NCBI RefSeq assembly: GCF_000953855.2
Contig: NZ_DF970177.1
Coordinates: 41,026-85,775 of the forward strand
DNA length: 44,750 nt
Direction of reading: 5' to 3'
Origin: Mizugakiibacter sediminis
Lineage (GTDB): Bacteria > Pseudomonadota > Gammaproteobacteria > Xanthomonadales > Rhodanobacteraceae
Numbering within the stretch: the stretch's first letter is position 1; each line of letters begins with the position of its first letter. Position numbers and translations under genes: made by a program. Shown one piece after another: positions 1 to 44,750 of this stretch. The notes beneath the pieces were generated by a model. That model was not told the origin of the DNA. It searched no databases and saw only the letters and a list, made by a program, of their open reading frames with translations.

Positions 1-1383
1 CCCGTCGCCGCAGGCGCCGTAGCGGTCGTCCGCGCGCAGTTCGCCGTGCAGCAGCGCGCCGGCGTGCCGCAGCACGGCGGCGCGCACCTCCTCGCGCGAC
101 AGACGGCCGGCGGCGGCCGGTTCGCCGGGGTGGATCAGCAGCAGGGCGAAACGGCGCACCACGCCTTCGCGCGCCAGCAGGCACAAACGCCGCAGCGCGC
201 CCTCCATCGCCTCGGCGCCCGCCGAGTCGCCGTGCCGCGGCGCGCGCAGCAGCCGTCCGCGCAGCGTGGCGCGCTCGACGGCCATCCACGCGAACAGCGC
301 GCCGCAGAACGCGTCGATCGCCAGCAGGTAGAGCCCGATGTCCTGCGACATGTCGAGCAGGCGCATCGCCGCCAGCGCGTCGGCGAGGATGCTGACGGCC
401 ACCGGCGTCCAGGCCAGCAGGAACGCCGTCGCGTAACGGGCGCCGCGGCGGGCCGCCAGCGCCGCGGCGGCGAGCAGCGCCAGGGTGTCGAGGATCATCA
501 GCGCATTGGCCGCATTGCCCAGCGGCAGCAGCCAGGGACGCACCGCCGGCAGTTGCGCGGCCAAGGCCATCGCCGCGAACAGCGGCGTCAGCGCCAGCAA
601 CAGGCGATCCAGACGCGGCGCGCGCGCGCGCAGCCGCAGCAGCAGGCGCGCGAACACCGTCAGCAGGATCGTCGCGGCCAGCGCGAACAGCCACGGGCCG
701 GTCACCCGCAACGCCGCCAGCCAGCCGGTGCCGGGCAGCACGTACAGGCTGCCGTCGTTGGCGCAGTGGAAGGCCAGCCACAGCAGCAGGTAGACGCCGC
801 CGGCCAGGTAGACGGCCTCGCGCCGCCAGGCCGCGCAGACGAGCATCGCCGCGGCGGCGATGCCGGTGAGCAGGCGCAGCGCCGCGGCGAGCAGTGCGGG
901 AACGCGGTCGTCCGCGATCAGCGCGTCGTGGGTCATCAGCGCGGGCTGCAGCAACGCCACGCGCATGCCGCTAGCGCGCACGTAGATGCGGTCGCCGACC
1001 GTCAGGCGGTCGATCTCGAACACGTGCAGGCGGGTGGAGACGTCCGCGCGGTGGGGGCCGTAGTCGTCGCTGACCAGCGGCTCCACCCGGTTCGGCAGGT
1101 AGACCTCGACGCGCGCGGTGCCGCGCCGCGGCATGACCAGGTAGAGGGGCCGGGCGACGGGCAGCGGCCCCTGGACGGTCAATCGCAGCCAGCCCTCGCC
1201 GACCCGCACCGGCACGTCGGACACGGGCTGCCACGGCAGCGTGCCGGGATCGGCGCGGACCTCGGCCGGCGGCAGCGGAAGGGTGAGGCGCTCGATGTGC
1301 AGCGCTGCGGGCTGTGCCTGCGCGGCCAGCAACAGGATCGGCCAGGCGATCGGCAACAGCCAGGCGAGCCGCAGGTGCAGCAT
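1..1383 (-). CDS. 7TM-DISM-type membrane sensor with degenerate GGDEF-like C-terminus (partial)
   Basis: The frame is open from an ATG at 1383 to the window edge (461 codons), so the 3' end is missing. Residues 1-21 form a signal peptide (MLHLRLAWLLPIAW...LLLAA). Residues about 25-150 look like an extracytoplasmic DISMED2-like beta domain. About seven hydrophobic helices follow between residues 160 and 365. The last visible stretch (385-461) has the layout of a GGDEF domain (FALLLI, then LRHAGALLHGELRADDRYG). The signature position reads ACGDG rather than GGDEF, and the metal-binding LDIDxFK block is replaced by LLIHPGE. By family knowledge this would be a c-di-GMP-related sensor; lack of cyclase activity is inferred. 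It is the first gene of its transcript, facing away from the CxxCH gene. Confidence 0.6.
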   Translation of the reverse strand, partial: MLHLRLAWLLPIAWPILLLAAQAQPAALHIERLTLPLPPAEVRADPGTLPWQPVSDVPVRVGEGWLRLTVQGPLPVARPLYLVMPRRGTARVEVYLPNRVEPLVSDDYGPHRADVSTRLHVFEIDRLTVGDRIYVRASGMRVALLQPALMTHDALIADDRVPALLAAALRLLTGIAAAAMLVCAAWRREAVYLAGGVYLLLWLAFHCANDGSLYVLPGTGWLAALRVTGPWLFALAATILLTVFARLLLRLRARAPRLDRLLLALTPLFAAMALAAQLPAVRPWLLPLGNAANALMILDTLALLAAAALAARRGARYATAFLLAWTPVAVSILADALAAMRLLDMSQDIGLYLLAIDAFCGALFAWMAVERATLRGRLLRAPRHGDSAGAEAMEGALRRLCLLAREGVVRRFALLLIHPGEPAAAGRLSREEVRAAVLRHAGALLHGELRADDRYGACGDG

Positions 1384-1510
1384 GCGCGTGCAACGGCGCG
1401 CGCCCGCGATCTTCGCGATGCGTTTCGCCAAATCCACACCCCTACTCCCCGAGTGTCGCGCACCATACGCGGGGCGATTCGGGGTGCGCAAGCGCGGGCG
1501 TCTGTATGAA

Positions 1511-1518
1511 TGTATACA
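1511..1518. promoter_or_regulatory. TGTATACA palindrome in an AT-rich patch of a divergent spacer
   Basis: The spacer 1384-1642 between two divergent genes is GC-rich except for about 1503-1529, which holds the perfect 8-bp palindrome TGTATACA followed by a run of A and T. On the minus strand the same patch offers TATA-like -10 hexamers for the 7TM sensor gene. A promoter or operator here is an inference from base composition and symmetry only. Confidence 0.3.
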
Positions 1519-1614
1519 AATATAAAAACCGGCGCGCGTTCTCGCGGCGCATGCCGGCGACGCCGCGCGCCACGGCCCTTGCGCGGCGGCGGCGCGGCGG
1601 CGAATATGCGTAAA

Positions 1615-1632
1615 CCATAATCGTTCTCATCG
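1615..1632. promoter_or_regulatory. Fur-box-like site over a -10-like hexamer
   Basis: The minus-strand reading CGATGAGAACGATTATGG resembles gammaproteobacterial Fur sites of the AATGAGAACGATTATC type. It overlaps the plus-strand hexamer CATAAT (1616-1621, five of six bases of the -10 consensus), 21 bases before the ATG at 1643. No good -35 is visible. Iron control of the downstream CxxCH protein is an inference. Confidence 0.35.
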
Positions 1633-1642
1633 AGGAGGCGTC

Positions 1643-2188
1643 ATGTCGCTCCGTTCCCTCGGGCTGGCGGCGGCCGCCGCCGGCGTCGTCGGCTGCGCGT
1701 TCGCCGCCACGCCGGCCAGGCGCGGCGATGCTACCGCCCTGGCGGCCGAGATCGCCGCGCTGAAGGCGCAGGTCGCCGCGCTGCAGGCGCAGGCGCGGCC
1801 GGAGCTGGGCCAGCAGATGCTGGAGCTGCAGATCCGCCACGACCGCCTGTGGTGGGCCGGCGAGGCCGGCAACTGGAATCTCGCCTATTTCATGGTCGGC
1901 GAACTGGGCGAGGCGCTGCGTGGCATCGAGCAGAGCAACGGCGACGCCGCCGAGCTGCAGCCGCAGAAGCTGTCCGAGGTGATGCCGTCGCTGATGAATC
2001 CGGCGGTCGCACGCGTGCAGGATGCGCTCGCCCGCCAGGACGAGGCGGCGTTCGCCAGGGCCTACGACGAACTCTCCGCCGCCTGCACCGCCTGCCACGA
2101 GCTGGCCGGCAATCCGATGCTGGTGATCCAGCGCCCGCGCACGCCGATGCTGGACAACCTGCGCTACGCGCCGCCGGCGAAGAAATAG
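1643..2188 (+). CDS. secreted CxxCH (cytochrome c-like) protein
   Basis: 181 residues with an N-terminal signal peptide (MSLRSLG... to about residue 21) and an Ala/Leu-rich short coiled coil (about 30-55). A helical segment contains HDRLWWAGEAGNWNLAYF, and a single CTACH haem-attachment motif lies at residues 148-152, followed by NPMLVIQRPRTP. The start is set by the strong GAGGAGG eight bases upstream. Related proteins are annotated as cytochrome c or as uncharacterised periplasmic proteins with a Trp-rich helix. Covalent haem binding follows from the motif, but electron-transfer partners are unknown. It is followed after 74 bases by an MFS transporter on the same strand. Confidence 0.65.
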   Translation: MSLRSLGLAAAAAGVVGCAFAATPARRGDATALAAEIAALKAQVAALQAQARPELGQQMLELQIRHDRLWWAGEAGNWNLAYFMVGELGEALRGIEQSNGDAAELQPQKLSEVMPSLMNPAVARVQDALARQDEAAFARAYDELSAACTACHELAGNPMLVIQRPRTPMLDNLRYAPPAKK

Positions 2189-2262
2189 ACTTCCGCGGCA
2201 TCGGCCGGCGGCGTGCTAGCCTCCGCCGCACCGGCGGCCCGTCCGTCGCGACGGAGGCGACG

Positions 2263-3501
2263 ATGGCGTTCCTGGCTCCCCTGCGCGAACTCGATCGCAC
2301 CCAGCGCCACACCGTGCTGGCCAGCTTCCTCGGCTGGACGCTGGATGCGTTCGACTATTTCCTGCTGGTGTTCGTGATGCCGGAAGTGGCGCGCGAATTC
2401 GGCGTCGAGGTCGCCGGCGTCACCTTCGCCTTGTTCCTGACCCTGACGATGCGCCCGGTCGGCGCCTTCCTGTTCGGCCGCCTCGCCGACCGCTACGGGC
2501 GGCGGCCGGTGCTGATGGCCGACATCGTGCTGTATTCCGCGCTGGGCCTCGCCTGCGCGTTCGCGCCGTCGCTGACCGCGCTGCTGGTGCTGCGCGCGCT
2601 GTTCGGCGTGGCGATGGGCGGCGAATGGGGCATCGGCGCCTCGTTGGCGATGGAGTCGATCCCGGCACGTGCGCGCGGCCTGGTCTCCGGCCTGCTGCAG
2701 AGCGGCTATCCCTGCGGCTACTTCCTCGGCGCGGCGGTGTACGCGCTGCTGTTCGACCACATCGGCTGGCGCGGCATGTTCATGGTCGGCGCGTTGCCGG
2801 CGCTGCTGGTGCTGTACATCAGGCGCTCGGTGCCGGAGTCGCCGGTATGGCAGGCGCGCAACGGTGCGGGCCAGCGCCGCGATGCGCTGTCGGCGATGCG
2901 CGGCCACTGGGGGCGCTTCCTCTACCTGATCGTGCTGATGGCGCTGTTCAACATGTTCAGCCACGGCTCGCAGGATCTCTATCCGACGTTCCTGAAGGTG
3001 CAGCACCGCTTCGACACCGCCACGGTCGGCGTGCTGACGATGGTGCTGAATCTCGGCGCGCTGGTCGGCGGGCTGGCGTTCGGCGCGTGGTCGGAACGGG
3101 TGGGGCGGCGGCGCGCCATCGTCACCGCCGCGCTGCTGGCGCTGCCGGTGATCCCGCTGTGGGCGTTCGGCGGCTCCGTGCTGCTGCTCGGCGCCGGCGC
3201 GTTCCTGATCCAGGCGATGGTGCAGGGCGCCTGGGGCGTGGTGCCCACCCATCTCAACGAACTGGCGCCGGACGACGTGCGCGGCACGCTGCCCGGCTTC
3301 GCCTACCAGCTCGGCAACCTGCTGGCGGCGTTCACGGCCACGGCGCAGGCCTGGCTGGCGAAAGGCAACGGCGGCGACTACGCCTTCGCGCTGGCGGCGT
3401 GGATCGCCGCCGTCGCCGTGCTGCTGGCGGCGGTGACCTGGCTGGGACCGGAAGCGCGTGGCGTGCGCTTCGGCGAGCCTGCCGCCGAGTCCGGCGCCTG
3501 A
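2263..3501 (+). CDS. MFS transporter, SHS (lactate/sialate:H+ symporter-like) family
   Basis: 412 residues from the ATG at 2263, which has GGAG eight bases upstream; the frame is open further upstream but that stretch shadows the preceding gene. Twelve hydrophobic helices are visible. The opening LDAFDYFLLVFVMPEVAREF and the loop-2 signature GRLADRYGRRPVLMADI are typical of the sialic acid/lactate symporter branch (SHS, Jen1/NanT-like). ESIPARARG fits the region after helix 5. Transport of a short monocarboxylate across the inner membrane is inferred from family; the substrate cannot be read from sequence. Confidence 0.8.
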   Translation: MAFLAPLRELDRTQRHTVLASFLGWTLDAFDYFLLVFVMPEVAREFGVEVAGVTFALFLTLTMRPVGAFLFGRLADRYGRRPVLMADIVLYSALGLACAFAPSLTALLVLRALFGVAMGGEWGIGASLAMESIPARARGLVSGLLQSGYPCGYFLGAAVYALLFDHIGWRGMFMVGALPALLVLYIRRSVPESPVWQARNGAGQRRDALSAMRGHWGRFLYLIVLMALFNMFSHGSQDLYPTFLKVQHRFDTATVGVLTMVLNLGALVGGLAFGAWSERVGRRRAIVTAALLALPVIPLWAFGGSVLLLGAGAFLIQAMVQGAWGVVPTHLNELAPDDVRGTLPGFAYQLGNLLAAFTATAQAWLAKGNGGDYAFALAAWIAAVAVLLAAVTWLGPEARGVRFGEPAAESGA

Positions 3502-3513
3502 GCGGCGGCGCGG

Positions 3514-3542
3514 GTGACGCCCGCCGCGCCCGCCGCTACCAT
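3514..3542 (+). promoter_or_regulatory. sigma70-like promoter for the SlyD-type gene
   Basis: GTGACG (3514-3519, four of six bases of the -35 consensus) is followed after 17 bases by TACCAT (3537-3542, four of six of the -10 consensus). Transcription would begin near 3549. The ATG at 3541 would then lie inside the -10, which supports starting the downstream gene at 3571. Confidence 0.35.
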
Positions 3543-3570
3543 GACGGGCTTTGCTCCGGAGCACGCGACG

Positions 3571-4062
3571 ATGAAGGCCGAGAAAGACAAGGTGGTCTGC
3601 TTCCACTACACGGTGACCGACGCCGGCGGCGGCGCCGTCGACAGCTCTCGCGAGCGCGGCGAACCGCTGGCCGTGCTGCTGGGCCACGGCCAACTGATCG
3701 CGGGCGTGGAGAAGGCCATCGAGGGGCGCGAGGCCGGCGAAAAGTTCCAGGTCACGGTGCCGCCGGAAGAGGCCTACGGCCCGCGCCAGGAGGGCATGAT
3801 CCAGCGCGTGCCGAAGAAGTATTTCCGCGACGCCAGGCACCTCAAGCCCGGCATGACCACCGTGCTGGCGCTGAAGCAGGGCGGCCAGCGCGCGGTGACC
3901 GTGCACAAGGTCGGCATGAGCACGATCGACGTCGACCTCAATCACCCGCTGGCCGGCAAGACGCTCGCCTTCGATGTCGAGGTCACGCTCGTGCGCGAGG
4001 CGACGGCCGAGGAGCTCGCGCACGGTCATGCGCATGGAGCGGAAGGCCACGGCCACGCCTGA
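3571..4062 (+). CDS. FKBP-type peptidyl-prolyl isomerase, SlyD-like
   Basis: 163 residues from the ATG at 3571 (CGGAG ten bases upstream); an in-frame ATG at 3541 falls inside a probable -10 element and was rejected. The protein has the SlyD layout: a split FKBP domain opening KVVCFHYTVTD, GHGQLIAGVEKAIEG, then the insert-in-flap region (PPEEAYGPRQEGMIQRVPKKYF) and the return strand NHPLAGKTLAFDVEVTLV. The C-terminus is short and His-rich (HGHAHGAEGHGHA), as in metal-binding SlyD tails. It is a cytoplasmic folding catalyst and metallochaperone by family. The 3' end overlaps the GNAT gene. Confidence 0.85.
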   Translation: MKAEKDKVVCFHYTVTDAGGGAVDSSRERGEPLAVLLGHGQLIAGVEKAIEGREAGEKFQVTVPPEEAYGPRQEGMIQRVPKKYFRDARHLKPGMTTVLALKQGGQRAVTVHKVGMSTIDVDLNHPLAGKTLAFDVEVTLVREATAEELAHGHAHGAEGHGHA

Positions 4063-4528
4063 GCGTCCCGCCGCATTGCGCATCCGGCCGGCACGGGCCG
4101 GCGACTGCGCGGCGCTGACCGCGCTGGTGCGCGGCTCGTCCGCTTACGCGGGCCGATACCGCCGCATCGTCGAGGCCGTGACCATCACGCCGGAGCAACT
4201 GGCGCGCGACGCCTTGCGCGTCGGCGAGTGCGGCGGACGCCTGGCGGGTTTCTATAGCCTGGTTTGCCGCGATGCCGACGCGGAGCTGGACTATCTGTTC
4301 GTGGACGACGCGCTGCAGGGCGCCGGCATCGGCGCGGCGCTGTTCCGCCACATGCTGGGAGAAGCGGCGGCACGCGGCTTCCGCGCGGTGACGATCGTCG
4401 CGCACCCGCCGGCGCGCGGGTTCTACGAGCGGATGGGCGCGCGCGTCTGCGGGGAAAAAGCCCCGGCGGGGCGCGTCACCTGGACGCGCCCCGTGCTGGT
4501 CGTCGCAACGCCGTCGGCGGGCGTTTAG
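4028..4528 (+). CDS. GNAT family N-acetyltransferase
   Basis: 166 residues. The start could be 4028 or 4034 (two in-frame ATGs), and both overlap the end of the SlyD-like gene, so translation is probably coupled. The GNAT core is clear: LRIRPARAGDCAALTAL at the N-terminus, the motif A acetyl-CoA site LDYLFVDDALQGAGIGAAL (Q-x-x-G-x-G), then GFRAVTIVAHPPARGFYERMGAR. The substrate is unknown. Its stop codon (4526-4528) overlaps the stop codon of the convergent doxX-like gene by four bases, leaving no room for a conventional terminator between them. Confidence 0.8.
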   Translation: MRMERKATATPERPAALRIRPARAGDCAALTALVRGSSAYAGRYRRIVEAVTITPEQLARDALRVGECGGRLAGFYSLVCRDADAELDYLFVDDALQGAGIGAALFRHMLGEAAARGFRAVTIVAHPPARGFYERMGARVCGEKAPAGRVTWTRPVLVVATPSAGV

Positions 4529-4917
4529 CGCTTGCGGCCGGCCCACCAGGCGTCGACGCTCCAGGCGCCGGCGCCATGCGCGGCCAGCACCAGGAAGCCG
4601 CCGGCGATCGTGATGTTCTTCCAGAAGTTGATCGCCTGGCCGGCGTCGGCGGCCATGTGCGGGTAGTGGAACAGGAACGCCGTCGCCAGCGCGAACAGCA
4701 CCAGCAGCAGGGCGACGACGCGCGTCAGCGCGCCGACGAGGATGGCGAGGCCGCCGCCCAGTTCGGCCAGCACCGCCAGCGGATACAGCGCCGCCGGCAC
4801 GCCGGCGGACTGCATGTAGGCCTGGGTGCCGGCCATGTCGTGCAGCTTGGCCCAGCCGAACAGCAGGAACATCAGCGCCAGGCCGATCCGGCCCAGCAGT
4901 ACGGTGAGGTCTTTCAT
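4525..4917 (-). CDS. DoxX family membrane protein
   Basis: 130 residues from ATG 4917 (MKDLTVLLGRIGLALMFLLFG), with four hydrophobic helices. The DoxX hallmarks are GWAKLHDMAGTQAYMQSAGVP, then ELGGGLAILVGALTR and NFWKNITIAGGFLVLAAHG. Members are small inner-membrane proteins linked by family to quinone- and thiol-related redox or stress functions; the precise role here is unknown. It may be transcribed with the downstream ohr-like gene's neighbourhood, though 88 bases separate its start from the next gene on the same strand. Confidence 0.85.
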   Translation of the reverse strand: MKDLTVLLGRIGLALMFLLFGWAKLHDMAGTQAYMQSAGVPAALYPLAVLAELGGGLAILVGALTRVVALLLVLFALATAFLFHYPHMAADAGQAINFWKNITIAGGFLVLAAHGAGAWSVDAWWAGRKR

Positions 4918-5005
4918 CGTCCGTCCCCCGATCGGCGCCCCCGGCGCCGCCGGACGCATTACAGCACGACGCCGCGGCAGCGTGCCCGTCGGGGCGAACG
5001 TCGCG

Positions 5006-5434
5006 TCAGACCAGCCGGACCTGCACGTCGACGTTGCCGCGGGTGGCGTGCGAGTAGGGGCAGATGTCGCGGTGCGCGGTGTCGATCAGTTCCTGGGCGA
5101 CGGCGCGGTCGAGGCCGGGCAGGCTGACGTCGAGTCGTACGGCGATGCCGAAACCGGTCGGCTGACGCGGCCCGATGCCGACGTGGGCGGTCACCGAGGC
5201 GTCCTTCAGCGCGACCTTCTTCTCGCGCGCGACGAAGCGCACCGCGCCCTCGAAGCAGGCGGAGTAGCCTGCCGCGAACAACTGTTCGGGGTTGCTGCCG
5301 GCGCCGCCCGGGCCGCCGAGTTCCTTCGGCACCCTGAGGTCGAGGTCGATCAGACCGTCGCTGGATCGCACGTGGCCCTCGCGGCCGCCGTGTGCGGTGG
5401 CGGTGGCGGTGTAAAGCACGTTGACGCTGTTCAT
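5006..5434 (-). CDS. ohr: organic hydroperoxide reductase Ohr (OsmC/Ohr family)
   Basis: 142 residues from ATG 5434, with AAGGAG seven bases upstream. The Ohr signatures are complete: SNPEQLFAAGYSACFEGAV with peroxidatic Cys60, the resolving Cys125 in DICPYSHATRGNVDV, and Arg18 in the GGREGHVRSSDG loop. The thiol peroxidase reduces organic and fatty-acid hydroperoxides using lipoylated proteins. No OhrR regulator gene is adjacent. The ATATRGNVDV ending and length match Ohr rather than OsmC. Confidence 0.92.
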   Translation of the reverse strand: MNSVNVLYTATATAHGGREGHVRSSDGLIDLDLRVPKELGGPGGAGSNPEQLFAAGYSACFEGAVRFVAREKKVALKDASVTAHVGIGPRQPTGFGIAVRLDVSLPGLDRAVAQELIDTAHRDICPYSHATRGNVDVQVRLV

Positions 5435-5513
5435 GGGCTTGCTCCTTGCAGTGGCTGCGCGGGGTGCGTGGCCGTCGAGACGGGTCGGCGCCGGCGCGGC
5501 TGCCAGCGGGGTT

Positions 5514-6062
5514 TCAGTCGAGCACGCGCTTGCCGTAGAGGAAATGCTGGCGCCAGTACGGGCCGTCGAGTTCGTCCAGACGCACGGTGCCGCCGGTGTC
5601 CGGCGCGTGCACGAAGCGGCCTTCGCCGACGTAGATGCCGACATGGGTGATGCGGCGGCCGCGCCCGCGGAAGAACACCAGGTCGCCGGGGGCGAGGTCG
5701 TCGCGCCGGATCCTCGGCGCGTCCAGGGCGCCGATCTCTTGCGCGGTGCGCGGCAGCGCCACGCCGGCCTCGGTGCGGTAGACGTAGTCGACCAGGCCGC
5801 TGCAATCGAAGCCGCCGCCGGGCGTGTTGCCGCCGTAACGGTAGGGCGTGCCGACCAGCCCGATCGCGCGGAACAGCACGCCGTTGGCGGCCGCCGCCGT
5901 GGGCGTGCCCGCCTCGGGACGGCGCGGCGCGCCGGAGCAGGCGGCGAGGATCAGCGCCGCAGCCGCCAGCGCGGCGAAGCGCGGCGCCTCCCGCGCCCGT
6001 CGCGCCAAGACGGCGCGGCAGAGGCGTGCGGCTCCGCATGGAAAGGGTTCCCGGCGCGGCAT
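5514..6062 (-). CDS. NlpC/P60 (C40) peptidase lipoprotein
   Basis: 182 residues from ATG 6062. A lipobox LILAACS sits about residue 40, unusually deep, so a TTG start at codon 19 (just before ARRAREAPRF) is an alternative giving a normal-length signal peptide. The C40 catalytic domain has GTPYRYGGNTPGGGFDCSGL with the nucleophile Cys, then GDLVFFRGRGRRITHVGIYVG with the catalytic His, and GRFVHAPDTGG. It is a predicted outer-membrane-anchored endopeptidase that cuts stem peptides of peptidoglycan. It lies divergent to an N-acyl-D-amino-acid deacylase-like gene. Confidence 0.88.
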   Translation of the reverse strand: MPRREPFPCGAARLCRAVLARRAREAPRFAALAAAALILAACSGAPRRPEAGTPTAAAANGVLFRAIGLVGTPYRYGGNTPGGGFDCSGLVDYVYRTEAGVALPRTAQEIGALDAPRIRRDDLAPGDLVFFRGRGRRITHVGIYVGEGRFVHAPDTGGTVRLDELDGPYWRQHFLYGKRVLD

Positions 6063-6222
6063 GCGCCGAGGGTAGCGGTTCGGTCGGCGCAGGTGAAGCC
6101 GCTGCGCGCGGGCCGTGGGCGGGCGCAGCGGCGCCGCGGGGCCGCCGCGATGTGACTGTGGCCGCTTGTGCGCATGGACCGGCTTGGCGATAGTCGGGCC
6201 ACTCTCCCGGGGAAGAGACGCC

Positions 6223-8004
6223 ATGTTGCGCAAGACCATCGTCGCCGCCTTCGTGCTGCTGTTGTGCGCATGCGCCGCGCAGCCGCCGCGGCAGGAAACG
6301 GCCGACGCATCCGTGCCCGCCGCTCCGCCGGCAGCGCCCGCGCCGGTGCCGCCGCCGGACTACGACCTGATCATCCGCCACGGCACCGTCTACGACGGCA
6401 GCGGCGCGCCCGGCGTGGTCGCCGACGTCGGCGTGCGCGGCGATCGCGTCGCGGTGGTCGGCAACCTCGATGCGGCGACGGCGAAGCGCGAGATCGACGC
6501 CGGCGGCCTGGCCGTCGCGCCCGGCTTCATCAACATGCTGTCGTGGGCGCCGGACGCGCTGATCGCCGACGGCCGCTCGCTCTCCGACCTCAAGCAGGGC
6601 GTGACGCTGGAGGTGTTCGGCGAAGGCTGGTCGTACGGTCCGCTGACGCCGGCGATGAAGCAGGAGATGACCGCGGAGCAGGGCGACATCCGCTATCCGA
6701 TCACCTGGACCTCGCTGGGCGAATTCCTCGACACGCTGGCGGCGAAGGGCATCGCGCCCAACATCGCCTCCTTCGTCGGCGCCACCACCGTGCGCCAGCA
6801 CGAGCTCGGCAACGCCGACCGCGCGCCGACGCCGGAGGAACTCGCGCGCATGCAGGACCTGGTGCGCCAGGCGATGCGCGAGGGCGCGCTCGGCGTCGGC
6901 TCCGCGCTGATCTACGCGCCCGGCGCCTACGCCAGGACCGACGAGCTGGTGGCGCTGGCGCAGGCGGCGGCGCCGTTCGGCGGCGCCTACGTCTCGCACA
7001 TGCGCAGCGAGGGCGACCGCCTGCTGCAGGGCATCGACGAGCTGATCGCCATCGCGCGCACCGCCGGCGTGCACGCCGAGGCCTATCACCTCAAGGCGGC
7101 CGGCAAGGCGAACTGGCCGAAGATGCGCGAGGCGATCGCGCGCATCGAGGAGGCGCGCGCGCAAGGCCTGTCGGTCGGCGCCAACATGTACACGTACACG
7201 GCCGGCGCCACCGGGCTGTACGCCTGCATGCCGCCGGCCGTGCAGGAAGGCGGCCTGGATGCGTGGATCGCGCGCCTGCAGCAGCCGGCGGTGCGCCAGC
7301 GGCTGCTGCGCGACATGCGCCGTCCCGGCAAGGGTTGGGAGAACCTGTGCGTCGCCGCCGGCAGCGCGAAGAACATCCTGCTGATCGGCTTCAAGACCGA
7401 GAAGCTGAAGCCGCTGATCGGCAAGACGCTGGCCGAGGTGGCGGCGATGCGCCGCGAGAGCCCGGAGGAGGCGATCATCGACCTGATCGTCGAGGACCAC
7501 AGCCGCATCGACGCCGCGTTCTTCCTGATGAGCGAGGCCAACGTCAGGCTCGGCCTCGAGCAGCCGTGGGTGACGCTGGGTTCCGACGAAGGCTCGTACG
7601 CGCCGGAAGGCGTGTTCCTGAAGTCGCAGCCGCATCCGCGCGCCTACGGCAACTTCGCGCGCTTCCTCGGCCGTTACGTGCGCGACGAGCATGTCGACAC
7701 GCTGGCCGACGCGATCCGCCGCCTGAACGCGCTGCCCGCGGAGAACCTCAAGCTGCGCGACCGCGGCCGTCTGGCCGGCGGCTACTACGCGGACATCGTG
7801 GTGTTCGATCCGGCGACGATCGCCGATCACGCCACCTACGCCGCGCCGCGCCGGTACGCGACCGGCGTGCGCGACGTGTTCGTCAACGGCGTGCAGGTGC
7901 TGGCCGACGGCGAGCCGACCGGCGCGCTGCCGGGGCGGGTGGTGCGCGGTCCGGGCTGGACCGGATGGGCGTCAGCGGGAGCTGCTGCCGACCAGGGTCA
8001 GTGA
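6223..8004 (+). CDS. N-acyl-D-amino-acid deacylase-like lipoprotein (amidohydrolase superfamily)
   Basis: 593 residues from ATG 6223, with GGGGAAGAGA upstream. A lipoprotein signal ends LLLCAC at about residue 19, followed by a Pro/Ala-rich linker and then the amidohydrolase domain (YDLIIRHGTVYDGSGAPG...). Family features present are AYHLKAAGKANW (metal His), VTLGSDEGSYAPEG (catalytic Asp) and the closing GYYADIVVFDP. The first metal motif, normally PGFIDxHxH, reads PGFINMLSW. The GNCG metal-Cys position reads GEGWS. This marks a divergent subfamily, so deacylase activity cannot be assumed. Export to the envelope suggests action on cell-wall or peptide D-amino acids (inference). Confidence 0.75.
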   Translation: MLRKTIVAAFVLLLCACAAQPPRQETADASVPAAPPAAPAPVPPPDYDLIIRHGTVYDGSGAPGVVADVGVRGDRVAVVGNLDAATAKREIDAGGLAVAPGFINMLSWAPDALIADGRSLSDLKQGVTLEVFGEGWSYGPLTPAMKQEMTAEQGDIRYPITWTSLGEFLDTLAAKGIAPNIASFVGATTVRQHELGNADRAPTPEELARMQDLVRQAMREGALGVGSALIYAPGAYARTDELVALAQAAAPFGGAYVSHMRSEGDRLLQGIDELIAIARTAGVHAEAYHLKAAGKANWPKMREAIARIEEARAQGLSVGANMYTYTAGATGLYACMPPAVQEGGLDAWIARLQQPAVRQRLLRDMRRPGKGWENLCVAAGSAKNILLIGFKTEKLKPLIGKTLAEVAAMRRESPEEAIIDLIVEDHSRIDAAFFLMSEANVRLGLEQPWVTLGSDEGSYAPEGVFLKSQPHPRAYGNFARFLGRYVRDEHVDTLADAIRRLNALPAENLKLRDRGRLAGGYYADIVVFDPATIADHATYAAPRRYATGVRDVFVNGVQVLADGEPTGALPGRVVRGPGWTGWASAGAAADQGQ

Positions 8005-8289
8005 CGGCCGCTGGCGCGCGGGCGGCGCCGACGGCAGCGCCGGCGTGTCCGGCAGCGCTTGATGGTCGCGCGCGAGGCCGGACTCGAATTCGGTCATGCG
8101 CCGGTGCGCAGCGGCGACCACGGCGGCCGAGGGCGCGCCTTCGCGCAGCAGTTGCACCAGCAGGCGGCGGTGGTAGTCGTCGAAGTCGGGATCGCGGGAG
8201 GCCTCGTCCAGCGCGCAGATCAGCGTCGCCAGCCAGCCGGAGCCGGGGGCGCGCAGGGCGAAGACGGTTTCGGTGGCGATGGCGGACAT
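7972..8289 (-). CDS. hypothetical protein, convergent overlap with deacylase-like gene
   Basis: 105 residues from ATG 8289, chosen because CAGGAGGG sits just upstream; a further in-frame ATG at 8334 lacks a ribosome site. The N-terminal half is predicted alpha-helical (LATLICALDEASRDPDFDDYHRRLLVQLLREG); the tail is Pro/Ala/Ser-rich with no motif I recognise. There is no signal peptide or membrane segment. Its last 33 bases overlap the 3' end of the convergent deacylase-like gene, so the two stops lie inside each other. It could be an adaptor or regulator, but nothing in the sequence says so. Confidence 0.6.
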   Translation of the reverse strand: MSAIATETVFALRAPGSGWLATLICALDEASRDPDFDDYHRRLLVQLLREGAPSAAVVAAAHRRMTEFESGLARDHQALPDTPALPSAPPARQRPSLTLVGSSSR

Positions 8290-8438
8290 GGCGGAGCCCT
8301 CCTGTCGCGAAAATTCATGCAGGAACGGTGCCATGGCAGGCGGGACGCGCCGCGGATGGCCGCTGCGCGGGCGATCTGTTCAAATCGACGGCTGCGGCCG
8401 GCGGAACTGGGTCAGGAAGTGACGTGAAGGGGAAGCGC

Positions 8439-10457
8439 ATGCGCAGTACGGCGAGGGGATGGTGGGGCCTGGCGCTCGGCGTCATGCTGGCGACGGCGGC
8501 GTGGGCGGAGCCGCCGACCGCATCGCCGGCCACTCCGGCTGCGCCGGCGGGGGCGACGACGACGGCCGCGCCGCCGCAGCCGGTGCCGGCCGCGCCCGTG
8601 ATGCCCGTCACGGCATTGGGCGCCTTCGTCGACGGCGCGGTGCGCAGCTGGATGGACGCCAAGGGCGTCGCCGGCGTCACCGTGGCGGTGGTCGACCGCG
8701 ACGGCACCCTGTTCGCGCGCGGCTACGGCATCGCCGGCAAGGATCCGCGGCGGCCGGTCGATCCGGCGACGACGCTGTTCCGCATCGGTTCGATCTCCAA
8801 GACCTTCACCTACATCGCCGCCATGCAGCTCGTCGAGCAGGGCCGGCTCGACCTCGACGCCGACGCCAACCGCTACCTGCCGCCGGCGCTGCGGTTGCCC
8901 GACGAAGGCTACCCGCCGGTCAAGGTATGGCATCTGATGACGCACACCGCCGGCTTCGAGGACAGCGCCCTCGGCCACCTGTTCACGCGGCCGGGCGCGG
9001 CGGTGCCGACGCTGGACGACTACCTCGCGCGCTACCGCCCGCGGCGCGTGCGCGCGCCCGGCGTGCACGCCGACTATTCCAACTATGCGGTGGCGCTGCT
9101 CGGCGCGATCGTGCAGCAGGTGTCGGGGCAGCCGTTCGAAGCCTACGTCGAGCGGCACCTGCTGGCGCCGCTGCGCATGACGCACACGACGTTCCGCGAG
9201 CCGCTGCCGGCCTCCGACCCGCGCGCGGTCGGCGCGGCGCTGGAACACGCCTACAGCGCCGGCTTCCGTTCCGTCGACGGCGGCTTCGCGCCGCAGCCGT
9301 TCGAGCACATCGCGCAGATCGCGCCGGCCGGCGCGGGCGCCAGCACGGCCGAGGACATGGCGCGCTACATGCGCATGCTGCTGAACGGCGGCGCGCTGGA
9401 CGGCCATGTCGTGCTGCAGCCGCAGACCTTCGCCACGCTGGCCACCGTCGATTTCGGCAACGCGCCCGGCGCCGCCGGCATCGCCCACGGTTTCTTCCGC
9501 CATCCCTACGGCCGCTACCTCAGCCTCGAGCACGCGGGCGCGACGCTGTGGTTCCACTCGAACATGGTGGTGCTGCCGGAGGCCGGCGTCGGCGTGTTCG
9601 TCTCCACCAACACCGACAGCGGCGGCGAACTGTCGGCGGAACTGCCGCGGCAGATCCTCGAACACTTTCTGGCCGAGGCGCGGCCGCTGCCGCTGCCGGC
9701 GCCGCCGGCCGACTTCGCGCGCAGCGGCCAGCGTTTCGCCGGCACCTATCTCGCCGAACGCCGCAACTATTCCACGCTGGAGAAGCTGTTCGACGCGCTC
9801 AGCGCGGCCGCCGCCGTCAGCGTGACCCGGGACGGCGAGCTGGCCGTGAGCGCCGGCGAGCGCACCACGCGCTGGGTGCAGGACGGGCCGCTGAGCTTCC
9901 GCGCCGTCGAGGGCAGCGACCGTCTGGTGTTCCTGCAGGATGCGCGCGGGCGCATCGCCGGTTTCGCCAGTCCTTACGGCCACACCGTGTTCGACCGCGT
10001 CGGCGTGGCCAACCGGCTGCCGCCGTTCGCGCTGCTGCTGGCCGTGCTCGCGCTGCTGTGCGCCGGCGTGCTGGTGGCGGCGTGGGCGCGCCGCGGCCGC
10101 CGCGTCAACGGCAGCGCGCGCGGACCGCTCGGCGCGGCGTTCCTGATGACGCTGACGGCGCTGCTGTGGCTGGCCTTCATCGCCACGGCCGTGGCCGCGC
10201 TGGTGCAGATGGGAATGGTCGGCGAACAGGCGATCTACGCCTACCCGACGCCGCTGCTGCGCACGGCGGTGGTGCTGGCCCATGCATGTTCCGTCGCCAG
10301 CGCGCTGGTGCTGTTGCAGGTGCCGGCGGTGTGGCGCGCGCGCGGCTGGGGCGCGGCGCGCAAGCTGCGCCACAGCCTGCTCGTGCTGGCCATGCTGCTG
10401 GCGGTCGCCGGGCTGGCGCACTGGAACGTGCTGTTCGCGCCGCTGGCGCTGGGTTGA
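8439..10457 (+). CDS. beta-lactamase-fold serine hydrolase with C-terminal membrane domain
   Basis: 672 residues from ATG 8439 (AAGGGGAAG upstream). A signal peptide ends near AWA (residue 23), followed by a Pro/Ala/Thr linker. The class C beta-lactamase/penicillin-binding fold has SISK at about 118-121 (Ser nucleophile and general-base Lys), YSN in the second motif (HADYSNYAVALLG), and an HSN-type third motif (TLWFHSNMVVLPE). The last 150 residues hold four hydrophobic helices. The catalytic domain would therefore sit in the periplasm on an inner-membrane anchor. Family members include D-aminopeptidases, esterases and carboxypeptidases; the substrate is unknown. The neighbouring D-amino-acid genes suggest a D-peptide substrate (inference). 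Confidence 0.82.
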   Translation: MRSTARGWWGLALGVMLATAAWAEPPTASPATPAAPAGATTTAAPPQPVPAAPVMPVTALGAFVDGAVRSWMDAKGVAGVTVAVVDRDGTLFARGYGIAGKDPRRPVDPATTLFRIGSISKTFTYIAAMQLVEQGRLDLDADANRYLPPALRLPDEGYPPVKVWHLMTHTAGFEDSALGHLFTRPGAAVPTLDDYLARYRPRRVRAPGVHADYSNYAVALLGAIVQQVSGQPFEAYVERHLLAPLRMTHTTFREPLPASDPRAVGAALEHAYSAGFRSVDGGFAPQPFEHIAQIAPAGAGASTAEDMARYMRMLLNGGALDGHVVLQPQTFATLATVDFGNAPGAAGIAHGFFRHPYGRYLSLEHAGATLWFHSNMVVLPEAGVGVFVSTNTDSGGELSAELPRQILEHFLAEARPLPLPAPPADFARSGQRFAGTYLAERRNYSTLEKLFDALSAAAAVSVTRDGELAVSAGERTTRWVQDGPLSFRAVEGSDRLVFLQDARGRIAGFASPYGHTVFDRVGVANRLPPFALLLAVLALLCAGVLVAAWARRGRRVNGSARGPLGAAFLMTLTALLWLAFIATAVAALVQMGMVGEQAIYAYPTPLLRTAVVLAHACSVASALVLLQVPAVWRARGWGAARKLRHSLLVLAMLLAVAGLAHWNVLFAPLALG

Positions 10458-10490
10458 CCGCGCGGTCTGCGCGGCGGCGGCCGCGCGCCG

Positions 10491-10496
10491 TAGAAT
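10491..10496 (+). promoter_or_regulatory. -10 element positioned for a leaderless mRNA (DadA-like gene)
   Basis: TAGAAT (five of six -10 bases) ends six bases before the ATG at 10503, so transcription would begin at or beside the A of the start codon. No Shine-Dalgarno sequence lies in front of that ATG, and no good -35 is seen. The position and the missing ribosome site are direct observations; leaderless initiation is an inference. Confidence 0.45.
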
Positions 10497-10502
10497 GCGC
10501 GC

Positions 10503-11759
10503 ATGCCATCCACACGCAGCGACGCCCTCGTGCTCGGCGGCGGCGTCATCGGACTCGCCTGTGCCTACTACCTGCTGCAAGCGGGCGCGAAGGTGCGGGT
10601 GCTCGAGCAGGGCCGCCCCGGCGGCGGCAGTTCGCACGGCAACTGCGGCACCATCACCCCCAGCCACGCGCCGCCGCTGAACGCGCCGGGCACGCTCGGC
10701 AAGGCGCTGCGCTGGATGTTGCGGCGCGACGCGCCGCTGTACGTCAATCCGCGCCCGGACTTCGCGCGCTTGCAGTGGCTGCTCGGCTTCGCGCGGCGCC
10801 GCAACCCGCGCGATTTCTGGCGCGCCGCCGAAGCGCGCGCGGCGATCCTGGAGCGCTCCGGCGCGCTGCTGCAACGGTTGGTCGCCGACGACCGCCTGGA
10901 CTGCGAATACGCGCGCGCGGGCACGTTGTACGTGTTCCGCGACGCGCGCGCCTTCGCGCAGGAGCAGGCGCACCTCGACGCGCTGGCGCGGCTCGGCATC
11001 GCCGTCGAGCGCAAGCGCGGCGACGAGGTGCAGGCGCTGGAGCCGGCGCTGAAGCCGGGCGTGGCCGGCGGCATCCTGCATCCCGACGACGCGCACCTGC
11101 GCCCGGACCGCTACGTCGCCGAGCTGGCGCGCCGCGTGCGCGAGCTGGGCGGCGCGATCGAGGAGGGCGCGCGCGTCGAAGGCTTCGCGTTCGGCGGCGA
11201 GCGCATCGCCGCGGTGCGGACCTCGCGCGGCGATTTCGCCGGCGAGCGCGTGGTGCTGGCGCTGGGCGCGTGGTCGCCGCTGACCGCGCGCAGCCTCGAC
11301 CTGCGTCTGCCGATGCAGCCCGGCAAGGGCTACTCGATCACCTACACGCGTCCCGAGCGGGTGCCACGCATGCCGCTGGTGCTGCGCGAACGCAGCGTGT
11401 GCGTGACGGCGTGGAGCTCCGGCTACCGCCTCGGCAGCACGATGGAATTCTCCGGCTACGACGCCACGCTGAACCGCGTGCGCCTCGACGCGCTGCGCCG
11501 CGGCGCGGCCGAGTACCTGCACGAACCGGAAGGCGCGCAGGTGCTGGAAGAGTGGTGGGGCTGGCGGCCGATGAGCGTCGACGAGGTGCCGATCGTCGGT
11601 CCCAGCACGCGCTGGAAGAACCTGCTGCTGGCCACCGGCCACGGCATGCTGGGCGTCAGCATGGCGGCGGCGACGGGCGAACTCGTCGCCGCGCTGGCGG
11701 GCGGCAATGATCCCGCACTGGACCCGCTGCCGTACGCGCCGGCGCGGTTCGGGCTGTGA
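10503..11759 (+). CDS. D-amino-acid dehydrogenase-like FAD oxidoreductase (DadA family)
   Basis: 418 residues. The FAD-binding dinucleotide fold opens at VLGGGVIGLACAYYLLQAG (GxGxxG) with acidic LEQG closing the second strand. The sequence then follows the DadA/GlyOx layout: SSHGNCGTITPSHAPPLNAPG, a central substrate domain, RLPMQPGKGYSITY, and the C-terminal FAD loop GWRPMSVDEVPIVGPS...GHGMLGVSMAAATGELVA. It would oxidise D-amino acids (or cis-4-hydroxy-D-proline, as in the LhpB branch) to 2-oxo or imino acids and pass electrons to the quinone pool. It sits beside deacylase-like and hydrolase genes. Confidence 0.85.
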   Translation: MPSTRSDALVLGGGVIGLACAYYLLQAGAKVRVLEQGRPGGGSSHGNCGTITPSHAPPLNAPGTLGKALRWMLRRDAPLYVNPRPDFARLQWLLGFARRRNPRDFWRAAEARAAILERSGALLQRLVADDRLDCEYARAGTLYVFRDARAFAQEQAHLDALARLGIAVERKRGDEVQALEPALKPGVAGGILHPDDAHLRPDRYVAELARRVRELGGAIEEGARVEGFAFGGERIAAVRTSRGDFAGERVVLALGAWSPLTARSLDLRLPMQPGKGYSITYTRPERVPRMPLVLRERSVCVTAWSSGYRLGSTMEFSGYDATLNRVRLDALRRGAAEYLHEPEGAQVLEEWWGWRPMSVDEVPIVGPSTRWKNLLLATGHGMLGVSMAAATGELVAALAGGNDPALDPLPYAPARFGL

Positions 11760-11779
11760 CGCGCGGCGGTTGCGCTTTT

Positions 11780-11831
11780 CCCGAGTCCCGAGTCCCGAGT
11801 CCCGAGTCCCGAGTCCCGAGTCCCGAGTCCC
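11780..11831. repeat. tandem heptamer array, unit CCCGAGT (7 copies plus a partial)
   Basis: Seven perfect copies of CCCGAGT run from 11780 to 11828, then CCC. Read on the minus strand the unit is GGGACTC, i.e. G3 runs spaced by four bases, which satisfies the G3N1-7 pattern for a G-quadruplex. The array ends three bases before the -10 of the next gene, so its last copies occupy the -35/spacer region. Confidence 0.95.
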
Positions 11832-11833
11832 GC

Positions 11834-11839
11834 TAAACT
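11834..11839 (+). promoter_or_regulatory. -10 element positioned for a leaderless mRNA (deformylase gene)
   Basis: TAAACT (four of six -10 bases) ends six bases before the ATG at 11846, the same geometry as in front of the DadA-like gene. No Shine-Dalgarno sequence is present. The -35 region would fall inside the heptamer array. Confidence 0.4.
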
Positions 11840-11845
11840 CCCGCG

Positions 11846-12637
11846 ATGGACGTCTTCACCCTGCACCGCGGCACCGCGCCGCTGCTGATCAGCCTGCCGC
11901 ACGACGGCAGCGCCCTGCCCGACGACATCGCCGCGCGCATGACGCCGGCCGCGCGGCGCGTGCCGGACACCGACTGGCACGTCGGCCGGCTGTACGCCTT
12001 CGCCGCGGAACTCGGCGCCTCGATCCTGCGCCCGCACTGGTCGCGCTACGTGGTCGACCTCAACCGTCCGGCCGACGGCGCGGCGCTGTACCCGGGACGC
12101 CGCGAAACCGGCCTGGTGCCGACCGTCACCTTCGCCGGCGAGCCGATCTACCGCGAGGGCGAGGAACCCGACGCCGCCGAAACCGCCGCGCGCGTGGACG
12201 CCTACTGGCGCCCCTACCACGCCGCGCTGGCCGCCGAGCTGCAGCGGCTGAAGGCGCGGCACGGCCGCGTCGTGCTGTGGGAGGGGCATTCGATCCGCAG
12301 CGTGGTGCCGATGTTCTTCGACGGCCGCCTGCCGGACTTCAACCTCGGCACCGCCGACGGCGCGAGCTGCGCGCCGGAACTGCAGACCGCGCTGGCGCAT
12401 GCGCTCGGCGCGCAGCGGCACTACAGCTTCGTGATCAACGGCCGCTTCAAGGGCGGCTACATCACCCGCCACTACGGCGCGCCCGACGCCGGCGTGCACG
12501 CGGTGCAGCTGGAGCTGGCGCAGCTCAACTACATGGACGAGGACGGCTTCGCCTGGCGCGCCGACCTGGCCGCGCCGACCGCGACGCTGATCCGCCGCCT
12601 GCTGGAGACGGCGCTGCGGTTCGCCGACGGCCGCTGA
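11846..12637 (+). CDS. hutG: N-formylglutamate deformylase/amidohydrolase
   Basis: 263 residues, full length for the family. The N-formylglutamate amidohydrolase signatures are present: LLISLPHDGSALPDDI, DTDWHVGRLYAF, SRYVVDLNRPADGAALYPGR, VVLWEGHSIRS, DFNLGTADGASC, and GRFKGGYITRHYGAP...VQLELAQLNYMDE. The enzyme releases formate and glutamate from N-formylglutamate in histidine breakdown. No other hut genes are nearby, so the assignment of pathway rests on family membership. Its probable promoter abuts a heptamer array, and it may use a leaderless mRNA. Confidence 0.85.
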   Translation: MDVFTLHRGTAPLLISLPHDGSALPDDIAARMTPAARRVPDTDWHVGRLYAFAAELGASILRPHWSRYVVDLNRPADGAALYPGRRETGLVPTVTFAGEPIYREGEEPDAAETAARVDAYWRPYHAALAAELQRLKARHGRVVLWEGHSIRSVVPMFFDGRLPDFNLGTADGASCAPELQTALAHALGAQRHYSFVINGRFKGGYITRHYGAPDAGVHAVQLELAQLNYMDEDGFAWRADLAAPTATLIRRLLETALRFADGR

Positions 12638-12771
12638 GTCGGCACGCGCCGCGCGCGCCGGACGTTCAGCGTGCAGCAGGGGGCTCGGGCGCAATGTTCG
12701 GTCCGCCGCGCCACCCGCGCAGCCGGGTTCCGGCCGGGGACGCGGCCAACTTTCACATGAGGTGAACCTCC

Positions 12772-13053
12772 ATGCGTACGTTCGCGATCTCGGCCGTGCT
12801 GGCCGCGGGCCTGGCCTTCTCCGGTTTCGTCTTCGCGCAGGACAGCGCTCAGGCGCAGCCGGCCGCGCCCGCCGCCGAGCAGGCCGCGGCGCCGGCTCCG
12901 GGCGCCGATGCCGCCAAGCCGATGACCAAGCACACGACCACGGCGCATACCAAGCACCACGCCAAGCATCATCACGCCGCGAAGAAGAGCACGACGAAGA
13001 GCGGGGCGCCGGCCAAGACCGAGCCGGCCAAGACCGAAGACGGCCAGCAGTAA
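12772..13053 (+). CDS. small secreted His/Lys/Ala-rich protein
   Basis: 93 residues from ATG 12772 with AGGTGAACCTCC upstream. The first 22 residues form a signal peptide ending FVFAQ. The mature part is low-complexity: Ala/Pro/Gln-rich, then a His/Lys cluster (KHTTTAHTKHHAKHHHAAKK), then Lys/Thr/Glu. It is probably periplasmic; metal binding by the His cluster is an inference. No family is recognised. It forms its own transcription unit, closed by a strong intrinsic terminator 24 bases after the stop. Confidence 0.7.
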   Translation: MRTFAISAVLAAGLAFSGFVFAQDSAQAQPAAPAAEQAAAPAPGADAAKPMTKHTTTAHTKHHAKHHHAAKKSTTKSGAPAKTEPAKTEDGQQ

Positions 13054-13076
13054 GCGCGGCATTCCGTCCGCAGCGA

Positions 13077-13105
13077 CCCCGGCCGGGCCACCGGCCGGGG
13101 TTTTT
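13077..13105 (+). terminator. intrinsic terminator after the His-rich protein gene
   Basis: A 10-bp perfect stem (CCCCGGCCGG with CCGGCCGGGG) with the four-base loop GCCA is followed directly by TTTTT. It lies ten bases before the stop codon of the convergent RidA-like gene. Confidence 0.92.
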
Positions 13106-13114
13106 CGTTTCCGC

Positions 13115-13537
13115 TCAGCGCGCCCCCAGCCAAGCCACGCACTTCAGCTCGATCGCGATCGGCGTGGGCAGGGCGCTGATGCCGAGCGTCGTGCGGCAGG
13201 CGTCGACGCCGGCGAAATATTCGGCATACAGCCGGTTGTAGACGGCGAAGTCGCGCTGCATGTCGGTGAGGAACACGGTGACGTCGACCAGGTCCTGCCA
13301 GCGCGCGCCGCTCGCTTCCAGCACCGCGCGCACGTTGGCGAACACCTGCCGGCACTGCGCCTCGATGTCGTAGGCGACCAGCCTGCCGTCGGCGTCGTGC
13401 ACGTTGCCGGGGATCGCGTTGCTGCCCGGCACGCGCGGGCCGACGCCGGACAGGAACAGCAGGTCGCCGACGCGGCGCGCGTGCGGATAGGCGCCGACCG
13501 GGGCGGGGGCGGCGTCGGTGCGGACGACCGGATTCAT
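13115..13537 (-). CDS. RidA family protein, 2-aminomuconate deaminase-like
   Basis: 140 residues from ATG 13537. The RidA/YjgF fold is evident: GDLLFLSGVGPRVPGSN, DIEAQCRQVFANVRAVLEASGA, VDVTVFLTDMQRDFAVYNRLYAEYF, and the closing RTTLGISALPTPIAIELKCVA. The longer N-terminus and the GSNAIPG/DADG insert fit the 2-aminomuconate deaminase branch (NbaF/AmnD) better than plain RidA. The start overlaps the stop of the upstream ChaN-like gene (ATGA, 13534-13537), so it is translationally coupled. An aminomuconate-semialdehyde-dehydrogenase-like gene in the same run supports a role in tryptophan/kynurenine ring breakdown (inference). Confidence 0.75.
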   Translation of the reverse strand: MNPVVRTDAAPAPVGAYPHARRVGDLLFLSGVGPRVPGSNAIPGNVHDADGRLVAYDIEAQCRQVFANVRAVLEASGARWQDLVDVTVFLTDMQRDFAVYNRLYAEYFAGVDACRTTLGISALPTPIAIELKCVAWLGAR

Positions 13538-14898
13538 GACGAACCCCCGCCGTCGGCCCGCACCGTGATGCTGTGGCGCCCCAGCGCGCGGTCGTCCTGG
13601 TCCACCGCGGTCAGCCGATAGCGGCCGGGACGCAGGTAGAGCTCCGTGCTCGGCTCGGCCTGGCCCTGGCGCACGCGGTCGGCGGGCGTCACCGCGGCGT
13701 TGTCCAGCGGCGCCGGGTCGAGCACCACGCGGTCGGCCGGGATCGCGTCGTCGCCCTCGTCGGCGTAGCGCGCCTCGAGCAGGCAGGGATAGGTCTTGTC
13801 GCACAGATCGCCGCTGACGAAATACGGCACGCGCAGGCCGCCCAGCGACAGCCAGGTCGGACGGCCGCGGCGCAACTGGTCTTCCGGAAAGAACACGCTG
13901 ACGTCGTAGCCCGGCTTCAGCGACCACGGCGTGCCGCCCTTGCATACGAACACCAGCGGCGCGGCGGGATGCAGCCGCGCGATCGCGGCGCGGTAGTAGG
14001 GATGGTCCTTGTCGGGCTTGTCGTGCGCGATCAGCATGGTCTGCTCGACCGTCAGCGGGTCGATGCCGGACAGCTTGCGGAAGTGTTGCGCCATCGACTG
14101 GCCGCCGAGATAGACGCCGCTTTCGACGATGTGCGCGTAGCCGGCGTTGACCACCAGGCGCGCGTCGGGATGGTCCTTGAACGCGCGCTGGTACAGGTTG
14201 CGCGCCTGCTCGGCTTCGCGCGCGTCGCCGCTGGCGTCGGACTCGGCTTCGTAGGCGATCACGCGATAGCCGAGCTTGAGCGCGGTGCGCACCATCTCCG
14301 CGTAGATCGGCTCCTCGGTGTAGAAGCCGCTGTTCTCGGTCGGATAGCCGCGCTTGGCGAGATCCTTGTCGGTCGAGTACAGCGTCTCGGCGGCAAAGGT
14401 GTCGAAGCCTTCCGCGCGCAGCCTGGCCAGCATCTGCACGGTGAGCGTGCGCGTCACCGGCGCGTTGTGCGCTTCGTTGAAGAACACCGCCTTGCGGTCC
14501 TTGGCCAGCGCGGCGACCGCGTCGATGGCCGGCTGCGCCGCGCAATCCGCATCCGCCAGCGGCGATGCGTTGTCGTCCTTCTCGGCCGGCTGCCGGATCG
14601 AGAAGGTGCTGCGCGCATCGTCGTAGGCGCCGAGATAGGTCTGGTACCACGACAGGTACTGGCCGAAGATAAGCCGGAACGCCTCGTCCTTGTCGGAGGC
14701 GTAGGCGTAGCGCATCAACTGGTACTGTCCCAGCAGGCCTTTGCGCTTCTCCGCCTCGCGCAGGATGCTCTCGGATTTCGCCGTGGCGGCGCGTTGCTTC
14801 GCCAGCCACGCGGACTGCGAGGCGGTTTGCGCGCCCGTCGCGCCCAGGCTCCACGCCGCCAGCGCCGCCACGGCGCCCAACCCCAGCTTGCGCAGCAT
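13534..14898 (-). CDS. secreted ChaN/Tiki-superfamily-like protein
   Basis: 454 residues from ATG 14898 with GGGAGGATCGCTG upstream. The signal peptide ends near GATGA/QT (residue 23). After a helical N-terminal part, the segment VFFNEAHNAPVTRTLTVQML, then GFDTFAAETL, resembles the ChaN/Tiki/erythromycin-esterase superfamily, in which Glu-x-x-His type motifs bind metal or haem. VVNAGYAHIVESGVYLGGQS fits a later core motif. The C-terminus is a beta-rich domain (LRPGRYRLTAVDQDDRALG). Function is unknown; periplasmic location is expected. A TTTCGT dyad precedes it, suggesting its own control. Confidence 0.5.
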   Translation of the reverse strand: MLRKLGLGAVAALAAWSLGATGAQTASQSAWLAKQRAATAKSESILREAEKRKGLLGQYQLMRYAYASDKDEAFRLIFGQYLSWYQTYLGAYDDARSTFSIRQPAEKDDNASPLADADCAAQPAIDAVAALAKDRKAVFFNEAHNAPVTRTLTVQMLARLRAEGFDTFAAETLYSTDKDLAKRGYPTENSGFYTEEPIYAEMVRTALKLGYRVIAYEAESDASGDAREAEQARNLYQRAFKDHPDARLVVNAGYAHIVESGVYLGGQSMAQHFRKLSGIDPLTVEQTMLIAHDKPDKDHPYYRAAIARLHPAAPLVFVCKGGTPWSLKPGYDVSVFFPEDQLRRGRPTWLSLGGLRVPYFVSGDLCDKTYPCLLEARYADEGDDAIPADRVVLDPAPLDNAAVTPADRVRQGQAEPSTELYLRPGRYRLTAVDQDDRALGRHSITVRADGGGSS

Positions 14899-14920
14899 CA
14901 GCGATCCTCCCGACTCCGCA

Positions 14921-14940
14921 TTTCGTATCTGTACACGAAA
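14921..14940. promoter_or_regulatory. operator-like dyad TTTCGT-N8-ACGAAA
   Basis: Six-base inverted repeats separated by eight bases lie 22 bases before the start of the ChaN-like gene, inside its 79-base spacer after the carbonic anhydrase gene. The symmetry and the AT content against a GC-rich background suggest a repressor site. The regulator is unknown. Confidence 0.35.
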
Positions 14941-14977
14941 AAACGGAAGGCGCGTAGTGCTGACGCGCACGCGCCGC

Positions 14978-15643
14978 TCAGCGCGCGGCGGCGGGCGACG
15001 CGGCCAGGCGGCTCAGCGCTTGCTCATAAATTGGCGCGAGCTGCTCGGACTGCGCCACATCCATGCCGAGATCGCGGATGCGGCCGTCCAGCAGGCTGTA
15101 GCACCAGCCGTGCACGGCGAGCTTCTGGCCGCGCTCCCAGGCGTCCTGCACGATCGTGGTCTGGCAGACGTGGGTCACCTGCTCGATCACGTTCAGTTCG
15201 CACAGGCGGGCGTGGCGCAGCGTGGCCGGATCGATCGCCTGGATCGCGTCGGTGTGCTTCTGCATCACGTCGGCGACGTGGCGCAGCCAGTTGTCGATCA
15301 GGCCGAGGCGGCGCTGCTCCAGCACCGCCTGCACGCCGCCGCAGCCGTAGTGGCCGACCACGATGATGTGCTCGACCTTGAGCACGTCGACGGCGAACTG
15401 GATGGTGCTGAGGCAGTTGAGGTCGGTGTGCACGACGACGTTGGCGACGTTGCGGTGCACGAATACCTCGCCGGGCGCCATGTCGATGATTTGGTTGGCC
15501 GGCACGCGCGAGTCCGAGCAGCCGATCCACAGGTACTTCGGCGCCTGCTGTTGCGACAGCCGCGCGAAGAACTGCGGATCCTGCGCGCGGATCGCTTCCG
15601 ACCAGCGGCGGTTGTTGTCGAGCAAGTCACGGAGCGAGTGCAT
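14978..15643 (-). CDS. can: beta-class carbonic anhydrase
   Basis: 221 residues. All beta-carbonic anhydrase zinc and dyad residues are visible: Cys42, Asp44 and Arg46 in CSDSR, His98 and Cys101 in GHYGCGG. The sequence MHSLRDLLDNNRRWSEAI matches the Can/CynT-like gammaproteobacterial enzymes of about 220 residues. It interconverts CO2 and bicarbonate in the cytoplasm. It starts ten bases after the stop of the aldehyde dehydrogenase gene, so the two are almost certainly co-transcribed. Decarboxylating ring-cleavage pathways release CO2, which could explain the pairing (inference). Confidence 0.95.
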   Translation of the reverse strand: MHSLRDLLDNNRRWSEAIRAQDPQFFARLSQQQAPKYLWIGCSDSRVPANQIIDMAPGEVFVHRNVANVVVHTDLNCLSTIQFAVDVLKVEHIIVVGHYGCGGVQAVLEQRRLGLIDNWLRHVADVMQKHTDAIQAIDPATLRHARLCELNVIEQVTHVCQTTIVQDAWERGQKLAVHGWCYSLLDGRIRDLGMDVAQSEQLAPIYEQALSRLAASPAAAR

Positions 15644-15652
15644 GGAGGTTCC

Positions 15653-17107
15653 TCAGTAGCGGATGCAGACGTTCTTCGTCTCGGTGAAGAAGCGCAGCGC
15701 CTCGGTGCCGCCTTCGCGGCCGACGCCGGATTGTTTGACGCCGCCGAACGGCGTGCGCAGGTCGCGCAGCAGCCAGCAGTTGATCCAGACGATGCCGGAC
15801 TCGAGCCGCGCGGCGACGCGGTGCGCGCGCGCGAGGTCGGTGGTCCACACCGAGGCGGCGAGACCGTAGGGCGTGCCGTTGGCGATCGCCAGCGCCTCCT
15901 CCTCGCGGTCGAACGGGATCAGCGTCGCCACCGGGCCGAAGATCTCTTCCTGATTGACGCGGCAGTCGGCGGAAAGACCCTCGATCACGGTGGGCGCAAT
16001 GAAGCGGCCGCCGGCGCAGCGGCCGCCGACCTGCACCGGTTCGCCGCCGCAAAGGATGCGGCCGCCCTCCGCGCGGGCGAGGTCGAGATAGCCGAGCACC
16101 TTGTCGTACTGCGCCTGCGAGACGATTGCGCCGAGGTCGGCGGCGGCGTCGGAAGGATCGCCGACGCGCAGCGCGCGCGCGCGGGCGACGAAGCGCTCGC
16201 GGAAGGCCTCGTAGATCGGGCGCTCGACCAGGATGCGCGAGCCGCACAGGCAGATCTGCCCCTGGTTGGCGAACGCCGAGCGCACCAGCGTGTCCAGGCT
16301 GGCTTCGCTGCCGTCCCAGTCGGCGAACACCAGCGTCGGGTTCTTGCCGCCCAGCTCCAGCGACAGCTTCTTGAATTTCGGCGCGGCGGCAGCGGCGATC
16401 GCCGCGCCGGTGCGCGTCGAGCCGGTGAACGAGATCGCCTTCACGCCGGCGTGCTCGACGATCGCCTGGCCCACCGCGGGGCCGGTGCCCTGCACGATGT
16501 TCAGCACGCCCGGCGGAAAACCTGCTTCCACGGCCAGCTCGGCGAGGCGGAAGGCGGTCAGCGGCGTGATCTCGCTCGGCTTCGCCACCACCGCGTTGCC
16601 GGCGGCCAGCGCCGGCGCGATCTTCCAGGTGAAGAGATACAGCGGCAGATTCCAGGGGCTGATGCAGCCGACCACGCCCAGCGGCTGGCGCAGCGTGTAG
16701 TTGATCGCGCCCGTTTCCATCGCGTGGGATTCGCCGGACCACTGCGTGATCGCGTCGGCGAAGAAGCGCAGGTTGGACACGGCGCGCGGGATGTCGAGGC
16801 TGCGCGCCAGCGCCAGCGGCTTGCCGCTGTCGCGCGACTCGTCGGCGGCCAGCGCGTCGAGGTGCGCTTCGACCAGCGCGGCGAGACGGTCGAGCAGCCG
16901 CGCGCGCTCGCCGGCGGGCGTCGCCGCCCAGCCGGGCGCGGCGCGCGCGGCGGCGGCGACGGCGGCGTCGACGTCGGTGCCGTCGCTGTCCGGACAGCGG
17001 GCGAACACGGCGCCGGTGGCGGGCTCGATCACGTCGAGATAGCGGCCGTTGCGCGGCGGCTGCAGGCGGCCGTCGATCAGGTTGGCGAGCGTCGGCGTCG
17101 CGGTCAT
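15653..17107 (-). CDS. 2-aminomuconate/2-hydroxymuconate semialdehyde dehydrogenase-like ALDH
   Basis: 484 residues from ATG 17107. The NAD-dependent aldehyde dehydrogenase signatures are all present: GCISPWNLPLYLFTWKIAPAL, KPSEITP, FTGSTRTG, the LELGGKNP glutamate, and catalytic Cys in FANQGQICLCGSR, plus EEIFGPVATLIPF. The NQGxICLCGSR form is characteristic of the muconic/aminomuconic semialdehyde branch (NbaE/AmnC/ALDH8A1-like). It would oxidise 2-aminomuconate 6-semialdehyde to 2-aminomuconate in the kynurenine route. A RidA-type aminomuconate deaminase-like gene three genes downstream supports this; upstream pathway genes are not in the window. Confidence 0.82.
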   Translation of the reverse strand: MTATPTLANLIDGRLQPPRNGRYLDVIEPATGAVFARCPDSDGTDVDAAVAAAARAAPGWAATPAGERARLLDRLAALVEAHLDALAADESRDSGKPLALARSLDIPRAVSNLRFFADAITQWSGESHAMETGAINYTLRQPLGVVGCISPWNLPLYLFTWKIAPALAAGNAVVAKPSEITPLTAFRLAELAVEAGFPPGVLNIVQGTGPAVGQAIVEHAGVKAISFTGSTRTGAAIAAAAAPKFKKLSLELGGKNPTLVFADWDGSEASLDTLVRSAFANQGQICLCGSRILVERPIYEAFRERFVARARALRVGDPSDAAADLGAIVSQAQYDKVLGYLDLARAEGGRILCGGEPVQVGGRCAGGRFIAPTVIEGLSADCRVNQEEIFGPVATLIPFDREEEALAIANGTPYGLAASVWTTDLARAHRVAARLESGIVWINCWLLRDLRTPFGGVKQSGVGREGGTEALRFFTETKNVCIRY

Positions 17108-17158
17108 GCCGACGAGCTTAGCGGCTTGCGGCGGGGAAAGGGAATGGCGTGGGCCCAT

Positions 17159-17445
17159 TCAAGGGTGGACTCTTTCGCCCTGTGCCAGCACCGCGACCGG
17201 CCTTTCGATCCGCGTGGCGCGTGTTTCCGGCGTTTCCTCGATCTGCGCACCAACACGCCGCGTAGCGGTGGGTGCCGTCGAGCCGCTCGATGAATGCCGC
17301 GGCCTTGCGGTTTCGCGTCAGCACTGCGAGCAGATCGTACGGTGGCGTCCGCGTGTGCCGCTAACCAGTGCTCCCATTCGGTGGGGCTGCAGAAGTGCTT
17401 GATCGATGGATCGGCGGGCGGCGGTATGGTCAGCGCTCCCGTCTG
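17159..17445 (-). pseudogene. remnant of a YdeI/OmdA family gene
   Basis: Three pieces of a YdeI (OmdA, DUF1905/YdhG-YdeI) protein can be read on the minus strand in different frames. The first is an N-terminal piece, PPPADPSIKHFCSPTEWEHW (about 17434-17340). Next is a C-terminal piece, LLAVLTRNRKAAAFIERLDG (about 17340-17240). Last is the extreme C-terminus, ETPETRATRIERPVAVLAQG followed by ERVHP and TGA at about 17159. The central part of the family domain is missing, there is at least one further frameshift, and the codon where Met is expected is ATA. The gene is clearly dead. It fills most of the spacer between the ALDH gene and the RHS gene. Confidence 0.7.
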
Positions 17446-17545
17446 GGGCGCTCTGGACCGCTTCAGAAGACGCAGTGGTGCAGTGCAGCGTGCCCTTTGG
17501 CGATAACGTGTGTAGAAACCGCCTGTCTTCAAGGAGTGAGCATTC

Positions 17546-18451
17546 ATGCGTACAGGGACCGTGTTCGCCTTGCTCTTGTTTGCGACTTCCTCGGCGCATG
17601 CCGAGACAGTGGTCTACTACCACACCGACGCACTAGGCAGTCCGGTAGCAGTGACGGACGCCAACGGCAACGTCATCGAACGTACCCGTTACGCCCCCTA
17701 CGGCGATACCCTCAACAGACCACTGCACGACGGACCTGGCTACATCGGCCACGAAACCGATGCTCCGACCGGTCTGGTCTACATGCAGCAGCGCTACTAC
17801 GATCCGATACTGGGGAGGTTTTTGAGTGCGGATCCGGTGGCAGTGGATGCCGGCAAGGGCACAAGCTTCAATCGGTATTGGTATACACGTGATAACCCCT
17901 ACAGGTTCAACGATCCCGATGGGAGATTGGAGACGCCATTTTGGGACCGTAACTTGTCTGAGCGTTTGACAAGCTATGTCGCGCAAGAAATGAAATCGAT
18001 TGCTATTGACGCGATTGCTAAAAGCCTGCATGTTGCAGAGAAACGGGTCGCGAATTCTGTGGCTGAAAAGAGGGGCGCTCTACATCGTGAAGTAAAGGAT
18101 AGAACGTCTGTTGCAGCAAAAGGCGTAGCTGCGTATGGTGGTGGGGGAGTAGTGCAGAAAGGTATTTATAACGCCAATGATAAAATCTCAATTGTTACGC
18201 CAGCATTTGGATTAGAGGCAAAAACTGACGTTTCCTTCAGGATTGCAACGATCGATTTTGTGGATCATCCCGTTGATTCGTCAGTTCACATGGAAACAGA
18301 GATTTCCGGCCATTTTATTGGCGGTGGTTCGATTAATATTGACTATAACCCTGGCGGCAGCGTTTCGGTTAGTGTTGGCGGAGGCGTTGGTCTTGGGGCA
18401 TCTTTTGCGAACTATGCGGTAGCACTAGATGTGAATAAAACCGAACAGTGA
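17546..18451 (+). CDS. compact secreted RHS-core protein with variable C-terminal domain
   Basis: 301 residues. Residues 1-19 are a Sec signal peptide (cleavage after SAHA). Residues 20-127 are a single RHS repeat-associated core: YYHTDALGSPVAVTDANGNV, GLVYMQQRYYDPILGRFLS, RYWYTRDNPYRFNDPDGR. Residues 128-301 are an unrelated C-terminal domain: a helical stretch, a Gly-rich VAAYGGGGVVQKG, and a closing Gly/Val-rich segment (GGSVSVSVGGGVGLGASF). Base composition drops right after the DPDGR codons: 37 of 60 G+C at 17641-17700 against 23 of 60 at 18181-18240. This is the usual sign of a swapped toxin-type tip. It lacks the large shell of full Rhs toxins, so whether it acts as a toxin is open. 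A small membrane-protein gene follows after nine bases. Confidence 0.75.
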   Translation: MRTGTVFALLLFATSSAHAETVVYYHTDALGSPVAVTDANGNVIERTRYAPYGDTLNRPLHDGPGYIGHETDAPTGLVYMQQRYYDPILGRFLSADPVAVDAGKGTSFNRYWYTRDNPYRFNDPDGRLETPFWDRNLSERLTSYVAQEMKSIAIDAIAKSLHVAEKRVANSVAEKRGALHREVKDRTSVAAKGVAAYGGGGVVQKGIYNANDKISIVTPAFGLEAKTDVSFRIATIDFVDHPVDSSVHMETEISGHFIGGGSINIDYNPGGSVSVSVGGGVGLGASFANYAVALDVNKTEQ

Positions 18452-18460
18452 GCTATCGCT

Positions 18461-18757
18461 ATGCTTGCATTATTTGTTTTTGCCACAATAAGTACAAATT
18501 TCTGGTATTTATTTGAATTTAACTATTTTGTAAAACAGCTTAACAAACAGTTGGGTGATAGCATCAGATCGGAGATAAAGCCGAGTATTTTTTTTTCCGA
18601 TTTCGCCGTTATAGGATTAAAATATGTTGTCGGGATAAATAAAATTCCGGCGGACGTGTCTCTGGTGTTGGCACGCACGCTGGTTCGCGCACGCATAGCT
18701 CTCCTTATGGCCCTAATCAGTTTTTTTATCACCTTGGCGCTGCTGCTGCTGTTGTGA
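18461..18757 (+). CDS. small two-helix membrane protein, possible immunity partner
   Basis: 98 residues starting nine bases after the RHS gene stop. The ribosome site is weak. Hydrophobic helices lie at about residues 2-22 and 76-98, with a polar central loop (QLNKQLGDSIRSEIKPS...). The gene is AT-rich (23 of 60 G+C at 18541-18600), unlike the chromosome around it, matching the C-terminal half of the RHS gene. Position, size and composition fit an immunity or partner protein of the RHS tip. No family is recognised, so this is inference. Confidence 0.6.
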   Translation: MLALFVFATISTNFWYLFEFNYFVKQLNKQLGDSIRSEIKPSIFFSDFAVIGLKYVVGINKIPADVSLVLARTLVRARIALLMALISFFITLALLLLL

Positions 18758-18790
18758 GTCGTTCAAGTATGGTCTTCGCCGCATAAACAT

Positions 18791-19582
18791 TCAGGCAAGA
18801 GAGCGCGTGCGTCCGCCGTCCACCGCGATGCTGACGCCGTCGACGTAGCCGGCCGCCGGCGTGCACAGGAAGGCGACGACGGCGGCGACCTCTTCCGGCT
18901 CGCCGAAGCGTCCGGCCGGCACCGAGGCGAGCATGCCGCGCGCGATGTCGTCCTCGCTCCTGCCGCTGGCCTTGGCGTTGGCGGCGATCAGGCCGGCGAG
19001 GCGCTGCGTGCGGGTGAAGCCGGGCAGCACGTTGTTGACGGTGATGCCGTCGGCGGCCAGCTCCGAGGCCAGCGTCTTCGCCCAGCTCGCCACCGCGGCG
19101 CGCACGGTGTTGGAGACGCCGAGGTTGGCGATCGGCTCCTTCACCGAGGTGGAGATCACGTTGACGATGCGGCCGTAGCGCGCGGCGCGCATGCCCGGCA
19201 GCAGCGCCTGCACCAGCGTCTGGCCGGCGAGCAGGTGTTGGCGGAACGCGGCGAGATAGGCGTCCGTGGTCGCAGCATGCGCCGGCCCGCCGGGCGGACC
19301 GCCGCTGTTGTTGACCAGGATCTGCACCGGGTGCTGCGCGGCCAGTGCGGCGACGCGCTCGCGCAACGCCTCGGTGTCGGCCATGTCCGCGGCCAGCGCG
19401 TCGTGGCGCTGCGCCGCGTGCGTGCGCGGCAGCTCGGCGACGACGGCCGCCAACGCATCCGCCGAGCGTGCCAGCAGGGTGACGTCCGCACCCAGTCGTG
19501 CCAGTTCCACGGCAGCCGCGCGGCCGATGCCCTGCGAGGCGCCGCAGACCAGGGCGTGGCGGCCGGTGAGATCGAGTTGCAT
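18791..19582 (-). CDS. SDR family oxidoreductase lacking the canonical YxxxK
   Basis: 263 residues from ATG 19582 (GAGGAGGTGGC upstream). The Rossmann start is intact (ALVCGASQGIGRAAA), as are ILVNNSGGPPGG (NNxG motif) and the C-terminal FLCTPAAGYVDGVSIAVDGG. At the active site, where classical SDRs have Y-x-x-x-K, the sequence reads SNTVR (LGVSNTVRAAVASWAKTL), so both Tyr and Lys are replaced. It belongs to a FabG-like subgroup with this replacement. Catalysis may differ or be lost. It runs toward asnS-malM in the same direction, 33 bases after the MalM-like stop. Confidence 0.8.
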   Translation of the reverse strand: MQLDLTGRHALVCGASQGIGRAAAVELARLGADVTLLARSADALAAVVAELPRTHAAQRHDALAADMADTEALRERVAALAAQHPVQILVNNSGGPPGGPAHAATTDAYLAAFRQHLLAGQTLVQALLPGMRAARYGRIVNVISTSVKEPIANLGVSNTVRAAVASWAKTLASELAADGITVNNVLPGFTRTQRLAGLIAANAKASGRSEDDIARGMLASVPAGRFGEPEEVAAVVAFLCTPAAGYVDGVSIAVDGGRTRSLA

Positions 19583-19615
19583 GCCACCTCCTCGTCGGGG
19601 CGTCGCCGCGTCCGC

Positions 19616-20395
19616 TCAGAACGGCTTGCCCAGCGCCCCGCGCAGGTCCTTCAGCAGGCCCTGGCCGGTATCCGGCTTGCCGCAGATGGCATCGCTCAGG
19701 ACGCGTTCGTATTTCGGGGTCAGCCGGCCGACGTAGAGCACGCCCGCCGGGCCGTGCGGGATCTGGAAACTGCCGGATGCGGACATCGGCGCCGACTTGC
19801 CCAGCGCGGCGCCGCCGCCGATCAGGATGTCGTTGCCGAGCCCGGCCGGCGACTGCTCCCAGTAGGTGGTGGCGGCGAGCTGCGAGGCCAGGCTGGCGAC
19901 CACCAGGTAGCGCGCGGCCGGATCGTCCACGTCGAGCCGGCCGAACGCGCCGGTGGTGGCCTCGGTCAGGCCGATCGATTCGCACAGCGGCACGTCGACC
20001 GTGCGCAGCGGGCGCAGGTCGGCGTCGAGCAGCACCGCCGTGGGCGCGAACAGATAGCTGGAGCGCAGCCAGCGCCCGCTCAGCTCGGCCTTGAACAGCA
20101 CGGCATAAGGTTTCTCGGAGGCGGGCAGGCGCAGCGCCAGCGCATAGCTGCGCTGGCCGCCGATCTCCACCACCGGCATCGGGTCGTCGAACCGGAAGCG
20201 GCGCGGCTCGGCCGGCAGGCGCGTGTCGAAATCGAGTTCGCTCCAGTCGCGGCAGCATGGGGTGCGCTGCGCGAGCCGCGCCGCGGCCTCGGCCAGCGTC
20301 GGCTCCTGCGCCGGCTGCGGCAGGGCGGGCACGATCGAGCAGCCGGCGCCGAGGCCGGCGGCGAGGACGATCGTGGCGGCGATGCCGGCGCGCAT
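19616..20395 (-). CDS. MalM-like (maltose operon periplasmic) lipoprotein
   Basis: 259 residues from ATG 20395. A lipoprotein-type signal ends LGAGCS at about residue 19 (Gly at -3 is slightly atypical). The mature protein opens with a helical PTLAEAAARLAQRTPCCRDW then ELDFDTRLPAEP, a hallmark of the MalM family. It continues beta-rich with RYLVVASLASQLAATTYWEQ and GPAGVLYVGRLTPKYERVLS. MalM function is unclear even in enterobacteria, and no maltose transport genes are nearby. The gene starts seven bases after the asnS stop, so it is co-transcribed with it. Confidence 0.75.
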   Translation of the reverse strand: MRAGIAATIVLAAGLGAGCSIVPALPQPAQEPTLAEAAARLAQRTPCCRDWSELDFDTRLPAEPRRFRFDDPMPVVEIGGQRSYALALRLPASEKPYAVLFKAELSGRWLRSSYLFAPTAVLLDADLRPLRTVDVPLCESIGLTEATTGAFGRLDVDDPAARYLVVASLASQLAATTYWEQSPAGLGNDILIGGGAALGKSAPMSASGSFQIPHGPAGVLYVGRLTPKYERVLSDAICGKPDTGQGLLKDLRGALGKPF

Positions 20396-20402
20396 GCGGC
20401 CC

Positions 20403-21803
<1,401 letters not shown>

Positions 21804-21884
21804 GGGTTGAAACTCCCGATTCGACGCCGCATCTGCGGTTTCGGCAAAGGCCGCGATGATAGCGAAGCCCCGTGCCGCGCGCAG

Positions 21885-21890
21885 TACAAT
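21885..21890 (+). promoter_or_regulatory. -10 element for the IscA-type gene
   Basis: TACAAT (five of six -10 bases) lies 37 bases before the ATG at 21928 in the short divergent spacer with asnS. No convincing -35 is seen. Confidence 0.4.
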
Positions 21891-21927
21891 CGCGGTGCCG
21901 ACGCCTGCACGGAAAGACGCCACGACC

Positions 21928-22263
21928 ATGACCATCCGCATCACCCCTGCCGCCCGCTCGCGCATGCAGGAGTTCCTGGCCCGCCAGCCGGGCGCGGCCG
22001 GCGTGCGTTTCGGCGCGCGCCCCTCGGGCTGTTCCGGCTATACCTACAGCGTCGACATCGCCGAGACGCTCGGCGCCGACGACCGCGTGTTCGAGGTGGA
22101 CGGCGTGCGTCTGGTGGTGGATGCGAAGAGCCTGCCGCTGCTGGACGGCACCGAGATCGACTTCCGCCGCCAGGGTCTGAACGCCGCGTTCGCCTTCGAC
22201 AACCCCAACGCCACCGGCGCCTGCGGCTGCGGCGAGAGCTTCACCGTCGGCGCGCAGGACTGA
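21928..22263 (+). CDS. HesB/IscA family iron-sulfur protein
   Basis: 111 residues from ATG 21928. The A-type carrier fold is complete, with the three conserved cysteines at 35 ([12 protein letters not shown]), 99 and 101 (GACGCGESF). By family it holds a [2Fe-2S] or [4Fe-4S] cluster or iron and delivers it to apo-proteins. No isc or suf operon is adjacent, so it may be an ErpA- or IscA2-like standalone carrier; the sequence does not separate these clearly. It converges on the thioredoxin-like gene, four bases from its stop. Confidence 0.88.
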
Positions 22264-22267
22264 ACGC

Positions 22268-22828
22268 TCAGGACTCCGCCAGCAGCGCGCGCACCGCGGC
22301 TTCGATGCGCTGCGCCTGCGCGTCGCCCGGGTGGGTCTCGCCGACGAAGCGCGCGCGGATGCGGCCGCGCCGGTCGACCAGGTAGAACGCCGGCCAGTAC
22401 TGGTTGCCGAGCGCGCGCCAGTAGGCGTGGTCGTTGTCGATCATCACCGGTTCGCGCACGCCGTGGCGCGCCACCGCCGCTTCCAAACCCTGGCGCAGGT
22501 ACTCGCGCTCCAGCTCCGGCGAGTGGATGCCGATCACGCGGAAGTCCCGGCCGGCGAGGCTGCGCTCCAGCTGGTGCAGCCAGGGGAACGAGCGGTAGCA
22601 GTTCCAGCACTCGAACGCCCACACGTCGACCAGCAGCACCCGGCCGCGCAGGTCCTCGACCCGCAGCGGCGGCGAGTTCAGCCAGCCGGAGGCGTCGGTG
22701 CGCGTGAACGCCGGCAGCGGCCGGCCGACGGGATCGGCGGATTCGCCGCGGGCGATCCGCCACAGCGGCAGCATCACCAGCGCGCTGATCAGGACGGCGC
22801 CGGCGGCGGACAGCAGACGGATCGGCAT
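22268..22828 (-). CDS. TlpA-like thioredoxin-fold protein with N-terminal membrane anchor
   Basis: 186 residues from ATG 22828. A hydrophobic helix (residues 3-23, [19 protein letters not shown]) anchors or exports it. The redoxin domain has [20 protein letters not shown], with the redox pair Cys74-Cys77 in a CWNC motif, the cis-Pro region [20 protein letters not shown], and [15 protein letters not shown]. The FECWNC form is typical of DipZ/TlpA-like proteins. It would act as a periplasmic thiol reductant or in cytochrome maturation; partners are unknown. Confidence 0.82.
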
Positions 22829-22897
22829 GGCGGCTCCGGTTCGGCGGGGCTGATCAAGGGACCGGCCGCGAACCGTCCCGCTTTCAAGCACTTGGAC

Positions 22898-22927
22898 TTG
22901 CGTCCGCAGGACGTTTCCGCCTACCAT
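22898..22927 (+). promoter_or_regulatory. sigma70-like promoter for rpsF-rpsR-rplI
   Basis: TTGCGT (22898-22903) and TACCAT (22922-22927) are separated by 18 bases. They lie about 100 bases before rpsF, leaving a leader in which the S6/S18 autoregulatory structure could form. The hexamers are weak (four of six each). Confidence 0.35.
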
Positions 22928-23023
22928 AGCCGGCTCGCCGCGCTTTCCGCCCGGCGCACCTTGCCTCACCGCGACGGCGGGAGGCTGCGAGGCCCGCGAG
23001 GGCCGCATCCACAAGGAGCCATC

Positions 23024-23431
23024 ATGCGTCACTACGAGATCGTCTTCCTGGTCCACCCGGACCAGAGCGAGCAGGTGCCGGCCATGATCGAGCGCTACAA
23101 GGCGCTGATCGAGGGCGACAACGGCAAGATCCACCGCCTCGAGGACTGGGGCCGCCGCCAGCTCGCCTATCCCATCCAGCACCTGGCCAAGGCCCACTAC
23201 GTGCTGATGAACATCGAGTGCGGCCAGGCCGTGCTCAACGAGCTGGAATCCGGATTCCGCTTCAACGACGCCGTGCTGCGCCACCTCATCATCGCCCGCG
23301 ACGAGGCCGTCACCGAGCTCTCGCCGATCATGAAGAGCAAGGAGAAGGAGGAGGGCAAGGGTTCCCGTCGTCGCGACGAGGAAGGGTTCGGCGGTGACGC
23401 CGACATCGGCGCCAGCGACGAAGCCGCCTGA
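23024..23431 (+). CDS. rpsF: 30S ribosomal protein S6
   Basis: 135 residues from ATG 23024 with AAGGAGCC upstream. It opens [20 protein letters not shown], with the conserved [16 protein letters not shown] and HYVLMNIEC. The C-terminal tail is acidic and charged ([20 protein letters not shown]), as in species whose S6 receives glutamates from RimK, although here it ends EAA. S6 binds 16S rRNA with S18. It is the first gene of the S6-S18-L9 operon. Confidence 0.97.
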
Positions 23432-23445
23432 GACCGGAGACGACC

Positions 23446-23676
23446 ATGTCCAAGTTCTTCCGCCGCAAGAAGTTCTGCCGCTTCACCGCCGAGGGCGTGA
23501 AGGAGATCGACTACAAGGATCTCAACACGCTGCGCCAGTACATCACCGAGACCGGCAAGATCGTGCCGAGCCGCATCACCGGCACCAAGGCGCGCTACCA
23601 GCGCCAGCTGGCGACCGCGGTCAAGCGCGCGCGCTTCCTGGCCCTGCTGCCGTACAGCGACAACCATTTCTATTGA
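23446..23676 (+). CDS. rpsR: 30S ribosomal protein S18
   Basis: 76 residues, starting 14 bases after rpsF. The sequence [20 protein letters not shown], then [21 protein letters not shown] and [15 protein letters not shown], is a canonical S18. There is no priB gene between rpsF and rpsR, unlike in enterobacteria. Confidence 0.97.
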
Positions 23677-23690
23677 TCGACGCGCGTTGC

Positions 23691-23711
23691 CGGCCCCGCG
23701 CGGCGGGGCCG
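23691..23711 (+). promoter_or_regulatory. strong hairpin between rpsR and rplI
   Basis: A perfect 9-bp GC stem (CGGCCCCGC with GCGGGGCCG) with a three-base loop lies 14 bases after the rpsR stop, without a T run. It may act as an RNA processing or stabilising structure that sets unequal expression of S18 and L9 (inference). Confidence 0.6.
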
Positions 23712-23770
23712 TCATTCGGACAGCGTGAGCTGCGCCGGTTCGCCCGGCGCTGACGAATGAGGAATCCACG

Positions 23771-24220
23771 ATGGAACTGATCCTGCTTGAGAAGGTGCGT
23801 GGCCTGGGCGCGCTCGGCGACAAGGTCAAGGTGAAGCCGGGCTACGGCCGCAACTACCTGGTGCCGCAGGGCAAGGCGGTGCCGGCGACGGCCGAGAACG
23901 TCGCCGAGTTCGAGAAGCGCCGCGCCGAGTACGAGGCGAAGTCGAACGAGCTGCTGGCAACCGCCGAGGCGCGCAAGGCCAGGCTCGAGAACGCCGCGGT
24001 CACGATCACCGCCAACGCCAGCCCCGAGGGCAAGCTGTACGGTTCGGTGGGTCCGCGCGACATCGCCGAGGCGTTCAGCGCGCAGGGCCTGGAACTAGAG
24101 AAGAGCGAAGTGATCCTGGGCGAGGGCCCGATCCGCAACGTCGGCGAGTACGAGGTGCAGATCGCCCTGCACGCCGACGTGCAGACCACGGTCAAGGTGA
24201 CGATCGTCGCCGAGCAGTAA
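23771..24220 (+). CDS. rplI: 50S ribosomal protein L9
   Basis: 149 residues, the standard length. It has the N-terminal domain with the L9 signature ([21 protein letters not shown]), the long connecting helix ([20 protein letters not shown]), and the C-terminal domain ([20 protein letters not shown]). It binds 23S rRNA near the L1 stalk. It is the last gene of the operon, closed by an intrinsic terminator. Confidence 0.97.
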
Positions 24221-24243
24221 GCCGCGGCATCGCGCAAGCACCG

Positions 24244-24273
24244 GACGGGCGCCTTCGGGCGCCCGTCTTTTTT
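24244..24273 (+). terminator. intrinsic terminator after rplI
   Basis: GACGGGCGCC and GGCGCCCGTC form a 10-bp stem closed by the stable TTCG tetraloop, followed directly by six T. Confidence 0.95.
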
Positions 24274-24312
24274 CCGCTAGTCGCAGCGCCTGCGACGGAG
24301 CCCGCGCACAGT

Positions 24313-24354
24313 TTTTCCACAGGGTTGCCCACTGCAACCGCCGGGTTTTGCACA
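24313..24354 (+). promoter_or_regulatory. pair of DnaA-box-like 9-mers upstream of dnaB
   Basis: TTTTCCACA (24313-24321) and TTTTGCACA (24346-24354) both match the relaxed DnaA box TTWTNCACA in the same orientation. Their starts are 33 bases apart (about three helical turns). They lie in the spacer before dnaB, upstream of a -10-like TATGAT at 24389-24394. DnaA control of the replicative helicase gene is an inference. Confidence 0.45.
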
Positions 24355-24438
24355 GAGTTGTTGTATCGGCAGCCGCGGCCGCCGTGCGTATGATGCCTAG
24401 CCTTCGTCCGCCGCCCGCCGAGAACGCCCAGGTGTGCC

Positions 24439-25827
24439 ATGGCCGTTTCGCCTGACCGCAATCCCGCACCGCGCGTCGACGCGCTGCGCGTGCCGCCGCA
24501 TTCGATCGAGGCCGAGCAGGCCGTGCTGGGCGGCCTGATGCTGGCGCCGGAGGCGTGGGACCGCGTCGCCGACCGTCTCGGCGAGGACGACTTCTACCGC
24601 AAGGACCACCGGCTGATCTTCCGCGCGATCAGCGAGCTGTCCAACAAGGGCATGCCCTGCGACGCGGTGACGCTGGGCGAGTGGTTCGAGTCGCAGCGCC
24701 TGGCCGAGATGGTCGGCGGCGCCGCCTACCTGATCGAGCTGGCCAACGCCACGCCCAGCGCGGCCAACATCGTCGCCTATGCCGACATCGTGCGCGAGAA
24801 GTCGGTGCTGCGGCAGCTGATCGACGCCGGCACCGAGATCGCCGGCGACGGCTACCGTCCGGACGGGCGTTCCACGCAGGAGATCCTCGAGAGCGCCGAG
24901 CAGCGCGTGTTCCGCATCGCCGAGGCCGGCGCGCGCGGGCGCAAGGGCTTCGTGTCGATGCGCTCGGCGGTGAAGGAGGCCTTCCAGATCCTGCACCAGC
25001 GCTACGAGAACCGCGGCGCGATCTCCGGCCTGCCGACCGGCTTCACCGACCTCGACGAGATGACCGCCGGCCTGCAGCCTTCCGACCTGATCATCGTCGC
25101 CGCGCGCCCCGCCATGGGCAAGACCGCGTTCTCGCTGAACATCGCCGAGTACGCGGCGATGCGCACCAAGAAGGCGGTGGCGGTGTTCTCGATGGAGATG
25201 TCCGCCTCGCAGCTGGCGTTCCGCCTGATCTCCTCGATCGGCCGCATCAACCAGCAGCACCTGCGCACCGGCGATCTGGCCGAGGAGGAATGGCCGCGCG
25301 TCACCCAGGCGATCACCCTGCTCAGCGAGGCCAAGATCTTCATCGACGACACGCCGGCGCTGTCGCCGGGCGAGCTGCGCGCACGCGCGCGCCGGCTGAA
25401 GCGCGAGCACGATCTCGGCCTGATCGTGATCGACTACCTGCAGCTGATGCAGGTGCCCGGCAACAAGGAGAATCGCGCCACCGAAATTTCAGAAATCTCG
25501 CGTGGACTGAAGGCCCTGGCCAAGGAACTGGACATCCCCGTGATCGCGCTCTCGCAACTCAACCGCTCGCTGGAACAGCGCACCGACAAGCGCCCGGTGA
25601 TGGCCGACCTGCGCGAGTCCGGCGCCATCGAGCAGGACGCCGACCTGATCCTGTTCATCTACCGCGACGAGTACTACAACCCGGAATCGCCGGACAAGGG
25701 CCTCGCCGAAGTGATCATCGGCAAGCAGCGCAGCGGCCCCACCGGCACGGTCAAGCTGACCTTCCTCGGCCAGTACACCAAGTTCGAGAACCACGCCTCG
25801 GAGGCGTATGCGGGGATGATGGAGTGA
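24439..25827 (+). CDS. dnaB: replicative DNA helicase DnaB
   Basis: 462 residues. The N-terminal primase-interacting domain opens PHSIEAEQAVLGGLMLAPEAW and contains FYRKDHRLIFRAISELSNKG. The RecA-fold ATPase begins SGLPTGFTDLDEMTAGLQPSD and carries Walker A ARPAMGKTAFSLNIAEYA, the Walker B IVIDYLQLM, and the DnaB motifs EISRGLKALAKELDIPVI and LSQLNRSLEQR. It is full length for the family and has no intein. It unwinds DNA at the replication fork as a hexamer. The long GC-rich spacer upstream holds two DnaA-box-like sites. Confidence 0.97.
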   Translation: MAVSPDRNPAPRVDALRVPPHSIEAEQAVLGGLMLAPEAWDRVADRLGEDDFYRKDHRLIFRAISELSNKGMPCDAVTLGEWFESQRLAEMVGGAAYLIELANATPSAANIVAYADIVREKSVLRQLIDAGTEIAGDGYRPDGRSTQEILESAEQRVFRIAEAGARGRKGFVSMRSAVKEAFQILHQRYENRGAISGLPTGFTDLDEMTAGLQPSDLIIVAARPAMGKTAFSLNIAEYAAMRTKKAVAVFSMEMSASQLAFRLISSIGRINQQHLRTGDLAEEEWPRVTQAITLLSEAKIFIDDTPALSPGELRARARRLKREHDLGLIVIDYLQLMQVPGNKENRATEISEISRGLKALAKELDIPVIALSQLNRSLEQRTDKRPVMADLRESGAIEQDADLILFIYRDEYYNPESPDKGLAEVIIGKQRSGPTGTVKLTFLGQYTKFENHASEAYAGMME

Positions 25828-25832
25828 GATTC

Positions 25833-25923
25833 GGGAGACGGGAGACGGGAGGGGGGAGACGGCCAGTGCTCGTGGCGCCGAGCAGGGATCTCGTCGTCTC
25901 CCGTTCCCCGTCTCCCGTCTCCC
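25833..25923. repeat. inverted heptamer arrays (GGGAGAC) between dnaB and alr
   Basis: The left arm 25833-25849 carries GGGAGAC twice plus GGG. The right arm 25907-25923 is its perfect reverse complement. A further eight-base match (GGGAGACG/CGTCTCCC, 25854-25861 and about 25895-25902) extends the hairpin inward. The left arm on the plus strand also has four or more G runs (G-quadruplex pattern). The right arm ends seven bases before the alr start codon. Confidence 0.85.
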
Positions 25924-25930
25924 CGCAACC

Positions 25931-27013
25931 ATGAGCCGCACCGCCCTCGCCACCATCCACCTCGGCGCACTGCGCCACAACCTCGCGCGCATCCGCGAAC
26001 GCGCTTCCGGCGCGCGCGTGATGGCGGTGGTCAAGGCCGACGGCTACGGCCACGGCCTCGAGCGCGTCGCGCGGGCATTGGACGAAGCCGACGCGTTCGG
26101 CGTCGCTTCGATCGCCGACGGCCTGCGCCTGCGCGCGGCCGGGCACCGCCAGCGCATCGTCGTGCTGAGCGGGCCGGATGCGCCGGCCGATCTCGCCGAG
26201 CTGCGCCGACTCGGCCTCGAGGCGGTGATCCACCACGACAGCCAGATCGAGTGGCTGGTCGCCGACCGCGACGGCCGCCCGCTGCGCGTCTGGCTGAAGC
26301 TCGACACCGGCATGCACCGGCTCGGCTTCGCGCCGGAGCGCGCGGTCGAGGTGCACGCGCGCCTGCGCGCGTTGCCGGCGGTGCATCCCGAGATCGCGCT
26401 GATGACGCACTTCGCCGCCTCCGACGAGTTCGACAACGCGCTGACCGCGCAGCAGATCGCGCGCTTCGCCGACGCCACGCGCGGCCTCGCCGGCGAGCGC
26501 GCGCTGGCCAATTCGGCCGGCGTGCTGGGCTGGCCGCAGGCGCACGGCGACTGGGTGCGCGTCGGCGGGCTGCTGTACGGGCTGTCGGTGGTGGAGGGCA
26601 AGTGCGGCGCCGACTTCGGCTTCCGCCCGGCGATGACGCTGTCGACGCGGCTGATCGCGGTGAACCGCATCCGCAAGGGCGAGCGCGTCGGCTACGCCGC
26701 CACCTGGGAAGCGCCCGAGGACATGCCGCTCGGCGTCGCCGCGATCGGCTACGGCGACGGCTACCCGCGCAGCGCCGCCGCCGGCACGCCGGTGCTGGTC
26801 GGCGAACACCGCGCCGCGATCGTCGGCCGCGTGTCGATGGACCTCGTCACCATCGACCTGCGCGAGGTGCCCGCGGCGCGCGTCGGCGATGCGGTGACGC
26901 TGTGGGGCCCGGCGCTGCCGGTCGAAACCGTCGCCGCCCACGCCGGCACGATCAGCTACGAGCTCACCTGCGGCGTCACCCGCCGCGTGCTGTTCGCCGA
27001 GGACGAAGGTTGA
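25931..27013 (+). CDS. alr: alanine racemase (PLP-dependent)
   Basis: 360 residues. The fold-type III PLP enzyme signature is clear: AVVKADGYGHG with the PLP Lys35, LKLDTGMHRLGF, ANSAGVLGWP, WVRVGGLLYGLS, and the C-terminal domain with the catalytic Tyr region GERVGYAATW and AIGYGDGYPR...VGRVSMDLVTID. It makes D-alanine for peptidoglycan. It has no clear ribosome site: the ATG is preceded by the CT-rich arm of an inverted heptamer array. It is followed one base later by radA, so the two form a unit. Confidence 0.95.
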   Translation: MSRTALATIHLGALRHNLARIRERASGARVMAVVKADGYGHGLERVARALDEADAFGVASIADGLRLRAAGHRQRIVVLSGPDAPADLAELRRLGLEAVIHHDSQIEWLVADRDGRPLRVWLKLDTGMHRLGFAPERAVEVHARLRALPAVHPEIALMTHFAASDEFDNALTAQQIARFADATRGLAGERALANSAGVLGWPQAHGDWVRVGGLLYGLSVVEGKCGADFGFRPAMTLSTRLIAVNRIRKGERVGYAATWEAPEDMPLGVAAIGYGDGYPRSAAAGTPVLVGEHRAAIVGRVSMDLVTIDLREVPAARVGDAVTLWGPALPVETVAAHAGTISYELTCGVTRRVLFAEDEG

Positions 27014-27014
27014 C

Positions 27015-28394
27015 ATGGCCAAGGCGAAGACCGCCTACGTCTGCAGCGAATGCGGCGCCGAGCACGGCAAGTGGCAGGGCCAGTGCGCGGAGTGCGGCGT
27101 GTGGAATTCGCTGTCCGAATTCGTCGTCGAGCCGGCCAAGGCGGCGGGCAACGGCGCGCGCCGCGGCGGCTACGCGGGCGCCGCCGCGGGGGCTTCGCGC
27201 ATCACGCCGCTGACCGAGGTGGCGGCGGGCGAAACCTCGCGCAGCCGGGTCGGCATCGGCGAGCTGGACCGCGTGCTGGGCGGCGGCCTGGTCGACGGTT
27301 CGGTGGTGCTGATCGGCGGCGATCCGGGCATCGGCAAGTCGACCCTGCTGCTGCAGATGCTGGGCGCGCTGGGCGACCGCATGAGCGGCGTGTACGTGAC
27401 CGGCGAGGAATCGCTGGCGCAGGTGGCGTCGCGCGCGCAACGGCTCGGCCTGCCGCTGGCGCCGCTGCAGGCGCTGGCCGAGACCTGCGTCGAACGCATC
27501 CTCGAGCGCGCCGCCGAGGCGCGTCCGCGCGTGCTGGTGATCGATTCGATCCAGACCATCTGGACGGAACTCCTGACCGCGGCGCCCGGCTCGGTCAGCC
27601 AGGTGCGCGAATCGGCGGCGAAGCTGGTGCGCTTCGCCAAGGAAAGCGGCACCGGCGTGTTCCTGGTCGGCCACGTCACCAAGGAAGGCGGCATCGCCGG
27701 CCCGCGCGTGCTCGAGCACATGGTCGACGCCGTGCTGTACTTCGAGGGCGAGTCGGGCAGCCGCTTCCGCGTGCTGCGCGCGTTCAAGAACCGCTTCGGC
27801 GCGGTCAACGAGCTCGGTGTGTTCGCGATGGGCGACAAGGGCCTGCGCGAAGTGCCCAATCCGTCGGCGATCTTCCTGTCGGCGCACAGCGGGCCGACGC
27901 CGGGCAGCGCGGTGATGGTCACCCGCGAGGGTACGCGGCCGTTGCTGGTCGAGGTGCAGGCGCTGGTCGACCAGTCCTCGCTGGGCAATCCGCGCCGCGT
28001 CGCGCTCGGCCTCGAGCAGAACCGCCTGGCGATGCTGCTGGCGGTGCTGCACCGGCACGGCGGCGTCGCCGCCTACGACCAGGACGTGTTCATCAACGTG
28101 GTTGGCGGCATCCGCGTGCAGGAGACGGCGGCCGACCTGCCGGTGCTGCTGGCGGTGCTGTCCAGCCTGCGCGACCGGCCGCTGCCGGAGAAGACCGTAG
28201 CCTTCGGCGAGGTCGGCCTGTCCGGCGAGATCCGGCCCGTGCCGAACGGCGAGGAGCGCCTGAAGGAGGCGGCGACGCACGGCTTCGCGCGCGCGATCGT
28301 GCCGAAGGCGAACGCGCCGAAAAAGGGGCGCTACGGCGAACTGGAAGTGGTGGCGGTGGAGCGCCTCGCCGAGGCGCTGGACGCGGTGCGCTGA
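27015..28394 (+). CDS. radA: DNA repair protein RadA (Sms)
   Basis: 459 residues. It has an N-terminal zinc finger (Cys10, Cys13, Cys24, Cys27 in CSECG...CAECG) and a RecA-like ATPase with Walker A GGDPGIGKSTLLLQML. The RadA-specific FKNRFG motif follows, then a C-terminal Lon-protease-like domain (INVVGGIRVQETAADLPVLL). It promotes branch migration in recombinational repair. It starts one base after the alr stop. Its own stop is one base from the stop of the convergent PilZ gene. Confidence 0.97.
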   Translation: MAKAKTAYVCSECGAEHGKWQGQCAECGVWNSLSEFVVEPAKAAGNGARRGGYAGAAAGASRITPLTEVAAGETSRSRVGIGELDRVLGGGLVDGSVVLIGGDPGIGKSTLLLQMLGALGDRMSGVYVTGEESLAQVASRAQRLGLPLAPLQALAETCVERILERAAEARPRVLVIDSIQTIWTELLTAAPGSVSQVRESAAKLVRFAKESGTGVFLVGHVTKEGGIAGPRVLEHMVDAVLYFEGESGSRFRVLRAFKNRFGAVNELGVFAMGDKGLREVPNPSAIFLSAHSGPTPGSAVMVTREGTRPLLVEVQALVDQSSLGNPRRVALGLEQNRLAMLLAVLHRHGGVAAYDQDVFINVVGGIRVQETAADLPVLLAVLSSLRDRPLPEKTVAFGEVGLSGEIRPVPNGEERLKEAATHGFARAIVPKANAPKKGRYGELEVVAVERLAEALDAVR

Positions 28395-28395
28395 A

Positions 28396-28764
28396 TCAGG
28401 CGCCCAGCGCCGCCAATTCGCGGTGCAGCCGCTCGTGGCCGCCGAGGTTCAGCTCGAGCAGCCGCTTCAGCCGCGCGAAGCTGTCGAGGTCGATGCGGTC
28501 CCAGGCGAAGGCGAGGCGATCGCCCTCGATGCGCGCGGCTTCCACGCCCATGCTGATCACCAACGTGCCGTTGACGCGCAGGTCCATGCGGAAGCGCGCG
28601 CCGGGCGCGCCGGCAAAGGCCGCGGGCCGCGCCACCAGCACGCCCTTCAGCGAGAGGTCGATCAGGTCGGTCTCCCACAGCGCGCTGCCGGAATAGAGGC
28701 GCACGCTGCCTGCCAGCGGCACGCGCTGGAAGCGCCGGCGGTCCTGCCCGGAGTCCGTGTCCAC
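28396..28764 (-). CDS. PilZ domain c-di-GMP-binding protein
   Basis: 122 residues if started at GTG 28764 (GGGAGGG six bases upstream); an in-frame ATG at 28824 would add 20 low-complexity residues. Both PilZ ligand motifs are present: RRRFQR at residues 9-14 and DLSLKG in the beta barrel (TDLIDLSLKGVLVARP). It should therefore bind c-di-GMP, unlike the type IV pilus PilZ proteins that pair with FimX and lack the motif. The target is unknown. It lies about 5 kb from fimX. Confidence 0.85.
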   Translation of the reverse strand: MDTDSGQDRRRFQRVPLAGSVRLYSGSALWETDLIDLSLKGVLVARPAAFAGAPGARFRMDLRVNGTLVISMGVEAARIEGDRLAFAWDRIDLDSFARLKRLLELNLGGHERLHRELAALGA

Positions 28765-28827
28765 CCTGGTCCCTCCCGTGTCCCTGGCGCGCGGATTCTG
28801 CGCACTTGCCGCCGCGCGATTCAAGCG

Positions 28828-29625
28828 TCAATTCACTTTTTGCAGCACCAGTTCCAATACGAACTTGCTGCCGAAGAAGGCGAGCAGCAGCACCGCCATG
28901 CCGGTCAGCGTGAAGCGCACCGCGCGGCGGCCGCGCCAGCCCCAGCGCCAGCGGCCCCACAGCAGCAGGCCGAACACCAGCCAGGCGGCGATCGACAGCA
29001 CGGTGGTGTGCACCAGGTGCTGCGCACGGATGTCCTCGATGAACAGCAGGCCGCTCAGCAGCGTCGCCGTCAGCAGCGCGAAACCGGCGGCGATCAGGCG
29101 GAACATCAGCGCCTCGGTCTGCGTCAGCGGCGGCAGGGCCAGCACCAGGCGACCGGGGCGGTGCCGGCGCAGCGCGCGCTCCTGCAGCCACAGCAGGATG
29201 GCCAGCACGGCGGCGATCGAGAGCACGCCGTAGCCGAGCAGGGCAACGGCCACGTGCAGCCTGATCTGCCAGCCGAGCGCGCGCGGCGCCGTCGGCGGCG
29301 CGAAAAACACGTCCAGCGCCAGCAGCGCCGCGGCCAGCGGGAACACGATCACGCCGAGCCCGGCGACCGGGCGCGCCAGGTTGACCAGCAAGGTCAGCGC
29401 CGCCACCAGTGCCGCCACCAGCGACAGCGCGGCGAAGAAATGCAGGTCCAGTGCGCCGCGATGGAAGCCGAGCAGCACGCCGAAATGCAGCAGCACGGCC
29501 AGCGCGCCCAGCAGCAGCGCCGAGGCGCGCGGCGTGCGCGGGCAGCCGGTCAACGGCGCGGCCAACAGCGCGGCGGCGCCGAGGTAGCCGGCGAGGGCGA
29601 GCAACGAGATCAGGGTGATCGGCAT
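28828..29625 (-). CDS. CcsA/YpjD-family inner membrane protein (cytochrome c assembly-like)
   Basis: 265 residues with about eight hydrophobic helices. The C-terminal half matches the CcsA/CcmC-like cytochrome c assembly fold: GWQIRLHVAVALLGYGVLSI, LPPLTQTEALMFRLIAAGF, and the His-bearing AQHLVHTTVLSIAAWLVFG. Members next to ffh are often annotated YpjD or CorE. It sits divergent to ffh, the conserved arrangement in gammaproteobacteria. Haem handling is inferred from the family; the actual role is not established. Confidence 0.82.
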   Translation of the reverse strand: MPITLISLLALAGYLGAAALLAAPLTGCPRTPRASALLLGALAVLLHFGVLLGFHRGALDLHFFAALSLVAALVAALTLLVNLARPVAGLGVIVFPLAAALLALDVFFAPPTAPRALGWQIRLHVAVALLGYGVLSIAAVLAILLWLQERALRRHRPGRLVLALPPLTQTEALMFRLIAAGFALLTATLLSGLLFIEDIRAQHLVHTTVLSIAAWLVFGLLLWGRWRWGWRGRRAVRFTLTGMAVLLLAFFGSKFVLELVLQKVN

Positions 29626-29680
29626 GGTGCGCGCGAGTTTGGCACAGCGCGTCGCGCGCGCAAACGCCGCCGGGGGCGGC

Positions 29681-29689
29681 TGCTATACT
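29681..29689 (+). promoter_or_regulatory. extended -10 promoter for ffh
   Basis: TGCTATACT combines the TGn extension with TATACT (five of six -10 bases) 32 bases before the ffh ATG. An extended -10 can work without a strong -35, and none is seen. Confidence 0.6.
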
Positions 29690-29721
29690 GGCACGCTTTC
29701 CGCAACCCCCGATCCAGCGCC

Positions 29722-31089
29722 ATGTTCGAGTCGCTCAGCCAGCGCCTTTCCGACACCGTGCAGCGCCTGCGCGGTCGCGGCCGCCTGACCGAGGCCAACA
29801 TCCGCGAGTCGTTGCGCGAGGTGCGCATCGCGCTGCTGGAGGCGGACGTCGCCCTGCCGGTGGTGCAGGCGCTGATCCAGCGCGTGCAGGCGCGCGCCGT
29901 CGGCCAGGAAGTGCTGAAGAGCCTCACCCCCGGCCAGGCGCTGGTGAAGGTGGTGCGCGACGAGCTGACCGCGCTGATGGGCACGGTCAACACCGAGTTG
30001 AACCTCGCCCAGCAGCCGCCGGCGATCGTGCTCGTGGCCGGTCTGCAGGGCGCGGGCAAGACCACCACCGTCGCCAAGCTGGCGCGCTTCCTCGTCGAGC
30101 GCAAGAAGAAAAAGGTGATGGTGGTGAGCTGCGACGTCTACCGCCCGGCCGCCATCGACCAGCTGCAGACGCTGGCGGCGCAGGTCGGCGTGGGCTTCTT
30201 CCCGTCCTCCGGCGCGCAGGACCCGGTGGCGATCGCCAGGGCGGCGCTCGACGCCGCGCGCCGCGAGGTGGCCGACGTGCTGATCGTCGACACCGCTGGC
30301 CGCCTGCACGTCGACGCCGAGATGATGGACGAGGTCAAGGCGCTGCACGCGACGCTGAATCCCGTCGAGACCCTGTTCGTGGTCGACGCGATGACCGGCC
30401 AGGACGCGGCCACCACCGCCAAGGCGTTCGCCGAGGCGCTGCCGCTGACCGGCGTGATCCTCACCAAGACCGACGGCGACGCCCGCGGCGGCGCCGCGCT
30501 CTCGGTGCGCTACGTCACCGGCCGGCCGATCAAGTTCCTCGGCGCCGGCGAGAAGACCGATGCGCTGGAGCCGTTCCATCCCGACCGCATCGCGCAGCGC
30601 ATCCTCGGCATGGGCGACGTGCTCAGCCTGGTCGAGGAGGTCGAGCGCAAGGTCGACCAGGCGAAGGCCGCCAGGCTCGCCGAGAAGGTGGTCAAGGGCA
30701 AGCGCTTCGACATGAACGACATGCGCGACCAGCTCGAGCAGATGGTCAACATGGGCGGGCTGGGCGCGCTGATGGACAAGCTGCCCGGCGTCGGCAGCCT
30801 GCCGGACAGCGTCAAGTCGAAGGTCAACGACCGCGAGATCAAGCGCATGATCGCCCTGATCCAGTCGATGACCAAGAAGGAACGCCGCCACCCGGACCTG
30901 CTGAACGGCTCGCGGCGCGCGCGCGTGGCGCGCGGCGCCGGCCAGCAGCCGGCCGACGTCAACCGCCTGCTGAAGCAGTACCAGCAGATGGAGAAGATGA
31001 TGTCCAAACTGGCCTCGGGCGGCATGAAGGGGCTGATGCGGCAGATGCAGGGCGCGCTGAAGCGCGGCGGCATGCCGCCGATGCGCTGA
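29722..31089 (+). CDS. ffh: signal recognition particle protein Ffh (SRP54)
   Basis: 455 residues from ATG 29722. An N domain (LSQRLSDTVQRLRGRGRLTE) leads to the SRP GTPase G domain with P-loop GLQGAGKTTTVAKLA, DVYRPAAIDQL, DTAGRLHVD and TKTDGDARGGAALS. The Met-rich M domain (MRDQLEQMVNMGGLGALMDK, then KQYQQMEKMMSKLA and GLMRQMQG) binds 4.5S RNA and signal peptides. It targets membrane proteins to the Sec translocon through FtsY. The frame is open far upstream, but the start is fixed by the promoter and the family alignment. Confidence 0.97.
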   Translation: MFESLSQRLSDTVQRLRGRGRLTEANIRESLREVRIALLEADVALPVVQALIQRVQARAVGQEVLKSLTPGQALVKVVRDELTALMGTVNTELNLAQQPPAIVLVAGLQGAGKTTTVAKLARFLVERKKKKVMVVSCDVYRPAAIDQLQTLAAQVGVGFFPSSGAQDPVAIARAALDAARREVADVLIVDTAGRLHVDAEMMDEVKALHATLNPVETLFVVDAMTGQDAATTAKAFAEALPLTGVILTKTDGDARGGAALSVRYVTGRPIKFLGAGEKTDALEPFHPDRIAQRILGMGDVLSLVEEVERKVDQAKAARLAEKVVKGKRFDMNDMRDQLEQMVNMGGLGALMDKLPGVGSLPDSVKSKVNDREIKRMIALIQSMTKKERRHPDLLNGSRRARVARGAGQQPADVNRLLKQYQQMEKMMSKLASGGMKGLMRQMQGALKRGGMPPMR

Positions 31090-31090
31090 A

Positions 31091-31111
31091 GCAGGGAGCA
31101 GGGAGCAGGGA
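31091..31111. repeat. tandem heptamer array GCAGGGA (3 copies)
   Basis: Three perfect copies of GCAGGGA begin just after the ffh stop codon. In phase the unit is GGGAGCA, a third member of the GGGA-NNN heptamer series seen elsewhere in the window. Confidence 0.9.
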
Positions 31112-31149
31112 AGTGCGGAGGGCGCGCGCGGCGCGGTCCGGCGCCTCGC

Positions 31150-31183
31150 GCCCGGGCCGCGATCCGGGGCCCGGGCTTCCTTT
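31150..31183 (+). terminator. probable terminator between ffh and rpsP
   Basis: GCCCGGGCC (31150-31158) pairs with GGCCCGGGC (31168-31176) across a nine-base loop, followed by TTCCTTTCC. The tail is T-rich but interrupted, so termination may be partial. The region also overlaps the likely rpsP promoter. Confidence 0.5.
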
Positions 31184-31204
31184 CCCGCCGATTTCCGTTA
31201 AAAT
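31177..31204 (+). promoter_or_regulatory. sigma70-like promoter for rpsP-rimM-trmD-rplS
   Basis: TAAAAT (31199-31204, five of six -10 bases) lies 65 bases before rpsP. The best -35 position holds TTCCTT with a 16-base spacer, which is weak. Confidence 0.4.
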
Positions 31205-31269
31205 GCCGCGTTTCCCGCACCGGCCTGAAAGCGGCTGCCGGCCTCGCGGCAACTCTGGAGTTCGTACGT

Positions 31270-31518
31270 ATGGTGAAGATTCGTCTTGCGCGCGCCGGCG
31301 CCAAGGGTCGCCCGTTCTTCCACGTCGTGGTGGCGGACGAGCGCAAAAAGCGTGACGGCCGCAGCATCGAGCGCGTGGGCTACTACAACCCGGTGGCGTC
31401 CGGCGCCGAGAAGCGCCTGGAGCTGGACGTGGCCAAGGTGCAGGCCTGGGTGGCCAAGGGTGCGCAGCTGACCGACAAGGTGCGCGCGCTGGTCAAGGAA
31501 GCCTCCAAGGCCGCCTGA
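31270..31518 (+). CDS. rpsP: 30S ribosomal protein S16
   Basis: 82 residues. [20 protein letters not shown], then [16 protein letters not shown] and [19 protein letters not shown], is canonical S16. It is the first gene of the conserved rpsP-rimM-trmD-rplS operon. It starts at the ATG preceded by CTGGAG. Confidence 0.97.
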
Positions 31519-31525
31519 GGTCGGC

Positions 31526-32038
31526 ATGCCCGGCGAGCGCCGCGTCCGCATGGGGCGCATCGTCGGGGTGTCGGGAGTGCGCGGCTGGGTCAAGCTCGAA
31601 TCCTGGGCCGAGCCGCGCCTCGCGATTTTCGATTACCAGCCCTGGCTGCTCGAGACCGGCCCGGGCGAGTTCCGCGAACTGCGCGGCGCGCGCGGGCGCG
31701 AGCAGGGCAAGGGCCTGGTGGCCGAACTGCCCGGCGTCGCCGACCGCGACCAGGCGGCGGCCCTGATCGGCACGCCGGTCTGGGTGCCGCGGGCGGCGCT
31801 GCCGGCGCTGCCGGCGGGCGAGTATTACTGGACCGATCTCGAGGATCTCGAGGTGGTCACGGTGGAGGGCGCGGCGCTGGGCCGGGTCAGCCACCTGTTC
31901 GAGACCGGCGCCCATCCCGTGCTGGTGGTGCGGGACGGCGACCGCGAACGGCTGATCCCGTTCGTGCCGGGGCAGTACGTGCGGTCGGTCGATGTCGATG
32001 ACGGCCGCATGGTGGTGGACTGGGATCCGGAATTCTGA
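31526..32038 (+). CDS. rimM: 16S rRNA processing protein RimM
   Basis: 170 residues starting eight bases after rpsP. The N-terminal RimM barrel ([20 protein letters not shown]) and the C-terminal PRC-barrel ([36 protein letters not shown]) are both present. It binds S19 and assists maturation of the 30S head. The order S16-RimM-TrmD-L19 confirms identity. Confidence 0.96.
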
Positions 32039-32073
32039 AGGCGGCGGGCGACCGCCGGCACGGACGAGGGGCG

Positions 32074-32823
32074 ATGCGCATCGACGTCGTCACGCTGTTC
32101 CCCGAGTTCGTGCGCCAGTGCGCCGGCATCGGCGTGGTGGGCCGGGCGCAGGAACGCGGGCTGCTGCAGGTCGAAACCTGGAACCCGCGCGACTTCGCCA
32201 CCGACAACTACCGCTCCGTGGACGACCGCCCCTATGGCGGCGGCCCCGGGATGGTGATGATGATCGACCCGTTGCGCGCGGCCCTGGCCGCGGTGCGGGC
32301 GGCGGCGCCGGAGCCGGCGCACGTGATTTACCTGAGCCCGCAGGGAGCGCGGCTCACCCAGCGCAGGGTGGCGAAGCTGGCGCGGATGCCGCGCTTCACG
32401 CTGCTCTGCGGCAGGTACGAGGGCGTGGACGAGCGCCTGCTGGCGCACGCGGTCGACGAGGAGCTGTCCATCGGCGACTACGTGCTGTCCGGCGGCGAGC
32501 TGGCCGCGGCGGTGCTGATCGACGCGGTCGGCCGGCTGCAGGAAGGCGCGCTGAACGACGCGCAGTCCGCGCGGCAGGATTCGTTCTCGGACGGCCTGCT
32601 CGATTGCCCGCACTACACGCGGCCCGAGCAGGACGCGCTGGGAGAGGTACCGCCGGTGCTGCTGTCCGGCGACCACGCGGCGATCCGCCGCTGGCGCCTG
32701 AAGCAGTCGCTGGGCCGCACCTGGTTGCGCCGGCCCGACCTGCTGGCGCGGTTGACGCTGGACGCGGAAGCGCGCCAGCTGCTTGAGGAATTCCGCCGCG
32801 AGCATCGTGCGGCGACATGCTGA
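32074..32823 (+). CDS. trmD: tRNA (guanine-N1)-methyltransferase
   Basis: 249 residues with GAGGGG upstream. The SPOUT trefoil-knot features are clear: [53 protein letters not shown], and [20 protein letters not shown]. It methylates G37 of tRNAs reading CNN codons using S-adenosylmethionine, preventing +1 frameshifts. Length and operon position are standard. Confidence 0.97.
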
Positions 32824-32868
32824 GGCCCGCACGGACCCGGCCGGATTGATACTTATCGGTGGTGTGCC

Positions 32869-33234
32869 ATGAACAAGATCATTGAGCAGTTCGAAGCCGC
32901 GCAGATGACCCGCAAGCTGCCGGAGTTCAGCCCGGGCGACACGGTGGTCGTCAACGTCAAGGTGAAGGAAGGCAACCGCGAGCGCGTGCAGGCCTTCGAG
33001 GGCGTGGTCATCGCCAAGCGCAGCCGCGGCCTGAATTCCGCCTTCACCGTGCGCAAGATCTCGCACGGCACCGGCGTCGAGCGCGTGTTCCAGACCCACA
33101 GCCCGGCGATCGAGTCGGTGTCGGTCAAGCGTCGCGGCAAGGTGCGCGGCGCCAAGCTGTACTACCTGCGCGGTCTCGAGGGCAAGGCGGCGCGCATCAA
33201 GGAAGACATCGGCGCCACCGCCCCGGCCAAGTAA
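32869..33234 (+). CDS. rplS: 50S ribosomal protein L19
   Basis: 121 residues, opening [20 protein letters not shown], with the conserved [21 protein letters not shown] and [20 protein letters not shown]. It sits at the 30S-50S interface. It is the last gene of the operon and is closed by a terminator. Confidence 0.97.
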
Positions 33235-33257
33235 GCCGGCGGTTCGCCAGAAACGAC

Positions 33258-33293
33258 GAAGCCGCGCGGGGCGACCCGCGCAGCTTCCTTTTT
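33258..33293 (+). terminator. intrinsic terminator after rplS
   Basis: GAAGCCGCGCGGG pairs with CCCGCGCAGCTTC (one mismatch) around a GCGA tetraloop of the GNRA type, followed by CTTTTT. It lies between rplS and the convergent fimX gene. Confidence 0.9.
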
Positions 33294-33315
33294 CGTGCCG
33301 GCAGCGGCCGCCGGC

Positions 33316-35385
33316 TCAGCCGGCCAGTTCGTACGCCATCACCTTCTCCGGCTCCTGCAGGAAGTTGCCCTGCACGAAGGCCACGCCGCAGGTGAACAGG
33401 ATCGACATGCTGGCGGCGTCTTCCACCCATTCCGCCACCGTCAGCTTGCCCGCCGCGTGCGCCTGCGTGCACAGCTCGCGCACGCGCTGCTGGTTCTCCG
33501 GATGCTTCGGCAGCTCGGCCATGTAGCTGCGGTCGATCTTCAGGTAGCCGGCGTCGACGTGCTTCAGCAGCTGGAACGAGTTCAGGCCGGAGCCGAACTG
33601 CTCCAGCGCGAAGCCGCAGCCGAACTGCTTGATCGCGTTGACGAACTCGCGCGCCGGCTTCAGGTTGGTCACCACCTTGCTTTCCGGCATCTCCAGCACC
33701 AACGCGCGGCCGGGCACGCCGGCCGCGGCGAGCTGCTGGCCGATCCACGGCGCCAGCTGCTCGTCCTCCAGCGACTGCGGCGTGATCTTCAGGAAGAACG
33801 TGGCCAGCGCGCCTTCGCGCTGGCGCTCGGCCAGCACGCGGATGGCGTTGGCGATCACCCAGCGGTCGATCGCCGGCAGCAGACCGTGGCGTTCGGCGAC
33901 GGGCAGGAAGTAGCCCGGCAGCACTTCGCCCTTCGGGCCCTTCAGGCGCAGCAGGATCTCGTAGTGCTCGCCCTCGGCGCCCTGCAGGCTGATCACCGGC
34001 TGGTAGTAGAGCACGAAGCCGTTGTTGGCCAGCGCATCCTGCACCAGCGCCAGCCAGCCGCGCTCCTTCTCCGCCTCGGCCTTGTCCTTGGCGGCGGGAT
34101 CGTGCACGTCGACGCGGTTGCCGCCGGCGTTCTGCGCGTTGCGCAAGGCGCTGGTGGCCTGCGCCAGCACGGTCGGCGAGTTGGCGTTCTTCTCGCCGAT
34201 CAGGCTGCCACCGATGCTGAGCGTCAGGCTGACCGACTGCGCACCGGCCTCGAAGATCTGCGCCTCGACCGCCTTGCGGATCGCCTCGGCCACGGTCTGC
34301 GCCGGCTCGCCGTTGCCCCTCAGCAGCACGCCGAAGGTGTGGTCGGAGATGCGCCCGGCCACGTCGTGCGCGCCGAGCTGGGCGAGGATCTTCGCGCCGA
34401 GCGCGCGCAGCAGGCCGTCGGCGTTGCCGAGGCCGACCGCGTCGACCACGTTGTGGTAGTTGTCGGGCTCGATCAGCAGCAGCGCCTGGCTGCCCTGGCC
34501 GTTCGCCGCCGCGGCCACCGCCTCGTCGAGCACGCCGAGCATGTGGCTGCGGTTGTAGAGATCGGTGACCGGATCGCGCGAGCGCAGCGCGTCGAGCTGC
34601 TCGGCCAGCGCGGGGTCGACCTCCTGGCGGCGGAACACGATCTGGATGCAGGGCTCGCCCTCGAACGTGGCCTGGGCGAACTCCATCACCGCGTCGAAGG
34701 TGGAACCGTCGGTCCGCTGCGCCTTCAGCTCCAGCCGCGGCGGCGGCTTCTCGCCGCGCGCCAGGCGCTTCAGCAGCGCCTTGAAGTCCTCGGCGTTGGC
34801 CGGCGCCACCAGGTCGAGCAGGGTCAGGCCCTGCACCTCCTCGAAGTCCTCGAAGCCGAACATCTCGAGGTAGGCCTTGTTGGCGCGCACGTGCACGCCC
34901 TCGTGCACGTAGGCGATCGGATCGCGCGAGGAGTCCAGCAGGGCGTCGCAGCGACGCTCGGACTCGCGCAGCGCGGCCTCCAGGCGGCGCACGCTGCGGC
35001 GCATCGCCAGCGCCTCCGCCTCGCGGCGCACGACCGCCTGCATCTGGTCGGCGCGGCTGCGCAGCGCCAGCGCGCGCGCGCCGGCGAGGAAGGCGTCGCA
35101 GATGATCTTGTCGTCGGCGTGCGGCACCATCGCGATCAGCACGATGTCCTTGCCGGTCGCCTCGATCATGCGCGCGACCTCGGGCAGCTTGAGGTCGCGG
35201 GCGGAAGGATTGGCCAGCACCAGGTCGGGGCCGAGGCTTTCCAGCGCGCTCTCGAATTCCGCTTCGTTGCCGGCGCGCGCCGGGCGCACCGCGATGCCGC
35301 CGTTGCGCAGCGCGCTGGTGACCTGTTCGGCGTCTTCGACGGCGTCTTCGACGAAAAGGATCTTGGTGACGTTGTCCTGCTTCAT
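33316..35385 (-). CDS. fimX: FimX-like degenerate REC-PAS-GGDEF-EAL protein
   Basis: 689 residues, essentially the FimX length. An N-terminal receiver-like domain (KILFVEDAVEDAEQVTSAL) lacks the phosphorylatable Asp: the strand reads DLVLANPSARDL. A PAS domain follows (about 135-260), then a GGDEF domain with ISDHTF in place of GGDEF. The EAL domain has EILLRL in place of ExLxR and EQFGSG in place of DDFGTG, while QPV and LKIDRSYM remain. This is the pattern of Pseudomonas/Xanthomonas FimX, an inactive enzyme that binds c-di-GMP and works with PilZ and the PilB ATPase in type IV pilus assembly and twitching. No pilus genes are adjacent. Confidence 0.85.
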   Translation of the reverse strand: MKQDNVTKILFVEDAVEDAEQVTSALRNGGIAVRPARAGNEAEFESALESLGPDLVLANPSARDLKLPEVARMIEATGKDIVLIAMVPHADDKIICDAFLAGARALALRSRADQMQAVVRREAEALAMRRSVRRLEAALRESERRCDALLDSSRDPIAYVHEGVHVRANKAYLEMFGFEDFEEVQGLTLLDLVAPANAEDFKALLKRLARGEKPPPRLELKAQRTDGSTFDAVMEFAQATFEGEPCIQIVFRRQEVDPALAEQLDALRSRDPVTDLYNRSHMLGVLDEAVAAAANGQGSQALLLIEPDNYHNVVDAVGLGNADGLLRALGAKILAQLGAHDVAGRISDHTFGVLLRGNGEPAQTVAEAIRKAVEAQIFEAGAQSVSLTLSIGGSLIGEKNANSPTVLAQATSALRNAQNAGGNRVDVHDPAAKDKAEAEKERGWLALVQDALANNGFVLYYQPVISLQGAEGEHYEILLRLKGPKGEVLPGYFLPVAERHGLLPAIDRWVIANAIRVLAERQREGALATFFLKITPQSLEDEQLAPWIGQQLAAAGVPGRALVLEMPESKVVTNLKPAREFVNAIKQFGCGFALEQFGSGLNSFQLLKHVDAGYLKIDRSYMAELPKHPENQQRVRELCTQAHAAGKLTVAEWVEDAASMSILFTCGVAFVQGNFLQEPEKVMAYELAG

Positions 35386-35515
35386 GCGTGGGACTCGGGG
35401 CGCGGTGCGGCCGCAGGAGGACCGCCGTTCCGGTGCGAGCGTAAACCGCGGCCTAGGGGTTTTACCCGAACCCACCGCGCATTTCCACAACGGCCGCTGG
35501 CCGGCGCGGGGGCGC

Positions 35516-36523
35516 TCACAGTGGGCGCTTGCCGGCGTCGCCGGCCACCTCGCGCACCAGCCGCGGCACCAGATAGCCGGGCAGGCGGGCGCGCAGGGCC
35601 TCGACCAGGGCGCGGGCGCGGTCGTCGCCGACCTCGAAGTGGGCGGCGCCCTCGACGCGGTCGAGCTGGTGCAGGTAGTAGGGCAGCACGCCGGCTTCGA
35701 ACAGCCGTTCCGACAGCGCCGCCAGCACGGCCGCGTCGTCGTTGACGCCGCGCAGCAGCACGGACTGGTTGAGCAGGGTGGCGCCGGCCTCGCGCAGGCG
35801 TCCGCACGCGGCGGCCACGCCGGCGTCGAGCTCGGCGGGATGGTTGGCGTGCAGCACCACCACCTTCCGCAGGCCGAGGCCGGACAGCCAGGCGCAGAAC
35901 TCGTCGTCGACGCGCTCCGGCAGCACCACCGGCAGGCGCGAGTGGATGCGCAGACGGCGCACGTGCGGCGCATCGGCCAGGCCGTCGGTCAGCTCGGCCA
36001 GCTTGGGCGTCGACAGCGACAGCGGATCGCCGCCGGAGAGGATCACCTCCGACAGCGAGGCGTCGGCGCGCAGGTGCGCCAGCGCCTCGCGCCAGCGCGC
36101 CGCCGCGGCGATCTCCTCGGCATACGGGAAGTGCCGGCGGAAACAGTAGCGGCAGTTCACCGCGCAGGAGCCGCTGGCGATCAGCAGGGCGCGGCCGGCG
36201 TATTTCTGCAGCACGCCGTGCGCGGCGCGCGCGCCGAGATCGCCGACCGCGTCGCGCACGAAGCCCGGCGCCGGTTCCAGCTCCGCCAACTGCGGCAGCA
36301 CCTGCAGCAGCAGGGGGTCGTGCGGATCGCCGGGACGCATGCGCGCGACGAAACCGCGCGGCACGCGCAGGGCGAAGCCGGCGTCGTCCGGCGGCAGCCG
36401 CGCGGCCAGCGCCTCGAGGCCGAGCAGGGCCAGCAGCTCGCGCGCGTCGGTCACCGCCTCGCGCCAGAGCTGGCGCCAGTCGGCCGGCGAAAGCTGCGCG
36501 GGGGCAGGGCTTGCGGTTATCAT
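35516..36523 (-). CDS. epmB: EF-P beta-lysylation protein EpmB (lysine 2,3-aminomutase-like)
   Basis: 335 residues from ATG 36523. The radical SAM cluster motif is SCAVNCRYCFRRHFPY (Cys-x3-Cys-x2-Cys), followed by SEVILSGGDPLSL, the PLP Lys region near the C-terminus, and VLPYYLHQLDRVEGAAHF. EpmB turns (S)-alpha-lysine into (R)-beta-lysine, which EpmA attaches to Lys34 of EF-P. The gene is divergent from efp, its pathway partner, which confirms the assignment over a catabolic lysine aminomutase. EpmA is not in the window. Confidence 0.95.
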   Translation of the reverse strand: MITASPAPAQLSPADWRQLWREAVTDARELLALLGLEALAARLPPDDAGFALRVPRGFVARMRPGDPHDPLLLQVLPQLAELEPAPGFVRDAVGDLGARAAHGVLQKYAGRALLIASGSCAVNCRYCFRRHFPYAEEIAAAARWREALAHLRADASLSEVILSGGDPLSLSTPKLAELTDGLADAPHVRRLRIHSRLPVVLPERVDDEFCAWLSGLGLRKVVVLHANHPAELDAGVAAACGRLREAGATLLNQSVLLRGVNDDAAVLAALSERLFEAGVLPYYLHQLDRVEGAAHFEVGDDRARALVEALRARLPGYLVPRLVREVAGDAGKRPL

Positions 36524-36569
36524 CTGCGGTCTCGGATGGGGCGGCGCGCCCCGGTGAACAGCCCATTCT

Positions 36570-36594
36570 AGCCGCTTCCCGGGGCGGCTTTTTC
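36570..36594 (+). promoter_or_regulatory. hairpin plus T run just upstream of efp
   Basis: AGCCGC and GCGGCT pair around an eight-base loop (36570-36589) and are followed by TTTTT (36589-36593), 16 bases before the efp start. It has the form of a small intrinsic terminator or attenuator in the efp leader. The stem is only six base pairs, so activity is uncertain. Confidence 0.45.
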
Positions 36595-36610
36595 GTATCG
36601 GAGCACCCCC

Positions 36611-37177
36611 ATGGCGACCTACGGACTGAACGACGTCAAGAACGGCCTGAAAATCATCGTCGACGGCGATCCCTACACCATCGTCGAGGCGGAGTTCATC
36701 AAGCCCGGCAAGGGCCAGGCGTTCACGCGCATCAAGATCCGCAACCTGAAGAACGGCCGCGTGACCGAGCGCACCCTGAAGGCCACCGACACGGTGGAGG
36801 GTGCCGACGTCGTCGATACCGACATGCAGTACCTCTACAACGACGGCGAGTTCTGGCACTTCATGCAGCCGGACAGCTTCGAGCAGCACACCGCCGACAA
36901 GAACGCCGTCGGCGACGCCGCGCAATGGCTGAAGGGCGAGGAGATGTGCATCGTCACGCTGTGGAACGGCGTGCCGCTGTCGGTGACGCCGCCGAACTTC
37001 GTCGAGCTGAAGATCGTCGAGACCGACCCCGGCGTGCGCGGCGACACCTCCGGCGGCGGCGGCAAGCCGGCCAAGCTGGAGACCGGCGCGGTGGTGCGCG
37101 TGCCGCTGTTCGTCGGCCAGGACGAAGTGATCAAGGTCGACACGCGCACCGGCGAGTATGTCGGCCGAGTGAAGTGA
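36611..37177 (+). CDS. efp: translation elongation factor P
   Basis: 188 residues. The KOW-like N domain carries the modification loop [11 protein letters not shown] with Lys34, the beta-lysylation site; two OB domains follow ([37 protein letters not shown]). The sequence [20 protein letters not shown] is the standard C-terminal signature. EF-P relieves ribosome stalling at polyproline. The divergent epmB gene supplies the modification pathway. Confidence 0.97.
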
Positions 37178-37184
37178 GACCGGC

Positions 37185-38516
37185 GTGAGCGTGCCGCGCG
37201 AGGTCGACCTGCTGATCGAGGCCCGTTGGGTCGTGCCCGTGGAGCCGCACGGCGTGGTGCTGGAGGATCACGCCGTCGCCGTCGATGGCGGCTCGATCGT
37301 CGCCGTGCTGCCGACCGCCGAGGCGCGGGCTGCCTGCGCGCCGCGCGAGCGCGTCGCGCTGGGCGAGCATGCGCTGATCCCCGGCCTGGTCAACGCGCAC
37401 ACGCACAACCCGATGACGCTGTTGCGCGGCCTGGCCGACGACCTGCCGCTGATGGTCTGGCTGCGGCAGCACATTTGGCCGGTGGAGGGGCGCGTGCTCG
37501 GCCCCGAGTTCGTGCGCGACGGCGTCGAGCTGGCGATCGCCGAGATGCTGCGCGGCGGCACCACCTGCTGCAACGAGAACTACTTCTTCCCGGATGTCGC
37601 CGCCGCCACCTACCGCCGCGCCGGCTTCCGCGCCACGGTCGGCCTGCCGCTGATCGAGTTCCCCAGTGCCTGGGCGAAGAGCCGCGACGAGTATTTCGAG
37701 CGCGCGCTGGCCGTGCACGACGACTTCCGCGGCGACGCGCTGATCGGCACCGCGTTCGCGCCGCATGCGCCGTACACCGTGTCGGACCAGGCCTTCGAGC
37801 GCGTGCGCATGCTCGCCGACCAGCTCGACGTGCCGGTGCACCTGCACCTGCACGAGACCGCGCACGAGGTCGAGGAAGCGAAGCGCGAGACCGGCCTGCG
37901 GCCGCTGCAGCGCATGCAGCAGCTCGGCATCGTCAACGACCGCCTGATCGCCGTGCACATGACCCAGCTCACCGACGCCGAGATCGCGCTGTGCGCGGAG
38001 GAGGGCGTGTCGGTGGTGCACTGTCCGGAATCGAACCTCAAGCTGGCCTCCGGCTTCTGCCCGGCCGAGAAGCTGCGCCGCGCCGGCGTCAACCTGGCGC
38101 TGGGCACCGACGGCTGCGCCAGCAACAACGACCTCGACATGTTCGGCGAGATGCGCACCGCGGCCCTGCTGGCGAAGGGCGTCGCCGGCGACGCCAGCGC
38201 GTTCGACGCGGCCGCCACGCTGCACGCCGCCACGCTGGGCGGCGCGCGCACGCTGGGTCTGGCCGACCGCATCGGCTCGATCGCGCCGGGCAAGCGCGCC
38301 GACCTCGCGGCGGTGCGCCTGGACCCGCTGGAGACGCAGCCGCTGTACCACGTGGTGTCGCAACTGGTCTACGCCACCGGACGCCAGCAGGTCAGCGACG
38401 TCTGGATCGACGGCCGCCGCCAGCTCGCCGACCGCGCCCTGACCGGCCTCGACGCCGACGCGCTGCGCGCCAAGGCGCGCGCGTGGCGCGAGCGCGTGGC
38501 GGCGATCGGCGGATGA
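37185..38516 (+). CDS. mtaD: 5-methylthioadenosine/S-adenosylhomocysteine deaminase (TRZ/ATZ family)
   Basis: 443 residues starting at GTG 37185, seven bases after efp. The amidohydrolase metal motif is intact (GLVNAHTHNPMTLLRGLADD), with HLHLHETAHEVEEA, VHMTQL, VHCPESNLKLASGF and LGTDGCASNNDLDMFGEM, all typical of MTA/SAH deaminases. It would deaminate methylthioadenosine or S-adenosylhomocysteine to the inosine forms. The order with ubiG (which produces SAH) and a MupP-like phosphatase is also known in Pseudomonas. Its stop overlaps the next start (ATGA, 38513-38516). Confidence 0.88.
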   Translation: MSVPREVDLLIEARWVVPVEPHGVVLEDHAVAVDGGSIVAVLPTAEARAACAPRERVALGEHALIPGLVNAHTHNPMTLLRGLADDLPLMVWLRQHIWPVEGRVLGPEFVRDGVELAIAEMLRGGTTCCNENYFFPDVAAATYRRAGFRATVGLPLIEFPSAWAKSRDEYFERALAVHDDFRGDALIGTAFAPHAPYTVSDQAFERVRMLADQLDVPVHLHLHETAHEVEEAKRETGLRPLQRMQQLGIVNDRLIAVHMTQLTDAEIALCAEEGVSVVHCPESNLKLASGFCPAEKLRRAGVNLALGTDGCASNNDLDMFGEMRTAALLAKGVAGDASAFDAAATLHAATLGGARTLGLADRIGSIAPGKRADLAAVRLDPLETQPLYHVVSQLVYATGRQQVSDVWIDGRRQLADRALTGLDADALRAKARAWRERVAAIGG

Positions 38517-38582
38517 CCCGACTCACGACGGCGGGCCGCCGCCCGCCCACGATGCGCATCATGCAAGCGACCAACGTCAGCC

Positions 38583-38627
38583 CCGACGAGATCGCCCGCT
38601 TCGAGAAGCTGGCGGCGCGGTGGTGGG
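38583..38627 (+). repeat. direct repeat copy 1 (ubiG N-terminal codons)
   Basis: 45 bases identical to 38780-38824, offset 197. It begins CCGACGAGATCGCCC and ends GCGGTGGTGGG, encoding DEIARFEKLAARWW. Sequence immediately outside differs between the copies. Confidence 0.95.
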
Positions 38628-38643
38628 GCGAGCCGGGTCGTGA

Positions 38644-38716
38644 CGCGGGATGCGATGAATCGCATCCCGCGCCGGCGAGCGCCCGGCCATGGATGGCCGG
38701 GCAGGCACCACGTGCC
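38644..38716. repeat. three consecutive hairpins of a REP-like element
   Basis: Stem 1 is 13 bp (CGCGGGATGCGAT with ATCGCATCCCGCG, two-base loop, 38644-38671). Stem 2 is 10 bp (GCCCGGCCAT with ATGGCCGGGC, two-base loop, 38681-38702). Stem 3 is 5 bp (GGCAC/GTGCC, 38704-38716). The stretch from 38716 to the ubiG start carries AGGAGGG (38736-38742), nine bases before the ATG. The element therefore provides the ribosome site of ubiG. Confidence 0.85.
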
Positions 38717-38751
38717 AGGGAAGGTTCGGTGCGACAGGAGGGCTTTGCGTC

Positions 38752-39462
38752 ATGACCGGCGTCGCGTCCAACGTGAATGCCGACGAGATCGCCCGCTTCG
38801 AGAAGCTGGCGGCGCGGTGGTGGGACCCCCAAGGCGAATCCCGTCCCCTGCACGACCTCAATCCGGTGCGCGCCGCCTTCGTCGTCGAGCGCGTCGTCCT
38901 GCACGGCGCGCGCGTGGCCGACGTCGGCTGCGGCGGCGGCCTGCTCAGCGAGGCGCTGGCGCGCGCGGGCGCCGCGGTGGTCGGCATCGACCTCGGCGCG
39001 GCGCTGATCGACGTCGCGCGCCTGCACCTGCACGAATCCGGCCTGCAGGTCGACTACCGGGTGTGCGGCTCGGCCGAACTGGCCGCGGCCGAGCCGGAAG
39101 GTTTCGACGCGGTCTGCTGCATGGAGCTGATCGAGCATGTGCCCGATCCGGCGGCGCTGGTCGCCGACCTCGCCGCGCTGCTGAAGCCGGGCGCGCGCCT
39201 GTTCATGTCCACGCTCAACCGTACGCCGGCCAGCTTCGCCGCGGCGATCCTCGGCGCCGAATACCTGCTGCGCCTGCTGCCGCGCGGCACGCACCACTAC
39301 GCGCAGTTCCTGCGCCCGTCGGAGCTGGCCGCGCTGCTGCGTCGCGCCGGGCTCGAGCTCGAAGAGGTGCGGGGCATCGCCTACAACCCGTTGACGCGCA
39401 AGGCGCGATTGACCGCGAACACCGCGGTCAACTACCTCGTCTGCGCGCGCAAACCCGCATGA
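38752..39462 (+). CDS. ubiG: ubiquinone biosynthesis O-methyltransferase UbiG
   Basis: 236 residues from ATG 38752. DEIARFEKLAARWWDPQGES, then RPLHDLNPVRAAFV, opens the protein. The SAM-binding motif is VADVGCGGGLLSEALARAGA, with VVGIDLGAALIDVARLHLHE and FDAVCCMELIEHVPDPAALV. The end is YNPLTRKARLTANTAVNYLV, as in UbiG. It carries out both O-methylations of ubiquinone synthesis. Start and ribosome site are supplied by an inserted hairpin element; a duplicated copy of codons 10-24 lies 197 bases upstream. The stop overlaps the next gene (ATGA). Confidence 0.95.
   Translation: MTGVASNVNADEIARFEKLAARWWDPQGESRPLHDLNPVRAAFVVERVVLHGARVADVGCGGGLLSEALARAGAAVVGIDLGAALIDVARLHLHESGLQVDYRVCGSAELAAAEPEGFDAVCCMELIEHVPDPAALVADLAALLKPGARLFMSTLNRTPASFAAAILGAEYLLRLLPRGTHHYAQFLRPSELAALLRRAGLELEEVRGIAYNPLTRKARLTANTAVNYLVCARKPA
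38780..38824 (+). repeat. direct repeat copy 2 (inside ubiG)
   Basis: Second copy of the 45-base repeat, within the intact ubiG reading frame. See copy 1 at 38583-38627. Confidence 0.95.
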
Positions 39463-40127
39463 AGCCGCTGCCCCCCCGCATCGACGGCGTGCTGTTCGAC
39501 CTCGATGGCACCCTGCTGGACAGCGCCCCCGACCTCGCCGCGGCGCTGGACGCGCTGTGCGGCGAGCACGGCGTGCCGCCGCCGCCGTATCCCAGCGTGC
39601 GCGAGGTGGTGTCGCGCGGCGCGCGCGCGGTGCTGCGCCGCGGCTTTCCCGGCGCCGGCGAGGACGCGATCGCCGCGCTGGTGCCGCGCTACCTCGATCT
39701 CTACGCCGAAGTGCTGGGCGCGCGCACGCGGCCGTTCGACGGCATCGACGCGCTGCTGGCCACGCTGGAAGGCCGCGGCGTGGCCTGGGGCGTGGTCACC
39801 AACAAGCCGGGCTTCCTCACCGCGCCGCTGCTGCAGAAGCTGGGACTCGCGCAGCGCGCCTCGGTGGTGGTGGCCGGCGACACGCTGGCGGTGAAGAAGC
39901 CGGATCCGGCGCCGGTGTTGCACGCCTGCGCGCAGATCGGCGTCGAGCCGCGGCGCTGCCTGTTCGTCGGCGACGACCTGCGCGACGTCGAGGCCGGGCG
40001 CGCCGCCGGCGCCTACACCGTGGCCGCCGCCTGGGGCTACCTCGACGGCGGCGATCCGCATACCTGGGAGGCCGACGCGGTGGCGCGGCGGCCCACCGAG
40101 CTGATCGGCTGGGTGGGCCGCGCGTGA
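39459..40127 (+). CDS. mupP: HAD phosphatase, MupP-like (MurNAc-6-phosphate phosphatase) or Gph
   Basis: 222 residues starting at the ATGA junction with ubiG. The HAD motifs are DLDGTLLDSAPDL (nucleophile Asp and acid Asp), VVTNKPG, KKPDP and FVGDDLRDVEAG. The family includes phosphoglycolate phosphatase (Gph) and the MurNAc-6-phosphate phosphatase MupP. The position directly after MTA deaminase and ubiG is that of mupP in Pseudomonas, where it acts in peptidoglycan recycling. The choice between the two activities rests on context, not on a diagnostic residue. Confidence 0.75.
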   Translation: MKPLPPRIDGVLFDLDGTLLDSAPDLAAALDALCGEHGVPPPPYPSVREVVSRGARAVLRRGFPGAGEDAIAALVPRYLDLYAEVLGARTRPFDGIDALLATLEGRGVAWGVVTNKPGFLTAPLLQKLGLAQRASVVVAGDTLAVKKPDPAPVLHACAQIGVEPRRCLFVGDDLRDVEAGRAAGAYTVAAAWGYLDGGDPHTWEADAVARRPTELIGWVGRA

Positions 40128-40954
40128 GCGACGCCGGTTTCGAGAGCTTCGTCGACAAGTGGCTGGTCGCCGAGCCGGCGCAGGCGATCGCGCTCGGCTA
40201 TCTCGACGCGGCGGAGCGCGACGCCTGCTGCGCGCTGGCCTGCCTCGAACACGAGCTGATCGCCGCCGCCTACGGCATCCGCGAGCCGCAGGTCGCGGCG
40301 GTGAAGCTGAACTGGTGGGGCGAGGAGCTGGCGCGCGCCCGCCAGGGCGAGGCGCTGCATCCGCTGACGCAGGCGCTGTTCGCCGACGCGCGCGCGGCGG
40401 CGCTGCCGGCGCCGCTGTACGCGGCGCCGGTGGCCGCTGCGCTGACGCAACTGGGGCAGGGCAGCGTCGCCGATTTCGAGACGCAGCTCGCCGCCGCCGA
40501 GCGCTTCCACGGCGCGCTGGCCGCGTTGGAGACCGCGTTCTGGTTCGGCGTCGAGGCCTCGCCCGCGCGCGCGGCGCGGCTGGCGGCGCTGGGCCATCTC
40601 GGCGCGGCGCTGGCCTGGCTGGATGCGGAAAGCACGCACGAACTGCCGCTGCCGATGGCGCTGCTGGCGCGGCATCAGTTGACGCGCGAGGGCCTGCGGC
40701 AGCCGTCCGCGGCGCGCCGCGCCGCGCTGCGCGACCAGTTGCAGACGTTGACGCAGGCGCTGGAGGCGGCGCAGCGGCTGCCCGGTCCGCTGTCGCTGTT
40801 CCGCGGCCTGCGCGCGCGCCGCGACCGCGCGCTGCTGGCCGGCGCGCTGCGCGCCGCCGATCCGCTGGCCGCGCTGCGCGCGCCGCAGCGGCCGCGGCTG
40901 GGCGATGCCTTCTATCTCTGGCGCGCGGCGCGCGAGCGGCGGGCGGGACGTTGA
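40124..40954 (+). CDS. squalene/phytoene-synthase-like protein without the Asp motifs
   Basis: 276 residues from GTG 40124, overlapping the phosphatase stop (GTGA). The all-helical fold of squalene/phytoene synthases is recognisable: ACLEHELIAAAYGIREPQVA, VKLNWWGEELARARQGEALH and FGVEASPARAARLAALGHLG, then LAWL. The Asp-rich motifs that bind prenyl-diphosphate Mg2+ (DxxxD) are not seen; the first reads LEHEL. In this it resembles NDUFAF6-type noncatalytic relatives, which assist complex I assembly. A role tied to quinone or respiratory metabolism would suit the ubiG neighbourhood, but that is inference. Confidence 0.7.
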   Translation: MSDAGFESFVDKWLVAEPAQAIALGYLDAAERDACCALACLEHELIAAAYGIREPQVAAVKLNWWGEELARARQGEALHPLTQALFADARAAALPAPLYAAPVAAALTQLGQGSVADFETQLAAAERFHGALAALETAFWFGVEASPARAARLAALGHLGAALAWLDAESTHELPLPMALLARHQLTREGLRQPSAARRAALRDQLQTLTQALEAAQRLPGPLSLFRGLRARRDRALLAGALRAADPLAALRAPQRPRLGDAFYLWRAARERRAGR

Positions 40955-41030
40955 GACGGAAACGCGCCGTTCACGCCGAGCAGCCATTGTGCCGGGCCGG
41001 CGCCGGCCCCAGTTGACGTAAAGTTGTCTT

Positions 41031-41056
41031 CCGGGCGGGCCACGGGCCCGCCGTTT
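41031..41056 (+). promoter_or_regulatory. hairpin in the folE2 leader
   Basis: GGCGGGCC pairs with GGCCCGCC across a three-base ACG loop just upstream of the folE2 start, preceded at about 40989-41005 by the self-complementary GGGCCGGCGCCGGCCC. Both lie in the 118-base spacer before folE2. No T run follows, so a terminator is unlikely. Confidence 0.4.
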
Positions 41057-41072
41057 CATGCGGGAAACCACC

Positions 41073-42047
41073 ATGTCCACCGACCTGAACACCCAGCGCG
41101 CGATGCCCGACGTGGCCGTCGAGGCCAGGCCCGGCGTGGCCGGACGGCTGGAGTGGGTCGGCATGGACGAGGTGCAGATGCCGGTGCGGCTGGCCACGGC
41201 CGACGGCGGCGTCGTGCAGTCGGCGGCGCGGGTCGCGGCCTACGTCAATCTGGCCCGGCCGGAGGCGCGCGGCATCCACATGTCGCGCCTGTACCTGCAC
41301 CTCGACCGGACGCTCGACGCCGAGCCGCTGACCCCCGCGCTGCTGCGCCGCATGCTGCGCGGCTTCCTCGACTCGCACGCCGATCTTTCCGATCGCGCGA
41401 TGGTGCGTATCGCTTTCGAGCATCTGGTGCGGCGGCCGGCGCTGGTCAGCGACCACCGCGGCTGGAAGGCTTATCCGGTGACCATCACGGCGACGCTGCA
41501 GCGCGGCCGGTTCGAGGTCGAGCTCGCCACCGCCGTGCTGTATTCGTCCACCTGCCCGGCTTCCGCGGCGCTGGCGCGCCAGCTGATCCAGGACGGCTTC
41601 GCGCAGGCGTTCCCCGCCGCGCAGGCGCTCGACCGCGAGGCGGTGCTGGCCTGGCTCGGCAGCGAGCACGGCATCCGCGCCACGCCGCACAGCCAGCGCA
41701 GCGCGGCCGAGGTGCGCGTGCGCCTCAACCCCGGCTTCGACTTCCCGCTGATCGACCTGATCGACCGCATCGAGGACGCGTTGCAGACGCCGGTGCAGGC
41801 CGCGGTCAAGCGCGTCGACGAGCAGCGGTTCGCCTTGCTCAACGGCGGCAACCTGATGTTCTGCGAGGACGCCGCGCGGCGCCTGCAGCAGGCGCTGGAC
41901 GCCGACGAGCGCATCGCCGACTTCTGGGTGCGCGCCTCGCACTACGAGAGCCTGCATCCGCACGACGCGGTGGCGATCGCGACCAAGGGCGTGGAGGGCG
42001 GCTACGGCCCGGCCGACCACGCGCTGGCGCCGCTGGGGGCGCGCTGA
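41073..42047 (+). CDS. folE2: GTP cyclohydrolase IB (FolE2)
   Basis: 324 residues from ATG 41073 (an ATG at 41058 is in frame but has a poorer ribosome site). It has the type IB T-fold features: GRLEWVGMDEVQMPVRL, a metal Cys in YSSTCPASAALARQLI, SQRSAAEVRVRLN, and GGNLMFCEDAARRLQQAL. It converts GTP to dihydroneopterin triphosphate, the first step to folate. Unlike FolE, this enzyme does not require zinc and in many bacteria is induced by zinc starvation. It neighbours an altered-site dihydroorotase and a Cys-poor DksA. Confidence 0.94.
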   Translation: MSTDLNTQRAMPDVAVEARPGVAGRLEWVGMDEVQMPVRLATADGGVVQSAARVAAYVNLARPEARGIHMSRLYLHLDRTLDAEPLTPALLRRMLRGFLDSHADLSDRAMVRIAFEHLVRRPALVSDHRGWKAYPVTITATLQRGRFEVELATAVLYSSTCPASAALARQLIQDGFAQAFPAAQALDREAVLAWLGSEHGIRATPHSQRSAAEVRVRLNPGFDFPLIDLIDRIEDALQTPVQAAVKRVDEQRFALLNGGNLMFCEDAARRLQQALDADERIADFWVRASHYESLHPHDAVAIATKGVEGGYGPADHALAPLGAR

Positions 42048-42068
42048 GCTTCGCTGCGCCGGAGGCGT

Positions 42069-43406
42069 TCAGCGCGCGAAGGCGAGCCGCTGGCCGCGCA
42101 CCTCGTCGCTGACGCGCCGGCCGTCCCAGGCCAGGCGGCCGTTGACGAAGGTGGCGGCGATCGAGCTGCGGAAGGTGAAACCCTCGAACGGCGACCAGCC
42201 GCACTTCGACAGCACCTCGGCGGCGCTGACCGGGTGCGGGCGCCGCGGGTCGACCAGGGTCAGATCGGCCGCGTAGCCTTCGCGCAGGTAGCCGCGTTCG
42301 GCCACCTGGAACAGCGTGGCCGGCGCGTGCGTCACCGCCTCGACCACGCGCTCCAGCGTCAGCACGCCGTCGAACACGCGCTCCAGCGCGCACTGCAGGG
42401 CGTACTGCACCAGCGGCAGGCCGGACGGCGCGCGCACGTAGGGCTCGGCCTTCTCGCTGGCCAGATGCGGCGCGTGGTCGGTGGCGAGCACGTCGATGCG
42501 GCCTTCGGCCAGCGCGCGCGTGATCGCTTCGCGGTCGGCCGCGGTCTTGATCGCCGGGTTGCACTTGATGCGGTGGCCGAGGCGCGCGTAGTCGGCGTCG
42601 CAGAAGTGCAGGAAATGCACGCAGGTCTCGGCGGTGATGCGCTTGCCGGCGACCGGGCCCGGCTCGAACAGCACCAGCTCGTCGGCGGTGGAGATGTGCA
42701 GGACGTGCAGGCGCGTGCCGTGGCGGCGCGCCAGCTCGATCGCCAGCCGCGTCGACTTGAGGCAGGCCTCGCGCGAGCGGATCAGCGGGTGCTGCTCCGG
42801 CGGGATGGCGTCGCCCCAGCGCGCGCGCGCCGCCGCCTCGTTGGCGGCGATCATCGGCGTGTCCTCGCAGTGGGTGATGATCGGCGTCGGCGCCTCGCGG
42901 AAGATGCCGTCCAGGGTGTCGGGATCGTCCACCAGCATGTTGCCGGTGGAGGCGCCCATGAACACCTTGATGCCGGGCGCGGCCTTCGGGTCCAGCGCGC
43001 GGATGTCGTCGAGGTTGTCGTTGGTCGCGCCGAGATAGAACGCGTAGTTGGCCGCGGAGACCTCGGCAGCGCGCGCGTACTTCGCCTCCAGCGCCTCGCG
43101 ATTGGTCGCCGGCGGCCTGGTGTTCGGCATCTCCATGTAGCTGGTGATGCCGCCGGCGACGCAGGCGCGCGACTCGTGGGCGATGTCGGCCTTGTGCGTC
43201 AAACCCGGTTCGCGGAAGTGCACCTGGTCGTCGATCATGCCCGGCAGCAGCCACAGGCCGGCGGCGTCGTAGACGCGTTCGCCCGGGCGCGCGGCGAGCG
43301 AGGGCGCGATCGTCTCGATGCGGCCGCCGCGCACGCGCAGGTCGGCATGGAAGCGGCGGCCTTCGTTGACCAGTTCGGCGTTGGTGATCAGCCAGGCGTC
43401 ATGCAT
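42069..43406 (-). CDS. pyrC: dihydroorotase (class I type) with QxH metal motif
   Basis: 445 residues from ATG 43406 (GGAG eight bases upstream; an ATG at 43421 is the alternative). The amidohydrolase layout is [20 protein letters not shown], carbamylated-Lys region [34 protein letters not shown] and [14 protein letters not shown]. The usual DxHxH metal motif reads DDQVH, so the first His is Gln. This is a known dihydroorotase subgroup. It would cyclise carbamoyl-aspartate in pyrimidine synthesis, probably with a changed metal site. The start overlaps the yidD stop by eight bases. Confidence 0.9.
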
Positions 43407-43659
43407 GCGGTTCGTCTCCATGCGCGCGGCAGCGCGCCAAGGTGAAGCGTTCGGGCACCGGGTCGAAGCCGCCGCTGCACAGCGGCTGGCAACGCAGGAT
43501 GCGCCATGCCGCCAGGACCGATCCGCGCAGCGGGCCGAAGCGTGCGACGGCGGCGCGCGCGTAGCTCGAGCAGGTCGGATGGAACCGGCAGTTCGCCCCC
43601 AGTAGCGGGCTGAGCAGGCGTTTGTAACAGGCGATCAGGAACAGTATCAGTCGCGTCAC
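43399..43659 (-). CDS. yidD: membrane protein insertion efficiency factor YidD
   Basis: 86 residues when started at GTG 43659, matching the family length; a TTG at 43707 would add 16 residues. The signature is complete: [35 protein letters not shown], and [18 protein letters not shown], with the conserved Cys residues. YidD helps YidC-dependent insertion of inner-membrane proteins. It usually lies between rnpA and yidC; here it is coupled to a dihydroorotase gene. Confidence 0.93.
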
Positions 43660-43712
43660 GGGCGCGCCGTAAGCCCTCGCCAGCCCTGATGCGACGCGGG
43701 TTTGCAAGGCGG

Positions 43713-43741
43713 TTGCTGGTGCCAGGGTTCTAGGCTATAAC
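43713..43741 (+). promoter_or_regulatory. sigma70 promoter for dksA with dyad over the -10
   Basis: TTGCTG (43713-43718) and TATAAC (43736-43741) are separated by exactly 17 bases, giving a start near 43748. The -10 is embedded in the imperfect palindrome GTTCTAGGCTATAAC (43727-43741; one mismatch in seven pairs), a possible operator. Confidence 0.6.
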
Positions 43742-43773
43742 ACCCGGCCGCCGAGCCACAATGGTGTAGGGAA

Positions 43774-44709
43774 ATGGCGAAGTCCACGCGCAGCACCGCA
43801 TCGAGCAAGGCCAAAGCGGCCAAGGCCCGCGTCGCGTCCAAGCCCGCGAAGAAGGCGAAGCACGCCGCGCGCCCGGCCAAGGCCGCGAAGAAGCCGGCCA
43901 AGCCGGCGGCGAAGAAGCCGGTCAAGGCGGCCAAGGCCAGGCCGATGCCGAAGAAGGCCGCGGCGAAGAAGACCGTCGCGAAGAAACCGGTGCCGAAGAA
44001 GGCGCAGGCCGCCGCGGGCACATCGGCGAAAGCCGCCAGGCCGGCATCGCGTCCCGCGGCGAAGCGTGCGCCGGCGAAGCCTGCCGCGCCCGCCAAACCC
44101 GTACGCAAGGAAGCGGCAGCTCCACGTGCCGGGGGTGCCGTCGCCGCGGCGCAGCCGGCGAAGTCCGCACCTCCCCAGATCAAGAAACCCGTGAAGTCAG
44201 AAACAGCCATTGCCAAACCCCGGGTGGCGATCGTCGCCCCCAACAACGAGCCCGGCATCACCCGCGAGGACGGCCGCTACGCGCTGCCCGCGACGGTGCA
44301 CATCGAGCTGCCGAAAGGTTACCGCCCCTCGCCGGACGAGGAGTACATGAACCCCATGCAGCTCGCGTACTTCCGCAACAAGCTGCGCGAGTGGCGCGAC
44401 CAGCTGGTGGAGGAATCGCGGCAGACGATGGAGAACCTGCGCGAGGAAGTGCGCGACGTCGGCGACGACGCCGAGCGCGCCACCCGCGAGACGGAAAATT
44501 CGCTGGAGCTGCGCACGCGCGACCGCTACCGCAAGCTGATCGCCAAGATCGACAAGGCGCTGCGCCGCATCGAGGAAGGCCGTTACGGCTACTGCGAGGA
44601 AACCGACGAGGAAATCGGCGTGGAGCGTCTGGAGGCGCGGCCGATCGCCACGCTCAGTCTCGACGCGCAGGAGCGCCGCGAGCATCTGCGCAAGCAGATG
44701 GGCGACTGA
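43774..44709 (+). CDS. dksA: DksA with histone H1-like Lys/Ala N-terminal tail and degenerate zinc finger
   Basis: 311 residues. Residues 1 to about 145 are a low-complexity Lys/Ala/Pro tail (repeated KKPAKPAAKK-like units). The DksA domain follows: YRPSPDEEYMNPMQLAYFRN, a coiled coil with acidic tip VGDDAERATRETENSLELR (D-x-x-E in place of DxxDxA), then GRYGYCEETDEEIGVERLEA. Of the four zinc cysteines only the first remains; the others are Thr, Ser and Ala (RPIATLSLDAQERREHL). It binds RNA polymerase in the secondary channel and acts with ppGpp. The tail could bind DNA or RNA (inference). The ribosome site AGGGA sits unusually close to the ATG. Confidence 0.88.
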   Translation: MAKSTRSTASSKAKAAKARVASKPAKKAKHAARPAKAAKKPAKPAAKKPVKAAKARPMPKKAAAKKTVAKKPVPKKAQAAAGTSAKAARPASRPAAKRAPAKPAAPAKPVRKEAAAPRAGGAVAAAQPAKSAPPQIKKPVKSETAIAKPRVAIVAPNNEPGITREDGRYALPATVHIELPKGYRPSPDEEYMNPMQLAYFRNKLREWRDQLVEESRQTMENLREEVRDVGDDAERATRETENSLELRTRDRYRKLIAKIDKALRRIEEGRYGYCEETDEEIGVERLEARPIATLSLDAQERREHLRKQMGD

Positions 44710-44750
44710 GACGCCCCGTTGCCGCACCCGATGCGTGTCCGAGGCCCCGC

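Follow-up and report, generated by a model that had tools for sequence, protein, structure and literature searches.

Integrative islands leave the interrupted end of a gene behind and carry a replacement end that restores the gene, with tRNA genes and conserved genes as their targets. Insertion sequences and casposons have direct repeats flanking the insert, and hairpins with GGA in the loop are a feature of the TwoAYGGAY RNAs. REP heads and RAYTs are treated in PMC2817692, it is already on record that GTAG REPs supply a TAG stop codon to the flanking gene (PMC3733652), and TwoAYGGAY is listed for human gut, gamma-Proteobacteria and Clostridiales (PMC2864571). Among the titles and abstracts of the open-licence PMC literature searched, no account was found of gene-end duplication by such repeats. 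Here we compare with these systems the mtaD-ubiG junction of Mizugakiibacter sediminis, which lies in a window of 44,750 nucleotides (the whole stretch of DNA analysed) and has the following layout.

38513..38755, plus strand: leader frame of 80 codons; begins with an ATG overlapping the stop of mtaD, ends overlapping the start of ubiG (ATGA)
From 38561, plus strand: ancestral ubiG start within the leader, native frame, MQATNVSPDEIARFEKLAARWW; continues across the element and ends in the ATGA at the ubiG start
38567..38627, plus strand: upstream copy of the ubiG 5′ end (truncated, ancestral); last bases GGTGGG, at the start of the element; up to 38627 collinear with the sister genome
38625..38738, plus strand: element copy, model positions 1-114; 5′ end GGGGCGAGCC; 122.5 bits with covariance model R1, among whose building sequences this copy was
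38644..38671, plus strand: hairpin 1, 13 bp, perfect; sequence variable, with compensatory changes across the family
38681..38702, plus strand: hairpin 2, loop TGGA, GGA invariant in the family alignment
About 38714..38725, plus strand: hairpin 3, loop AGGGAA, GGA invariant in the family alignment
38736..38742, plus strand: AGGAGGG, 9 nt before the ubiG ATG at 38752
38752..39462, plus strand: ubiG with rebuilt N-terminus, MTGVASNVNADEIARF...; translation matches ubiG-like loci of relatives
38764..38824, plus strand: downstream copy of the ubiG 5′ end; runs on into the gene body; collinear with the sister genome from 38780

The original prediction, made from the letters alone, held that a hairpin-rich element had duplicated and rebuilt the 5′ end of ubiG, and most of what it read in the DNA is there. 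Direct comparison gives 45 identical bases at 38583-38627 and 38780-38824, an exact repeat that should be rare, given its length inside an 801-base region. With mismatches allowed, the repeat grows to 61 nt at 92% identity (38567-38627 and 38764-38824). The offset of 197 bases does put the two copies of the ubiG 5′ end out of frame relative to each other (197 mod 3 = 2), and the 80-codon frame overlaps the mtaD stop and the ubiG start as described. The AGGAGGG was also correctly placed, and its position makes it the likely ribosome site of the rebuilt ubiG. The region 38580-38830 folds better than 200 of 200 shuffles (z −3.55). Among the three hairpins proposed, the 13-bp stem and the second one were borne out; the 5-bp third (GGCAC/GTGCC) is not the conserved one, which in the family alignment is a short stem around an AGGGA(C)/ATGGA loop. 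The left end of the element is joined after GG, at the codons RWW|D of ubiG. A plasmid search returned one record with an mtaD-like gene.

The sister genome (G001) aligns at 88% on each side of the ubiG insertion, and the two alignments share exactly 45 sister bases; the sister thus has a single copy with nothing between and no element. Its one ubiG start is MQTANVSPEEIARF, reading MQTANVSPEE... against MQATNVSPDE... in the upstream copy. We take the upstream copy, which is collinear with mtaD and resembles the start of the sister gene, as the ancestral start and 38752 as the new one. Comparison of the junction with relatives and a search with 38628-38751 had both been proposed as checks; the former gave this empty sister site, and the latter gave more copies in the same genome, those in relatives being found with the models described below. 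The arrangement is therefore neither conserved in all relatives nor built on an element without further copies, the two outcomes named beforehand as counting against the prediction. What does not hold is that the insertion kept a coupling with mtaD: in the sister, 86 bases separate the mtaD stop from ubiG, with no ATGA there, and the overlap between mtaD and the leader is peculiar to the M. sediminis genome as against its sister. Among 80 named ubiG loci of relatives (the best 80 of at least 388 matches to the UbiG translation), one, L038 from MAG ZJ1.bin62, has a strong element match just upstream of ubiG (114.9 bits), and another, L050, has a weak opposite-strand match near ubiG (23.9 bits). 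No upstream ubiG copy was found at L038, and L373, probably the same contig, scores no duplication.

The element belongs to a family of interspersed repeats of about 115 bases with three hairpins. Its left end, GG.GA, is conserved in 34 aligned copies and reads GG followed by GYGARC in most copies of the element; the right end is variable. In the same alignment, 16 of 22 pairs are changed on both sides, 84% of cells are paired, and none of 500 shuffles reaches any of five covariation measures. The share of paired cells is 72% in hairpin 1 (8 of 10 pairs changed on both sides, in an imperfect alignment), 93% in hairpin 2 (6 of 9 pairs) and 95% in hairpin 3 (2 of 3 pairs). The GGA in the loops of hairpins 2 and 3 is invariant and the bases around it vary.

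The two fullest further copies in the M. sediminis genome (G000) are those of purA and a molybdopterin oxidoreductase gene, where the 5′ end is again duplicated and the upstream copy is cut at the first bases of the element. Model R1, built from six copies including these two loci and ubiG (which score 94-122 bits), finds matches in 30 of 398 sampled genomes of the order and in 22 of 98 genera (E up to 1e-9). A second model, built from 34 copies, finds matches in 68 of 233 genomes of the family and in 9 of 26 genera (E up to 1e-7); both large searches were run with stricter filters, at which weak matches are lost. A scan for the core motif proved too unspecific. The copy number is low in most genomes, and reaches 82 matches at E up to 1e-4 in G028. 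Presence is patchy even between sister genomes: the pgk site of M. sediminis is empty and that of its sister is filled, as are 3 of the 30 pgk loci read in the family sample.

Like REPs, BIMEs and REPINs, the element is short, palindromic and multi-copy, and is extragenic or located at gene ends. It departs from REPs in its head, which is GG.GA and not GT(A/G)G, in its three hairpins and length of about 115 bases, and in the gene-end duplications. The cognate RAYT is also unmatched: a search for the Y1 transposase (PF01797) gave no match at E up to 1e-5 in the element-bearing genomes G028, G354, G347, G381 and G100. PF01797 is present in 19 of the 27 genomes searched, and a RAYT was rejected as the mover on account of those five genomes. 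A reverse transcriptase was rejected as well, and with it a retrotransposed element, since RVT_1 is found in 6 of the 27 genomes, with no match at E up to 1e-8 in the other 21, G028, G354, G342 and G282 included. One genome, G025, is rich in both domains, with 18 PF01797 matches at many places on contig C1 (L286, L304 and L314), several of them with identical scores, and 13 reverse-transcriptase matches.

The structure might also be read as that of a conserved leader RNA whose main role is to regulate the genes behind it, mobility being old or absent. Loops with GGA resemble CsrA/RsmA sites, and the invariant GGA in two loops together with the covarying stems is what such an RNA would offer. 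TwoAYGGAY (Rfam RF01731) likewise matches the element, below threshold, at 24.3 bits (gathering 43, E 0.58); both have GGA in hairpin loops, with flanking loop bases that vary in the element, and the latter adds hairpin 1, insertion behaviour and duplication, for which TwoAYGGAY is not known. TwoAYGGAY was rejected as the identity of the repeat, however, since none of 20 element loci gave a match at E up to 0.1. The patchy distribution, the copies at 3′ ends, at antisense ends and at tRNA genes, and the lack of an evident common function among the genes also speak against a leader RNA, which we consider quite improbable.

How often the gene end is duplicated was determined in a first set of 85 copies from 31 genomes, of which 76 were usable after 9 with runs of N were dropped (G029:C41, G032:C30:8762 and the weaker G000 and G001 matches were left out of the set). 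A duplication was scored when a direct repeat of score at least 16 had its left member ending no more than 3 bases from the element. It was found at the left end of 40 of the 76 copies, in 21 genomes (36 of 72 with tandem units counted once), whereas left flanks matched against the right flanks from other genomes score in 15 of 1500 pairings, in each of which the two genomes contribute the same gene or tRNA. In a second set, from genomes unused before, 15 of 42 copies and 11 of 24 genomes show a duplication, against 7 of 1000 mismatched pairs; these 42 remained of 47 copies after 5 with a short flank or N were dropped, and were drawn from the best-ranked matches, so that strong ones are over-represented. 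The copies without duplication number 36 of 76 in the first set and 27 of 42 in the second. In G028, tested apart, 55 of the 82 copies were compared with random pairs, and a direct repeat of score at least 20 occurs in 16 of the 55 against 8 of 60, which is no clear excess. An insertion therefore does not of itself always entail a duplication.

The longest frame to the left of the element ends on the TGA of GGGTGA in 13 of the 36 copies without duplication, as compared with 4 of the 40 copies with one. Several of the duplication-free copies thus sit at gene 3′ ends, and this supply of a stop by the element terminus is a further likeness to REPs. These results suggest that the duplication accompanies insertions by which a gene end would otherwise be disrupted, and reflects selection for rescued insertions, not an obligatory by-product.

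The duplications outside the tandem array measure 16-98 nt in the first set, and those of the second set 25-128 nt. The distance from copy to copy has a median of 197 bases and a range of 135-307 outside the array. In 18 duplications of at least 60 nt (four extra tandem units left out), identity is 95-98% in every 15-base bin with no trend. A decay of identity away from the junction, as expected for a foreign gene end, was accordingly rejected as a general rule, the mismatch in these 18 being 2-5%; when the walk is forced across all 36 loci, the mismatch does climb from 6% to 54%. Compared with integrative islands, the element also leaves an interrupted end, restores the gene, and targets tRNA and conserved genes, but the inserted unit is too short for an integrase gene and one family serves many genes. 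Its repeats of 16-128 nt are longer than the usual target duplications of insertion sequences and casposons, and are absent from many copies. The terminal inverted repeats and the short duplication of fixed size that mark a MITE of a DDE transposon are not seen here either, the right end being variable and the duplication 16-128 nt long or missing.

Tandem units also occur: four units of 202 bp, each an element with a purA 5′ end, lie before purA in G100 (L236 and L269; G100:C1:2120277-2121001), and two 197-bp units in G031. The G100 array shows that units can multiply locally, and the occurrence of such arrangements in this single-contig genome speaks against an assembly artefact. Such units would also be expected if local replication slippage had duplicated the gene end in tandem with the hairpins incidental, and at many loci the element start has GGG in common with the target. 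Slippage was already disfavoured, and we regard it as very improbable: the same element family is found at unrelated genes with the junction at its first bases, and in 33 of the 38 duplicated loci searched there is no second match above 30 bits, though a tandem duplication needs one.

The genes behind the duplications, named from their N- or C-termini, include ubiG, purA, pgk, accB, rpe, argC, cobalamin adenosyltransferase, molybdopterin oxidoreductase, hisF, enolase-phosphatase and others, and some duplications involve no nameable gene. A tRNA-Met gene is targeted as well, with Rfam confirming a tRNA for both copies in two loci (L226 and L233). Six loci (L223, L226, L233, L147, L234 and L353) have tRNA-Met-like genes interrupted near the 3′ end with a complete tRNA copy behind the element; the junction is TGGG|CCC in five of the six, and in the two that were searched (L226 and L233) even the truncated copy is scored as a tRNA. 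At L147, a contig end, a partial second element match can be seen by eye. A few duplications concern the 3′ end of an opposite-strand gene; at L232 and L278, for example, the element lies antisense where glnA-like genes end, and their last codons are duplicated.

Among duplicated loci of the same gene, one and the same codon holds the junction in ubiG (3 of 3) and purA (4 of 4), and the junctions lie within two codons in oxidoreductase (3 of 3), accB (6 of 6) and pgk (5 of 5); rpe has junctions at several positions. The target ends in GG in 32 of 55 cases. In G001, the leader upstream of purA (L210) has GGGAAGTATCGAAG followed by the same leader as the downstream copy in G000, and this sequence is perhaps the remnant of a lost element.

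The offsets are typical of the locus across genera: 221, 221 and 222 for oxidoreductase, 197, 194 and 194 for ubiG, and 211, 212, 217 and 217 for pgk. Such constancy raises the possibility that ready-made units of about 200 bases, each an element with a spare gene end, pass between strains and integrate by homologous recombination at the matching gene, somewhat like the attachment site of an island, in which case the duplication would have arrived with the unit and not been made when ubiG was hit. The N-terminus of the rebuilt ubiG, which differs from the native one though the inner 45 nt are identical, fits this picture. It is also consistent with the relatedness of the elements at some loci. 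Mean identity among same-locus elements (0.707 vs. 0.687) gives no clear answer, whereas in nearest-neighbour ranking over all loci, an element of the same locus comes first among those of other genera (rank 1) in 11 of 31 rows, with 0.77 expected. This signal comes from accB, rpe and pgk, for which it would favor shared descent or transfer; at ubiG, purA, oxidoreductase and tRNA the nearest element is not the one that another genus has at the same locus, and vertical descent with frequent precise loss would fit accB, rpe and pgk equally well. In addition, one of the four purA offsets deviates (159, the others being 195-202), and the long duplications are near-identical over 60 nt and not mosaic. 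On this evidence we think the transfer of ready-made units unlikely, yet the most serious of the alternatives.

On balance, we favor the explanation that 38625-38738 is a copy of a REP/MITE-like element, mobile now or once, whose insertions in gene ends probably survive by virtue of the duplicated end. The element would have joined ubiG after the GG at RWW|D and left the native 5′ end upstream as a truncated leader, with a second, complete ubiG 5′ end that has its own start and ribosome site placed downstream. Expression of ubiG would probably be kept by read-through transcription and translational coupling, ribosomes from the old start translating through the element and stopping on the ATGA at the new start. 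The insertion and the duplication may have been one event, or the unit may have passed between strains, and copies lacking a rescuing duplication may have been lost where the genes are needed. The duplication, the element and the new start of the original prediction are supported, and we only infer that the duplication is the work of the element itself. A more specific form, in which a small mobile DNA of a new kind is directed to particular codons close to the ends of conserved genes and tRNAs, joins by a fixed left end after GG and copies the gene end as it inserts, so that the broken gene is rebuilt behind it and at some loci remains translated through coupling to the old start, can be put forward only tentatively.

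The genes pgk, purA and accB, like tRNA-Met, are usually essential. If the insertions rebuild the genes they hit, such genes become usable landing sites, and core genes could acquire new start regions and leader peptides with no lethal stage on the way. At such loci, an annotated start codon or a short overlapping ORF may then be the scar of an insertion. The mechanism is testable because junctions recur at the same codon in different genera and because sister genomes offer empty and filled sites.

We further analyzed the leaders by extending the native frame of the upstream fragment in 28 coding rows, which cover 27 loci (duplicated loci with an unnamed gene and two loci lacking a motif match were left out). 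The leader stops inside the element in 18 of the 28 rows and passes through it in 10, which represent nine loci, both tandem units of L352 (rpe of G444) being counted. In seven of the 10 pass-through rows, the leader ends on a stop overlapping what is presumed to be the start of the rebuilt gene. The overlap is ATGA at ubiG in G000, G282 and G347 (the two g81 ubiG loci are related), GTGA at the oxidoreductase of G347 and at both rpe units of G444, and TGATG at one E1-like gene. For hisF of G237 and the oxidoreductase of G000 the overlap is with an in-frame TTG just inside the presumed start, and one leader ends 8 bases inside the gene. Coupling is not general, because 18 of the 28 leaders stop inside the element. 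The proposed coupling at the rebuilt ubiG start nevertheless gains weight, though not proof, from the ATGA at ubiG in two other genomes and the similar overlaps elsewhere.

Two other places in the M. sediminis genome are related to these observations. At L105 (G000:C47:137017-137114), a copy without duplication has a GGGTGA that forms the stop of an upstream moaA-like gene (...HIEMFQIGG*). At L088 (G000:C57:11981), near ribosomal protein genes as read by eye, a stand-alone CCGGCCATGGATGGCCGG hairpin is followed by a second hairpin with an AGGGA loop and then by a run of A, and might be a relative of hairpins 2 and 3.
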